Below are positions 1 through 64,000 of a DNA stretch of 64,000 bases, in pieces. The DNA is taken from assembly GCA_029964075.1 (NCBI GenBank), contig CM057136.1:15178381-15242380 (forward strand). The letters run 5' to 3'. This DNA comes from Patiria pectinifera (Eukaryota > Echinodermata > Asteroidea > Valvatida > Asterinidae). How positions within the stretch are numbered: the first letter of the stretch is position 1; each line of letters starts with the position of its first letter. The position numbers were made by a program, and so were the translations under genes. The notes under the pieces are model-generated. The model did not search any database and was not told the origin of the DNA. It was given only the letters and a program-made list of their open reading frames with translations.

Positions 1-730
1 ATGCATGTCACACACTAAGGGTGTGATATTGCATTGTGTTCATTGCACACTATTCAATACAGTTTTTTTTTTCAATTCAAGGGTTTTATTATCGATTCGT
101 CGCAGCCCAAAGGCTGAAAATTGTGAATGATTTACAATAAAGTACAAATATAACACAACATTTGAATTACTTCATACAAAAAATGAATCATCATAACAAA
201 TTAATAGCTATCAAATAAGAATAAATGAATAAGATTTCAAATAGAATAGCAATATAAGGACACACATAAAGGATATATATTTTATCTGCTAAGTAAACAA
301 TAAAGCAACATTCGTGCTGATGAAATCAAGGTTTTTAATAGGCTCAATTGAAAATAGAAATTTCGTTTTGTATGTTATTATAACAAATTATCATGCCCAC
401 ATTCACGTATTACCAATCCTAGCAGAAATTATTGTCTAACCTGCCGGGCGCTATAGCTTTAAAAAAAGTCATATCCCACATCACAGCAGTCAACAACAAT
501 TGTTTACTGACAACCCCTCCTGCTGCTGCTACTGCTGCTGCTGCTGCTGCTGCTGCTACTACTTCTACTGCTGTTGTTGTAAGGCCCTCTAGTCATGTAC
601 ATGATGTGATGAATGTGGATTTGTCATATATCCAGCAAACAATCTGCATTGCCAAAATTGTGTTGTAAATCAAGAAATCTATGAGCCCATGTAACTGTAT
701 TAATTGTAACGACTGATGTTATTTTATCAG
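1..730. other. Intron of the SORBS-like gene (no exon seen)
   Basis: AT-rich sequence before the first recognisable exon. It ends in a good acceptor (ttttatcag at 722-730). The only structure is the CTG microsatellite at 520-580. The upstream part of the gene, including any SoHo domain, is outside the window. Confidence 0.6.
520..580 (+). repeat. CTG/CTA trinucleotide repeat
   Basis: About 20 units of CTG with interspersed CTA, CTT and GTT units. It lies in an intron 150 bp upstream of a coding exon. The poly-Ala open reading frame across it is just the repeat read in one frame. Confidence 0.9.
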
Positions 731-892
731 AAGTTAATTGAAGAGGAGAGGAAAAAGAAGGAGAGACTGCAAGCGGAAGAACAGAAGCAGCGAAGACACT
801 CAGACTACGCACCCATCAAGTCTCCCATCATCACCAATGAGAGGTTCAGAGACCCGGTCATCAGTGCTGCCGACGATGGTCGGAAACAAGAG
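731..892 (+). CDS. SORBS: SORBS-like exon: charged helix and linker before SH3-1
   Basis: Open in phase 0 from acceptor ttttatcag to donor GAG|gtatgg, 54 codons. It begins with a highly charged helix (KLIEEERKKKERLQ), then SDYAPIKSPII and ERFRDPVIS. This matches the conserved DY.P..SPI...RF block that precedes the first SH3 domain in SORBS proteins. Confidence 0.85.
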
Positions 893-1166
893 GTATGGAG
901 GAAGGGGACTCGGGAGTTGTTTTGTGGAGAGATGGGGTAAGGGATATGGGCGCGTTACTGTCGGCAAGAGATAAGTAATTTAGACTTGGCCTGTTGACCT
1001 GACATCATTGAATGAGGTAGGCAACAGATTTCACTGGATGCCTTGCTTCGTGAAGAAGATTCCTGAACTCTACCCCTAGTTCATAGACATGACTTGGCAA
1101 TTTGAAGAAGATAAAAATTCAATTTTTGCATTTTTTATATAATTTTTGTATTTTCGTTCTGCACAG

Positions 1167-1216
1167 GTCAAGGCGTGTGCTATTGCATTGTATCCCTTCA
1201 AAGCTCAGAACCACAA
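1167..1216 (+). CDS. SORBS: SORBS-like exon: start of SH3-1
   Basis: A 50-nt exon, phase 0 in and phase 2 out, between ttctgcacag and gtgagt. It encodes the first SH3 strand with the ALYPF motif (ALYDF in most SH3 domains), followed by KAQNHK. It joins in frame to the exon at 1430. Confidence 0.88.
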
Positions 1217-1429
1217 GTGAGTATTTGTCGTTAAAATTATCAGCAACGTAATTCAAGAGTTCTTTTGTTTAGCAAGCTTAGTCAGGCCCAGTGCTTTTGA
1301 CTAGTTACATGAAGGATGACAGGAGCCCCTTCTTTTATTTTTCATTTTTTCTTTTGGTCATGTTATCTTTATCGGTAAAATGCACCTTCATTGCATTGAT
1401 GGCAAACTTTTTAATTTTTGTTCTCAAAG

Positions 1430-1544
1430 GGAGTTGAGTTTCAGCAAGGGGGACATCATCTATCTTCTGCGGAAGATTGACCAGAATTGGTTTGAGGGAG
1501 AGCACCACGGCCATGCTGGCATCTTTCCTTCCAGCTATGTGGAG
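1430..1544 (+). CDS. SORBS: SORBS-like exon: rest of SH3-1
   Basis: Phase 2 in, phase 0 out. It encodes [13 protein letters not shown], then NWFEGE and GIFPSSYVE. These are the SH3 RT-loop acidic residues, the ligand-binding Trp and the ALYDY/FPxxYV signature. With the previous exon this is a complete SH3 fold of normal length. Confidence 0.92.
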
Positions 1545-1595
1545 GTGAGGAATATGTCCACCTAGGGCCAATTTCATGGCACATTTTTTAATATG

Positions 1596-1850
1596 ATTAA
1601 TTTCAGGTACTGAACCAAGGATTCTTCAAAAGTGCCCTAGGCTCTGTAGCTCGCAAGCCTGAAGAAACCTGTAGAGAGAAGACAGTGAGAAGAAATTACA
1701 GTTTTAGAGGTGGGAGGAAAAGCCCAGAAGAATATTCTGGGGGAAGCCCACGGAATCAAGTAGGGACTGAAAACCCAATCCACTTATTGACCCTGGCGGG
1801 ATTCGAACCCGGGTCTAAGGTGGAATGCTCCACCAACCTGACTACCCTAA
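1596..1850 (-). mobile_element. tRNA-derived SINE, copy 1 (reverse orientation)
   Basis: Read on the minus strand it starts near 1850 with a tRNA-like head whose B-box is gggttcgaatcccgcc. A family-specific body follows (TGGGTTTTCAGTCCCTA, then an AGAATATTCTTCTGGG stretch) and a tail that ends near CAAGGATTCTTC. The same body occurs in the forward orientation at 55890-56176, so it is interspersed. It sits in a SORBS intron just after SH3-1. Confidence 0.85.
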
Positions 1851-2410
1851 ATAAATAATCATTTTAACAGTTTGTCGAAAACTTTTTGCCAAATTCTCCA
1901 TAAAAACACTCTTCTTTTAAGTTGGATGTTTTCATTGAATGAAAACACCAGTCAAGCTGGAGCTGCTTATAGGATTATGTAAAAGCATGTATAGCATCTA
2001 ATGACTCTTTTGGTTGGACAAAGAAAATTGCCTGAAGCGGGATACAACCTCTATCCCACCTCTTTCCGTTTCCTTGTTTCAGGTTCGATTCTCTCTGGAG
2101 TCCAATTTTTTTGGGTGTAAAGCAATGAATTCTACTTCTGGTGTCGTTGATCAATGTTTGCATCTAACTCTCATGATCTTTATATTTGTTGTTTGGGGTT
2201 CAAGTCCCATATCAGACAATTTTCTTTAGTTAAGGTTCTAATCTCACTTAAGTTCATTTTACAAATTCTTTTGGGTTAATATTCTTTTGTTCAGGGTATG
2301 AATCCTACTTCAGATTATTTTCTTTGTCCAATGAGCAATTGCTTAAGAACGAACCAAGTCAGATTACCCTTGTGATATGTCTCTTGATCTCACCTGTCCT
2401 TATTGACCAG

Positions 2411-2530
2411 GTCGTCACATCCCTTGAGGATGCCAAGAAGGCCCAGCTACACGGTCCAGGCCTGGAGGGCAAGGCCCGGGCCAAGTACAAGTTTTCTGGC
2501 GAGACTCAGATGGAACTCAGCTTCAGTAAG
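2411..2530 (+). CDS. SORBS: SORBS-like exon: inter-SH3 linker and start of SH3-2
   Basis: Forty codons, phase 0 at both ends, between tattgaccag and gtgagc. A short linker (SLEDAKKAQLHGPGLEG) leads into ARAKYKF and ELSFSK, the first strand and RT loop of the second SH3 domain. The GKARAKYKF.G...ELSF pattern is typical of SH3-2 in this family. Confidence 0.9.
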
Positions 2531-2900
2531 GTGAGCTCAGAATCTCTGGAGATAGGGAGGAAGGGGACAAAGATTAAAGACTGATGTTTTTTAGGAGTCA
2601 GGAATTTCCTTTCCGAGGTAATTTGTGGATAAAAATAAGAATCAAGCATCTGAATGGTAGTGATTATGTAAAAAACAACCTATACCTATTTACAAGTATT
2701 CCTGCAAACAACAATTAATTTTTTTTTAAGTACTCTTGGAAATGATAATTACAAGTTGCTTACCCACAGTATGTTGTGCCTACACAGTACATTGCCAGAC
2801 TACTCTCTAAAGATGCAATCCTTACATCTAAGGAGATCCTTAGCCTGCCCAAGATAGAGCCATTTGGAGAAACCTAGTGGTTGGCAGCTGCGCATTCGAC

Positions 2901-2922
2901 TAGTAGTAGTAGTAGTAGTAGT
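2901..2922 (+). repeat. TAG trinucleotide microsatellite
   Basis: Seven perfect TAG units in an intron. Confidence 0.9.
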
Positions 2923-3216
2923 TACCCAAAATGAAGGATCCAGGATTTTTAAAAATTAAGTGGGGATTCAACGATTTGTTTTTTTTGCTCCTAGAGAGTA
3001 ATTTTTTTTTAAGATGGTCAAATGGGACTTCTTGGTGAACACTTGAGGGTACTGTTAGATTGCAAGTTGTGTATAAGTGAAGAGCTTCATTTTTTCCCCA
3101 AATGCTTTACTTTTAGTTGAAAATTGCAACAACAAAAAATCTAATTGTAACAGTGATAAGCTGCAAATTTGATGCAAACTGGTTTTTTTTTCCCTGGATG
3201 TAAACAAAAAATATAG

Positions 3217-3331
3217 GGAGAGTACATAGTCCTCATCAAGAAGATTGATGCCAATTGGTGGGAGGGAAACATTGGAGATAGGAAAGGAATCTTCCCCGCT
3301 GCCTACGTGGAGGTGCTCCGAGAACCTACAG
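3217..3331 (+). CDS. SORBS: SORBS-like exon: rest of SH3-2
   Basis: Phase 0 in, phase 1 out (donor G|gtaaga). It encodes GEYIVLIKKID, the tandem Trp NWWEGN and GIFPAAYVEVL, completing SH3-2. The next exon in phase is 6.2 kb downstream at 9519. Confidence 0.92.
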
Positions 3332-3727
3332 GTAAGATACAAGCTTTGGACTTGTCCATTTTTTTTATAGGGTACCAATTAATTTTTGGCCCAGATTTTT
3401 TGAAATGCTTTAGAAGCTTACTTCTTGATTTTTGTTTCCGCAAAAATTTTTGTGTCCTGCTTTTGACCTCTAGCATGTTTTGTAATTTGTGTGTCGAAAA
3501 GTGATCATGGTTAAATCAATTTTTGAAGCCGCGGATCCAAAACAAAGTCCTTAATGGACAACCTTGTTTATCGGTTCCCACAATTTCCTGCTGGTTGTTT
3601 AAAACTAAAAAGTATACATACACAGAGGGGTTAACCCTAGAAGTTTGGATAGCAAATAATAAACATTGATAGTTGTGTTATTCATGTACTTACATGTATA
3701 GCCCCACCAAAGAAGCCATGTGGCTAT

Positions 3728-3987
3728 CAGTGGTGCGCTACGTGGGGATGGGGGCGTGGCATTTGCTCTCTTTTCCCCTCCCCCAATTTCCCCCCCCCCC
3801 CCACACACACACACACATTGTCCACATTGAGATTAATTCTGTTTAATTCCTTCACTGTTCAGAATCAGAACTATAGTTGAAAGCAGAGAGTGAAATTTTG
3901 GAAATTAGATATTATTTTGACTTCCCTCCCCCACTATTTCTTTGCCACCCACTTTCCCCTAAATTGAAGAGTCTGGCGCCGCCACTG
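3728..3987. mobile_element. hAT-type MITE with perfect 8-bp target duplication
   Basis: A 260-bp element that starts CAGTGGTGCGC and ends GGCGCCGCCACTG, so its termini are imperfect inverted repeats of the CAGTGGCGG type common in hAT elements. The flanks are an exact 8-bp direct repeat, GTGGCTAT (3720-3727 and 3988-3995), the duplication length made by hAT transposases. The interior is C/T-rich and non-coding. Confidence 0.8.
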
Positions 3988-4325
3988 GTGGCTATATAAA
4001 TCCACAAAGGTGATATATAAAAGGAAGTATAAATTCACTCACCTTAAAAGTATGAGGCATTTCCGTCTAGCCTATGATCCCTCTAAGTTTGTGGGATTTA
4101 TGTTATCTTCAAGCAGATTACCTTGTCAAAAGTTATTGGCAGCCCCCCACTGAAGTGACAGGTTCACAAAGGTGGGCATTGCCAGTGATGAAGTTGTCAA
4201 GTGTCTTGTGGCTGACAGAGAATTCCGGTGATGTTTCCTTGGCTTTTACAGTCCCTACCCTGGGAATTGTGTGGTTTCTATCAATTCACCTACAAAATCA
4301 CATAGTCAATGAACATTGTAGTTAA

Positions 4326-4849
4326 AGGGAATACACAACATTTGCTTTTGCTGTTATTTTCTGAAATGGATGGATTTGGGGGGTTAGTATTTTATTGGAA
4401 ATATTGTTTGTAGATGGTTTGTAGATGCTGGAAAAACCAAGAAAAAACAATCATGTTCTTGTAGTCTGGTTCCCTGACCCCACTTAAGATGAAACAGTAA
4501 TTTATAGACATCGGGAGATTGTAAGGTCAGGCAATCAGTCTCAGCTGGCTTGTACCAGTTCACAGGTGTGTAATTGACTGCAAAGAAAATGGGGACTAAC
4601 TAAATACATACATGATAAATTTGGAGCATTATTTGAAAAAAAGCTAGTTTTTTGCCAACGCAGGTTGGCAGACCAGCATTGGATATTGATACAATAATAC
4701 CACTTTTCTTGAAAATGTTAGCACATCAGGTGCCATGATTTTACAGGATGCTTTAGACTGTCATTCACTAACAGTCCAGTAAGGTATTTTGGGACTATTT
4801 AGTAGTTTTGTTTTTTTGATGTTTGCACATATTGTACGTATATTCCCTT
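4326..4849. mobile_element. TTAA-flanked non-autonomous element, copy A
   Basis: A 524-bp element with inverted termini AGGGAATAcAC at the left and its complement at the right. It is flanked by TTAA at 4322-4325 and 4850-4853, which suggests piggyBac-type insertion. The body closely matches 49609-50123 in the same orientation (shared blocks include CTGGTTCCCTGAC and TGTAAGGTCAGG) and a partial inverted copy near 40115-40390. No transposase is encoded. Confidence 0.75.
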
Positions 4850-7800
4850 TTAAGACATTGTTACTTACACCGTACTAGAGTAGGCCTATACCTTTATGCA
4901 CACCCATGTATACCTTGACGGAAATGAACATGCATTGGTGCTCATGATTTTTTCCCTGTATTTATACCAGTGCTGTAAGAGCAAATTTCTAATCATGAAG
5001 TTTATGTATATTCCCAGCCATGCTCATGAAATGCCCATGTACTTGTACAGCTATGTTTAATGATCTTCAGTGTTAACTATTAAACTAAACTCTTTTACTT
5101 TAAAATATAAATGACTCACTAAAACAAGGAAAACAGTGTACTACGAGTTACCGGTATAAGAAATATGCAAGGAATTGAAATTGGATATTTTATACGACTC
5201 ACTTAGCTTGACCGCATCACATATCTACATGTAAAGGTTTCTAGAAAAATATTTTGGATAATGACATTGCATGACTACTGTCATATATGCACAGCCCCCT
5301 CTGCCGTCAAGCTTTGGCCAGCTAGCAAGCATACCCAGCAATCCTGGGCTGTTTGGAATTCCAGTGGCGGCGGGAATGTGAGGCGTAGGGCTAGAGTGAT
5401 GTTTTTGGCCATAAACAGCCCTGGTAGCTGCCGAGATGGTCTGATTGCTTGATTAGCTTACAAGGGACTGCCCGTCAAGGCTTAGGCTGATGCGCTTATC
5501 CCGTTCCTAAACTCAAGGACAGAATCTAAGCCAATCGGATGTTTCCTTCGTTCAATTCTTTAACATGCTCTCCAGGAAACCGTTGGGCAACATTTTTGCC
5601 TTGAATGATATAGTTCAGCATTCAGAGACATCTGTGCTCGGCTGAAATCGAATAAATGTGGGACTGTGGGTGCTTGGTTTTTTTATAGCACCGGCCCTGT
5701 CGGATCCAATGCCAATTGACATGTTTTGACTGAGTTTTATTACTTTGCAAATCAGGCTTAAACTGTCCGCCAAGGATGAAAATTACCGAACAGAAAAAAA
5801 ATGTTCTGGTCAGTCTAGTTCTGTATGAACAGTTGTACAAGAAATATTTTTTTCCCTTTTAGAGCTTTTAAAGGGAAATAAACTGATATTCCTTTTTTTG
5901 GTGTAGTATTATTACAGCAATTAATTGGTCTTTTTTAATACTTTTGGTACATGGGCATTAGCAATATTATTTAATATTTAAAAAAGAAAGGCTAGTAAGG
6001 CCAAGAAAAAAAAAAAAAAAGGTCTACAAAAGTCCGGTGAATGACGGGGGACGCTTTTTTTTTTTTTTTCTTCAAGCTTGGATTGTAATAATTTGCCTTG
6101 GTGCTCTCGATCATTTGCCTTGGTGCAATAGAATATTAAATAAAGAGTAAAAATGCTGGCAATACTTGATTTATGAATGGATAAATACCTCAGTAGCTGA
6201 TTTTGTTGGAGTGTTATGATGAAAATGAGAAGCAGAACTAGATTAAATATTGGGAGATCAGTTATTTATTTTTCATTTGAACAACATTCGCCATCTGTGT
6301 GATTTATGCCGTACAAATAAATTGGGTCAGTAGCAATAATACACAGACGTAATAACATTAGGCCAAGTAAAAATACACTAGTTTCTTGTCACTACTCCAC
6401 TTCCTTTTAAACAAGCCGCCACCTTTTAAATTTTTTTTAAAATCAATTATTTGCAATATATTTAGGTTTTTTTATGTTCCTCCAGCAAAATTGTAGCTAT
6501 TTATGCAAGTTTAGAATCTGTTTTAAGGCGTTCAGACTCATTTGGCCACAAAAGTATCAGCAAAAGAGTCAAGAAAATAGATGAATCCAAGACAAAAAGG
6601 AAGCTTCCTCCTCACTTTTTAAAAGTTTAGGCTCGGGTGTGTTCTTCAAAATTTACATGTATTGCTTGTTTTTTATGCCAATGGGGATAGCAAGCTTGCA
6701 TCCTAAAATGCCTTTAAGGGTTTGGGTTAAAAGTGTTTAAAATCTGTCGGTAACATGACTAGAGTCCCTTTAAAAACTTCTTTAAAAATGTAATTATTCT
6801 GAATTATTTCTGGTTAGAAGAAGCCCTGTTTTTTTATCTGTCTCAATCTCAACCCTGGAGTGCCGGTATTTTTATTTATTTTCTAACACTATCTATGCTC
6901 TGCTGTCGTCAACTACAAAGTGCGCTTTTCCCCAGATGCAGGCGTTGGAATAACAATCAAATGAATTGAAGTGGTCCCTTAGGCTGTGTGACATTTAAAA
7001 ATAATTCCCAGCTCCTTGTGAACATTAAATGGCAAAGCAATTTGGAATGAATCCTTCTCGCTGAAAGATGTGGTACAGATGCAGGATGCAGTATTCATAC
7101 TGCGATGTACGGTGATGAAGGGTTAAGTGAAGCGTAGAGCAAAGCCTGGAGTGTCATTTGGCAATGTGTATGTTTATTGCTCTGTGGTATGATAGGCTTC
7201 CTGACTTAATGAACACAAAACCGGGACCAGGCAGTTATTGTTCCTTGCTCTATGGTTATAATAACAGAAAATCGGGTTCTTGCATAGTGGCAGAATTTGG
7301 AGGATTTTGGAAGTTTGGAGCATAAATTTATGGAATGACTATGAGCAATTGGGCAATCGACCTCTGTCGCATAAAATATTCTAGGACTAATATTTTAGTC
7401 GACTGCTCCGCAGCCAAAGGATGATGATGATGATGATTCTAGGTGTTCTAAGTGTGTGTTCTAATTGAATACAGATTGGAAAACCATCCTCTTCAGTAAA
7501 TTACTTATCTGCACACTCCGAGTCCAGATGGGCCAAATTTCAGGTCGAAATTTCTTTAGAGGACAAATTGTGCTGAAATCAATTTAACACACTGAAGACC
7601 TCCTTATAAAGTGTTTTGCCAGACTGGTTCTCAAAAGGAACTTCTTCTGATGGACTAAATGGTAGCAAATTGTTCAAAAATTACTTTGTACAATTAATAT
7701 TTACACTATAATTTTAGTTTCATTAACAATCCATTTCTCCATGTTCCTTGTAAACTCCTTCAAATTTAAAATTATGCAAAATGGCTCAAATCCTACGAAC

Positions 7801-9074
7801 TGTTTATAAAGATCCAACATATACCAATACGAAAGCTAAACTATTGGCTTTTGAAACCATGTGTATAACTCATTCATAAATTTTGGGACTTTATACCGGT
7901 AGGTCACCCATTATAAGAACAGGCAAGATTTTGTCTTAATTGTTACTCCTTGCATCAAGCAGATGCTCATTAAGTTGCGTTTGCGTGTCAAGATCATCCC
8001 ATGATTTCTGATAAGGTCAACAGACAGTGCCTCCTCCCCATGTACAGATGGCCAGTCTTATATTTCACTTCAGAGAATTTTCCAATCAACTTGGCATTAA
8101 TCAATATTAGGTTTTGCCCTTCACCAACGTATAAACACTGTATACTCAGTACCTCCCGAGTGAAAGTTAGAAAAAAATCACTTTGCATTAGTCATACAGT
8201 GTCTACATCAGATTTATTTCCATTTGGTGTCATTTATGAACAGAAATTAAGTGAACTATTGAGCCAACACCCCCCCCCCCCAAAAAAAAATCAGAAAAAG
8301 TCTGTGTAGCTTTTTGCTGTTGTTAATATCATTTGGCGGTAATGCTTTTAGTTTATTGCTTTAAATCTATGAAATGCAAACATGGAAACTATTTACATAA
8401 CAGTGCTGTATTGTTTAAGAAATGTTGGTAAAACAAGTGGTAAACAGTTTAAACCATGATTGTTTCTGGTGTATTATTTGTCAAGCTTGTTCATACATGT
8501 AGATTCCTGATCAAAGAGATTTTTTTAAAACATTTTCATCAATCAAAATATGTGCATCAACTTTATGATGTTTCTTGAAGATCCCTAAACTTGGAGGTAT
8601 TTTATCTGTGCATCATGGAGCTACAACCTTGAGGGTTCATTATGTGAAATGTTCCAAGGCTGTAAGACAGATTGACTTGTGATATTTTCTCACCGAGATA
8701 AAGGACAGCATATGCCAATGGGATTGACATTTTTGTCAAATATCTCTCCTGCCAGTCCCTGCTTTACATGGACGTCTGACATTTGTTGAGGACGCTAAGA
8801 GAAAATCTTAATTGGGATCTTTTGTGTGGATAAGTCACACATGAATGTTGGTCATACTGCTCGGGAGGTTTTTTATTTTTTGTAAAACTTTATTAGTTAT
8901 TTTTGGTAGCCTTTTTTTTCACAGTTTTTAGATTGTTATTTATACCTAAACTGTTTCTTTAGGTTTGTTTGGACCCACTTTAGAAATTTTGAAAAAAAAG
9001 TCGCAAAATAACCTACTCACATATCTCAAAATCTTATCACATTGTTGCCATGGCTAGAGCTCATCAATTGAGGC

Positions 9075-9215
9075 CATGGGCATCGCCAGAATTTTTTCTA
9101 GAAGAGGGGGGGGGGGGAGGCAAAGCACATTATTACCAAATATCCTTGTGCTTTCTGTTGCATATTTTCAATTTGCCCACCCCACCCCCATCGACACCCC
9201 CTGCGGACGCCCATG
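9075..9215. mobile_element. Diverged hAT-like MITE
   Basis: The left end CATGGGCATCGCCAG and the right end CGGACGCCCATG are inverted repeats related to the element at 36518-36769. The interior carries G- and C-runs. No clear target duplication remains, so this copy is older. Confidence 0.55.
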
Positions 9216-9518
9216 TTGTTAAATGTGCATAGTAAACAGCAATATGACTTCGCACCACGTCTTCTTTTTTGTTCTTATCTTTTATCCTTTTTTTTGGGGG
9301 GGGGGTGCTCGTCCGGGGGGGTGGGGGGGACAATTGATGATTGGGGCACAGAAGCTTGCTCAGGGACAATGGGTTCTAACCCACATTTGAATGACGCTTC
9401 TGCCACTTCATGTAGAAGTTGTTCACGATTTCTGTTTCGAATCGTGGAATTTTTAATCAATATCACGGTTAAAACGTTATTGTTTATACTATCACAATGA
9501 CTTTTTTTGTACATGAAG

Positions 9519-9745
9519 GTGTTGCAAGTTCCCCAGCGAAGAAGACTCAACCAGCAACAAGCCACTCACCTTACCAACCCCCAGCACAGCATATGGTGCA
9601 GTCCAGTCCCAAGCATCAACAAAGACCACAGGCTGTACCAAGTCATCAACCGGGGAGGTCATCTCTTGGGTCATCCGGCAGTCAAGGGTCATACGGAAGC
9701 AGCCAGAGGGAGCCTGATCGGTACTTTGAAGAGCCTGTTCCTAAG
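9519..9745 (+). CDS. SORBS: SORBS-like exon: Ser/Gln/Pro-rich linker between SH3-2 and SH3-3
   Basis: Phase 1 in (acceptor acatgaag), phase 0 out (AAG|gtaaat). It encodes about 76 residues rich in Ser, Gln and Pro with no predicted fold, ending DRYFEEPVPK. Phase agreement with both flanking exons, the position and the linker composition support it. Sequence similarity alone would be weak. Confidence 0.75.
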
Positions 9746-9809
9746 GTAAATATCTATGAGACATTCAAGAGGAATATTCAGTGTTGATTGATCGTGTTTG
9801 TGTTTGCAG

Positions 9810-9869
9810 ACCCCCATCCAACCCTCACACAACTATCCCCAACAAACCCCTACCCCAATACCACCCTAA
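9810..9869 (+). CDS. Possible alternative terminal exon of the SORBS-like gene
   Basis: A strong acceptor (gtgtttgtgtttgcag) is in phase 0 with the donor at 9745. It opens a 19-codon Pro/Gln/Thr-rich reading that begins TPIQPSHNYP and stops at TAA 9867-9869. Used as a last exon it would give a product without SH3-3. The sequence beyond is CCCCAA-rich simple DNA, so a decoy acceptor in a C-rich intron is equally possible. Confidence 0.25.
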   Translation, partial: TPIQPSHNYPQQTPTPIPP

Positions 9870-10251
9870 TTCACTGCTGCCCCTCTCTCATTTCTACCCC
9901 TGCAAAACCCCAACTCCACCAAATCAACCCCAACCCACTCCAACTCAATCTGCACCCCACCCCTTTCCTTCATTTATCCGAGCTTCATTCAAATGCTTTG
10001 TTTCTTAGCCCTTGCATCTGATAAAGTAGCTGTAGCTACAAGAGCTTATGCCATAAATTATAGTTAATCTTTAAAGTGCTACCTTCTCTATATAACTGTT
10101 TCTTAGCTCTATAATCTCAAATCTTAAGTGCTATTCTTATATCTTCCAAGGAAGAAAAATGGCAGCATGTATGATTGGAGTGCACGCAAAGCACATTATC
10201 TGAGCCCCACCAACATGTTTTCAACATCTCAAATTTATTTTCATTTTGCAG

Positions 10252-10283
10252 CCCAGCAGGACACTTGCAGCTGGCCAGGATCT
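10252..10283 (+). CDS. SORBS: SORBS-like micro-exon before SH3-3
   Basis: A 32-nt exon between cattttgcag and the consensus donor gtaagt, phase 0 in and phase 2 out. It encodes PSRTLAAGQDL. It is the only candidate seen that bridges the phase-0 donor at 9745 and the phase-2 acceptor at 11474. Confidence 0.65.
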
Positions 10284-10320
10284 GTAAGTATCCTCCGTCT
10301 TGACATTGATAAGTCTCATA

Positions 10321-10382
10321 AGGATCTTGTATATAATATTCTCATTGTTGTCAGGATCTTGTATAATATTCTCATAGTTGTC
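10321..10382 (+). repeat. Two-unit tandem duplication in an intron
   Basis: Two near-identical units of 32 and 30 nt, each starting AGGATCTTGTAT. Confidence 0.85.
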
Positions 10383-11473
10383 AATCAATTGATCTCAATA
10401 CAGAAATTCATCAATTGGCAATAAACGTCTCGTTTTACCCGCAGTGCGTCATTGGAAAAGTCAACATTTGGGTTTTTTGTATGAAGGAGTTTTGTGTTGG
10501 GGAGATGCGATTTTATTACTCAATATTTTTACATGTACAATTGACATTATTTTCTGAATGCTGGTGGTTGTTTTTGCACCAGGCGTTAATATGTAATTTG
10601 TGGTTATGTGGTACTGCACTTAAGGAATCAAGGTCTGATGATTAACTTCAGGACAGTATAGGCAAAACAATCATCCTTTAAAATTAAAGAGACCTACATT
10701 TGAGGCAAAGGCTCGTTGGTGAACTGTCTTGTGCATATTTTTGATTCCAATTTCCCTCTGCCCAAAAAACCCTGGAGACAATCTAAATTTTCTTCATAAA
10801 GCATTTGTAGTTGATGGTGAAAAGGTTACTTGCCTCACATGGGACCTAGAAGGCAGACACGAGGGTTCCATGCGGAGCATCAGACGTCAAAAATCTGTCA
10901 GATATCTTTTAAAGATTGCACAGCAGGCTTGCTGAAAGCCCCTGACACTAATCAATCAAACAGATTTTTCAGCATCTTCTGGGATGCATTGAACTTGTAA
11001 AAAATTGATCTCTTGCACAGAAAGATAAGGAAAATAGGACCATGTGGCACTTGAGTGTGCTCAATCCTTGTATAAAAACCAATGGCACAGAAGCAGAGGG
11101 AAAGGGGGGCATTCCTCCCCCACCCCCTCCCCCCTTGTTGAAAATTATGTCTCTCCGCCCCTTGCTTCTTTTGGATCGCCATGGTAGAGATGTAGTAAGG
11201 AATACAAGTTTTACTATGGATCAAATGGCGAAGGTCGGAACGGATATCAAAATACGCTGAAAATGAGTAATCAATTTTAGTTGAAGACTTGAACTGTCAT
11301 CAAGTCCTCACATATCCATCATCCCGTCTTAAATGAAGAACTTTTTAACTGAAGAGTGTCTTGAAGATATTGCTGTTGTATTGCTCATCACTTATTACTT
11401 TGTCCTGATTGCTGACTTGATTTGTGATTCACTTGTGGCTTGATTGCAACTCTGACTTTTTTAACTCGTGTAG

Positions 11474-11648
11474 ATTTGTGGCCTCTTTCGCGTACATACC
11501 GCAAAATGAGGATGAGATCGAACTACTGGAGGGAGACTTGGTGAACGTCTTGGAGAAATGTGATGATGGTTGGTACGTCGGGATGTCCGAGAGAACTGGC
11601 ATGTTTGGAACCTTCCCTGGGAACTATGTGTACAAACGGGTAAGTTGA
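11474..11648 (+). CDS. SORBS: SORBS-like last exon: C-terminal SH3-3
   Basis: Phase 2 in, stop TGA at 11646-11648. It encodes [20 protein letters not shown], then [10 protein letters not shown] and [15 protein letters not shown]3-3 of SORBS proteins has the same [18 protein letters not shown] and FGTFPGNYV motifs, and its NYV usually lies a few residues from the end, as here. A consensus donor (CGG|gtaagt) overlaps the last two codons, so splicing to a further exon cannot be excluded. Confidence 0.93.
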
Positions 11649-12905
11649 TTATCAAAAATATTTCCAGAGAAAAAAATCACAGCATTGAGGCTATATCAGA
11701 TTTGAGCTAGCCAAACTACCGGCAATCTCCTGGTAGACTTTCAAGTATCTTGGAGACGGAGAGTTAGGATTAATGGAAGTTATGCAACAAAACTGATTCA
11801 TTTTTGTATTGTGTTTTATCTGTCATCTACCAAACAGGAAACATGAAGACTTGCAGTGGTCAGCCAATCTTAGACTTGAGTTTTTGACACCTACAATAGC
11901 AACAGAACTGCCGAATAAAATGATAACGTGTAACCTGCAAAGAGAGCATGCATCGAGGTCAACATGGAGATAAAAGGTCAAGAGTCAGGACACTCAGGTT
12001 AGGTCAAAGGTAGTTGTTCTGCAATGATCCTCGGCAAAACTGCTTGATCGTATTTCTGATTAACTTCAAATCATCAGCATGCAGTCAGAAGTCTCTGCAA
12101 AGAATAGGTCATTTTGATTTCGTGGAGATATATCTATTGGACTCATATGGCTTTATGTAACTGCATCTATTGGCCTGTTTCAGATTATGCTTTTAATATA
12201 AATTTACATGTAACCTCAAATTGTTGTCTAACTTCTTAGAAAATACATGCAGTTACAAGGTGCATTTTGCTAAAATATTTTGTACATATCTTAGTTTTTG
12301 AAGATTTCTTGTTTGGTCATTTGTCCCATTCCCCCAAAGCATGAGTTCTGGAATTGTGAGGTACGTTACGCCAAGTGCCTTAGTGCCTCAGTGCATGTGT
12401 GTGCTACTTTAAAATTGAAAAAGAAATGGTATTACTAAACAAAAATCAAAACATAAGGTGAATTCATTCAAATATCCAGTAGTTCAATTTTGTCAATTAA
12501 ATTTTTCGAAAAAAAAAGTTTGAGTGAATGCAATGCTTTCAAACCACGCATGTAATACTTGATATAGTGCGCAGTTTGTAGACTGTGACTAACGTATTTA
12601 ATGTAAATATGAGCAAAATAGTGTCAGAAGAATAGATTTTAAAAAGTTCTGTATTTTCACCAGTTTGTGTATTCACCAAAAAAAATGAAATATATAAATT
12701 TATTATATTACTAACTGAGATTTAATGATGGATAAGGAAAAATTAAAACGTTAAATGTGTTTGGCTTAAAAACAGAATGTTTGTGCTGCCAAAATGGAAA
12801 ATTCATGTGTATCAAAATGCTAATAAGTAGTTGTGCTCAGTGCAGCATTGTTTTGATTTAACATGAAATGTTATTCCTTTGTAATAAAGCAAATTTTACC
12901 ATTGC
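11649..12905 (+). other. Probable 3' UTR of the SORBS-like gene
   Basis: AT-rich, no exon. It runs from the stop codon to shortly past the AATAAA at 12883-12888. Confidence 0.5.
12883..12888 (+). terminator. Candidate poly(A) signal AATAAA, SORBS-like gene
   Basis: A canonical hexamer 1.2 kb after the stop codon in TTTGTAATAAAGC. Cleavage would follow within about 30 nt. Confidence 0.5.
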
Positions 12906-15900
12906 ATTAAAGACTACCATAAAGAAAGTACTCTTCATTTTAGACCCACATTTTACACTGTCACATCACTAAAGCCCTACTTATAAATTTCTTAATGCTA
13001 AATGTCGCTGATTGGGGAGCTCTTTCAACATTCTTAGGATGGATCAAATAAAACATTATAAAAATGATGCGGGGCTAAAAGTAGATGAAAGCTTGAGGTA
13101 TCTCTTAGCCTCATTTTGTCGGATTGGTCACATATATTGTTCCAAAGTTTCTGAGTGGTTACCTTTAACTCAGAAGGCATACGGAGACTAGATTGTTTAT
13201 TTTTCCAGATGATTCAGAGATCTGTTTTATGAAGCTATCACGTTGACCATCAGATTGCCTTGCATTTCTTCAGGCAATCCCTTCCCACCCAAGATTATAG
13301 TTTGCCATGGAAGACATGTAACATTTTGGCTGTTCACACTGTAATTTCCATGCATTGTTCCCGACTGTTTTAATATAGACAGGACACTAAAATACTTGAT
13401 GCATTTTATTGAAAGGCCACGACCTTTATTATGCGACAATGACCCATCCCCAAAGATTCTTAGATATCCTTTTCAGTTGTGCTTTTAAGATTTGTTTCCT
13501 ATCTTCTGTTCATCCAAACATGGAGAACTGTGATAATAAACATCACCAAGATATCACAAAAGACGAGAGTATTTATTTTATCTATGCCCCAGATTTATAT
13601 CTCAGAATGGGTACAGTTAAGACTAGTTCTAAGTTCATTGTTTTCTTTTCAGGTCTGTTCTTTTTTCGTTTAAGACAAAGATGTGATGACTGATTTGCGT
13701 CCTTTAAGATAAATATTATACCATGAGGTTTCCAGATGGGGGCAAATTTGATAAGTTAGATGAAACTTGTTTGTTTTCAGTTGGAAAATGATGAATGTGC
13801 ATAGCCCATTGACACTGGTTTTGCATGATTTGGTGGGTTGTTTTTTTAATGGAGATGTATCATGTGTGATAGAATTTATGTACAGACGTCATTGCTGCCA
13901 GAGTTGTAACCTGTTCATATTTTTTTGTTTCATTTTTGTCTTCAGGATGTTTTTTTACGCCAAATTAAAACTTGTGTACGTGTTCATTGCAGAAGATATA
14001 AGAAAATTAAGTTAAAATTGTTGTGTCGTGGTTACATCTTTAAAACCAGATACTTTGATGAACTTTTGTGCTAGTATTTCGGTTGCAATTTGAGAAGAAT
14101 GGTGTACTAAAGTAGTATACCGACTTAAAAGTGGTGGTTGAATCATAATTGAAAATGAATTTCTCATATCTAAATTTGAAAATTGATTTCAAGATGTCAG
14201 TTTGAAAGTTCACTTGGTACTGAGCTTTAATTAACCAAAGTAAACAGTTGAATGTAAGAGAAATAGTCATCCTTGTACATGTATAAGATCTCTTCCTTGT
14301 TTGATTTGACAAGAACTGCGTAGTTTCCACAAAAAAGTTCTTCTTACTGTTTGAAATAGTGATATAATATAATATCTAATATACCTGCACTAAGCGATGA
14401 AATGTTGTGTCTCACTCGTAATGCACTGGTAAAGATAAGTACCTATAATGAAATATAAATGTATCATGTCTAATACGACATGCATCCATACAAATGTATG
14501 TAGGTTAATTTCATATTAGTGTAAAAGTACTCTTTTGAACGATAGTTTGCGATTTAACCGATGGAGTTTATGATTATTAACTAGCTGTTGAACGCTTATT
14601 ATTTAGCCATTAATATTTATTCGTCTACAGAAATTGGCGATCGATAGTACTAATTTCGGTTAATGCTTTTCAAGTTGCTTATCATATAGAGACGAAAATA
14701 ATACACTTGCTTATAGTATGTACATAGTACTAAATTAATGTTCAGAATTCCCCATTCGTTGACACAGAGTCAGCTGACGTGATTGATTTGCATGTTTTGA
14801 ATATTTAAATTTACGAAGCATTTGTACAGTACGTTTCAAGAAAGTGTTGAATTATTCATGAGTGTGTCAAGTATTCACGAGTGTATTATAGAAGCCTATG
14901 TTATTTTGATGCATGATGTAGAAAGCGTGTCACTAGAAAAATGGCAAGTTATTTTAATTATTATGCATAATTCTGAAAATTTAGCGGCAGATTATAAAGT
15001 TTTTTCGTACTTTCCATTTTGGCTACCAGGGTATGGCGATTAATTAGTTTTATTAATATTCACTATAAAAGAAATGCTGACGAGAAAAATAATAACTAGA
15101 AGTCGCAAATTTAGTTTTTTTGTTATGATTAACAACAGGTTGACAGATCTTCCTTTTTCTAAACAAAAATAATGACATTAAAGGATTTTTTTAAGGCAGG
15201 TAAAATGTTCTCCGATTATTGTTTTTCATCAGCCCAAATGTAGCCAGCTTTATACGCAAGAAAAATGTAAATTACGGATCTCATTTTGTTCATGTCCAAT
15301 TTTTTTTTACTGCACCAATACGGTTTTGATGTAAACTGCATGTTTTTCTTAATGTAATCAAAAATGTTTTCAAAATGCTTGTACGTTTTGCGTCACAAAA
15401 GAATAAACACTTTGTTTTTGCTCCAGATGTTAGCATATAAAGCAATCGCTTAGGAACTTTGTTGTGTTTTTAATAATTGCAGTCAAAATGTTAGCAACAA
15501 ATCACAACATACAATGCACTCATTACTCTTTATTCGAATAGAGCTAGAATTGCGAACCACTAAAAACGTGTAGCTTGCAAATCGAATGAGAGGTTTGAAA
15601 ATGTCGGAGACTTTGAGTTAATGCGGATTGTTCAGCGTTCTTTCGCTAGGTATTTTTTTGATCGTGGCAGAGATACTGTCAATGTAGCGAATTGCAATAA
15701 AGATTGGAATTAACACTTACATTTTTGGTCGCAGTACTTGTTGTTTTCTTCGCCAGTGTCTCACGATAGTCCTGTTTTGGGGTTTTTTTTGTGTGTGTTT
15801 TTAAATAACTTCTCATCCTGAGATATCCTAAAAGATTTCGGAGATAAAAATGACATCCCTTGAAGTATGTCCACCCCGAGTTCGTCCCAAAACAAAAACG

Positions 15901-18900
15901 GTGCGCAGTGCGGTCAAGGAATGCGAAACACCTGTAATTCCCCGTACTCTTTGATATGCAAATTGCAGGACAACGCCACTGATAGGTTAACTGCAAAACT
16001 TGCAACCAATGACTACGCAGGCCGACTTTACGCAGAGCACTGTGGGATACTTCTGCGCGGTGCTCAGCGTTTTTGAAACGACTGGCTGTGGCTTCGTCTT
16101 CGGCTTAGTGACATCTTAGGCCCCCGACTTCGGGAACTCCAGCTACATTTTGGTGCCTGTTATGCTTCAGGAACATTCAATCGGTTGACATGAAGACAAA
16201 AGTTGAAATATTTTCGTTTAGTTTGCCTCTCAGTGATTCAGAAGTAGAGGCAAAGCCAAAGCTGAAGCCGAAGCCAAGGTTTCGAAAATAGAGACTGGTC
16301 CCCTACATACTTGATTGAAGAACGATACTGGAGGATCCGGGAACCAGTCTATGTGATGTGATAGGCGCTACTCGTGCTTGTGTGACAAGACAAACCTTGC
16401 AGATTTTTCACTGAATTTAAGAAGGCAATATTCCTTGATTTTACGACGAAATTTGGAGCAAACCTGTAATTCTCATGAGTGAGATGCTAGCAGCACAGAG
16501 TTACTCGGTTATTTACAAAAAGGAACTGGAGTTATTTTGCACTTTAAGACAACGGTACAAACAGGTGGACAGTGGACAGTGTTTGGTGTACACAGTGCGA
16601 AGCGGGAAAAACGACGGATTGTTTCCTGTGCCTACTGCCTTACTGGGCAATTTTTGAACGGAATAGCCAGGAATTTAGTGATCGGATTGTTGCAAGTCAG
16701 CTCCTCTTTCCCACCACGGAACAAGCTCAAAACCAGCAGATCTCAAGCAGCGAGCAGCGTGAAGAATGTGGCGTTCTTCAACCGGAAGGTAGGCCAAACC
16801 TTTTGCACACTCGGCGTAGTTAAAGTAGTCCCAAAATGTGGCCCGTTGCAAAGGTGGATCCATTGTGTTCTTATTCCTCCATGATTTTATTAACACAATT
16901 TTTTTTGGGGGGGGGGGGTAGCCAAAAAAAAAAAATTGGTCCCTCAAAAAGTGGGTCAAAAAATTACGGCGTATGGTTCGGGGCCCGCTTAAGGGCCCTG
17001 AACATTTTTGGATTCTAATGCTCTGTGATGCGATCTGAGGCAGTTTCTGACCACTTTAACAAAATGTGGTTGAGAAAAAGATGGTGGTGTAGCATTGCCA
17101 GCCTTTATTGCGACGTCACTTTAAAAAAATTGGGTTCGTGTTTTTTATTGGGGGGGTGGCCCCCCTGATCCGCCCTTGGCCCGATGTAGGCCGAACTGTT
17201 TTCAAGAGTTGCCAAAACCTCGTTTTCGATAAGATTCAATTGCGTGCTTTTAAATGTCGGTACAATAATTAATGATCGTTATAAATATTTGCCAAAATAA
17301 CTTGGGAAAGAAATGCTCGGAATCTTGAAGAAAGCCCTAACTTTGCGTTTCGTCCAGAAATCTGGAATGGTATCAAGATCATGCCAAGTTTCCTCTGTTG
17401 TGTTGTATCAACATAAATCCTCCAGGTAATGTTTAAGAAATGTTAAATTTGACAATATCGATCATTATCTCAATTCATATGCACCCAAATTTTTTGAGTA
17501 TTTCATGCAGGTCGCATCTCATAGTCTATTAAGTATTATGTAGGCTAATACATGTATTCCTAAATAAATTGGGAGAAATTTAGGCCTAAAATGATTTACT
17601 TTTAAAGGCTCGTTTATTGCATCATACATATTGTCTGTATGGAAAAACAAATTGAGGCACCTGTATACAGTCGGTGAAGAGGAAAAAATGTAAATTAATA
17701 ATTATTTGTTTAAGTTGGTTCACCCTTGACACCGCATATTTTATCGTGAACGACAAGTCTTCTTTTTTTGGTTGTAAATTGCTTGATTGATGATAAATTC
17801 TATATCAACGACAAGCTTATAATTAACATATTCGTACTGACTGCAAGCACAAGTCTGTTAGTTTTAATTAAATACAATGTTCATACCTAAATTGACGTTT
17901 TTAATCTAAGTACTAAGTTTTAAAATCTAAGTACTGCTAAAATAGTACACAATTTGTATTCATTCCTTGGCGATCAAGTCTGTCCAACCCAACAACAAAG
18001 GTGAAGTTCTCTGCGTGCTGTGACCTTGAACCCTACACGTTTAACCAACTCATTTGCATTCTGTGTATTTCTAGAAACTTTCCTGCTCAACATTCTCCTT
18101 AAATCCATGCTTTTTACCTCAACTTGCACCACATGTTAATGATTGTCTGTGGCACTTTGAGGATTCAAATTGTTCCTATTATCACACCATAATGCGCAAT
18201 AAAATGAATTTTTGTATGACAGCTGATCCATTTCCCATGATTTTTTCAAATTGTCCACATCCATTTTTATTCCTGTGTTTTTGTAAATTGCCACGCCAAC
18301 TGACTGAGAAGTTAGAATCAGTCTGCTCCTGTTCACTTCTCATCATCCATATTTTAGTTTAGCAGATAATCTCTTGCCAAAAATTGCTCATGTCGCTGTC
18401 AACTTTTTCTTTATCTTCAAACAACCCGTTCAATGATTTACCACTGAACTTTTTTTTCTGATCCAAACTAGTAAGACTAAGAATATACAGGTTTTTGTTT
18501 GCTGGACGAAAAAGCTACATACATCAAAATCTTGATTTACTTTTTCATCAAGAAATCTGAATAGTTTTGTACAAAGGCATTTTAGCGCACAGTTGTTGCT
18601 CAACATTTTAATTGCTGTTACACAATTAATGACATTGGGCATTTTAAATTGACATCAAAATCTAGGGAAAAATTCTAAACATTTCTAAACAAAACCCATG
18701 GCAAGATGATTTGACATTTTGTGAAAAAAATGCCAGAAGAAAATTAAAGTTTAGTGAGCATTTTTTTTATGTGTAAATGTCATCGAGTTGTTTACATAAA
18801 AGTACTAAAAATAATTCTTGAACTTAAATCATTATCATCTTAACAAATCTTAAGTAAAGTTTATCGAAGAACACTACAACAGGCTTTCTCCAGTATGACT

Positions 18901-19065
18901 GAGTGAAGGGACAGGAAGATGTATCGCCGATAAATTTGTTGATAGTTTGTCAGTTCCCGACGATTCAAACGAGTCTTGCACTTTTCGCACAAGAGTCCAA
19001 AACTGTCTATCTCATCTAGTTAAACAAACACTACAGTCAAATCCCATAAGAGAGACATCACAAGG
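12906..19065. other. Gene-free DNA between two convergent genes
   Basis: No exon with family similarity on either strand. 14340-15080 is very AT-rich with dense homeobox-type words (see findings). An inverted pair of GAAGCC-rich segments lies at 16085-16110 and 16250-16278. G- and A-runs lie at 16900-16935. Open frames at 16475-16884 are short and overlap one another in several frames. Confidence 0.6.
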
Positions 19066-19071
19066 TTTATT
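19066..19071 (-). terminator. Candidate poly(A) signal AATAAA, long 3' form of the synaptopodin-2-like gene
   Basis: TTTATT on the plus strand is AATAAA on the minus strand. It lies 55 nt after the stop codon at 19126-19128. Confidence 0.65.
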
Positions 19072-19125
19072 TATAACAACGGCGATAAAAATGTTTCAAT
19101 CAATCGACTACTAAGAGCAAGAGTA

Positions 19126-20209
19126 TTATAAGTCGTCGCTCTCGCCTCCCCAAGAACTTGGCCCAACGACGTTCCCAACGATCTGCCTCGACCGAGCAAC
19201 CTCGGCAGCTCTCTGACGGCCTCCTGGAGAATATTGATCCTCCTCATAGCCCCAAGATGTGGGACGCTGGTTGAAGTTGTCGTGATGGTCGGTTTGAATG
19301 TGACCGGGACTCCATCCGCGGGCAGTCCGGTTGTAGTCCATTTCATAGGGCTGGACTCCAGAGTGGAACCTCATTTTGCTCGTTTCTCCCTTCCAAGTGC
19401 ATCCGATCTTGACGGGTTTGTTGCCGGCCTTCGAGGGAGCCTGTTGGCGTTGGCGGATGGAGTCGACCTGACTGTAACCAGGCGGCCCTCGTTTCTGGAC
19501 TTGGGCTGGATTCTGTAGTTTAGGCTTTGGTTTGGGTTTGGGTACAGGCGGCTCGAAGGCCCTATCTGGGAGACCTAGAGGGTGTTCGGCTGCTTCCTCC
19601 CATGGGCTCCTCTGCCAGGGCCGCTTCCCTCGATCTGTGGCGTCTACACCATATGGATCTTGTTGTTGGTAATACCCTTGTCCTGGAGACTCTTCGACAA
19701 CATACTGATCAGACCGGTCCTTCATTCTCTGAAACAGAGCTGCCGCTCGACCATCCCTCCTCCCCGTCATCAGCTCGCGACTCGCCATGGGTCTGCTGGA
19801 ATTGTACCTCTGACTCTGCGATGGTCCTCCGATGATGTCCCTTGGCCGTAGTCGTACGCCCCTCCCAGGTGGTGGGTGAACCTCTGGGTGTCTGGTCACA
19901 GGACCGGTGTAAAAATCGTGCTCGATCGCCTTGACTAGCTTCCTCAAGTGTCCTATCTGTGGGCCTGTGTCTTTGAACTGTACTGTGTATTCTGGTATCC
20001 CCTTTTGCTTCAGGTACATCAACGCGCCCCTGTGAGAGGGGCGTGTTCCTGTCAGTTCTTCCAAGCTAAGCTCGTGTAGCTCTACCGGGTGATACTCTTG
20101 GGCGTACTGGGGCCACATGCAGGTTGGATAGCAGGTGGCCTGAAGTGATATCAATATTATACTCTGTTGTGTGAATAGGTGAAGCAGGTGTTGCTATTCC
20201 ATCTTCGAT
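19126..20209 (-). CDS. SYNPO2-like: Alternative last exon of the synaptopodin-2-like gene (distal C-terminus)
   Basis: Acceptor ttttgctgcag, stop TAA at 19126-19128, poly(A) signal 55 nt later. Motifs run in the same order as in the exon at 28113-29374: DRSDQYVVEE (RSDQYVIDE there), SPWEEA with D.AF (SPWEAA, D.AF), YSQVDS (FSQVDS), DYNR..RGW (DYNR..RAW), and a final ESDDL (ETGDL). An N-terminal block (HPVELHELSLEELTG, TVQFKDTGPQ, RKLVKAIEHDFY) has no counterpart there. From the acceptor, phase 0 opens with IEDGIATPASPIHTTEYN but stops after about 40 codons. The main frame only becomes open past a GGCCCCAG run (G4 at 20109-20112 on +). One C fewer would fuse the two readings, so a frameshift allele, an assembly indel or a later acceptor must be assumed. 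Confidence 0.7.
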
Positions 20210-23200
20210 CTGCAGCAAAACATAAAAAGATGAAACAGTTTATGAATAAGTGCACCACTATTTTCTGAGTAACACTAAACAAAGATTGTCTTTCACTCAA
20301 GATCCCCATTTCTTCATTTTGTGGTTAAATGCTCACATTATGGTTTTGTAATTTAGAACTCTCTGTACAACTCACTCTTTCAAAACACTCCCCCGAAACC
20401 ATTACCACACTTTCCACCTCTTGTACTTCCTCAAAACCACTATTCGCCTCTTCATGAACCCTCCTCCCACGGGCTCGGTAACCCGATCCCATTACATTCA
20501 CCCAACATCATCATCACTTTCTATCTTCACCACTACTCAAACTTACTCCCTGCTTACATTAGAAGCACGTACGGTCAGTGAAATTGTCTTTGAGTTAATT
20601 AAGAATAAATGAAAAAGTAAACGAATCAGTGGAGAAAAAAAAACAGTCAATTGTGAATTGTAATACTTTTTAAAGGCATATCCAAGCAAGGCGGTAATTA
20701 TCAAAATAGCGAGGCAACGAACCAGGTTCACGACCTCCTCGGTCGTAACCGGTCATTTTGTTTTGTCAAGTTTATAAAATCTTCCAATTTTACGAATACC
20801 GGAGCAGCGGGGATTATCTTCAATTTGTTTGGTTTGGAATTTGCCGCGCAGCAGTACATATTATTGTGATCTACAAGATTAATCTATTTAGGAATGCAAG
20901 CGTGACAAATAACAGATAGGAAAGATGAAAGTCACAGCGTTTGAGAAAGGCAATCTCGCTTAAAATTGAGCATCGCAGATGCGAACTCAATTACTGTTAC
21001 CAATGTCATGCGTCTGCAGCACGTGTGCCTTTTCCGCGTGTAAACAAATTTCCTTTTCGGATTTGTATCACCTCACTTCCTTCTGGTCGGTTGATGAACA
21101 ACCTGTCAGTTCAAAGTTGACATTCCTTCCCCCTCGTAACATGCAAAAGCCAAGTGTGTAAAAGTAATGTTTGGAAGTTTGACAGGAAACTCCTTGGAAT
21201 CGTAGGTGGGAATGAGACGGTGTTTACTCACAATAACACATGAATCACACGGAATATGATCGTAGGAAGTGGCGTGAATGAACTGTCACACAATGGAGGT
21301 CGATGACATTTGAAATGCGACCCCAATCCGATGAAAAAATAAATCACATTATTCTTTCCAAATGTATTTTAGGCATAGGCCTGTAAGTCAGCCAGACCTC
21401 TTTTAGCAACATGGTGTGTCTCACCTTTTAGTCTTTTTGAAATGAAATAATATTTCTGGGAGTGTGACTAAATTAGTTGTAGAACGTCGTGTATCAATGT
21501 ATTTGTTTTTTTAATGATGGTACAGTACATACTTTGATAAAACTACCCTTCAAAATTGGTAAACAGGTAAAACCTTTCGAGAGAGGAACTGTTTTGTCAT
21601 GTTCGGCATAAGCATTCACATACTTGTCATCGAGACAGCCAATAACGTTCACCCATGTCCAGTTATGTTCCAATTAAATCAGTTTTGCTCCAGGCTCTTG
21701 TCACATACCACAGGCATTACAAGCAACTCTCTAACCATCAGAAGACGACCTTTGAGACCCCAGGGTATTCTCAAGTTTAACCCTTGCTCTTTGCAAAAAA
21801 GCGGTACCATAACCTTGGAGTGGGGGCACATGCTTTCACGGTGACAAATATTCTGGGAAACCCGCGGTGGAAAATGTCTTTGTTGTCAGGGAGAAAGTGC
21901 AAGCATGACTCATAATTAAATGCAGTCATTGGAAATAAAGGGTTTTTTTGTTGGGGAGAAAACGGTATTTGTTGTTGCCAAAATTTATTGGATTTAATGA
22001 CCACCCTCCTATACGGATAATTTTTAACAAACATTGTTGATTTTTTTCCTTCAAATTTAAGGCAAAACATTATTATTGAAATATGTCATTAGTTTTACAT
22101 TTTATATGAGCCAAGAATCGGAACTTATGCTTAATTTAGTTCAACTTAATTATACTTGACAATGAACGGGGATCTGAAGTGCAAATCGGTAAAACAAAAT
22201 CACAATTCAAAGGTGTTTTGTACATTATGCAATTACGTGTTCTATATATTTTTATAAGAAAAATGAATTACTGCAGAGGGAACAGATTTAAATCGATACT
22301 GTCTCAAATTAACTTCCTTGATGTGGCATGTAATAATTGGAAACGTGATAATTCTCAAAAAGACCCCCAGGCTAAGTTATATAATCCAAATGTGATATCA
22401 CAACGTTCGTCACCAGACCGCACACAGCATGCATTACAAATAATCGCCCATAGATTTGTATATACAGTTGTCACAAGAAATAACACATCCCGCGGGTAAC
22501 TCTATATCCCTCGCGTGAAGACTCCCCAAGGGGCCTTTCTGAAATTAATATTACTCTGGAATTAAGAGTCTGGCGGTGTGAGGCGATGAATGCACTTTCT
22601 TTGCCCTTTTCAAAACCTAAGAAACTAGTTGAGGAGACCGCGCCAAAGCAGATGCGCGCTCGATATTCTTTGCACGCGATTGGATACTGTCACTCTTGCA
22701 GAAGAGGTCGAGATTCTAATTTGGTATCTCGCATGGTCCTTGGAGAAAATTACTTTTGGTTTCATTTCCTTGAGACGGTAGAATGGTTCTCCGTTCCTCG
22801 TAAACTGCATATGTGTCTGAGATGTGAGACTGGCCATCTGGTTTGGTGAAAGTAATTAGACTATGCAAACAGAGACATGACGTTTACTGTACCAGTTGTG
22901 CATGAGCAAGTGAGACTTTGTTCTGTTTATAAAAAAAACCTCTTCAATGCTCCGTTAAATTTATCATTACCACAATCACCAATTCACCATCATCAACAAT
23001 CATCACAAATAAACCTTCTCTAACTTTATAACGATTCCTCGTCTCATTTTGCAATCAGACTTTTATAATTACTGGTATACAATGATATGCCCTCACCATG
23101 TGGTACTATCAGGATGATCATAGGACGCTATATGCATCAGTGACCAAGATCATTCTGATGTAATTATGTAAATATGTATCTTCAATACTCCATTTCAGAC

Positions 23201-23760
23201 TGGGGTCCGAAATAAGTACTGAATGTTTTAGTCAAGCATTTATAAAAATGTATGATTAATTTGTTTAAATAAGGCATAAAAAACGTATTAGAAGAAAACA
23301 AATAGGCTCTTGGTCCTTTTGAGTGTTGGTTATCAATTGAATTGATTCACTCTGTGATTTAAGTCGTCGAAATGCTGGAAGGTATTTGAGCAATTGCCGT
23401 CTTGCCCCCAAAAAAGTCGTCAGTTTACTTTGTAGCAAAAAAAAGTGCGCGTACTATTATTTCATGCTTCGGGCACGCTTGGAAAATAACGCTATATAAC
23501 CACACCATTAATGCATCGTATTCCTACACTGGGGAATAAAAACTACTCAGAGAAAAATGATGTTCTAGCTCTTGCGATTGGTTAGAGCTAGGAAATGTGT
23601 GAGGACAACGTTTTGATGAATTTTTTTCGACATCTCTTTAGACATTATTATTGAAACGTTTGGTGCCATTTTGTGAGAGAGAGAAAAATCGGAGACACTT
23701 TTCTAGGAATAACTCTTTGGTAGCCGAGCCAAATTTCTTCATACGAAAAATGAAGCTTAC
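20210..23760. other. Intron of the long 3' form
   Basis: No exon or recognisable repeat seen. AT-rich, with only short open frames scattered on both strands. Confidence 0.5.
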
Positions 23761-24289
23761 CTTTCTCTTCGTGGTGAGTCTATTGTCCAAGCAATTTCGT
23801 TTTCCTAGAGTAGAGAGATCTCCACCTTGTTCTGACAAAATCTGTCCTCCAAACTGTGATGGGATGGGACCCCTGGACCTAGGCCCGGTCACGGGCCGGT
23901 CGAAGGTGGACTGAGACTGGCGATGGACCTTGAAGACCAGTACTGAAGTCTCGCTCTGGTGATCGTCTATGTTCAGATTATCATCACTGTACCTCTCAGA
24001 TCCTCCACTGTCTGGTCCTATCGCTATCAGCAACCTGGTAGGCAGGGTGTTGCAGTAGAATGCTGGGTATGTTCCAACGCTGGTTGGTGCCCGGTAATAT
24101 ATGCGCGTCGGGGTTTCCAAATTTGGGCATGGGTTGGTTTTGAGTTGGTGTCCGCGACTTAGAGCGACAGTGTCTGATGTGGTGGCGGCTCGGTCTCTTG
24201 GCAGATGAGGTTTTCAGTTTCACCACAGACACGATTGACCTCACAGACTCGGTCACGTCACCACCGTGACCGCAAACAGTAACAAACAT
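23761..24289 (-). CDS. Candidate penultimate exon of the long 3' form
   Basis: It ends in a consensus donor (AAGAGAAAG|gtaagc) in phase 0, matching the phase-0 acceptor at 20209. One frame is open from about 24220 to the donor. It includes TRIYYRAPTSVGTYP, GGSERYSDDNLN and GPIPSQFGGQ. An overlapping frame, open from an ATG at 24289 (MFVTVCGHGG) to about 24000, also looks protein-like and includes KRPSRHH and QPMPKFGNP. The frames would fuse if one C were removed from the C4 run at 24110-24113. The 5' boundary is therefore uncertain. If spliced from the donor at 29823, an acceptor near 24195 or 24208 would fit phase 1. No domain recognised. Confidence 0.45.
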
Positions 24290-27200
24290 TACGAGGAACT
24301 GTGTGCTTACGTTATAACCCGAAGCAAAACCTCACAGAATAAAATGCGAATGCTTGTACCTCTGCTTCTTAGTGTTTTAGTGTAGTTGCACCGTTCGTTA
24401 TTTTAGATGAAATAAATTTACACTTGATTTAGGCTTTTAAATACTGTGTTTATATTTAAAAGAGGATATACAATTTTTTATGAAGTTAATTGAGATTGCT
24501 CTGTCTTGAATACTGTATGCAGCGTCCTTTACAATGACCTTTACACAATAATTCTACTCTCGCTGCTCGATGCGCGAAGTAATGCGATTGTGAGGTTTAA
24601 AGGCAGTTTATCGCATTTTGCAAAATGTCAGATGAAATGCGGGCAATTTTAAGTTTTTGACGTCTGCGTGACAATTTTAACTTTCAGTGTGGTATGAATA
24701 TTGGTGGCCTGGCCAACCTGATACAGATGTCAATTTATGTGTCTTATATAAGTTAAAAAGTTGAACACTTTTCTCATCCCACAAATATTTTTGCTCTGAA
24801 TATTATTGAACAGAAGTTTTTTGGATTATTCTTCAAGTCATTTTTACTTTACGATGAATATTTTATTAATGCAGGTTTGGAAGTTTCTTTGAAATTTTAT
24901 TTGGAAAACACCTTTAAATGTTGATAAGATAATTATGGGATTCTATCTGTTGTCGTTTCCTAAACAGAACCAGTGTTTCGTAATGCCTTTTCCGTTCACT
25001 CGACCATTCATCATACCAGAGACATTTTTGTACCATGTAAAGGTCATAGGTTACGGTTGTACGAGTTCATCATCCGAGCAGTCGAGCGCCCGGTCGGAAG
25101 TAGTCGGGAAGTGGGTTGATCAGATGGAAACTTCCTCGGTAATTTCCGATAACCCAATCACCAATGAATCTATAAATAAAAACATGTGTCTTGTCAACCT
25201 TCCAAAGCCTATAAACATTTGTGGTTTTAAGAAATGCATAAAAAATACATGCTGGTTTAAAAATAATTTTTACCAATTATATTATTAAGAGGGGCGAAAA
25301 TCAGTACCATGAAGGGGGATTTCCAACTTTGTGAAGACACCCGAAGCGATATTTCAGAGCGTCTCATTTCCAGAAATTGCAGTTTGCCTTCATCACTATC
25401 TTTTTCCTTTTCTCGTTTACAAATTTATTGTTTTTACTCCCATCGCCATGTCCTTAATCTCCCCATATCCTGTATTTACGGGGAATTCCTGAGTAAAGAG
25501 TGCCACTTACAACGCACAATGTCTCCTTGACCGAATACCACTTCACGGTGGCTAAACCCGGGGCCAGGCGAGAAACGAACTAATGGGATTTTACGCGATT
25601 TGGAATGGGCAGACGTGAGACGGTGTTACATTTATAATGTTTATTAATTTGAAATGGAATTTGGACTGCTGATAAAGATCGTTGACGTACTATATCGCCA
25701 ACGTGGTGGGAGGGCGTTGAAGGCCTTTGAAGACGTGACGCAGGTGTAGAAAGGGCATAGCTAGGGGAAAGAAGAAATAACAATGCGAAACAGTAAGATT
25801 GTGTTTGTTTGTTTGTTTATTTCTTTTTTTTTTGCTCTCTAATCATCACAAAGTCTTTTCTTCTGTAGGAATACAATCGAGTAACTAAAAAAAACTGTCA
25901 ATGTCGGTAATTATACACTTCAGTTGAAAAGAGGTGTCCAAAACATTTCAACGAAATCACTTCAGAGTTTACAAACAGTCTTCATGGTACACTGACATGC
26001 TGCCAGTTCGATTATTAGTATTATTACACTGCCAGTGTTTTTTTAAGACAACATCCGAGTTGATTTTGCTTCGTATTCACGCAGATCCACTTCACAATGA
26101 AGTGTGCACGTTTTCCTCTTAACTCAGAGGTTTTCTATTTACATTCGCTTCATTGATTGGATGTAGTACATACGGCGCCTTACTCGTAATATTGCTTGCG
26201 CACATTGAGTATAGAGTGCGTCAGATGTAAGACATTGTTTGACTATTATTATACTCTCTATCTCTAGCATAAAATACATTTCACCATTCCATTAACCACC
26301 CTATAAAACTCATTGATATCCCCGCATACACCCTTTTGTGTATGTAAACTGTACAAGCTGTGATATAATTTTTTTTTTTAAGATGCTATCTTTATTTCTT
26401 TCATATCAACATTGAACCTTGACGTTTTTTTCCTCTTTTTTTGTTTGCGCCAAATTACAGAATCACGTTTGGGGATAATGCATCCTTCAACGTCCGATAG
26501 CTGCACGGGCTTTCATTCTCTCCGAACCCGCTCTCTGTAGTATCATGATTATCAGACTAGTACAAAACCATTTTTTTTTGATATGGCGTTGGAATTGCAG
26601 TTGTTAGCATAACCGCAAACTAATCGCCGTTGTGATTTTCTTTTTTGTTTCGTTGTTCGTTGGATGGTGTCACTGTGACGTCAATTTCGTCATCTCGCGA
26701 CTGATATGCTGAAAGACGTCCATTACAGCGTAGTTATTGTCACCACAAAGTTGGTCAAATTGTTTCATGAAAGAGAAACTTTTCCATCGTAAGAGCCTCA
26801 CTTAAACCTTCATCATTTTACTCCCGTACCAAAATATCATCTTGCAAGCCCGAACTCATTCTAGATCCAATCACGGTACGCCATCTTGATTTTGATTTGT
26901 TTTGTTTTGTTTTGCATTAACAAGCTCCAAGCTTATAGAAAAAGGTTTGAACTTAGAAGCTTTACTATTTCGTCAAATAGTCTTTGTCAAACTGTCATGG
27001 CTTAAGACAAATATGATACGGTAAGTGTTGAAAATATTTGCATGAAAATTCAGCCCATGAAACTGTATTTGGCGCCAAAACACCCGTCCGTATAAATCAC
27101 CACACTTTCCCCCGTATCCCATCAAACGCATCACCATAAATACTTCAGATCTAATGAAATATGCTTTATTATTACTAGTTGCGCAATTCTTAAAAAAAAT

Positions 27201-28112
27201 AATACATTTTCGGACACATTGAAGTCAGGATAGTGCTATGAAAATCGTCTTTCTGTTAGAATGCAAACTTATTTTGTTTGCAGATGTTTTAGAACAGTCC
27301 TTGAATTTTGCCAGCTTTGAACAAATCAATCAAACAATCAAAGTTGTCGCTGCCTGCGAAATAGAATTCAGTAAATATGTTTTCCTTAATGGTGCCTCCA
27401 GTATGGTTTTATATTTATGATGAACACAATAAATAATTTATACATAAGGTTTATAAAACTCAGAAGATGTACATTTATCAAATCAAACGAAACAATCCTT
27501 TGTAAATATTTTCAGCAAACGGGGAACTAGCCTGACAATGCTCGTTCTAAATTTTTAATTACTTAACCAAATCTACTTGGTTATTGTCGTGCACTGAAAG
27601 CAATATACATGCTGACGTGCATATAGTTATATTAACAATAACGATCTAAAGCTCTCGACAATTAATTCTTAACTTACAATTAGTTTTTGTTGACCTTTTG
27701 GTCGTGGTAGTTTACAAAACTTGAGCAATGATTTTTCAAACACAAGTGAACAAATTTGTACAGGATTAAATGTAAGTGCTCAGTATAATAATACAACTGC
27801 ATTCCTACTGGTTATAAATTTGAACACCGCGTTCCCTGTACATGCACATTTGTATTATTTAAAAGATAAATTAAGAGTGCTTAACATCTACAGAGATTTT
27901 GAGGTTTCTCTTTATAAACAATCGTGAATTTTCAGTTTGGGTGAATTATGCCTAGTAGGCCCTATACTTTAAATAATTATGTTATTGAAAATAAACAAGG
28001 TGCATATTATAAAAAACAGGGTTTAAACGTCTGGTATTTTACTCACAATCACAGCAATTATATCCAAGAAAAATATCACAGGCATGCGCAATACGTAATG
28101 CTCCTCAAAGGA
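24290..28112. other. Intron of the long form / 3' flank of the short form
   Basis: No exon seen. Candidate minus-strand poly(A) signals for the short form are TTTATT at 27165-27170 (AATAAA on -), about 940 nt past the stop, and a variant ATTAAA near 27555. Confidence 0.45.
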
Positions 28113-29374
28113 TCAAAGGTCACCAGTCTCACTACGTCCCGGATGTACGGCGAATTTCGCGGGCTTAGGATATTGGTAACTCGCCGGTCTGCCGTTGGCG
28201 GCGGCATTTACAGTGGTCTCAGAACTTGCCCATGCACGAGGCTTCCGATTATAGTCCGAGCCGAATCTGATTGGCCTGACGGGGCCAAAGCTACCGTCTT
28301 CGGCGGAGTTCATTGATGTGGGAGATGTCTCTCCAGAGTTCATCGGGGAATTCCAGCCACGAGGCTTGGGGTTGAAGTCTTGACCTCCTTGAACTTTCTC
28401 TGAAGACACCCTCCTGGCTTTGAATTGGGGTTTGAAAATCGGCGAGCCGGATTCTTTTGGAAGCTGCGGGACAGGCTTTGGCCTGATTAGGGGCGGGTCG
28501 GACTGAGTTTTTGAGAGTGTCTCGTGAGACATGCGAGCTGTGTGCGGTTTGGGTTTGGTTAGTGGGGGAGGCCCGTGCCCCTTCGATGGACTGTCCACCT
28601 GCGAGAAGGATGGTCTCTTCTTCTGTATGTGTTTAAACGCTGCATCGCAACTGCCCGAAGGCGATTCCATTGCTGCTTCCCAGGGGGATTTCTTTGGGAA
28701 ATGCATTTGGTTATCCTGCTTCATGGTAACAGTGGCCGTGGCGATTCCTTTGGGCTTGGGGGTCTTTTTCAAGACCGGTGGGGGTTTGACATTGGTTTCA
28801 TCGATGACGTACTGATCTGATCGTTGGCGGCGCCTCTCAAACATGTTAGCCCCTCTGCCAGTGGCTGCTTTCAAGTCCACGACCAGGCGCCCCATTTCCT
28901 CTGGGCTGACGATGTTGTGCTCACAGACCTCCTTCTTTTTCAGGTTGACTTTGAAGTTTGTGGGCTCCACCTTGAGTCTGTACTTCGTGCCTGGCGGGGG
29001 TGGTGGGGGAGCTTGAGGGATAAAAGGCTTGCCTGGCTCAGGTGGTGGAGGTGGTGGCGGCAAAGGCATCCCAATGGGTACAGCTCCAGGAGGCAAAGGC
29101 CTTCTTCCAGACGCAACCAAAGTGATCTCCACTCCTCTGTCTTCTTGCTCCTCTTCCTCTTCCTCCTCCTCGTTGATGTTTTGACCCATGCCCTCGACCG
29201 ACCAGCGGTCACTGCGCTTGCGCCGTTTGGCGAACATCCGGGCTCCCTTGGCGTGCTTGTCGGCCGGGAACATGAGCAGGTCAGCGATGGTCTTGCATGC
29301 CTTCATTCTCATCTCAGTGCTGATCTCTGGATCGTCTTCTGAGTGTTTGCCCGGATACGAATATGGCCGCTTCA
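28113..29374 (-). CDS. SYNPO2-like: Last exon of the synaptopodin-2-like gene, main form
   Basis: Phase 1 in (acceptor tttgtttcag), stop TGA at 28113-28115, 420 codons, aa 380-799. Order: KRPYSYPG; a helix ending ADLLMFPADKHAKG; GARMFAKRRKRSD (423-435); an acidic run of eight Glu (about 448-458); a proline-rich stretch with P7 and P6 blocks (473-508); GANMFERRRQRSDQY (554-568); SPWEAA (609-614); FSQVDS (636-641); PKPRGW and YNRKPRAW; C-terminus ETGDL. The twice-repeated GA.MF.(K/R)R..RSD is typical of synaptopodin-family actin-binding regions. The proline runs are candidate SH3, EVH1 or profilin ligands. Long plus-strand frames opposite this exon are shadows. Confidence 0.82.
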
Positions 29375-29822
29375 CTGAAACAAAACAAATTAAAGATCGT
29401 GTTTGCTTTATATGCTCATAAATATAGTTGCATGATTTGTATAGCTTTGCATGGTGGAATGAATACAAGACTGGGGTCATACTCCTTAGACCGGACAGAG
29501 AAAACGTTGTCACGAGCGGTTCTTTCAGGGCGAACAAAATACTTCTAAGCTTTGTAACTAGTCATGTCTTTTATCTCACACACGAAACTACTGGGTGAAT
29601 TTCGTTTTTGTTTTCATTGCCAAATTTGCTCAACACCCTGAAGTAACCAGAGCCATTAAGCACAATCAAACAACCTACCAAGGAAGCGTCTGTCACCGCT
29701 ATGAAAAACTAATGACTTAGGGGAAATCATGACATTCTAAATTCGCATCTGTGGCCACGGTTGCGTGTCAGTTAAACAACCATAGCTTGTTTTGGACATG
29801 TACAAAAAAACCTTAAACTTAC

Positions 29823-30419
29823 TGTCTGGCTCATCTAGTGTACTCTTGTCCTGCTCGCCAGCCTGCGGTGCTGCTCGTCTTAAGATGACTGTTGGCTCTT
29901 CTTTGTAGACTGGTTTCTTATGGACGTCGATCGTCGTAGACACATGGGCCGGCTCCTCCTTAACTGGTGTGATGAGTGTTGCAGGTGTCCCGCTATCGGT
30001 GGAGGGCCTCTTGGCAACAAGACCATGAGGAGCGAAGGTGATGGTGACTTCCTGCCCCACGGATGTCCGTCTTGGTCCGCTCACGGAGCCGCTCCAGGTA
30101 GTGGTGGATGAAGGTTCTGACTCCATCTTGGGCGTGGTCGAGTAGTGGATCTGAGGCTCCCAGCGCATCGGCTTTGATGGAGCACTCTGCTCCTGCTGGC
30201 TTTCCAAGAAGGGCGTTTTGGGTTTCGTCGGCTGGCTTGCGGTGTACTGCACATGCGCCGTAGTGGTGGTGTGCGCAGGCGCACTGCTGGAATACGCTAA
30301 TGGGGGTTTCTTGGCGGGTTGCGTTTTGCTTGGCGGGGACCAGACGGCTGGTTTGGCCACCACGTTGATCTTGGGGGCGTGAAAGGTGACAGCACTGCCT
30401 CCTGCTTGCCGACCCATTC
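29823..30419 (-). CDS. SYNPO2-like: Synaptopodin-2-like exon: Ser/Thr/Pro-rich disordered region
   Basis: Phase 1 in (cctgtttcag) and out (A|gtaagt), 597 nt, aa about 180-380. It starts GMGRQAGGSAVTFHAP, continues with Pro/Lys/Ser stretches (PAVWSPPSKTQPAKKPP) and ends STLDEPD. No fold is expected. The PAVWSPP and KPPLAYSSS segments resemble short linear motifs of PDZ/ZM-type Z-disc proteins, but this is not decisive. Neighbouring introns are 448 bp (29375-29822) and 723 bp (30420-31142) and hold nothing recognisable. Confidence 0.78.
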
Positions 30420-31142
30420 CTGAAACAGGTGTGAACATATTTACAAATGATCACTGGACGCAGGTGGTTCTCAAAGTCTCGTCAACAACAATTTATGGCA
30501 ATCATCAGGTCCACAACGATGGACCAAAATAGGAACAGTGACAGTTAATGTTAAGCAAAGAGCTTTTTGTATGTAACTTGATAGCTTGTTCTTTTATTAG
30601 CGTCATGTAAAATGGCTAATAAAGGCGTTGATACGTCGTATGCATACAGCAAACGCTTATTTGACGTCATAGCATTAAGGTGTAACTTCATAGCGTTAAG
30701 GTGATTTTGGATAATCTCGGCAGTCTTACAATTTTAATAGCTTGCTAAAATAGATTTATTCCCATCAGTACTTTACTTACTTTCCAAAGTGTTCTAATCT
30801 TTCCGAGTCGTGTGTTACCTTCTAAGTTGTATATACCCTTCTTAAAATACCAAGTCGTTTAGAGCATTATACAGCATAACGTTCGAATCGAATATGTCTG
30901 ACCTTGTACTTTAACATACATTGTGGTAAGATTACACAGTTCTTAGAACTCGGACAGGTTTCTCTCTCCGGACATTGGAATTAGTTTTATTTTCTATTTT
31001 ACATGAGGATGCCGTTGAAGCGAGAGATAACAATTCGATTCCATTGGTTCAATTCAATTTGTTGCAACTTCGGGGATTATTTACTGTCATCACAGACCCC
31101 CATTGATCGCAATCAAGGTGAAATAAAATCACTTGGCTTCAC

Positions 31143-31313
31143 CTGTGCCGCCAGTAGACTCCTGTGGAGTTCCATACGTCTTGACGTCACGTTTTGTCGT
31201 CGTCTTCGCCTCCTCCCCCATTCGTTCTGTGATCGTCTTAGTCACCGTCTCTTCCGTCACGCCTCCATCGGATCTGGTCTGCACATGCGTAGTCGTTGAT
31301 GTCTGCTTTTGAC
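31143..31313 (-). CDS. SYNPO2-like: Synaptopodin-2-like exon: Thr-rich segment
   Basis: 171 nt, phase 1 at both ends, so it can be skipped without a frameshift. It encodes QKQTSTTTHVQTRSDGG, then TEETVTKTITERMGEEAKT and a GTPQESTGGTG end. Repeated T.T and charged residues; no domain recognised. Good acceptor (cttccaaag) and donor (gtgaag). Confidence 0.75.
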
Positions 31314-31776
31314 CTTTGGAAGATGATGATGCGATTAAATGGTTATTTCTTGCTGTCAAGTTTACGAAACAGGTGTGAATATTGCCACAACGTGGGATCA
31401 ACTTAGTGATGCACACCCTTCTGTCATTTGAGTGAATAATCTCTGCGCCCTCTATTGACGTCTTTTTTGTTAGTCGGATGTCTCATTATGGAAGAGAGGT
31501 TTTGGTGATTTTTTTTCGTTTGTTTACCCGACTTGTTATTCTTTAAGGTGACACTTGAGTGATGTCATGTCCGTTAAACTTCTCGGCCTTATTTTAATAG
31601 TCTTACGCCCTCTGCCCAGGTAACTATATCAATGTTTAATTGGAAAGTAGTTATGCAAAACTTTCGATACTGCGATACCATGACCGAGCTTATTATACTT
31701 TTTGTTGTTGTAAAGTTTTATCGATAGGAGGAAGTTCTGTTTTGTGTAAAATCATTTCAACAAAAGTTTGTCGTAC

Positions 31777-31892
31777 CTGGTTGTCTTGGTGTCGCGATCT
31801 GGTAAGTTGGTACTCGGCGTATCTCCGTGTTACCATTCATGTGTTCTGTGGATGAGGCGTTGATTGGTATGGTGGGAGCACCAGTGCTGCGT
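31777..31892 (-). CDS. SYNPO2-like: Synaptopodin-2-like exon after the PDZ domain
   Basis: 116 nt, phase 2 in (ttctattttgtag), phase 1 out (CCAG|gtacga). It encodes STGAPTIPINASSTEHMN and EIRRVPTYQIATPRQP. Short linker with no recognised motif. It fits exactly between the PDZ exon and the Thr-rich exon. Confidence 0.75.
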
Positions 31893-32523
31893 CTACAAAA
31901 TAGAAATTATGCACAAAAACGACTCATAACTGGTATATAAATCTTAGTATATGCATCTGCCTCTTGTTTTAGCAAAGCTGAGTGGATTACGTAGACAAAA
32001 ATAATGGCGCGAAAAGATCTTCTTAAAATGTTCCGTTATAAGCAACGAATTGATGACGCTGTGGTGTCAATCTTTATAGAATAATCTTCCACCAACCCAG
32101 ATTAACAACTTTGAAATGTTTTGGTGAATACTTAAAAAAAAAGCAACTGGGAAATTAAATTATTGCTAGGCCAAGCCTGTTTTTCATTCATTAAACGAGT
32201 TAATCATGGATGCCTCTTGCTACAATCTCGTCAAGACTTAGTATAGATGGTTTCGTTTTTCAAGCTTATCATTGATAAGTACATGTATGTTTGTTTGTCT
32301 TGTAGTACCTGTCAAAGAAACCCAAACCGAAAGTTCAATATTGTTAAAAAAAAAAGGGAACAATTTCAAAATCTCTAAAGAAACTAAATTACATCCTCAT
32401 TTTCCCCCCAATAAAAACAGTGCACATAATGCGAGAATCGTCATTTGTGGATAGAGAACAAAGTAAAGCAGTCGAAAGTAAACGTCACATTTTGTTGGCA
32501 CCTGCTGCAATCTTTAGTTATAC

Positions 32524-32675
32524 CTGACAAGTTCTAGGTCAAGTGTATCCATGGCGTTGTCCACGTAACCCATGGCAATGTCACGTGCCACGTTGCGAAC
32601 GTTTCGACCGTTGACACTGAGGACTTCATCGCCTTCCTGCAACTTGGCGTTGAAAGCCTTGCTTTTTCGTCGAAT
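32524..32675 (-). CDS. SYNPO2-like: Synaptopodin-2-like exon: second half of the PDZ domain
   Basis: 152 nt, phase 0 in (gtgacttag), phase 2 out (AG|gtataa). It encodes IRRKSKAFNAKLQEGDEVLS, then VNGRNV, a helix (ARDIAMGYVDNAMDTL) and the last strand LDLELVR. These are PDZ strands 3-6 and helix alpha-B. The GDEVLSVNG motif is canonical. Confidence 0.9.
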
Positions 32676-35600
32676 CTAAGTCACACGGAAATAAGATACA
32701 GGGGAACTTATTAGAATTTCACTTTGAGAAAGGTAACATAAATTCGTCAGTGATAACCCTTATCGCACATCTGTTGAGTTGTGTGTGTTATTGATTTAAA
32801 ATGGCAGCGGCTGCCATATTATGTTTCAGTTTATATGGGGCAAACATGTTAATGTCTTGTCACCGAAAAGAGGCATCACACCACTGTAAAAAAAAAAGGT
32901 AGTGTCAGCTTCGGTTTCTGTTGGACCTGAAACGAAATTGATATGACAACTTCATGATAGTGTTCTAAACGTAAACAGTTTGTAGAGTTAAAAAGCCGAT
33001 TTTCCACCAGGGAGAAAAAGCGGGGTGTTTTGGGTGTTTTGGCTTTGAAATCCTTGTCTGACAAAGACCCCACATTCGCCAAAATTACAATTGTAATGTG
33101 AATACATCTTATTTTCTGTTTTATTTCCCCATTGTGTGATCACAGACCCCTCTTAACATTACTCAGTGCGATAGACAGGAAACGTACGTTTCCATGCGTT
33201 GTAATTCATGAGACCCCTGGTACTCCTCCTGGCAACGCCCCCGGACAAAAGACAAACCGTTCCGATATCAATTTGCACCCTTTGCTGTTGTCTTGGGAAG
33301 AGGAAATGCTTATCATTGACACTACTCATGGTATTCGTGGATTTTAATCCCTAATAACAAGTAGTAGATTTGTAAAAATTTGAAGCCTCGAGCTCCAAGA
33401 CTGATTGAATTCACACAGTTCGGTTTATTTTTATTGGCCATTTGGGAAAATTACAGGGAGGTATAGCGGGCCAAGAAAACTACTAGGTTTGGTCTCCTAA
33501 TTCCGACACTATTCACCTCTAAGACTATGCGGCTTGGGTCAGATAATGTAACCCATTTCCCAAACTGCTATTCAAGCGCGTATTATGTATATCAGAAAGA
33601 AAAGTAAATTTTAAACATGATGTCAAGTGGTGTAGTCAATTTTTTTCTTACTCAGTATGTTTAGTCCTTATATAGAATTTCCGTGTTAGAGATAATTTTG
33701 CAGGAGAAAATGTCTGTTATAAGTCTTTTATAAGTAGCGATGAGCTTTTATGGCGAAATATTCCAGCTAGAAACAATGAGTCAAGGAGGTTAAAGAGAGG
33801 ACAAGCTTACCGCTAACTATCAACAGTGTTTTGTGTTTAGTGTACTTGTATACCTTGTACTCCTTGTGTTGGAGTTGGGAGGGGGTTGAAACGTAAAAAC
33901 CTTTGACGAACCCCAGAAAGGGAAGTAAAATTAACCTAAATTTCACTATCTGTCCGATCGCAGTCTCACAGCCCCACGTTATGTCAATTATTAAGCCCAT
34001 CTAAAACCGGCACGCGCGCACCGAATGTATACAGGAATTGAATCCCGATAGCAACAGCTGTAAGGCTTTACGTGATTCAGATGGAATGACCCATTTGGCA
34101 ACTTGCCCGTCCAGGTTGCTACATAGAGCTCACCAGCTGCTGTACATTCTGAACTGCCTCGCGTCCTTTCGGGGATACCGTAGTTGCTGCCCATGAGAGG
34201 TGACCTTCTCGTATACAAAATATTACATTCGCAAGTAGATGTCATTGATTAATGACAGAAAATTAAATGCAAAATGGAAAGTTGGAAACTTAAAGCTTTT
34301 GAAACTGACGGAAACCTCTCTTTAAACATTAGAAACATAGGTATGATCCCTGCAGACGCTTTTTAACCTCAGAGATTTACCATAGCTGAAATCAGTCATC
34401 ATATTAAGTATCCGAGAAAAATCTGCTTCCGATCTTACATGCGACACAGGGTGAGTAACCCTACAAAATTTGGAGATTTGGTCCCACAAGAATTAAAAGC
34501 AAGAGACCACCTTTTGTGATTGTAGGCCCCATATAACGTGTAGAGTATATGTTAGGAATTGTATGCATTTTGTCGGACTCGATTTAAACGAAAAAAACCC
34601 TCAACATGTCACCTTCCTAAAACTTTACATTTCGGATGCATAGAACTTTGTGCAACACATTTTATACACAGCACAAGTGTTTGATTAATAATCCTCCCCC
34701 CCCCCCCATTATGTCAACAACAAAATACAGAAATACTTGAATGTTACTGGAATTAAAAATAACATCGCCGTGTGAAGCAGTATTACCTTTGGGAAATGGG
34801 GCTTGATGTTCGTTTTTGTCGTGAGTTTCTCAAAGTTTACTTAGTTTGGCAACCAAAAATCAGGGGGAAAAAACCTCGCGTGAATGTTTTTATTCATTTT
34901 ATCAAAATGTCAAGGGCAATGACTGTAAATTAGCATTATTCGAGGCTACAGAATTGCTTGAGGATAATATTTCTGTCCAGATGATTATTTGCTGTATACA
35001 AGAAATCTTGATATTGAAATAAGTTGCACTTGTGTCTGTCTTCAAGAAGGTTTATAATCATGTTTGACTTTTAATGTACCATTGGGAATTACCAAAAGGA
35101 ATGTCACTTCCTTTTGTGTTGGCATGACTAATAAACAAACTTCTGCTTTGACTCGCATTTTCAATCTTCATGAAGAGATTTTTGACCAGACACTGAAGAT
35201 TCATCACATCTTTCTGCACCTGTTATGGTTCGGATCTGCTAAAGTCATATCCGTGTTGTTACGGTTGACATAGGCGACGGAACTTTGCCCTCCAGTGTTA
35301 CAGTTGCAACGCTGGGGGTGTTTCCGTGGATTTGGGCGATCAGAAGTCATCGTCTACGGTACACCGGACAACACTGGTCTCAAAAAGGGAAGTGCGATGA
35401 CATGCCGATTCCTGCCAACGGAACTTTGTTTTCGACAGCCGGATATCTCGCAAAGTTGACGCATCCATTTCCAGAGGGCTTCGGCGAGACCGCTGGGACG
35501 ACAGAATGCACCCTCCGGAAACGGAACGCTGTTTCAATTTAAAGAAAAGACACGCCTTGGGAGATGGTAGGATAGACAACGATGACAAGTGTATTCCGTG

Positions 35601-36659
35601 GGCAAAAAAAATGTGCTTAAAACATCTTCTTCCTCTTTAAATCCCTGTGTGACAATATAAATATGTATGAACTGTACGTGACGTCACGACTGTTTTGCAG
35701 TATGGCACAGCCTGCACCTCGTCGATGGAAAACACCCCTTCAAAGTGACCTTTGATTCAAAATTGACCCCGTTGGGGAATGAGAGAGGGTCTCTTCAATT
35801 ACTGCGTGCACCATGGGAGATAGTTTCATCTCCACAAACACCATCCAGTCGAGACGGACGGTCCCAGTGGGCGTGTCTAAAGGTGAAAGCACTGGGTCTT
35901 CACCAGTTTAGTACTAGTCGGTCATGCGGTCAGCAACCTGCACAATTCTTGTTGTCAGACACCTAAAGCTGTTATGGGATAGACCTATACATGTAGTACA
36001 TTATGTTGTTTACATGCACATATTCATAAGTTGTTATGTGCACTGTCACCCGTAAAATAACTTGGATTGAATTGAAGCGCTTATCGCCCTAAGTGGATGG
36101 AGAGAAATTATTATAATCCCGAGTTAGGTCCTATGTGACGGAACAAAACAGGTGGTATACTGACGCAGATAACTGAACAACTCATGTTAAAAGAAGATGC
36201 AGCTTCAGGCCAGCTCAAGTTAATCCATCCCAACGAAATCCTGCATCACTAGCTCTTGGTGCGTTTGGTTTGACATAAATGTAGTGATAACAATCCAGAC
36301 TGAGGCCTGGTTGTTTAGGTACGACAAGGCTTATAACAACCCCTTGATTGGAACCTTCCTCTAAGTTAAATCAAATTTTCCTGAAGCCGGGGAGAGATGA
36401 GCCAGGCCTAGAAAATGTCCTCCGCATTACGGGAAGTGCTGATGTAATGACAGCCTTTGGAGCTGTCTTCAGCGGATGTTTAAGTGTCAGTTACATTAAA
36501 GCATAGTGCCTTATTAGCATGGGCGTCGCCAGGATTTTTTCGCAAAAATTTTTTTTTTTTTTGCCAAAAAAATTTTTACAAAAATGCTTGTATTTCTTTA
36601 GAGGTTTTAGAGGGGATTTTTCATTTCATTCCATAAATTTACCCCCCTTTGTCTTCGCC

Positions 36660-36711
<52 letters not shown>

Positions 36712-38145
36712 CCCCGGGGGGGGGGCAACTGCCCCCCCCCTCCCCCCCCCCCCCTTAGCGACGCCCATGCTTATTAGCTCACTTTTTCAGATTTATAGAT
36801 ATTGCCGGACAAATTTAAATTGATCAAAAGTTTACACGACGCGAACAGAAGATTTAATTTGTTTTTAGCTGATTCAGGAAACCGTTTTTAAGCAATTTAA
36901 TATCGAACAATGAGCACTTAGTGTACTGAGTTATCTGGACAATTATGTGTGTCGACATATAATTGATTTGACAAACTGCAGGAGAGTAAAACATGAGTAG
37001 GGAAAAATTACTTTGAAATCTAACTTCCGCTTCTGGTCAATATCATTGCTTGAAGCGCGGCATAATCCGCTGTGCACCTGGACAATAAGGCTATATCATC
37101 TTTTAAATCTCATTTTTCATTATGGTAACTTTTCAAATATTAATGTGTTTGCAGAAGACTCGGAGCTGTTTTTGAATGTCAATATTACAAACACCTTTAA
37201 AGTCCATTATCCAACTGGTGAAATTCAGTTTTCTTTCAAAAAGTCGGTTGGGTGTGTCATGTCCATTATATCTTTATATTTTTTTGTGATTAATGCCACT
37301 GAAAGTTGCATAAGGGGAAAAGGATTATTATTGACACCACAAAATATGATGACATTTTTCAGTAAACACTCTCCTGTACCGTAAGGCCTATTTTCTTTTC
37401 ATGTGAATTATGACTCAACCTGAGAAGAGAACTAGATGTATTTCGGTATCGCGTCAGATTGCGGTTTCGTCTGTATCATGAACAGGTCAAGTGTCAGAAA
37501 CTTTCATTTGTTGATTTCGCACTCAGTGAAAATGTGTACAAATTGCGAAATATGCCAAGGTTATTTCAGCCTATTCATCCATTTTATCACTTTTATTCGA
37601 ATATGCAACAACTTATAGCATGAACTAAGAGAAAGCACAGTGCAACAACTTTGGTTTCTTCTATAAAAAGTCATGCAGTTTGTTCGTTCTAAATGCGGAA
37701 GAACTGAAAATTTTCCAGGGACTTTCCTTTTAAACCCAGTTTCCATTTAACTGCGCTATTCAGTGACCTCGCATGTGACATACTAGGAGCGCGTATTGTC
37801 GTGATACGTTGGCTTACTATTTGCCTCAGTAACAAAAATAAACCACCGCGCTAAGTCATAAATCCTAAAGCCATGTCATAACATTAACAGAAAGAAAACA
37901 TTCAAGGGATTTTGATTTTATTTGGATGAACAGGCTGCAGTTCTCGGTGACTTAATCCTGCAGTAAGCTTTTTACGCAACGATTTTTTTACGCAACGAAA
38001 AACTTCAGCTCAACCTTCCCTCTGCTGACCTCCAACAGGACTTTAAAATGTACCTCAGCAGTTATCAACATCAAAACATGCATCTCCTACACTAAAATGA
38101 AATGTACAAAGAGCCCAACAAACAATAAGAATATTATCATCTTAC
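32676..38145. other. Intron, 5.5 kb
   Basis: No exon assigned. It contains the hAT-type MITE at 36518-36769 with its 45-50-nt T tract, a C-run near 34700, and an overlapping pair of open frames at 35285-35588 that I could not tie to any family. Confidence 0.55.
36518..36769. mobile_element. hAT-type MITE with perfect 8-bp target duplication
   Basis: A 252-bp element with a perfect 12-bp terminal inverted repeat, CATGGGCGTCGC. It is flanked by the exact direct repeat CTTATTAG (36510-36517 and 36770-36777). The interior is T-runs (about 48 T at 36664-36711), G-runs and C-runs, with no coding capacity. The intact target duplication implies a fairly recent insertion. Confidence 0.85.
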
Positions 38146-38472
38146 AGGTGATAACAGGTGTGTCTCACTTTTCTCCTTGTCTGCACTGTTTGGTAGTCGG
38201 ACGATGACAGTCGTCAAATCTTTGCAGGGCGGGACGGTGATGACCACCCCACACCGGCCCGTCTCGTCTCCCGGTAGCTCGGTGATCTCCACCCCCTCCC
38301 CGTCCGTCAGAACAGACGGCATACCATATGGGGGACAGGGTGCGGTCCGTCCCCTCCTGGGGAAGGTGCTGGCATTCCTGCTGGACACCTGCTTGGCGAA
38401 TTGGAGAGGGTGGGTGGTGGTGGAGTAGACGGCTGGCCACTCCATTCTTGGCTTGGTAATGAAGATGGGCAT
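38146..38472 (-). CDS. Candidate alternative first exon of the synaptopodin-2-like gene
   Basis: An ATG at 38472 opens 109 codons ending in a consensus donor (TCACCT|gtaaga) in phase 0, the phase needed by the second PDZ exon at 32675. It begins MPIFITKPRMEWPAVYS, continues with a basic FPRRGRTAP segment, then VEITELPGDETGRCG and VIVRLPNS. High GC and a clean donor favour real coding. Use as a first exon would give a protein that starts here and continues into only the second half of the PDZ domain. An acceptor-like ttacaag lies directly before the ATG, so an internal exon is possible, but it would interrupt the PDZ. No domain recognised. Confidence 0.55.
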
Positions 38473-40114
38473 CTTGTAAGCTCTTTCAAGCGATCTTGTA
38501 ACGTCTCTCGAAGTGCAAACTAGCTGAATCTTATGATACCTGCTTTAAAGAGTACGGCTGACTTCAAAGCACTGCCGAAGAAAGGCACTTTGTTTATGTC
38601 TTAAAACTCCGGAATGACTCTTGCTGCTCGGCCGTGTTGCAACTGCAACCGAAAACACTGCAATAAAATCCGTGTATGTGGTGTGCATACATAAACATTA
38701 ACTGTTTCATAATGTCATGTGAGAATTGTACAGCACGAAAATGGCATTGACTGCTTAAATGGCAAAGTACTATGAAATGCGACCCAATTTAATTTTTTCT
38801 CACGTCTGAAGAACACCTTTGACAACACAAGTGACTGACTGGTATAAGAGAGGAACAGTGCCTGTGTGTTGGTGTTTGACAAAGGCCCAAGGTCGCACTG
38901 GGTCCTCAGCTGGCTGAGCTGGGGTAGGATTCTACGATTCTCACCCAGTCATCTTCAGAAGCACCGCCCACCACCTGTCAAGGCCGCATCCAGCAGCCAA
39001 GGCGCCTCTTACATCAAATGACGACTGAAACAGAGAAAATACGTCTAATCGTTGAACCCGGCGTTCGCATCAAACTGTTCTCTCGCCAGTCGGTTCCTCT
39101 GCAAGTCACCCCTTATTGACACATGGCGAAATGGGAAGTGAAACACTCGAGGAAGGCTGTTTAGTTTCTCCTCTTGGAATTACCCGGAGCTCTCAGCTGC
39201 CTGGCTACATTCCCGGTGCACTACCGGATGTGACACCATGGACTCTTGAGGGTTCACAAACCAGCTTGACTCACTGGCAAAGAGAAAGCACGTGTTTAGA
39301 GCGCCCCTCAAAAAGGACACGACGGAAGCAAACACTTTCCCCTTTGCAGACACAAGTAGGGTTTACAACCATTTTTTTTATGACGATCCGAGCATATTAT
39401 ACAATGCGTGAATAATTCCCGTCATTTTGATTGGTAGGTCGTTGATCACGTGTCATTGAATTATTCATTCCAACCACGGCCCTGCTGCACCGCAAAAACA
39501 GAAGTTCCTTTCCACAGTCACACTATTGCTGGCGCTGACCAATCAGATGACGAGGATGTATTCAGGTGTTATTTATAAAACAATGAATGCTGCATATTCG
39601 TGCAATTGAAGGTATAATTTCATTTTATTCTTTGACAGATGGAATGTTCAACCCGCTCGGCTTCGCCACGCGGAACTTTCCATCTGTCACCTCATGAAAT
39701 TATTCTTACCATTGCACTCATATATAGACATTCATAACAGCCTCTAATTTTATTGATGACCTCTCTGTTGTACTCCCACCATGCAAAACCTCAAATCGCA
39801 CTAGGTGAGACTGCCATATGTGATTGATCACGTAATACCCTGGATCTCCCTCAGTGAACAACAAAGAAGTATCTTTAGTGGATGAAGCAATCAAAACATC
39901 AAATGACAATGCGATGAGACGTAGTATTAGGGAAGATACAATATTTACAAACATCAAAAAACGAAGTGATCAAATTATCACGAAATGCTTTACTGGATTG
40001 TTGTAAAGTCGTGGCTTCTGGTACTGTGCGCTAACATTTTTATCGCTGGTCGGCTGAACAGCGTTTGCGAAAACTGTTTTTTTTTCCTTCTCAAAACTGC
40101 TCCCAATATTTCAT

Positions 40115-40390
40115 GTTTAGTTTTCCGCATTTTCTTTGCAATCGATCACACACCTGTGAAGGGGTACAAGCCTGCTAGACTGATCATTCTGACCTTACAA
40201 TTCCCCAAAGTTTATGACTTGCCGTTTCATCTTAAGTGGGGCCAGGGAACCAGACTACAACAACATAATGGATTTTCTTGGTTTTTCCAGCATCTTCAAA
40301 ACGTGAAACACGTCAGTTTAACAATATTTGCTACAACATACTCCTCCAAATCCATTTATTTCTGAAAATTGCAGCAAAAGGAAAATGTTT
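40115..40390 (-). mobile_element. TTAA-element family, partial copy C (inverted)
   Basis: Read on the minus strand it shares TAGTCTGGTTCCCTG, CCCACTTAAGATGAAAC and GGAATTGTAAGGTCAG with copies A (4326) and B (49609). Both ends are missing or too diverged to place. Confidence 0.65.
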
Positions 40391-40949
40391 ACTGATCATA
40401 CTCCATTGCGTCGTTAGAAGTGTCCCTTTCAAATCACTGGTGCAACATCTTGCAATTGAGTTGTTCACGAATTGACATTTCTTTAGCTTGTATATATTTC
40501 AAGAATAGTCCCTTTCCCCTTAAACTTGTTTAACTACATGCACGTCCCATCAGCTTCCGCAGGAAATTTAATAAAAATGGGGCTCGATTGGGAAGCGAAC
40601 CTGTTGTTCCCCGCAGAATTCCGTCAGCTTTTAGGAGAAAAAAACCCTGCTCGACTCCACACGGCTGCCATAGAATGAACCTATTCTATGATTGAAAACG
40701 AGTGTGTCAGGGTTCACAGTCGAACATGTCCACTTCGATTGTAGCTGGAGGGATAGTTCCCGGATTTGGTGGGAAAACGCGAAATGTGATCCAGATGATT
40801 TGTCATTACATCTTCCTGTAAAACATATCGATTTAATTTTTGTAGAAAATTCACCTGGCTTGTTGGACATTTTGGTATCATAATTTAGACTCACGTACTA
40901 GCTGTGACAGCTGATAAAGAAAGTAAAGTAAAGTCTGTCACGAGCAAAT

Positions 40950-41205
40950 AAAGCCCATCAGGCCGGCGTTTATCGCCGGATTCCTGGACATGAAACAACA
41001 GAAAATATTTCTATTATCCCTGGATTGGATGCCAGGCCATCGCAGGTTACTCCCCAGCTAATGCCAATGCACCCATTTATATACTCCTGGGTGGAGAGAG
41101 GCAGTGGTGGTGAGATTGCTTGCCCAAGGACACAACATATGGCTGCACGCTGCAAGTCCGAACCCCTGACCATATATCTCACCTTGAACTCTAGGGGTTC
41201 ACCCT
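40950..41205. repeat. Old interspersed repeat fragment
   Basis: It contains the blocks GATGCCAGGCCATCGCAGG, CCCATTTATATACTCCTGG and TTGCCCAAGGACACAACA. I recall these blocks from dispersed repeats of several marine invertebrates and fish. No copy elsewhere in this window. Confidence 0.4.
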
Positions 41206-41507
41206 AGCAAATAAATTCCCATAGACACCAGTGTTAAATCCCTATACTTCAAAAAATCTTTCAAAAATACTGAGGTATTCAGGCTGCATATATAGAATGA
41301 ACAACATGTCATCTTTCATTTTCTTTTCAATTTTTGGGGTTGACCGATGACTTGAGTCTCACCAAAAGAAGACGACCCCTAAAACGAATGATGTTTCAAA
41401 CTGGAAAAGCAGCCGTTTCTATAAAAAAAAAAAAAAAGAAGATCCATCCACAACATGGCTAAATAGCGTTACTTTCGGGCGGGCCCAACTGCATCCAAAA
41501 TGCTCGG

Positions 41508-41693
41508 AATACGGGCGATTCCCAATAGTGCGCCTCCAAGAGTTTGCAACGCGTTGACCAATCACAATGCGCGAAATCAGTCGACCTTTTCCAAACGCGC
41601 ATTGGGTCGACAGATTTTGCGCATTGTGATTGGCCAACGCGTTGCAAACTCTTGGAGGCGCACTATTGGGAATCGCCCGTATTGGAAGCCCCA
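41508..41693. mobile_element. Foldback element with 79-bp arms
   Basis: The left arm (41508-41586) and right arm (about 41605-41693) are near-perfect reverse complements, about 3 mismatches, around a loop of roughly 18 nt. The ends read AATACGGGCGATTCCC inward from both sides. The same peptide therefore appears on both strands (IRAIPNSAPPRVCNAL), which is not coding evidence. Confidence 0.85.
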
Positions 41694-43151
41694 AGTTCGG
41701 ACCAGAGGTGCATTGCCATATATCTTCAATTTTCCAATTCCATGGCTCTCAATACTCTCTTATACAGCACGAGGTGATACCGATGGCAAGAAAGTGTGTA
41801 TAAAAACGAAAGCATGCAAAACTTAAATCGTGCTATTCAAAACTGCGCGCGGGTGGCAGCGTCCTTTTAACTCTATATCACCATTAGCAGATGTCAAGTG
41901 CGGATGCACTTTATCCCCTTTTGGTCAGTATCAACCCACTTTGTAATAATTCGAAAGGACCAGTCCGTCAGACTTCAATTATGCAGTGATTTTATAATTG
42001 ACCGGCGTGTCTCGTCCGGAAACGACCATTTCCGCTGATTACACTGTAGACCCGGACTGTTCATTTTTTTGCTTTACTCGATTCGCCACAAGAATTGAAA
42101 CTTCACTTGTTGGATTGAGGGCGCTATATCAGTTTTGAAGACTCTATCTTGTAGGTCGCCGTTCATAATTATGTACATGTATTTTGTAACGATCGACAGT
42201 TTGAAATATTTTTTTATTGCCTGTCCTCCCGTTTCTGTTGAATTTATTGTTTTCACCTCGGCGGACACTTCGATTTGTCGTTTCGTTTTCCCTTTCCCTG
42301 TTGTTCTCTTTTATAGTTATAAAAAAATCCCCTTTTGTTATTAAGAGTAATTACTGTGTTACTTTAACGTGATTTTATACTTCAAAAGAGATATTTTTAG
42401 ATTTGCCTGTTCTGGAAATTGTGAAGATTGCAGAAATCTTACAGTAAGTGCAATCCAGCGTTCTACTTTTTTGCTTTTTTTTTGTCAGCCACTTCAAATT
42501 AAAATCAGAAAATCATTGTTATCATACAAATCATTCAAAAATGGGTAAGGACAGATATTTTTAGTTCACTAGTAATTTGGTTCTAAACCTAAGGCAAAGT
42601 ATCCCGTAATGTACACTGATTAAGTGCCACCATCGTCCATCTCAAGCGGTGGAAATATACACATGGAGTTTCTTGACTGAAATACCGTGGTTCATAATGA
42701 CCTAGAGGCGATGTCGTCCATCAGCCTTATATGGACCGCTGCCTTCAATGCACGGCAGTTGGTCTGCGGGTTAGGTGATCCGATGACACGAGGATGTGAT
42801 CACCGTGTGAACAAGTATATATTATGATCACCTTTCAAGTCGAAGAAGATAGAACCGAGCGGGACACCAAGACAACTTTTCATGAGCCTTAAGATACTAT
42901 AAATCCTTGTCAATAGTAATTTCAAAAGATCAAAATTAGACTTCGTCTACATATTTTACAGGTGCACATAATAATTATGTGAGGTACAGTTATTATTTAT
43001 TTACCACCTCATCACTCTACAAAAATGTTATGAAGCCCATCATCGATCTCTTTTACGTCACCCTGGGGTGCCAAAAGGGTAAACTAAAGTTTCCCCCAAA
43101 AAGTTTCTCCCTTCATCTCGCTGACTATAGAAAGCAATTGTTAATCGCTAG

Positions 43152-43355
43152 AATGGACCGATCCAGTAAGCACCGCCCCATTGTGTTCTGACCAATCACA
43201 GCCGTGATTAATGTCCGACGTGCGTGCACAGAAGTCCGACATGCGTGCACGCGCGCGCGTATGATGCGCGCGGCAGGAAAATGCAGTGTGGCAGCAGAGG
43301 AGCGCGTGTTAATTTGCCCAGTGCGCAGTGGGCGGGGCTTACTGGATCGGCCATT
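43152..43355. mobile_element. MITE with about 26-bp terminal inverted repeats
   Basis: Left end AATGGACCGATCCAGTAAGC, right end GCTTACTGGATCGGCCATT; the inverted repeats continue into CCGCCC. The 204-bp element is unusually CpG-rich (runs of cgcgcgcg) for this AT-rich region. It lies 120 bp upstream of the first tRNA. Confidence 0.75.
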
Positions 43356-43475
43356 AACGTGACAAAGGAGTGATGGCCATTTGGCTTTTGTTTTGCAGTA
43401 AATTGTTGTTAGCGGTCCGTTTATTGTTTCTTCTGTATACATTTACCCAAGTAAGGGAATGAGTTAACTAAAACA

Positions 43476-43547
43476 GGCTTGTTGGTCTAGTGGCATGATT
43501 CTCGCTTTGGGTGCGAGAGGTCCCGGGTTCAATTCCCGGACAAGCCC
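43476..43547 (+). tRNA. tRNA-Pro: tRNA-Pro (TGG)
   Basis: 72 nt. The acceptor stem GGCTTGT pairs with ACAAGCC, followed by discriminator C. A-box TGGTCTAGTGG-like (here TGGCATG in the D arm). Anticodon stem CTCGC/GCGAG with loop TTTGGGT gives anticodon TGG at 43508-43510. B-box GGTTCAATTCC. A T-run follows for Pol III termination. Confidence 0.95.
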
Positions 43548-43747
43548 GTAATTTTTTCCCCGCATTTTTAAAGGATTTTTTTATATCGATTGCGTGCTTT
43601 TTTAAAAAGGCATGATCGATCGCCCTGGATTTTAAAACGTTTAAAGACCAATATTAATTTGTCTCTTCGTATCGCAAGATGCATGTGCAATGTGACTTAC
43701 ATCTTAATACGTGTTTTGCTGAATATCAAGCTTAATAAACATCAACA

Positions 43748-43819
43748 GGCTTGTTGGTCTAGTGGTATGATTCTCGCTTAGGGTGCGAGAGGTCCCGGGT
43801 TCAATTCCCGGACAAGCCC
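43748..43819 (+). tRNA. tRNA-Pro: tRNA-Pro (AGG)
   Basis: 72 nt, identical framework to its neighbours, anticodon loop TTAGGGT (AGG). Acceptor stem, D arm and T arm are all intact. Followed by a run of seven T. Confidence 0.95.
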
Positions 43820-43902
43820 GAATTTTTTTAAGTATATTTTAAGCATGAGGCAAATATGGTAAAACCCAGAAACGAGAGAAAGACATCTTTAACTGCATCG
43901 AC

Positions 43903-43974
43903 GGCTTGTTGGTCTAGTGGTATGATTCTCGCTTCGGGTGCGAGAGGTCCCGGGTTCAATTCCCGGACAAGCCC
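43903..43974 (+). tRNA. tRNA-Pro: tRNA-Pro (CGG), copy 1
   Basis: 72 nt, loop TTCGGGT (CGG), all arms intact, T-run downstream. First of three copies that share the same 5' flank (AACCCAGAAACGAGAGAAAG). Confidence 0.95.
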
Positions 43975-44057
43975 GAATTTTTTTTAGTATATTTTAAGCA
44001 TGAGGCAAATATGGTAAAACCCAGAAACGAGAGAAAGACATCTTTAACTGCATCGAC

Positions 44058-44116
44058 GGCTTGTTGGTCTAGTGGTATGATTCTCGCTTCGGGTGCGAGA
44101 ATTCCCGGACAAGCCC
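44058..44116 (+). pseudogene. Truncated tRNA-Pro (CGG) copy
   Basis: Only 59 nt. The acceptor, D and anticodon arms match its neighbours, but 13 nt are missing between GCGAGA and ATTCCCGG. This removes the variable loop and the 5' half of the T stem, including part of the B-box. It cannot fold as a tRNA and would be a poor Pol III template. Confidence 0.93.
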
Positions 44117-44201
44117 GAATTTTTTGTAAAGTATATTTTAAGCATGAGGCCAATATGGTAAAACCCAGAAACGAGAGAAAGACATCTTTAACTGCATCGA
44201 C

Positions 44202-44273
44202 GGCTTGTTGGTCTAGTGGTATGATTCTCGCTTCGGGTGCGAGAGGTCCCGGGTTCAATTCCCGGACAAGCCC
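44202..44273 (+). tRNA. tRNA-Pro: tRNA-Pro (CGG), copy 2
   Basis: 72 nt, identical to the copy at 43903 across the tRNA body, intact arms, followed by a T8 run. Confidence 0.95.
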
Positions 44274-44589
44274 GTATTTTTTTTCACCAAGGCTCAGGAA
44301 ACAAACTTGAGAACAGAAGATGTTCCGAAACAATTGTAGGTATAGACTTGTAAGTTTTAATTTTTAGCTACTGAATTGTTGCTCCAAGGCTGAATTTTAA
44401 CTAAGCTGATTTGACTCTTTCTAATTGTAACCGCGTGTTGATCTATATCGGGTATGATCAATCAAATCCCTTTTGTTTACGCTTGTAAAAATAGTCGTAA
44501 CGAATCCAATTTGTGTTTCGGGCTGACGTTAAAGGTCAGAGATGTGTCTCGTATATCCGCCCAGGGTAGCCTGTCAGATGTTCTCTGCT

Positions 44590-45105
44590 ATTTCTGGCAA
44601 GCCGACAACATATTTTAAGTGTTTTAGGGACCTCCTTTAATATGTTGTTAGTCAATATTGTTATGGGAGAAAACTTGATCAATCCAGCAACCCATCATTT
44701 ACATTTAAAGAGTGAATCTCTTCAAGAAATCATGGTTATTCTTTTTCTGACAAGCCGACAACATATAGTGTTTTAGGGACCCACTTTAATATACATGTAT
44801 TGCAAGTCAATATTTTGAGGTAAAAATCTTTAACTCCAGCACCCCGTCATTTGCATCTATGAAGAGCGATCTGTTCAGGGAATCGTACCATCACGTTTAG
44901 TTAGACTTGTAGTTATTCCATTTCTGGCAAACCGACAACATATATAGTGTTTTAGGGACCTCCTTCAATATGTTGTAGGCCCTAAGTCAATAATTCGAAA
45001 GAAAAAAAAAGATCACTCTAGCACCCCATCATTTACATCTAAATAGTGAATCTCTTCAGGGACACTCACCATCACGTTTACCTGCAATAAAGGCTGATAG
45101 TTATT
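44590..45105 (+). repeat. Three-unit tandem repeat, units of about 153-180 bp
   Basis: Unit starts at about 44594, 44747 and 44924, each with CTGGCAAGCCGACAACATAT (one or two changes), then GTGTTTTAGGGACC, AATATG, a CCAGCAACCCATCATTTACA-like block and AGTGAATCTCTTCA. Units differ by point changes and small indels. Not coding. Confidence 0.85.
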
Positions 45106-48100
45106 TTATGTTACTCCCCTCTTGATGTTCATTGAGTTTTCTTAGAACTTTTATGGTAATTTTGGTTTAAAACAATTAACCATTCCTATATTGAAAATTT
45201 CATGACCGGACGTCGATTAGTTTGATAAGCACAAAAACACAGAGGATGACGGACAAAAAAAGAGACATAAACTGAAGATTAATTAAATAAATTCGTGATC
45301 GAAGATAACCATTTAATTTTACGATTAAATTATGAAAATATCCCTAGTAATAACTATGACCTGAAGACTATTAATAACTATGACCCGATGAAGGATTTAA
45401 CTTCTCTCTGTTGTCAATGTTGCATGTCTATACTAAGAAAGATTTTTTTTCCTAGGCATAGGAATACCAAGATTATCTTTGCCCGATCCAACGTACCCAA
45501 GGGCCACATTTTTGGTTTCATGATCAGCAATGAAATACTCTCCGCGCCAAAAATCCAGAAAATTCCAAGCCTTGCAGATAAGGAGGGTTCTACATGTAAA
45601 CTTGAGGAGGCCAAAAAAATATTCCTTCTCGTTAACTGGACGCACATCTGGGCTTGTGAAAATGTATTAATGTCGACAGCAGAAGGTGCATGCCAGACGG
45701 GTTATTTATGGGACTTCAATATCATGTCTTGACCTCTTACTTGTGACAAGGCTGACAGGTTTGGCAGTGTCATGTCCACTATCAAAGGTGTTCTGTGCGC
45801 TCTGGTCGCGAGATACTCTAGAACGGTCCACAATCCAAGAGACAAGTTTTATAGTCAAGTGTATGAGGTTGTTAGACCTTTTGAAATGATAACATTTAAG
45901 ATATCTGTAACGAAAGTTGAGACGGCATGCTTTTACTATCAAAGTATAGCCAGAGACATAATGGAAGCGGATATAAATCACTTCAGAAGTTGCAAAGGAA
46001 ACATGATCTCCGTTTGGCAGAATCTAAGGAGGCGAACCTCAAACATTTGTAAACCTATTATGCTTAGTTTTTAAAAAGCATTCATATTCTTCCTTGAAAC
46101 GAAGCTCACGTGCCGATAAATGTTTAATTTTTCAGCGTTTCTTTTTATGTACAAAGTAGGCCTATGCGACAGATGTTTAAACTGCGCATTAAGTACCGCA
46201 CAGATTTGACCATTCTACAGCGACAAACTTTATCAGTTGAACTTGGACCTAGTTCAAAATTCAACCTATGGTATCCCTTGTAATACATTATCACGCACGA
46301 CGTCTCATACAAAGAGACTATGCCTTGATGAAAGAATATTAACCTTCATACCAAATTTCAAGGCCAAGTTTCACAGTGAACGGAGGATTGAGTCAGACGT
46401 GAAACTTCTCCAGGGTAATTCTTGATCTGTAATTCATTAGTATTTCTGCATCACTTGCTCAGGTGAGAGTAAACTTAGTCCGGCTTAGAATCTTGCTTGT
46501 CGACTTTTATATTTTCGCTTTATATAAGAATGCGTTAATATTTTCTCTTTAGCTGGATGAGGCATTTGAACGGCACTTTGAATCAAAGATGAATACTTTC
46601 ACTTCCCTTCTCTTCTTTCCAAATTACCCAGGATTTGAAGATATTCTCCAATCCGTCTGAGCCTATATCTTCCAACCAATACAGCTTATTTTATACAAAG
46701 GGCAACATTGTCTTAGGTTTTTTGTTCTGGAAACAACTTAGAATTTACCTTTAAACTGTGATGATATAAGAAATTAATTCTCTATAATTCTTGTTTTCCT
46801 ATACAGCAAATGAATGGCAGAATTTATGACAAATGTTGCCTCGTTTTTTCTGCCTCTTGGGAAACTTGATGGCAAATATCCAGACACTGCGGAGAACCAC
46901 ACGACAGCTTGTAGCAACTCCAAGAACGAAAAAGACCGCGTGTGTTTGGCATCGAGTACCGTCACAAGTCATGCTAAAAGCATCCGGGCAGGCATTTCAG
47001 GTATGTGCAATCTCTTGTCTGGGAGATGGCGTACATGGAGAACTTGATAATACTCCCTGCATGGCATCATCATCCGTCAGCCTGGCATTTGCCTTCGTCA
47101 CATCAAAACCATATCAATATACACGTATATTTGCAGAGTGGATGGACGAAGACGCACAGGCCAGGCTAGTGTTTGTGGCGTTTTTAGTCAATATTTGGAT
47201 TACGGCCTTGGCTGCAAACTAGATGTTGCAAAAGCGCGCGTTAACAGTTACCTGTCGGGCAGCCTATTACCGTATTTCAAAAACTGCTACATTGTGTGAT
47301 CATCATGATTATAATACGCCTGTTTTTAACATCACGTTTGGTGTCAAGTCAAAGATACCCTTATTAATATGCGGAATTTTTCATTGGACGTAATTGCATG
47401 CATCGATTGATGATATTTAGGCCTATGTTCAACAACTAGTGCTTGAGCCTGTTTCTCGACTTTTTGTATTCAACGAAGCATTTTACTTCATCCCATTTGA
47501 TTTATTATTTTTAAGAGGTACAATGATCGGTCTCAACTTCTCATTTTTTTTCTTCAAGCATCTTGAGAAGTCTCTCGATACCGGCGTCTAACCCCCATGA
47601 ACCTTGGCTAGGAATTTTATCGTAAAAATTAATGCTCTCTATGAACCCAGTACGTGACGCAGCTTACATTCGGAGCCTATTTTGGTCTGTGTCGTTGATC
47701 AAGTATCTCTTCCTTCTTTCTGTTATGAAAAGACTTACAAGTTTTAATGTGCTATTGAGTGTCTGTTGACACGAGCCGCGGCCGGATTAGCGAAATTTCA
47801 TTAAAGGCTTCTTTACCAAATATTTGAGAAAGTATATATCGAGTAAATTAGTGATTAATCTCCCAGCCACACTTTGATTCATGGTGTAACGCGCCGAAGT
47901 ATATCCCATACCATATTCTCACAAAATAACAACATTGTTTTTTTATAATATTGACATGCATCTTACAGTAGAATTCATTCATGTTATTGAAGAGCAGTTA
48001 ATGGGTGGGGCTGATAGATAGATATCGAGAATATTTTTATAATTTAATTTCTTCCACCCTTTCCCAGTTCCAACTAGGACTAAGGTTTTTTTCTTCAGCA

Positions 48101-48317
48101 TTTTAACAATAGCCAAATAAGTTGTATACACTAATGTTCTACTCTCAACAGCATATTCTATATGTAGGTTTTCTAAGGCGTGTCCTCTTTCGCGTCTTTA
48201 CTCACGTTGCACCATCAACAGTCACCATAACAGAATATTGGAGCAGAGAGTAACAAAAATAACTGCAAAAGACGACTCTTACTCAGAGAGTGTTAAAAAA
48301 AAAGAATTGAGATTTAC

Positions 48318-48419
48318 CTTTGAGATGCAGACGGGAGTGCCGTCCCCGCCCATAAATCTTAACCCGAAAGGTGGGCCTCCGGTCATCCGCACCTTAAGTA
48401 GCACCCCTTGTGTCGTCAT
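48318..48419 (-). CDS. SYNPO2-like: First coding exon of the synaptopodin-2-like gene: first half of the PDZ domain
   Basis: ATG at 48419, 34 codons, phase-0 donor (AAG|gtaaat). It encodes MTTQGVLLKVRMTGGPPFGL, then RFMGGDGTPVCISK. GGPPFGLRF is the carboxylate-binding loop of the PDZ fold, and MTGG(A/P)P(W/F)G is the form seen in synaptopodin-2 proteins. The start is chosen because it is the only ATG at the right distance before the first PDZ strand. A CRE-like TGACGTC overlaps the region just upstream. Confidence 0.85.
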
Positions 48420-48904
48420 GATGACGTCTAATCAGTTTATCCTGTTTTCAAGAAAACGGACCAGAGTTTGAGTTCAAGGCTTCAGGATGAGGTTGGCATG
48501 TTCAAGACGTGACTGAGCGAGATGGATGGTATCTTTCTAGTTCTTACTAAACCAAAATCGAGTCTCGTAGCTATTTTTCTTTGTATAGAGCACTGCTTCT
48601 GAGGCGCTTTTTATTTCAGTATCTCGTTCAGTCCTTCAAAAACTCACCCCCAGGACTCAACTCTCACTTCTTGATCGCAATCCTGGCCCTTCCGCGGCGA
48701 GACATCGGGGACCTATAGTTTGGTACTCGCGTAGTGTAGATCCGAAGGCATCATCATCATCATCATACTGAGCTGAGCGAAACGGTCGCCATTCGGCAGG
48801 AAGGGCCGACCGAGATGCACTCGTTTTAATGGCTCGACCTTTGCGGAATGCCAAACTCGCTGACTGTGACCTGACGCACCACGCTGCGTAGTCTGTCTTC
48901 GTCA

Positions 48905-49262
48905 CTTTCACCGTATGTGTATTTGTTACATCCCAACTGCAGCAACTGTCCCAACTCAAGTTCAGGCAGTCCCAACTGGGTCGACACAGTTGGGCATGCC
49001 CAACTATCATCTTTCCAACCATAGGAACACGATAACCCCATCTTGTACTTCCAATTCCTGACAAAAATTGTTGACAACCTTGTTTATGCAAACTTTTGCT
49101 GTTCATACAAACATGGTCAGTTTGTAAACAAAAGAAGGTCCATAAATGGGCACGCCTATAGGGGACTGCTCCAAGTATATAGTTGGGACTGCCCAACTAT
49201 AGTTGGGGCAGTTGCTTTAGTTAGTTGGAATGGGACTTGTTCACACACGTATACACCTTGAG
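48905..49262. mobile_element. Foldback/MITE-like element
   Basis: Imperfect inverted arms: GCAACTGTCCCAACTCAAG and GGCAGTCCCAACT at 48942-48977 match the reverse complement of 49181-49215. Outer parts (CCGTATGTGTATTTGTTACA versus the complement of TGTTCACACACGTATACACC) also pair. CCCAACT and AGTTGGG words recur throughout. It sits about 0.5 kb upstream of the start codon at 48419. Confidence 0.65.
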
Positions 49263-49608
49263 AACCGACCCAGGTGTTTTCGGATTACAAATCGGCAAAT
49301 TAATAATTGGGAAAATATAAAGGATAGTGAGTGCAAACGCGTCAAGACTGATTACGGCACCTTCCCCGCCGAGACTTTTTCTTTATTGTAGGTTACAATA
49401 ATCTACTTTCTGCGAACTCAAGCTGTAATTAAATTTTGCTTCTTCAGGTTTTTAACTTTCCGGGTATTGCTTGACATTCTGTTGTTGAAACAAACTGAGA
49501 CAAAATGTTTGAAGTTATAGTTTTTTTTCCCCAATAGTACCTACAGCTAATTTGCATCCTACTTAAAATTTTGAGCAATATTTGTTGCTTCAAACAAACA
49601 CAATTTAA

Positions 49609-50123
49609 AGGGAATATACATCATTTGCTTTTGCTGTAATTTTCAGAAATGGATGGAATTTGGGGTTGGAAATATATAGCAAACATAGTTACACTGACTT
49701 TTTTGAGGTTTTGGGTTCGAAAATGCTATAAAAACCATCAGAAAAACAATCATTTTCCTGTAGTCTGGTTCCCTGACTCAATATAAGAAGAAACAGAGCA
49801 GTCTACATACATTGGGGAATTGTAAGGTCAGGGAACCAGTCTAGCTGGCTTGTACCCGTTCATAGGTGTGTAGTCAATTGCAAACAAGTGCGATGGTCAA
49901 TTGGGGCCAGTATTTGAAAAAAACCCAGTTTTTTCCAACGCTGGTCGGCCGACCAGCGTTGGAAATTGATACAAAAATACCACTTTTCTTGAAAATGACA
50001 GTATACCAGGTGCCATGATTTTACAGGATACTTTAAGCTGTCATTCACTAATAGTCCAGCAAGGTATTTCAAAATGATTTGGTAGTTTTATTTTTTGATG
50101 TTTGCAAATGTTGTATTTTCCCT
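49609..50123. mobile_element. TTAA-flanked non-autonomous element, copy B
   Basis: 515 bp, left end AGGGAATATACATCATTTGC, right end the complement of AGGGAAAATACAACATTTGC. It is flanked by TTAA (49605-49608 and 50124-50127). A perfect 28-bp palindrome at about 49937-49964 (CCAACGCTGGTCGG and its complement) is partly eroded in copy A. Confidence 0.8.
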
Positions 50124-50795
50124 TTAACAGGAAGCTAATGGTCATACGTACATTGTTAACCGGGATGAGGCAAATAGCCTGGCGGATATAATTAATTAAT
50201 TAATCGATTGATTGATAAACCATCATTTCCTTTGGAATATGACATTACTGTTACTAGTAGTACTGTGCATAAGTCTATTTTCAGTAATACTAACTAAAAT
50301 ACAATTCCCTGAGCTCTGAATAATGACATGAATAAAATTCTTATAGTTACATGGAGATGCCTGTTGAAAATCAGATCTTCGAACACAATTAATGCAATTC
50401 AAGAGATTTTTTCAATCACTCATAAACGAAAATAGTTGAGAGCTTTTTTTCGGTGAAATTATATGTCTATTTTGCAACATAAAACTGAATAGGCCTATAC
50501 ATTTGTAATTATAAATGGACTTAGATTTACGATTCAATACACCTTTGTGTAATTAGTAGAGTAATTTACTATTTTGTTTCCTCTACGTTTTTCTTGCTTT
50601 TGGTTGTTGCAGTTGCAAAAGCTCGTTCAGGATGATCATTTAAAATATATATATATAATTCAACGTATTTCTGAATTTTTTTTTTTTTCACGCACACACC
50701 GATATTACTACAAATCTATTAAAAGCAATTCACCCCAAAAAGCAAAGCTAATTAGAAACAAGACCCCTTTTGCGAGATACAAAACATTAACACTG

Positions 50796-50979
50796 CTAAC
50801 TCTCTGTCGGAATCGCGCAGATTTCAAACGGCGCGGGCGCATGCGTAACTCTGTGACACGCCTTGAAGGCTACTGGCTCAGCGCCCTCTGGCGTCCGGAA
50901 GGTGTACACATGATGAAGCAGGTGAATAAGATGAACAGCTCCATACGAGCCAGTTGCTCCCCAAGACACACAAGGCGAC
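50796..50979 (-). pseudogene. CYP2-like cytochrome P450, isolated frameshifted last exon
   Basis: From a minus-strand acceptor (gttcacgtcacag) the frame reads RLVCLGEQLARMELFILFT, the heme-thiolate loop and L-helix start of CYP2-type P450s (Cys codon 50966-50968). About 20 codons in, near 50911-50922, one base is missing. The next frame continues as TFRTPEGAEPV, then APAPFEICAIP, the usual CYP2 C-terminus, to a stop at 50796-50798. The Arg two residues before the heme Cys in the GxRxC motif is Leu (codon 50972-50974). No other P450 exon was found in the next several kb on this strand. Frameshift, lost Arg and isolation indicate a pseudogene fragment; an assembly indel could explain only the first. 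Confidence 0.82.
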
Positions 50980-51825
50980 CTGTGACGTGAACAAAATGTG
51001 CAAAGGTCTATACATTAACATTATTCTTAGAGAGTTCTGAGAACCATGGAACTGATTTGAAGACTTGTGGCACTGAACCTCTGGACTCGGAGCTTCCAAT
51101 TCTGAGCATTTTGGCGCTATTTAGCTTGTTGTGGTGGGATCCTTTTTTTTTTCAAAATGGCTAGTTTTCCAGTTTAGGAAACATAATTCGTTTTAGGGGT
51201 GCTCTTCTTTGGGTGAGAATATCTCAAAAAGTCAACTGTCAACCCACCAAAAATGTATAAGAAAATGAAAGATGACATGTTGATCATCATTTTTTTTTCT
51301 GTGGAGCCTGAACACCTGTGAGATTTCTAAGTGTTTTAAATAGAATTTTGAAGAACGGGTAAATAATCACTATATGGGATTTTTCATACTCGGATGAACC
51401 TTCAAAGATTTTGCCTGCGAACATCGAAATGTCTGTGTGCTGCTTGGGTCAGTCAAAATATAGTATTACATAACTCTTACAAATCGGCCTTGGCAACCAC
51501 AAGACTGAAATCACGTTATCGTCAGATACAGGTAGGACTGCTCGTCTTTATATTGCTCTGGATTCACTATTATTATTATTATTACTATTATTTTTTGGAC
51601 CAGGACAAATCTTACAAACAAATATGACAAATAAAAACAAGCACATAAACATTAAGGAAAACGAAAAAAGAAGAAAAAGAACCAATAAAGAAGTTAACAA
51701 ACAAACCATCGAACAAATCAATAAGTAAATAAGTAGACAATAAAATGAAGAAAAAAAAACATTAAATAATATATTAAATAACATTAAAAAAAAAACAATA
51801 GTAGAGGGCAACTAGGGGGAGACTC

Positions 51826-51865
51826 TGACTGACTGACTAACTGACTGACTGAATGAATGAATGAG
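51826..51865 (+). repeat. Tetranucleotide microsatellite (CTGA/AATG)
   Basis: Tandem CTGA units with one CTAA, turning into GAATGAATGAATGA. Confidence 0.85.
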
Positions 51866-53000
51866 GGTGGTGTATGCAGGAGGGGAGCTAGACCGTGAAA
51901 GGGGAACAAACAAAGGACAAAACTAACGACACTACACGGGTCATACGGACAACAGAAGTAAACTGAATTACTGTTGCTCGGAAGCATCCTGCCCCACGTA
52001 TGATGAAGGACGAAAAGAGGATTAAAAGAAACGCAGAGGACATGGACTGGGAGCATAACAAGGCCTATATAAGGCCCCCCCCCCCCCAAAAAAGTCTCCG
52101 GTTTCTGGTATGCGCGCGCGCGCGTCGCCGTAGCCATGCGCGTCGGCAAAATGAAAAAGTTTTTTTTTCAATGAAAGATGATGTCTCAAAATCGCCAAAC
52201 TCACTGGTTTGACTGGAATCCTGCTGCTGCACAATTTTAACGTGTTTTTAGATGGGGTTATGGTCGAGAATAAGCTTTATGTGGCCTCTCTGGACTCCCA
52301 TATATTTGCACTAAGTTTAGTCGGGCACCATTTGCAGTCATCAGCCGACATTTGAAGCAAAAAAATCAGGTAAAAAAAAAAAAGCCGCGTCGCCGCACCA
52401 CTTTTTTGGGCAAGCTCCATACCAGATACTGGAGACTTTTTTTTGTTGGCCTAATTACGACCTTGCATACGCCTAAAGCGTTACTTTTCTTATGATGCTT
52501 TTGATGTAGCGAATTAGGAATTTATAAGAACAGACATTGGACAAATCAAATCCAAACACAGGAAACTTAAACTCCGCTTCCAAATAATTTAATATGACTA
52601 CAGAAAATGGTACAGAAAGTCATGATGAAGCCAACGCCCTGAAGCCAACTGCCACGAACAATGAATACGGGCGTGCTTATATAGCCACACAAGATTAGGA
52701 GGGTATTAGGAGGGTATACATGTATACTAGAAGATGTTCAGGTGTTTCACCTACAAGCCTAGGCTTAAGTGCACAGCCTTGTACTCTTTAATATATATTT
52801 TTATTCCCTATATTAACCTTAATTTAATTAATAATCTTCAAAGTACATTTATTATTTCTTACTGGTGGTACTTAGGCCTACCTTAATTATTTTCTTCACT
52901 TAAATATCACTGTCTTGTGCTTATATAATCCCACCTTGTATTGGTTTATTGGAGAGTTCAGAATACGTGTCTAGTAAATTGAAAAATTGAGTAGATAATT

Positions 53001-53164
53001 GTGTACTATTCCCGTAACATGAATAAACAAGACAATCTGTTACACGTAATTCATCGACGTGCCTGGGGTTATTTTAATATTGGCTTGTTTTGAGTTTAAC
53101 ACTGATTCATTTTGTATTGACAAAAACACTACTTTTTTTGCCGGCCAACTGCGTAGCGGCCATC
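53001..53164 (+). repeat. Dispersed repeat, copy 1
   Basis: It shares AATAAACAAGACAATCTGTT, TATTTTAATATTGG and CTGCGTAGCGGCCATC, in the same order and orientation, with 57855-58033. The two copies flank the sulfotransferase gene. Confidence 0.7.
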
Positions 53165-54597
53165 GGGGGTGGGGGGGGGGGGTGGACACCATCTTTCAAT
53201 GGGGCGCTCTTCAAAGTGGACAATATTGGATAATACGTGGCGCTCAGTGGTGTGGTGGGTAACAACTTTTTACGGGTGGAAGGCCTTCACTACGCCGCTG
53301 GCTTTCTACTTCGACTTTGATAAAAACTGAGATGTAACACTCGTTTCTTTAGGCACAGGAGTAATGACTGCAGCTTTCCACTTGGTATGGAACACCCTCA
53401 TGCAAACATGTCATAGATATGTTGGTTAGTGGCTCGGCCAGTTCAGAAAAAAAATGACTTGGACAAAATGTGCAAGGGTCTTTAAAAGTGATTTTCGTCT
53501 TCTCCTCCTGGATCGGCTTTCGTTTTCAAGAGATATGTTGCCTCACCTTACGATTTTGTAAAGTGTTATCCTTACATCGATAGTACCCATAGATTCTTAG
53601 AGGCATACCCTCAAAACTGACAGCACTGGCTCCAGTCAGACTTATTTACAACAGATACAACTTTCAAGCCGGTGTTCCCTGTAGCCTAAACCGGCACTCA
53701 TTCATATTGATAACTAATTAATAAGTACAGTAACAAGGAATGGTGCAATCAACCATGGCATCTGAACGCAGTCATCGTGATATAGACCTTATGCATTAAG
53801 GCGGAGTCAGAGGGCAATAGTTTTATATAGAGCCTGGCTATGCATAAGTAAACGTCTTGTGCATTCAATGTTACTAGATTAAAATCACAAAGAACACCCT
53901 CCGAGTCATCAATATTATACCATGCACTCATGAAAATTAACGTATCACAAAAGTTGCATGGGCACATCATCATGCAATTTTAAAGAGCAGATCCTGGAGG
54001 AATAGCATGTTCTTCCAAAAAGATAATCAAAGATACATGTATAATGGAACCTGTAAGTAACCACTTGATGAAATTATGACTAGCCTGTTTTGTCCCGTCA
54101 CTGCACTCGTTAGGTAGTAGCCGCGGGACTGCACGGCTTTATACCGCTCTGAATTCACTACTGACCTTTGTACCTTAAGAGTTTTTTTTCCTTTGTAGTC
54201 ACGTGGGGTGAACATGTTTATCTAGGGAGATCATCCTTACTAGTTTGGCTTCTTGTATCAGTCGTCGCCGCACAAAAGGAACTATCGATCTTGGAGCTTC
54301 GGTGAGTTGCAGTTTTGGGCCTCTGAAAGTTCGTCGGGACAACGGGTAGCGAGGGTCAACAGATCGACTTAAATTTATAGCTATACATGTGTAATTGTAG
54401 AATATGAAGAAGGTATTTCCATATTTCTGTAACAAATAACGATCGCGATATTAGACTGACTATCTCTGAACATACGTAAGGCGTCTGTTGGTGATTCAAG
54501 TGCCCGGTTCCCGTTGATGAATTATTGAGAATGATGCTCTGATGATGTGAATACAAGGAACTGTCACCTGTGCTGACGACCATTTCATTTTTGAGCG

Positions 54598-54697
54598 ATG
54601 GGAGTTTGTGGCCTACCTAACTCCAAACTAATACACGTACCCCTGTTTTGTATCTTGTGTCTCATCATCTGCATCTTCAAATGGACCGATATCAAAG
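54598..54697 (+). CDS. CHST: Sulfotransferase exon 1: cytosolic tail and signal anchor
   Basis: ATG in the context gcgATGG, 33 codons plus one base, donor AAAG|gtaaga. It encodes MGVCGLPNSK, then a hydrophobic LIHVPLFCILCLIICIF and KWTD. A short tail plus one membrane segment fits a type II Golgi protein. Confidence 0.85.
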
Positions 54698-55025
54698 GTA
54701 AGACTTGGAAGTATCAGTGAAAGAAATGTGTTTTGAAGTTTGGTTTGGTAATTGTGTGTGTTCGATGAAAGCTAGTCTAACTTCGGCAGGGACATCACAA
54801 GGGAAGGGGATTAAAGATGTGAACGGGTGCATGAATGTTATCGTCTGTAAGCAGAAGGGGACTGTGAATCGGAATGGGAACTTATAAAATTATAGATTTC
54901 CGAACGCTTTAACCGCTTTGCAATCTAAATCTTTTCTTTTTTTCTTGGAATGGGCGGAAATCTTGGTTGGTAGGTGAACACATCCCACACTGTATGTCAC
55001 AGGGTTTGTCCGCGTATTATTTCAG

Positions 55026-55180
55026 CCCCGACCATCTTCAAGCCCACGCAAATCAGCGGCCAGCAGCACCGAGTAGATGTGAGCCACTCGCAGGCCGGGA
55101 CGTCACTCGATGGCGGGCCAACTCAGCAGCAGAATGAGGTCCGGGAGAATGGAAGAGAGAGCCAAAATGCACGACAAAAA
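55026..55180 (+). CDS. CHST: Sulfotransferase exon 2: stem region
   Basis: Phase 1 in (tattatttcag), phase 0 out (AAAAA|gtttgt, a weak donor). It encodes a hydrophilic Gln/Ser/Gly-rich stem with no fold. Phase agreement with both neighbours supports it. Confidence 0.75.
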
Positions 55181-55670
55181 GTTTGTATTTTAGTCTTCAT
55201 GTTTGTCTTGTTTGACCGACGACCTGGGGTGTGAATTTTGCGCAGTCACGACGCCCTTGCCATAGTCTACGTAGTTTTGCTTTGGTAAAGTGTTGCAAGT
55301 CTTTCAAAATAATCATCCTAATCACCACTAGTCCACCACCACGCGCTATCCCCACCGGAATTACAATCATAATCACCAATGACATCACCACATCATCATC
55401 ACCGCTCCGTTGTCACAGAGTTGTAATCTAGCCCATGTAGTGCAAGTCAAATCACATGTCAAGTCACATGTCAAATCACCAGTTAAAGGTAGAAGAGCAA
55501 ACGATGAGAAAAGATTGCCTTTTTGAAATTCATTTACATGGCTTTTCGCGACATGATGAGAGTGAAAAAAATTCAATCATCGAAAAACACCATCGTCATC
55601 ACCATCACCAACATAGTCATAAATATAACCATCCCATCTTTCAACCATATCCCCCAATCAAATTAATTAG

Positions 55671-55868
55671 GAGCAAGACAACGGCGAGATAAGTGCACCA
55701 GACGAGTTTATGGAGCAACAGGCTGTCGTTCAGTCAGAACGCCGAAGACATCTCAGAGAGGTCTGCAGTAACCATCCAGAGCTCTCCCAAGGCAGTATCA
55801 ACGCCATCACTCTGAGACACATGTTTGTGCACGACAAGTATAAGATCCTCTTCTGCTCAGTCCCAAAG
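55671..55868 (+). CDS. CHST: Sulfotransferase exon 3: start of the catalytic domain
   Basis: Phase 0 at both ends (acceptor taattag, donor AAG|gtatgt). It encodes the helix SERRRHLREVC, then FVHDKYKILFCSVPK, ending in the PK of the PAPS-binding loop. The intron inside this loop is also seen in other HNK-1-family genes. Confidence 0.88.
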
Positions 55869-55889
55869 GTATGTTTGACTCATTCTTCG

Positions 55890-56176
55890 GGGAGTCAGGT
55901 TGGCGTAGCGGTACTTTCCTCGCCTTCCACCGCTGTGACCCGGGTTCGAATCCCGCCTGGATTCAGTCCCTACCTGATTCCGTGGGTTTTACTCAGAATA
56001 TTCTTCTGGGCTTTTCCTCCCACCTCTAAAACTGTAATTTTTTCTCATTGTTTTCCCTCCACAGGTTTCTTCAGGCTTGCGAGCTACAGTGCTTAGGGCG
56101 CTTTTGAGGAATCCTTGGTTTCATTACCAAAAATGATTAATAATAATGATAATACTACTTCTAATAATAATAATAA
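55890..56176 (+). mobile_element. tRNA-derived SINE, copy 2
   Basis: tRNA-like head with A-box region TGGCGTAGCGG and B-box GGGTTCGAATCCCGCC. The body is shared with copy 1 (TTCAGTCCCTACCTGATTCC, AGAATATTCTTCTGGG, CAGGTTTCTTCAGGCTTGCG). The tail is a simple AAT repeat. Inserted in intron 3 of the sulfotransferase, same strand. Confidence 0.88.
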
Positions 56177-56539
56177 AACAAGGTTCTCTGAAGTCTAAAG
56201 ATAAAAAATATACACCAATTGCCTTCGTTGGTTTCAATGTTAAAAGAGTTGCAAAACAATGGCGTTACTGGCGTGCGGGGGATTTGGGGTTCTTGAGGGG
56301 GACTCATGGATTTTAAACGAAAGCTCGATCACTTTTGCCTTCCTATAAATTCTGAGCGAGAGGAGGCGTGCCCCAATTCCCACGGTTACGCCACTGCTGG
56401 CAAAAATTATCAAGGCAGAAAATACTCTCAGCGGAATGCCATTTCACAAGCAGGTAGGCCCCTAGGCCAATTCCTGGTTTAAGCGTGGAGAGTATAAAAC
56501 ATATGCTGTTTTGTTGTTCGTACATTTACAAAAATCTAG

Positions 56540-57211
56540 ACTGCATGCAGTAACTGGAAGCGGGTTCTCATGGTTCTGGGAGGGGTTCGCAACCAGACGG
56601 CAGGCATCACACTAACGGAAGCCCACATGGAGAACAAGATGAAAAGGCTCATCCAGCTCAGCCCGGCCGCGCGGAAGTACAAACTGCAGACTTACACCAA
56701 GTTCATGTACGCCCGTCAACCGTTCCGCCGCATCCTATCTACCTATCTGGATAAATTTGGGGGAGAAGCGGTGTATCGACAGGAACAGCACTTTCAGGAC
56801 ATCGCTAAGGGTATCATAAAGCGGTACCGCAAGGACGCCACGACAAGAGACCTTCAAACCGGTGAGAACATCACGTGGTATGAGTGGATGGCCTATCTGA
56901 CCAACCAAACAGAGAGGGCGGGCTTCGATTCCCACTGGCTGGAGATTCACAAGGTGTGCTCGCCGTGTCAGGTCAACTACGATTACTTGGGGAAGCTCGA
57001 AACCGTTGATGACGATGCTAGATATATGCTGACGTCACTAGAGGTACAGGACAAAGCTAACTTCCCAACTGGCGATGAGCACCAGACTAACAGCTCCCAA
57101 GTCTATAATGCGTACTTTGGTCAGGTAACCAAAACATCGCTGCAAAGGCTTTGGGAACTGTACAAGTTAGATTTTGAGCTTTTTGGGTACGACAAGCCGG
57201 ACTTTTTGTGA
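56540..57211 (+). CDS. CHST: Sulfotransferase exon 4: bulk of the catalytic domain
   Basis: Phase 0 in (acaaaaatctag), stop TGA at 57209-57211, 223 codons. It begins TACSNWKRVL, completing the PAPS loop, and contains all remaining family motifs, including KFMYARQPFRRILSTYLDKF, SPCQVNYDY and the C-terminal KLDFELFGY. No break in the frame. Confidence 0.95.
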   Translation, partial: TACSNWKRVLMVLGGVRNQTAGITLTEAHMENKMKRLIQLSPAARKYKLQTYTKFMYARQPFRRILSTYLDKFGGEAVYRQEQHFQDIAKGIIKRYRKDATTRDLQTGENITWYEWMAYLTNQTERAGFDSHWLEIHKVCSPCQVNYDYLGKLETVDDDARYMLTSLEVQDKANFPTGDEHQTNSSQVYNAYFGQVTKTSLQRLWELYKLDFELFGYDKPDFL

Positions 57212-57304
57212 TGATGCTTATTGCATGAAATTTACTGCCATGCAACTTTTGTGCATGGTACACGAGTGATTATTTGTCTTTATTACGAGACATGCTTTTT
57301 TACG

Positions 57305-57675
57305 TATCTTAGACGCTTGCTTTGCAAGTGGCTATCTGCTTTTTAAAGCTTTCCATTAATATACCATTCATATCTTGTATGCATCAACTCATAATGATTG
57401 TTATTTTAAGGGTTATGGTATTTCAGTCTTTAATGCCAAGTTTCAGTTAATCGGAGAATCAGACGCTCACGTGTGCAGAGCCACACTACGAACGTCTGAT
57501 ATATTTGAACATGCAAATATTATGCAACCACGCGCGCCAGCCAATCGGAGTCGACTTTAAAAACTGTGACGTCATTTCGAGCAGAAATTCGGCCTAAGCT
57601 GTTGATTGGTCAATTGGTTGCCATAATCGCCGAATTTGCGCGCATATCTTAGACGCTTGCTTTGCAAGTGGCTAT
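57305..57675 (+). repeat. Segment bounded by a perfect 31-bp direct repeat
   Basis: Both ends carry TATCTTAGACGCTTGCTTTG followed by CAAGTGGCTAT, 340 bp apart. CTTGCTTTGCAAG within it is palindromic. The interior holds two ATTGGT-type CCAAT boxes and a TGACGTCA, and is richer in CpG than its flanks. Confidence 0.75.
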
Positions 57676-57854
57676 TTCATAGACTAAGTATCAGTTGTGC
57701 CTCGTTGTGTATGTACTCGGACGAGGGCAAGGCTTCCCTGACATAGTTGCGACATCTTTTACCGTGAGGTTGCTATCTTAAGCATACGACATATTAATCG
57801 TCAGGAAATTGTGGTGTTACAGAAGAGGATGAGCTAGAAGTATGCGAACGACTA

Positions 57855-58033
57855 ATGTGTAACAGACTATTCCTGTAACATGTACACGCTTACTGAATAA
57901 ACAAGACAATCTGTTACAGTATTACTTCACCGGCATGCTTGTTAATACATGTATTTTAATATTGGTCCTTTTTGTCTTGATACAAACACTATCTTTTGCC
58001 AAATTGAATAGACATTCTGCGTAGCGGCCATCT
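57855..58033 (+). repeat. Dispersed repeat, copy 2
   Basis: Partner of 53001-53164 in the same orientation. It includes TGAATAAACAAGACAATCTG and CTGCGTAGCGGCCATC. Confidence 0.7.
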
Positions 58034-58824
58034 TAGAAGGCATCTTTTGTTATTGTAAATCAGTAACAATGAATTAACAAAGGTTCACCCATGCATATCT
58101 CAGAAAAACATGCACTGCCCTAAAAGATTGCTGCTATGAATAAGGTCTATCGTCTGACGATTGATGAAAAAGTAAGCATAATCTTTTATACATGATTGAG
58201 GGGGGGGGGGGGAACATCATCTGACACCCGAGGGCGCTTTTTAAGGCAGATGGACCTGGAAACCAGCTGACACAAGATGGCGCTGTTTGTCATAAGGAGG
58301 CTAGTGATGAAGGGGACAAAATGTAGGGCTCATATCCAAGGGTGCACATTGTGGTTGAACGTGTAATACTGAAAGCGCAGTGATTAATAATAAACCAAAC
58401 TCAAGTATGTAAGTGCAAGTAATTTTTTACTACTAACTTTCTACTTCGACTAGAACGAAATCTCAGCTTGGCATGTACAGTCGAACCCTGATAAGAAGAG
58501 CACTGTTAATACGAGATACTGCTACAAGCACTATTTTAGGTCCCGAGTCATTGTGTTCCTTTGTTTTCCTTTGTTTTCCAATACTGTTAATACAAGGTAA
58601 CAGTTATAACAATGTAACTATTTGCAAAGTCCCAAGAACTTTGTTATAAAGGTGTTCGACTGCATCGTTTTCAGTGCAACCTCTCACGAAACTGGTCCCA
58701 ATTTCAGAATCGTATAAAAGAGCTTCTAATTAGAAATTATTTCTGATTTTCGAAAACATTTTAGTGAATTTTTCTGTGCTTAGTTCATGTGCTCAATAGC
58801 TCAGTGAGGTTGGTTAGCCCCGAC

Positions 58825-58968
58825 CTAAAGAGGACATCCAAGCAACTCGAAACGCAGAGCGATTTTATTGGACCATTTCGTGGGCTCGATACGCACTCGG
58901 GTCGCCAAGACACTCTCTTCGAAGAAATTGGTGATTTCTGCTTCAGCATCTTCTTCGTTACCGATGAA
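58825..58968 (-). CDS. F5/8C protein, last exon
   Basis: Phase 0 in (ctctcttgcag), stop TAG at 58825-58827. It encodes FIGNEEDAEAEITNFFEES, then TRVRIEPTKWSNKIALRFE and LLGC. RI.P..W...IALR.EL.GC is the strongest part of the F5/8C signature. Only two residues follow the final Cys. Confidence 0.93.
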   Translation of the reverse strand, partial: FIGNEEDAEAEITNFFEESVLATRVRIEPTKWSNKIALRFELLGCPL

Positions 58969-59104
58969 CTGCAAGAGAGAGATCAAAGAGGTAAGTAACA
59001 TCTTCGTATCATTTTCAAGAGGGTGATGGCTGGAAACTCGGCACTGAATGAAAAGAGGGTCAGATTCTGGAAAGGCATGTAGCTTGGACACTTGGACCAT
59101 GGTA

Positions 59105-59245
59105 GACGAAGGATGTTCAGTTCAAGAGGTGGGGGAAACCCCAAATCCTGAACGATACTGCGAGGAAACCCACACAAGTACGATAGGGACTGAAAACCCA
59201 ATACACGGTATTCCTTTTCCACCTGATTCCATTAAGTTTCTCGAG
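59105..59245 (-). mobile_element. Fragment of the tRNA-SINE family
   Basis: On the minus strand it contains TTGGGTTTTCAGTCCCTA, the body block of the SINE copies at 1596 and 55890. The tRNA-like head is not recognisable. It lies in an intron of the F5/8C gene. Confidence 0.4.
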
Positions 59246-59440
59246 CGTTATTGATCTGTGTTTCCTCGCACCAAAAAAACAATTAAATATTTCTACAATT
59301 AATCTTCCCTCATCAGCCCGTTACAATTATAAGTGACAATGTCTTGGACGTTTTGGGGAATGCGTGGTTCCATGTACATATACTAATAATAAACAATTAT
59401 ATTGGTTCAGGTAATCTTGTTCAACATTAGATTCGCTTAC

Positions 59441-59618
59441 CTCGATACTCCCCTTGTCATTCTTCGCGTACAGTTGAGAGTAGGGAGCGCTCGACTGCTG
59501 GTAGGCTACACGGTACTGAGTCACACGAAAGTAGCTTTCGTTGGACCCTTGTGTGATGACGCCATATACTTGGGTATCGCGAACGAGGTCTACCTCTATC
59601 CAGGCACTGGAGTCGTGG
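59441..59618 (-). CDS. F5/8C protein, middle exon of the domain
   Basis: Phase 2 in (gttcacaccag), phase 0 out (GAG|gtaagc). It encodes NHDSSAWIEVDLVRDTQVYG, then VITQGSNESYF and YRVAYQQSS. WIEVDL and the TQG turn are canonical for the F5/8C core strands. NES is a glycosylation sequon. Confidence 0.93.
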
Positions 59619-59804
59619 CTGGTGTGAACGGCGAGAAAAAAAGGGCGAACATGAACTTGGAAGAAGGTAATTATAGAGAAATAAAGTGTACTCGACCACT
59701 GCTGGTGTTGAACTGAATTGGTATGGGCAACAGGGCTTCTCGGATATCGGAATATCTTCGAATGCCATTACCCATGCAGGTGTGCAGCAGGCGAGGTTCT
59801 AGAA

Positions 59805-60180
59805 CCAAAATTTTTTTTTTTGGGGGGGGGGGGCTAGCAGGGTGGATCCAGAATTTTTTTCAGGAGGCGTGCTAAAATGTAGACCGGTTATTTTCTCCAG
59901 ACACTTAGGCCTCCGAAAATCAATAGGGGGGGGGGGGGGGGCTCATGCCATATTTTCAATGGGGAGCGCCAATAAAATCCTAAAATCATTCACACTCTAT
60001 TAACTACAAAATGTGCCCTTGCCACGACTATTTCTTTAGGGGGAGACCGTTCGCATGTACATCACAATCCTTCTTTTTGCTAATGCAATTTCTTTTTTAC
60101 GGAATTTATTTTTTTTTGGGGGGGCTAGACAACATTTTGGGGGGGCTAAAGCCCCCCCCTAGCCCCCCCCCCCCTCTGTC
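59805..60180. repeat. G-run/C-run rich repeat remnants
   Basis: Alternating T-runs and G-runs (G14 near 59822, G16 near 59927) and a G-rich/C-rich inverted pair at 60112-60176 (GGGGGGGCTAGAC, CTAGCCCCCCC). Similar to the interiors of the hAT-like MITEs in this window; no termini resolved. Confidence 0.5.
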
Positions 60181-60444
60181 TGGATGAACATTACCAAGAT
60201 AAACTCTGTATATTTCGGTAATTCTTACCTCATCAATCATTATTGATTCTACCATATCAAAAGAAGAATCTGATCAATGCGCAGAAACTGTGCTTGTACG
60301 TAACTCCACTATATTGCGTGCGGCTAGTTTAGAATTTATGGGAAAGTTTTTTGGAGCGTTTTGACTAGGCAAACTTAGATGAGGAGGGGCATGAAAACAT
60401 TTTAAGTCTGGAAGTCATACGGTAAGTGCATGGATTATACTCAC

Positions 60445-60922
60445 TTGGTTGGTCTCCAGAAACCATCGTATCCAAGGCGCCCGTGTGAGGCAGCGAATGA
60501 TCCCTGTGTAGTGGAGGCAGTGATACGCTCATCGGGGATGGTGCCGTCTCGAAGGCCCAAGGGCTCCAAACACCCCTGAGCTGTCGTCGAAGAAGAACCT
60601 GCCGTCGAAGAAGAAACTGCCGTTAAAAAAGAAAGTGCCGTCGAAGAAGAAACTTCCGTCGAAGAAGAAACTGCCGTTGAAGAAGAAAGTGCCGTCGAAG
60701 AAGAACCTGCCGTCGAAGAAGAATCTGCCGTCGAAGAAGAAACTGCCGTTGAAGAAGAAAGTGCCGTCGAAGAAGAACCTGCCGTCGAAGAAGAATCTGC
60801 CGTCGAAGAAGAAACTGCCGTCGAAGGAGAAACTGCCGTCGAAGAAGAACCTGCCGTCGAAGTAGAACCTGCGGACGAAGACGAAACTGCCGTCGATGAA
60901 GAAACTACCGTCGAAGTAGAAA
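60445..60922 (-). CDS. F5/8C protein: mucin-like repeat and start of the F5/8C domain
   Basis: Phase 1 in (tttccacgcag), phase 2 out (AA|gtgagt). About 19 imperfect hexapeptides of the form STAVSS, STAGSS, STALSS or STADSS (18-bp units), then QGCLEPLGLRDGTIPDERIT, ASHGRLGYDGFWRPT. The repeat should be densely O-glycosylated. A block of four or five units is itself duplicated. The Lys-rich plus-strand and FFFDG minus-strand readings are other frames of the same repeat. Confidence 0.9.
60590..60905 (-). repeat. 18-bp tandem repeat (coding)
   Basis: About 17-18 units of TCGACGGCAGTTTCTTCT-like sequence on the minus strand. The 72-90-bp higher-order block (AV, AD, AG, AL units) occurs twice in succession. 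Confidence 0.92.
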
Positions 60923-61113
60923 CTGCGTGGAAAAACGTTAAAATGATACTGACAAGCATTCACAGATGAATAATTGGTTTTAAAACCTCCATACACCAGG
61001 ACAGCGTTTTAGCAAGCAGACCAAAATTAATAGGCCTTAATAAATGCCTTGGCTACTGAGAAGAACATTTCAAATCTTGATCGGATTTGAACTTAAATCT
61101 CGTCTAGGCCTAC

Positions 61114-61347
61114 CTGGACAATCCAAGAAATCTCGTATTTCCTCGGGATCCTCACTAAGGATGAACCCCTTCAAGTAGTAGGGCGCAACCTGTTGGCAGG
61201 ACGGGTCACCAACAGTCATGCCTCCGAGACGTATAGCCGTGCACTCGCAGGGATCCTCATTGGGTAGGAACCAGCGTCGCTGGTTGCCTGTTCGTGCATC
61301 ATACACGGATCCGATGAAGCAGACTTGGTATGATAACACAAACACTG
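61114..61347 (-). CDS. F5/8C protein: Cys-rich exon
   Basis: 234 nt, phase 1 at both ends (acceptor ttttggtgtag, donor CCAG|gtaggc). It encodes YQVCFIGSVYDARTGNQRRW, then NEDPCECTAIRLGG, GDPSCQQVAPYYLKG and FLDCPG. Five Cys and symmetric phase 1 suit an extracellular module. I do not recognise the domain. An open frame continues upstream past the acceptor but becomes intron-like. Confidence 0.75.
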
Positions 61348-61623
61348 CTACACCAAAAGAAGAACAAAAATGTAGCACGTGTTTAATTCCTCGATGGAGA
61401 TGACGATTTTCTTATTGAAAACAAACAAGTTACAAGCAGAGGCCTGTTCGAACCCTACCCAATTCAACACATCTCCACCAAGCCCATAGCCCAACCTTGA
61501 TCCAACCTACCCATATCAAACTTTTTCGTCTCCAAAAACATAGGGAAAAGGTCTTATTTCTCATTCCCGTGATGCAGTCTTTTCATGTTTTATTTATTAA
61601 GCATTAAGTTTGAAATAAAAAAG

Positions 61624-62056
61624 TGCAACATTCAGAAAACAAATACACTGTAACTAAAACTGTTTAATATATTTTTCTTCAATAAAATTACATGTATATT
61701 ATTAAAGCTTGACTGTTTCTCAATCCACTCCTTTTTACTCCATTCATTTTGGGTCCTTAGATCCAGAAATACAATCAATTAAGCGAAAGGTTGTAAATGT
61801 TTCTTTGGCCACTCTCACCTGGACATGCTGAATCTGGGTTGAGCAATAATGCATTGAAGTTGGTGACATCACATGTGAGAGTGGCTCAAGTAAAATGTAC
61901 ACCCTATCGCGTAACTGATTGTATTTCTGGATCTCAGTGGAATTTGGTATATAAAAAGGAGTGGATTGAGAAACAGTCAGGCTTTAATGTAATATATAAT
62001 TCCATTGAAGAAAAAAACATTAAACAGTTTTAATTATTTGTTTTGTGAATGTTGCA
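61624..62056. mobile_element. Inverted-repeat element (MITE-like)
   Basis: The left end (AAGTGCAACATTCAGAAAAC, ..AAACTGTTTAATAT.., AAGCTTGACTGTTTCTCAAT) and the right end (ATTGAGAAACAGTCAGGCTT, ..TTAAACAGTTTTAATTA.., TGAATGTTGCACTTTTTT) are long imperfect reverse complements around a 200-bp centre. Only short open frames are inside. Edges are approximate. Confidence 0.75.
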
Positions 62057-63486
62057 CTTTTTTTGCACACTCTGTAAAAACTGTTATTACTGTACTTTTT
62101 TTAAACTCTCAATTGACCAAATATTTGTTTTAGCATCAGATTTGAGAAGGAATCATTTCCATTAGTGTAATTCACTTTCTTCCATCGTGTAGGCCAACTA
62201 CGGGACAGGGTACGGTTCGCTCGATCGATGTCTTTTTTTATCAACGGCAAAAATAGTTTAGCTTCAACGTTTTAAGTGAACCAATTTATACTGTGAAGTA
62301 ATCCGTTATTGATTCGTTTATCACTGAGGGGGAAAATCGGGATTCATATGGAAAAAAAACATATCCATATAAGTTCTTGAAAGATTTTTAAGTCGTATAC
62401 CGATAACAGGGGAAGTTTGTGTTATCGCTGGGCGCCAATTCGTCAATAATACTTATATTGTGGGCTTACCATTAACCTTTTTTACCCCGGTCCAATTCAC
62501 AAGATCTGAACTCCCTTAAAAAAATATCATTACGGTGTTTTTAATTTGTTTAATTTTTGTTACGGCATTTCACAATAAATGGATTGAGCAAGACGTCATT
62601 GAAATTAGGCTTGAATATAAATCGGTTTAACAAGAACAATGGCTTCGCTAAATTGTTTACACAGTGCTTATAAGAGTCTATCGATTTTCACCTCGACTTA
62701 TGCTCAGAATATATCAAACGTCACGTACAATGACGAAAATTGTTTTCGTAATTGCGGACATGGAATCGCCTGCTACAATGCATTGTCGAGGCCATCAACA
62801 TTATATAAATCCTCTTCATTTTCCATTACTGGCGTACAATTTTTTTATAAGGTAAACATCTCTGCTAAAGATCTTATTTAGTATGGGACCAAAGACCTTT
62901 TAAAAAAAAACACATTTAAATTGAAGACAACAGACTGCATATCCATTCATTAATGTTTTGTAGACAATTCATTGCCAGGTTACAAGAAATGTAGCTTGTA
63001 AAATAATTATTTTGATTGACAATTACAGCAAATTGCTGGAGTATATACCATCATTGTTTTATTTATTACTAATTTTATTACATCAGCAACACTGTCCACG
63101 TCTTTCGGACATGGCACATTGACACAATTTTTTTGACGATCGAATTGCTAATTAATTACCTTTAGTTTGAGCCATCAATTTTCTTTTATGTAATGAACAA
63201 AAAAGGCAAACGATATACAGTAAGAGATATAATTTTCAAATTTTTTAGATAATTCGTTTAGCTAGTATATCATCTTCTCGAGTAGTGCATTATGAAAAAA
63301 AATTGGACGACCAAATAGTTATAATTATATAGGGCATAATGTGACATCGTTTTTTATACTTTTTTTGGGTTAAAAAAAGGCAACTTTCGTTTGTAATTTA
63401 TTTGAAAATAGGGGTAATTAAATGCAGTTGTTAGCCGAGCTTCAAATAAGGATGTGCTGGAATGTAGGCGTGCCTTGCAGTGTTGT

Positions 63487-63625
63487 AGGTCTCGAGACCG
63501 GTCTTGGTCTCGGTCTCGAGACCACTTTTGGCCAGTCTCGGTCTCGGTCTCGGAAGCTGTAGTCTCGGTCTTGCACTCGGTCTCGGTCCCCTTTGGTCTC
63601 GATATTTTGGCTGGTCTCGAGTCGT
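63487..63625 (+). repeat. GGTCTC(G)-rich simple repeat
   Basis: Many GGTCTCG/TCTCGGTC words, including the palindrome GGTCTCGAGACC, followed by a G10 run near 63632. Confidence 0.9.
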
Positions 63626-64000
63626 GAGGGGGGGGGGGGCAGATTCCGCCCCCGGCCCTTTGAGGGTTAAGTAAAGAATCAGTTTAGGGCAAATGTGACT
63701 GCAGTGTGATGCTAATGGACATGTCTCTCTTCACTTTCTAGTGAGTGAGGCATAGTCCAATAACCATTGCTCCTTTTCTTATTTCTCATTTTTAGTGTGG
63801 GATGATCTGTTGAAACAAGCACTTTATAGCCATCTTCATTGATTCCAAATACAACTGAGATTTAAATCTTATGAATCAAGACTGAAACATTATTTTTACC
63901 GTCAGATTTTGTATTTTGAATATGGGGAACAATTCAACTCTTTTTCCCTAGAAATATTGGTTATTTTTTTTTCTATTTCCCTTTTCAATTTTCCTTTATT

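Follow-up and report, generated by a model that had tools for sequence, protein, structure and literature searches.

Two exons with similar coding content, each ending in a stop codon, lie downstream of PDZ-coding exons on the minus strand of the window, a 64,000-nucleotide stretch of the Patiria pectinifera genome (on the contig here called C8). The locus raises the question of whether these exons give a single synaptopodin-2-like gene two alternative C-termini, or whether they belong to two genes. In what follows, the terminal exon nearer to the PDZ exons is called proximal and the other distal.

The upstream gene

A single frame of 799 residues closes over six minus-strand exons, from 48419 to 28113 (Table 1). 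The proximal terminal exon sits where the original prediction had placed it, with a fitting acceptor and stop, and carries on the upstream frame. By Pfam, the spliced protein has a PDZ domain at residues 12–82 (35.3 bits against a cut-off of 23.2), and exon 2 is matched at C8:15210912-15211070 with 29.1 bits. When compared with the PDB, the domain finds InaD-like and DLG4 first, followed by several PDLIM/ZASP-type PDZ domains. The last exon encodes two helix motifs, FAKRRKRSDRWSVE and FERRRQRSDQYVID, together with a Glu run, two poly-Pro runs, SPWE, NRKPRAW and the C-terminus ETGDL. The match to the Calsarcin family (PF05556, cut-off 24) is borderline, with 28.1 bits for this exon alone, 20.3 in the spliced protein and 17.8 in the last 280 residues, with an E of 1.5 in the genome search. 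A PDB sequence search with the last exon returned a single unrelated match (E 0.69), and at an E threshold of 0.01 the exon had no genome match other than itself. On these features, the upstream gene most likely encodes a PDZ protein of the synaptopodin-2 kind. A candidate alternative first exon, to which Pfam gives no match, has a phase that fits exon 4, 5 or 6 and would lead to a PDZ-less isoform.

Table 1. Features of the locus in window coordinates; splice-site scores use generic weights
Feature	Position	Strand	Remarks
Upstream gene, exon 1, coding part	48318..48419	-	ATG and first part of PDZ; phase 0 end; from frame joins
Candidate alternative first exon	38169..38472	-	ATG, 101 codons, phase 1; between the two PDZ exons
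Exon 2	32524..32675	-	Remainder of PDZ; phase 2 end; from frame joins and Pfam PDZ
Exon 3	31777..31892	-	Phase 1 end; from frame joins
Exon 4	31143..31313	-	Phase 1 to phase 1; from frame joins
Exon 5	29823..30419	-	Phase 1 to phase 1; donor 29823, as in the original prediction; from frame joins
Last exon, synaptopodin-2-like gene	28113..29374	-	Acceptor 29374, stop 28113; carries on upstream frame
Probable leader exon, distal gene	23761..24300	-	5' limit uncertain; donor 7.18, best of those examined
5' part of distal terminal exon	20119..20209	-	Acceptor 6.93; every phase stops before conserved region
Distal myozenin-like CDS	19126..20118	-	330 residues and stop
AATAAA	19066..19071	-	55 bases past distal stop

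Homology of the two terminal exons

The terminal exons had been predicted to share a series of motifs, and every one of these was recovered: six patterns, RSDQYV[IV], SPWE.A, D.AF, [FY]SQVDS, DYNR..R[AG]W and a terminal [ST].DL, occur once each per protein and in the same order. Nine shared 4-mers, some of them overlapping, form an ordered chain that was reached in 0 of 1000 shuffles. BLASTP aligns the two exons with 38 of 107 positions identical (E 2e-9), and their local alignment score of 141 was reached in none of 500 shuffles, the maximum of which was 79. By sequence, the exons at 29374-28113 and 20209-19126 are shown to be homologous, and the BLASTP and shuffle results support the proposed duplication of a terminal exon. 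The distal form keeps the motifs and is free of the poly-Pro and Glu-rich blocks, as anticipated; poly-Pro runs number two in the proximal exon and none in the distal, and Glu runs one and none.

The distal unit

The distal exon was likewise found in its predicted place, with a stop and a strong acceptor: by the same generic weights, 20209 scores 6.93, against 1.25 to 4.26 for the five acceptors of the upstream gene. The part that did not stand is its reading frame. Whichever of the three phases is used, a frame entered at 20209 runs into a stop, after 47, 16 and 4 codons, and the conserved frame is open only from 20193, right after a TAG, with its first ATG at 20118. Most simply, we infer, the distal protein starts at this ATG and is 330 residues long, and the stretch between acceptor and ATG is probably an untranslated leader. 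Four ATGs lie upstream of 20118, one of which opens 97 codons, and the context of the ATG at 20118 is poor by the usual rule for start codons (purine at -3, G at +4), with neither in place. In coding score, 8 to 12% of 3000 non-coding samples reach the level of the stretch past the acceptor, and the predicted RNA fold of 20209-20060 does not stand out (z -1.26).

The predicted distal protein contains ELSLEEL, RGALMY, FQRMKDRSDQYVVE, SPWE and NRTARGW. Its C-terminus, ESDDL, fits a class III PDZ ligand (D/E-x-hydrophobic), as such ligands are defined in PMC10754285. It and the synaptopodin-like protein are both expected to be mostly disordered. In the genome, the distal terminal exon likewise matched nothing but itself at an E threshold of 0.01, the surrounding DNA yielded no further copy and so no second allele, and a PDB sequence search with the distal protein gave no match.

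In the probable leader exon near 24 kb, one frame (frame B) has 151 open codons, none of them a Met. Its coding score exceeds all 3000 non-coding samples, with other frames there scoring nearly as high; codon scoring tracks composition more than frame and leaves the frame of this exon undecided. The codon scores of distal positions 19129-19700 and of the exon at 38 kb were computed out of frame and are left out of account. Frame B has no Pfam match and finds only itself in the genome. Because 20209 is closed in three phases, the distal unit has its own ATG and AATAAA, and frame B is without a Met, we regard the distal unit as a separate gene, in line with the alternative that the original prediction had named, a tandem gene duplicate. 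This gene extends from ~24.3 kb to 19.1 kb and is presumably under a separate promoter; its likely product has ~330 residues and no PDZ domain and resembles calsarcin/myozenin (FATZ).

Likeness of the distal protein to myozenins

We built a residue pattern from the invariant residues of MYOZ1-3 and relaxed it for similar residues after seeing the sequences; in this relaxed form both proteins contain the helix, PW and NR....W residues in the expected order (none of 100000 shuffles for either protein), and in its strict form the pattern matches neither. With a myozenin-spaced acidic C-terminus added, the relaxed pattern matches the distal protein only: position -2 is acidic there, as in myozenin, and Gly in the proximal protein. 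The distal protein gave no match to PF05556. Pfam and NCBIfam together yielded nothing relevant (one irrelevant match, at E 0.15, for a fragment of the protein), and hhalign against a three-sequence MYOZ profile gave a probability of 1.1%, equalled by 1 of 100 shuffles. In pairwise tests, local and semi-global scores as high were reached in 121 and 54 of 300 shuffles for MYOZ1, in 49 and 7 of 300 for MYOZ3, and in 7 and 0 of 300 for MYOZ2. A genome search with a MYOZ2 sequence gave no match even with E values of up to 10 allowed.

Chromosomal neighbourhood

CAMK2 genes are linked to SYNPO-MYOZ pairs in vertebrates. Relatives of Sec24, USP53/54 and CaMKII, which surround SYNPO-MYOZ pairs in vertebrates, are all found linked on C8, a contig that makes up 16.77 of the 613.5 Mb of the genome. 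Three Sec23/24 trunk loci were found in the genome, with a Sec23 on C14 and two Sec24 loci flanking the window on C8: a Sec24A/B locus at 15.088 Mb (Sec24B 120.9 bits, Sec24C 59.9) and a Sec24C/D locus at 15.633 Mb (Sec24C 82.3 bits, Sec24B 68.0). The CaMKII association domain occurs only at C8:3.61 Mb. A USP53/54 domain query gave five matches, all of which fall at C8:4.66 Mb, where a search with the UCH family did not show a USP53/54-like locus. The USP53/54-like and CaMKII loci lie 10.5 and 11.6 Mb off, which is linkage and not adjacency. One CaMKII, one USP53/54-like, two Sec24 and one Sec23 locus were found, numbers that by the usual gene-count rule fit an animal whose lineage did not undergo the genome duplications of vertebrates. 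Among vertebrates, MYOZ1 is described as adjacent to SYNPO2L in PMC11477451; in tilapia, USP53B, MYOZ2B and SYNPO2B are given as consecutive in a ~170 kb interval in PMC10286235; and one QTL list in PMC4204525 places Usp53, Myoz2, Sec24d and Synpo2 together on mouse chromosome 3.

Origin of the tandem pair

We favour, with a probability of roughly 0.6, a reading of the locus as two tandem minus-strand genes. In this reading the last exon of the synaptopodin gene was duplicated long ago to yield the distal gene, most likely the pre-vertebrate equivalent of the MYOZ gene that neighbours vertebrate SYNPO genes. The locus is then best read as an ancient tandem pair that corresponds, in its pre-vertebrate state, to SYNPO2-MYOZ2 and the sister pairs, and the distal gene would be orthologous to MYOZ. 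Judging from the protein families, the synaptopodin-like protein would scaffold actin and alpha-actinin via its PDZ domain, proline runs and helix motifs, and the distal protein would act as an independently expressed adaptor of the Z-disc type. The distal SPWE region is a candidate alpha-actinin contact by likeness to myozenin-1, whose SPWE region reportedly falls within a fragment solved with alpha-actinin-2, and the D-x-L class III C-terminus is a putative ligand for PDLIM/Enigma-type PDZ domains.

More tentatively, and at a little under even odds, the myozenins as a family may be split-off synaptopodin ends. The duplicated last exon would have come from a synaptopodin with a PDZ domain and, by then, a myozenin-like tail, in a tandem duplication that predates the vertebrates. 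The two genes would have remained side by side during the genome duplications of vertebrates, which would have produced SYNPO2-MYOZ2, SYNPO2L-MYOZ1 and SYNPO-MYOZ3, and the PDZ half and the PDZ-ligand half would then have been divided between two genes.

The distal gene could instead have arisen within this animal's own lineage as a separate copy of the synaptopodin end that has no PDZ, its likeness to myozenin reflecting common descent from synaptopodin-like ends. It is far nearer to the proximal protein than to any MYOZ, so a duplication of this kind is possible, and the missing Calsarcin match agrees with it. However, the divergence is large (36% identity over the best 107 positions), no direct repeat of at least 30 bases was found to pair the two terminal exons, the acidic -2 residue sides with myozenin rather than with the proximal Gly, and the place beside a synaptopodin gene agrees with vertebrates. 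We consider a lineage-specific copy doubtful, though it is the best placed of the alternatives.

Splicing into the distal exon

A switch between two last exons of one gene, as originally proposed, was not supported. In its favour, the proximal and distal exons share a strand and homologous C-terminal modules, splice sites 23761 and 20209 score highly, and frame B is open with a coding-like composition. Against it, donor 29823 leaves in phase 1 and joins only the proximal terminal exon directly in frame: none of the seven acceptors scored above -3 from 20300 to 19990 offers it direct in-frame entry, and the sole phase-1 entry to the distal frame, acceptor 20264, meets a stop after 22 codons. 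Direct in-frame entry is available only from exon 1 (phase 0; 20163, 20139, 20106) and from exon 2 (phase 2; 20029), and a joint of exon 2, with which the PDZ is complete, to 20029 (1.88) loses ELSLEEL. Passing through the 24 kb exon adds 70 in-frame combinations, 12 of them from exon 5 by donor 29823. The best exon 5 route uses acceptors 23804 (1.20) and 20163 (1.70), and the best exon 2 route 24034 (1.73) and 20163, both leaving the 24 kb exon at 23761. None of these combinations uses 20209, and every in-frame route bypasses this best acceptor, closed as it is in every phase. Four non-exon stretches contain acceptors of at least 1.2 at a density of 1.4 to 3.4 per kb, so acceptors as weak as those on the routes are expected by chance. 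In score they are also close to the weakest of the real acceptors in the upstream gene (1.25), and the C-terminal switch is therefore unlikely rather than excluded.

Slightly less likely still is that the distal unit is decaying or that an assembly indel has broken its frame, which would be compatible with the other readings: frame B, coding-like in composition, runs from its 151 open codons in phase across a strong intron and for 47 codons more to a stop, abutting the conserved frame at a one-base shift, but 330 codons are intact with motifs and C-terminus, the stretch past the acceptor is not clearly coding, and the lack of a Met in frame B also speaks against it.

Comparison with known systems

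If the tandem-pair reading is true, it provides an origin for the myozenin (calsarcin) family, the calcineurin binders at the muscle Z-disc, and would explain the myozenin neighbour of vertebrate synaptopodin genes. It would also bear on loci such as 10q22 in atrial fibrillation, where PMC11477451 describes the same variants as linked to expression of both genes. A duplicated exon may, moreover, mimic alternative splicing until reading frames are checked.

In human, the SYNPO2L-MYOZ1 pair is arranged head to tail. Both this pair (10q22) and SYNPO2-MYOZ2 resemble the present locus in having a synaptopodin-2-like gene near a myozenin gene, with relatives of Sec24 and USP53/54 linked. Unlike in the vertebrate pairs, the distal protein here lacks a Pfam Calsarcin match, is apparently encoded by a single exon, and shows, by eye, a second, degenerate helix-like stretch, RGALMYLKQ; the synaptopodin-like protein, in turn, retains a myozenin-like tail. 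Human SYNPO2L is described as having a shorter isoform from its own first exon (PMC11477451), to which the candidate exon at 38.2-38.5 kb may be compared.

With MYOZ1-3 (PF05556), the distal protein shares the helix residues with RSDxY, the PW in SPWE, NRxxxxW, the acidic -2 residue and the final Leu, although it differs in having no profile match (Pfam none; hhalign as above). The proximal protein differs from the synaptopodins (SYNPO, SYNPO2, SYNPO2L and fly CG1674) in ending with PW, NRxxxxW and ETGDL, an ending that human SYNPO2 presumably lacks. Like them, it has an N-terminal PDZ domain and a putative calsarcin helix, and a calsarcin domain in synaptopodins is described in PMC11753949.

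Homology of the two terminal exons

The last exon of the synaptopodin-2-like upstream gene (proximal exon) and the terminal exon encoding a myozenin-like protein (distal exon) lie where the original prediction placed them. Their similarity is real: BLASTP aligns the two proteins with an E value of 2e-9 (38/107 positions identical), and the local alignment score of 141 compares with a maximum of 79 among shuffles (0/500 as high). A gapped end-to-end comparison likewise exceeded 500/500 shuffles, and nine common 4-mers, some overlapping, form an ordered chain matched by 0/1000 shuffles. The motifs earlier described as shared each occur once per protein and in identical order, and the distal protein does lack the poly-Pro and Glu blocks, present in the proximal protein as two poly-Pro runs and one Glu run.

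Joining the six coding exons of the upstream gene gives a single open frame of 799 residues, running from MTTQGVLLKVRMTGGPPFGLRFMGG to ETGDL. A PDZ domain occupies residues 12-82 (35.3 bits against a cut-off of 23.2), with InaD-like protein and DLG4 as its best PDB matches, followed by a number of PDZ domains from PDLIM and ZASP/Cypher proteins. A candidate alternative first exon is frame-compatible with exons 4, 5 and 6; its use would give a PDZ-less form of the protein.

Features of the window and of related loci. Unprefixed positions count within G000:C8:15178381-15242380 of the 613.5 Mb genome.
Feature	Position	Strand	Remark
Upstream gene, coding exon 1	48419-48318	-	joined gene model
Upstream gene, coding exon 2	32675-32524	-	joined gene model
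Upstream gene, coding exon 3	31892-31777	-	joined gene model
Upstream gene, coding exon 4	31313-31143	-	joined gene model
Upstream gene, coding exon 5	30419-29823	-	joined gene model
Upstream gene, coding exon 6 (last)	29374-28113	-	joined gene model
Candidate alternative first exon	38472-38169	-	between the two PDZ exons; ATG start, phase 1 end
Leader frame A	within 23761-24331	-	111 codons, has ATG; overlaps frame B
Leader frame B	within 23761-24331	-	151 codons up to donor, no Met
Neighbour gene	3217-3504	+	part of SH3 domain, 25.4 bits
Neighbour gene	56540-57211	+	Sulfotransfer_2 exon, 161.5 bits
Runs of 13 G and 48 A bases	36640-36800	-	close together
Two direct copies of short open stretch	43918-44363	+	KHEANMVKPRNERKTSLTASTACWSSGMILASGAR
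F5/8 type C domain exon	59327-59767	-	near the tandem repeat
Tandem repeat	60441-61008	both	open in several frames; e.g. SSSTAVSSSTA on minus strand
Sec23/24 trunk locus 1	C8:15.085-15.088 Mb		Sec24A/B; one exon, best PDB match Sec24B 120.9 bits, Sec24C 59.9
Sec23/24 trunk locus 2	C8:15.633-15.635 Mb		Sec24C/D; one exon, PDB Sec24C 82.3, Sec24D 73.0, Sec24B 68.0
Sec23/24 trunk locus 3	C14:42.97 Mb		Sec23 by best PDB match of one exon

Elsewhere in the window, the neighbouring G and A runs could represent the tail of a retroelement or a site prone to assembly error, and the direct copies of the short open stretch look like a repeat element.

Splice routes into the distal exon

The original prediction proposed a switch between two C-termini on one N-terminus, with the upstream exons, from donor 29823 at the 3′ end of exon 5, spliced to either terminal exon. 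By a generic splice-site score, the distal intron has a donor of 7.18 (23761) and an acceptor of 6.93 (20209); the upstream gene has acceptors of 1.25 to 4.26 and donors of 0.22 to 4.61. Entry at 20209 meets a stop after 47 codons in phase 0, 16 in phase 1 and 4 in phase 2, so no frame from an upstream exon can reach the conserved region through this acceptor. Among the seven acceptors scoring above -3 between 20300 and 19990, phase 0 enters the open distal frame at 20163, 20139 and 20106 and phase 2 at 20029 alone, whereas phase 1 gains stop-free entry at none of the seven. Phase 1 is that of donor 29823, of exons 3 and 4 and of the candidate alternative first exon.

In-frame joints do exist through weaker acceptors. 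Full enumeration yielded four direct joints, of which exon 1 supplies three and exon 2 one. A further 70 run via the presumed distal leader exon at 24 kb: exon 1 contributes 13, exon 2 contributes 9, and exons 3, 4 and 5 and the alternative first exon contribute 12 apiece. Acceptors on the best routes score 1.2 to 1.9, and 20209 is used by none. Four non-exon stretches contain 1.4 to 3.4 acceptors per kb with a score of at least 1.2; those of at least 6.9 number two in the 18.9 kb that these stretches make up. With 20209 closed, donor 29823 left without direct entry, and the alternative acceptors low-scoring and frequent by chance, the switch is unlikely.

A probable second gene at the distal exon

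We interpret the distal unit as a gene of its own whose leader is probably not translated. The first ATG of its conserved frame, at 20118, opens 330 residues, and an AATAAA lies 55 bases 3′ of the stop. Eight AATAAA/ATTAAA hexamers fall between 28113 and 24300, which is weak evidence in A+T-rich DNA. Counting against this start, ATG 20118 has a poor context and follows four ATGs in the assumed leader, one of which opens 97 codons. Frame B of the leader had no Pfam match and no second copy in the genome; its coding score exceeded 3000/3000 non-coding samples, with other frames of the stretch nearly as high. Another possibility is a longer distal protein, spliced via 20163, 20139 or 20106 to a coding exon that the analysis did not locate.

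Resemblance to calsarcins

The shared motifs resemble the calsarcin/myozenin pattern of an RSD-(K/Q)-Y helix, SPWE, NRxxxxW and an acidic C-terminus with Leu as its last residue. The Pfam Calsarcin family (PF05556) scored 28.1 bits against the proximal exon alone (cut-off 24), 20.3 against the spliced upstream protein and 17.8 against the last 280 residues of the proximal protein. In a genome search the proximal locus was the sole place found (E 1.5; 15.7 bits, or 29.4 with in-frame neighbours). The match is borderline; a calsarcin domain in synaptopodins has been published (PMC11753949).

Calsarcin did not match the distal protein, and a MYOZ2 query returned nothing at E up to 10 in the whole genome (2 candidates). 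Against a three-sequence MYOZ profile, hhalign gave probabilities of 1.1% for the distal protein (1/100 shuffles as high), 9.0% for the proximal exon (0/100) and 15.6% for both together. Shuffles reached the local and semi-global scores of the distal protein in 121/300 and 54/300 cases with MYOZ1, 7/300 and 0/300 with MYOZ2, and 49/300 and 7/300 with MYOZ3; for the proximal protein these were 3/300 and 1/300, 1/300 and 0/300, and 65/300 and 77/300. The myozenin link of the distal protein by profile is thus weak, so we do not assign it to the Calsarcin family on this basis, and the evidence for myozenin consists of its ordered residues, its C-terminus and its genomic position.

For the ordered residues, we built a pattern from positions invariant in human MYOZ1-3 sequences. 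Its strict form is absent from both proteins. When similar residues are allowed, both proteins carry the first three parts of the pattern in the right order (0/100000 shuffles of each); with an acidic residue added at C-terminal position -2, only the distal protein (ESDDL) matches, the proximal ETGDL having Gly there. An acidic -2 residue is the defining feature of class III PDZ ligands according to PMC10754285, which also presents 7A8T as alpha-actinin-2 with FATZ-1. The myozenin-1 sequences of PDB 7a8u and 7ank contain SPWE and NRTP stretches, and that of 7a8t also contains SPWE.

By analogy with these families, helix motifs and proline runs would let the synaptopodin-like protein act as a scaffold for actin and alpha-actinin, and its PDZ domain would add partners. 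In the distal protein the SPWE region may contact alpha-actinin, and ESDDL may serve as a ligand for PDLIM/Enigma PDZ domains, as in FATZ proteins (PMC9751615; von Nandelstadh 2009 is reportedly a source for such binding).

Gene neighbourhood and comparison with vertebrates

The Sec23/24 trunk family gave 11 exon matches at three loci in the genome. The Sec24A/B-like and Sec24C/D-like genes share a contig, separated by ~0.54 Mb, which means that this genome has both Sec24 classes in linkage; the Sec24C/D assignment has a modest margin over 63 residues. These loci flank the window, ~90 kb and ~390 kb beyond its ends. On the same contig, which spans 16.77 Mb, are the only CaMKII association domain found (C8:3.61 Mb, 3 exon matches) and 5/5 matches to a USP53/54 domain query (C8:4.66 Mb).

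In human, the three SYNPO-MYOZ pairs are oriented head to tail; CAMK2 genes are linked to such pairs in vertebrates. The literature searched, from which subscription journals are mostly missing, yielded no paper tracing myozenins to a tandemly copied synaptopodin end; the calsarcin domain in synaptopodins and the neighbouring genes in vertebrates are already known singly. MYOZ1 is described as adjacent to SYNPO2L at 10q22 (PMC11477451), tilapia has USP53B, MYOZ2B and SYNPO2B within one ~170 kb interval (PMC10286235), and one mouse QTL list holds Usp53, Myoz2, Sec24d and Synpo2 (PMC4204525). SEC24B, SEC24D, SYNPO2, MYOZ2 and USP53 appear together in an alphabetical gene list covering human 4q13.3-4q28.3, a large region (PMC2837036), and a paper on the 5q deletion mentions both MYOZ3 and SYNPO (PMC4671954). 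Human SYNPO2L also has a shorter, N-terminally truncated isoform made from a unique first exon (PMC11477451); the PDZ-less form predicted here is somewhat like it, which fits the vertebrate parallel.
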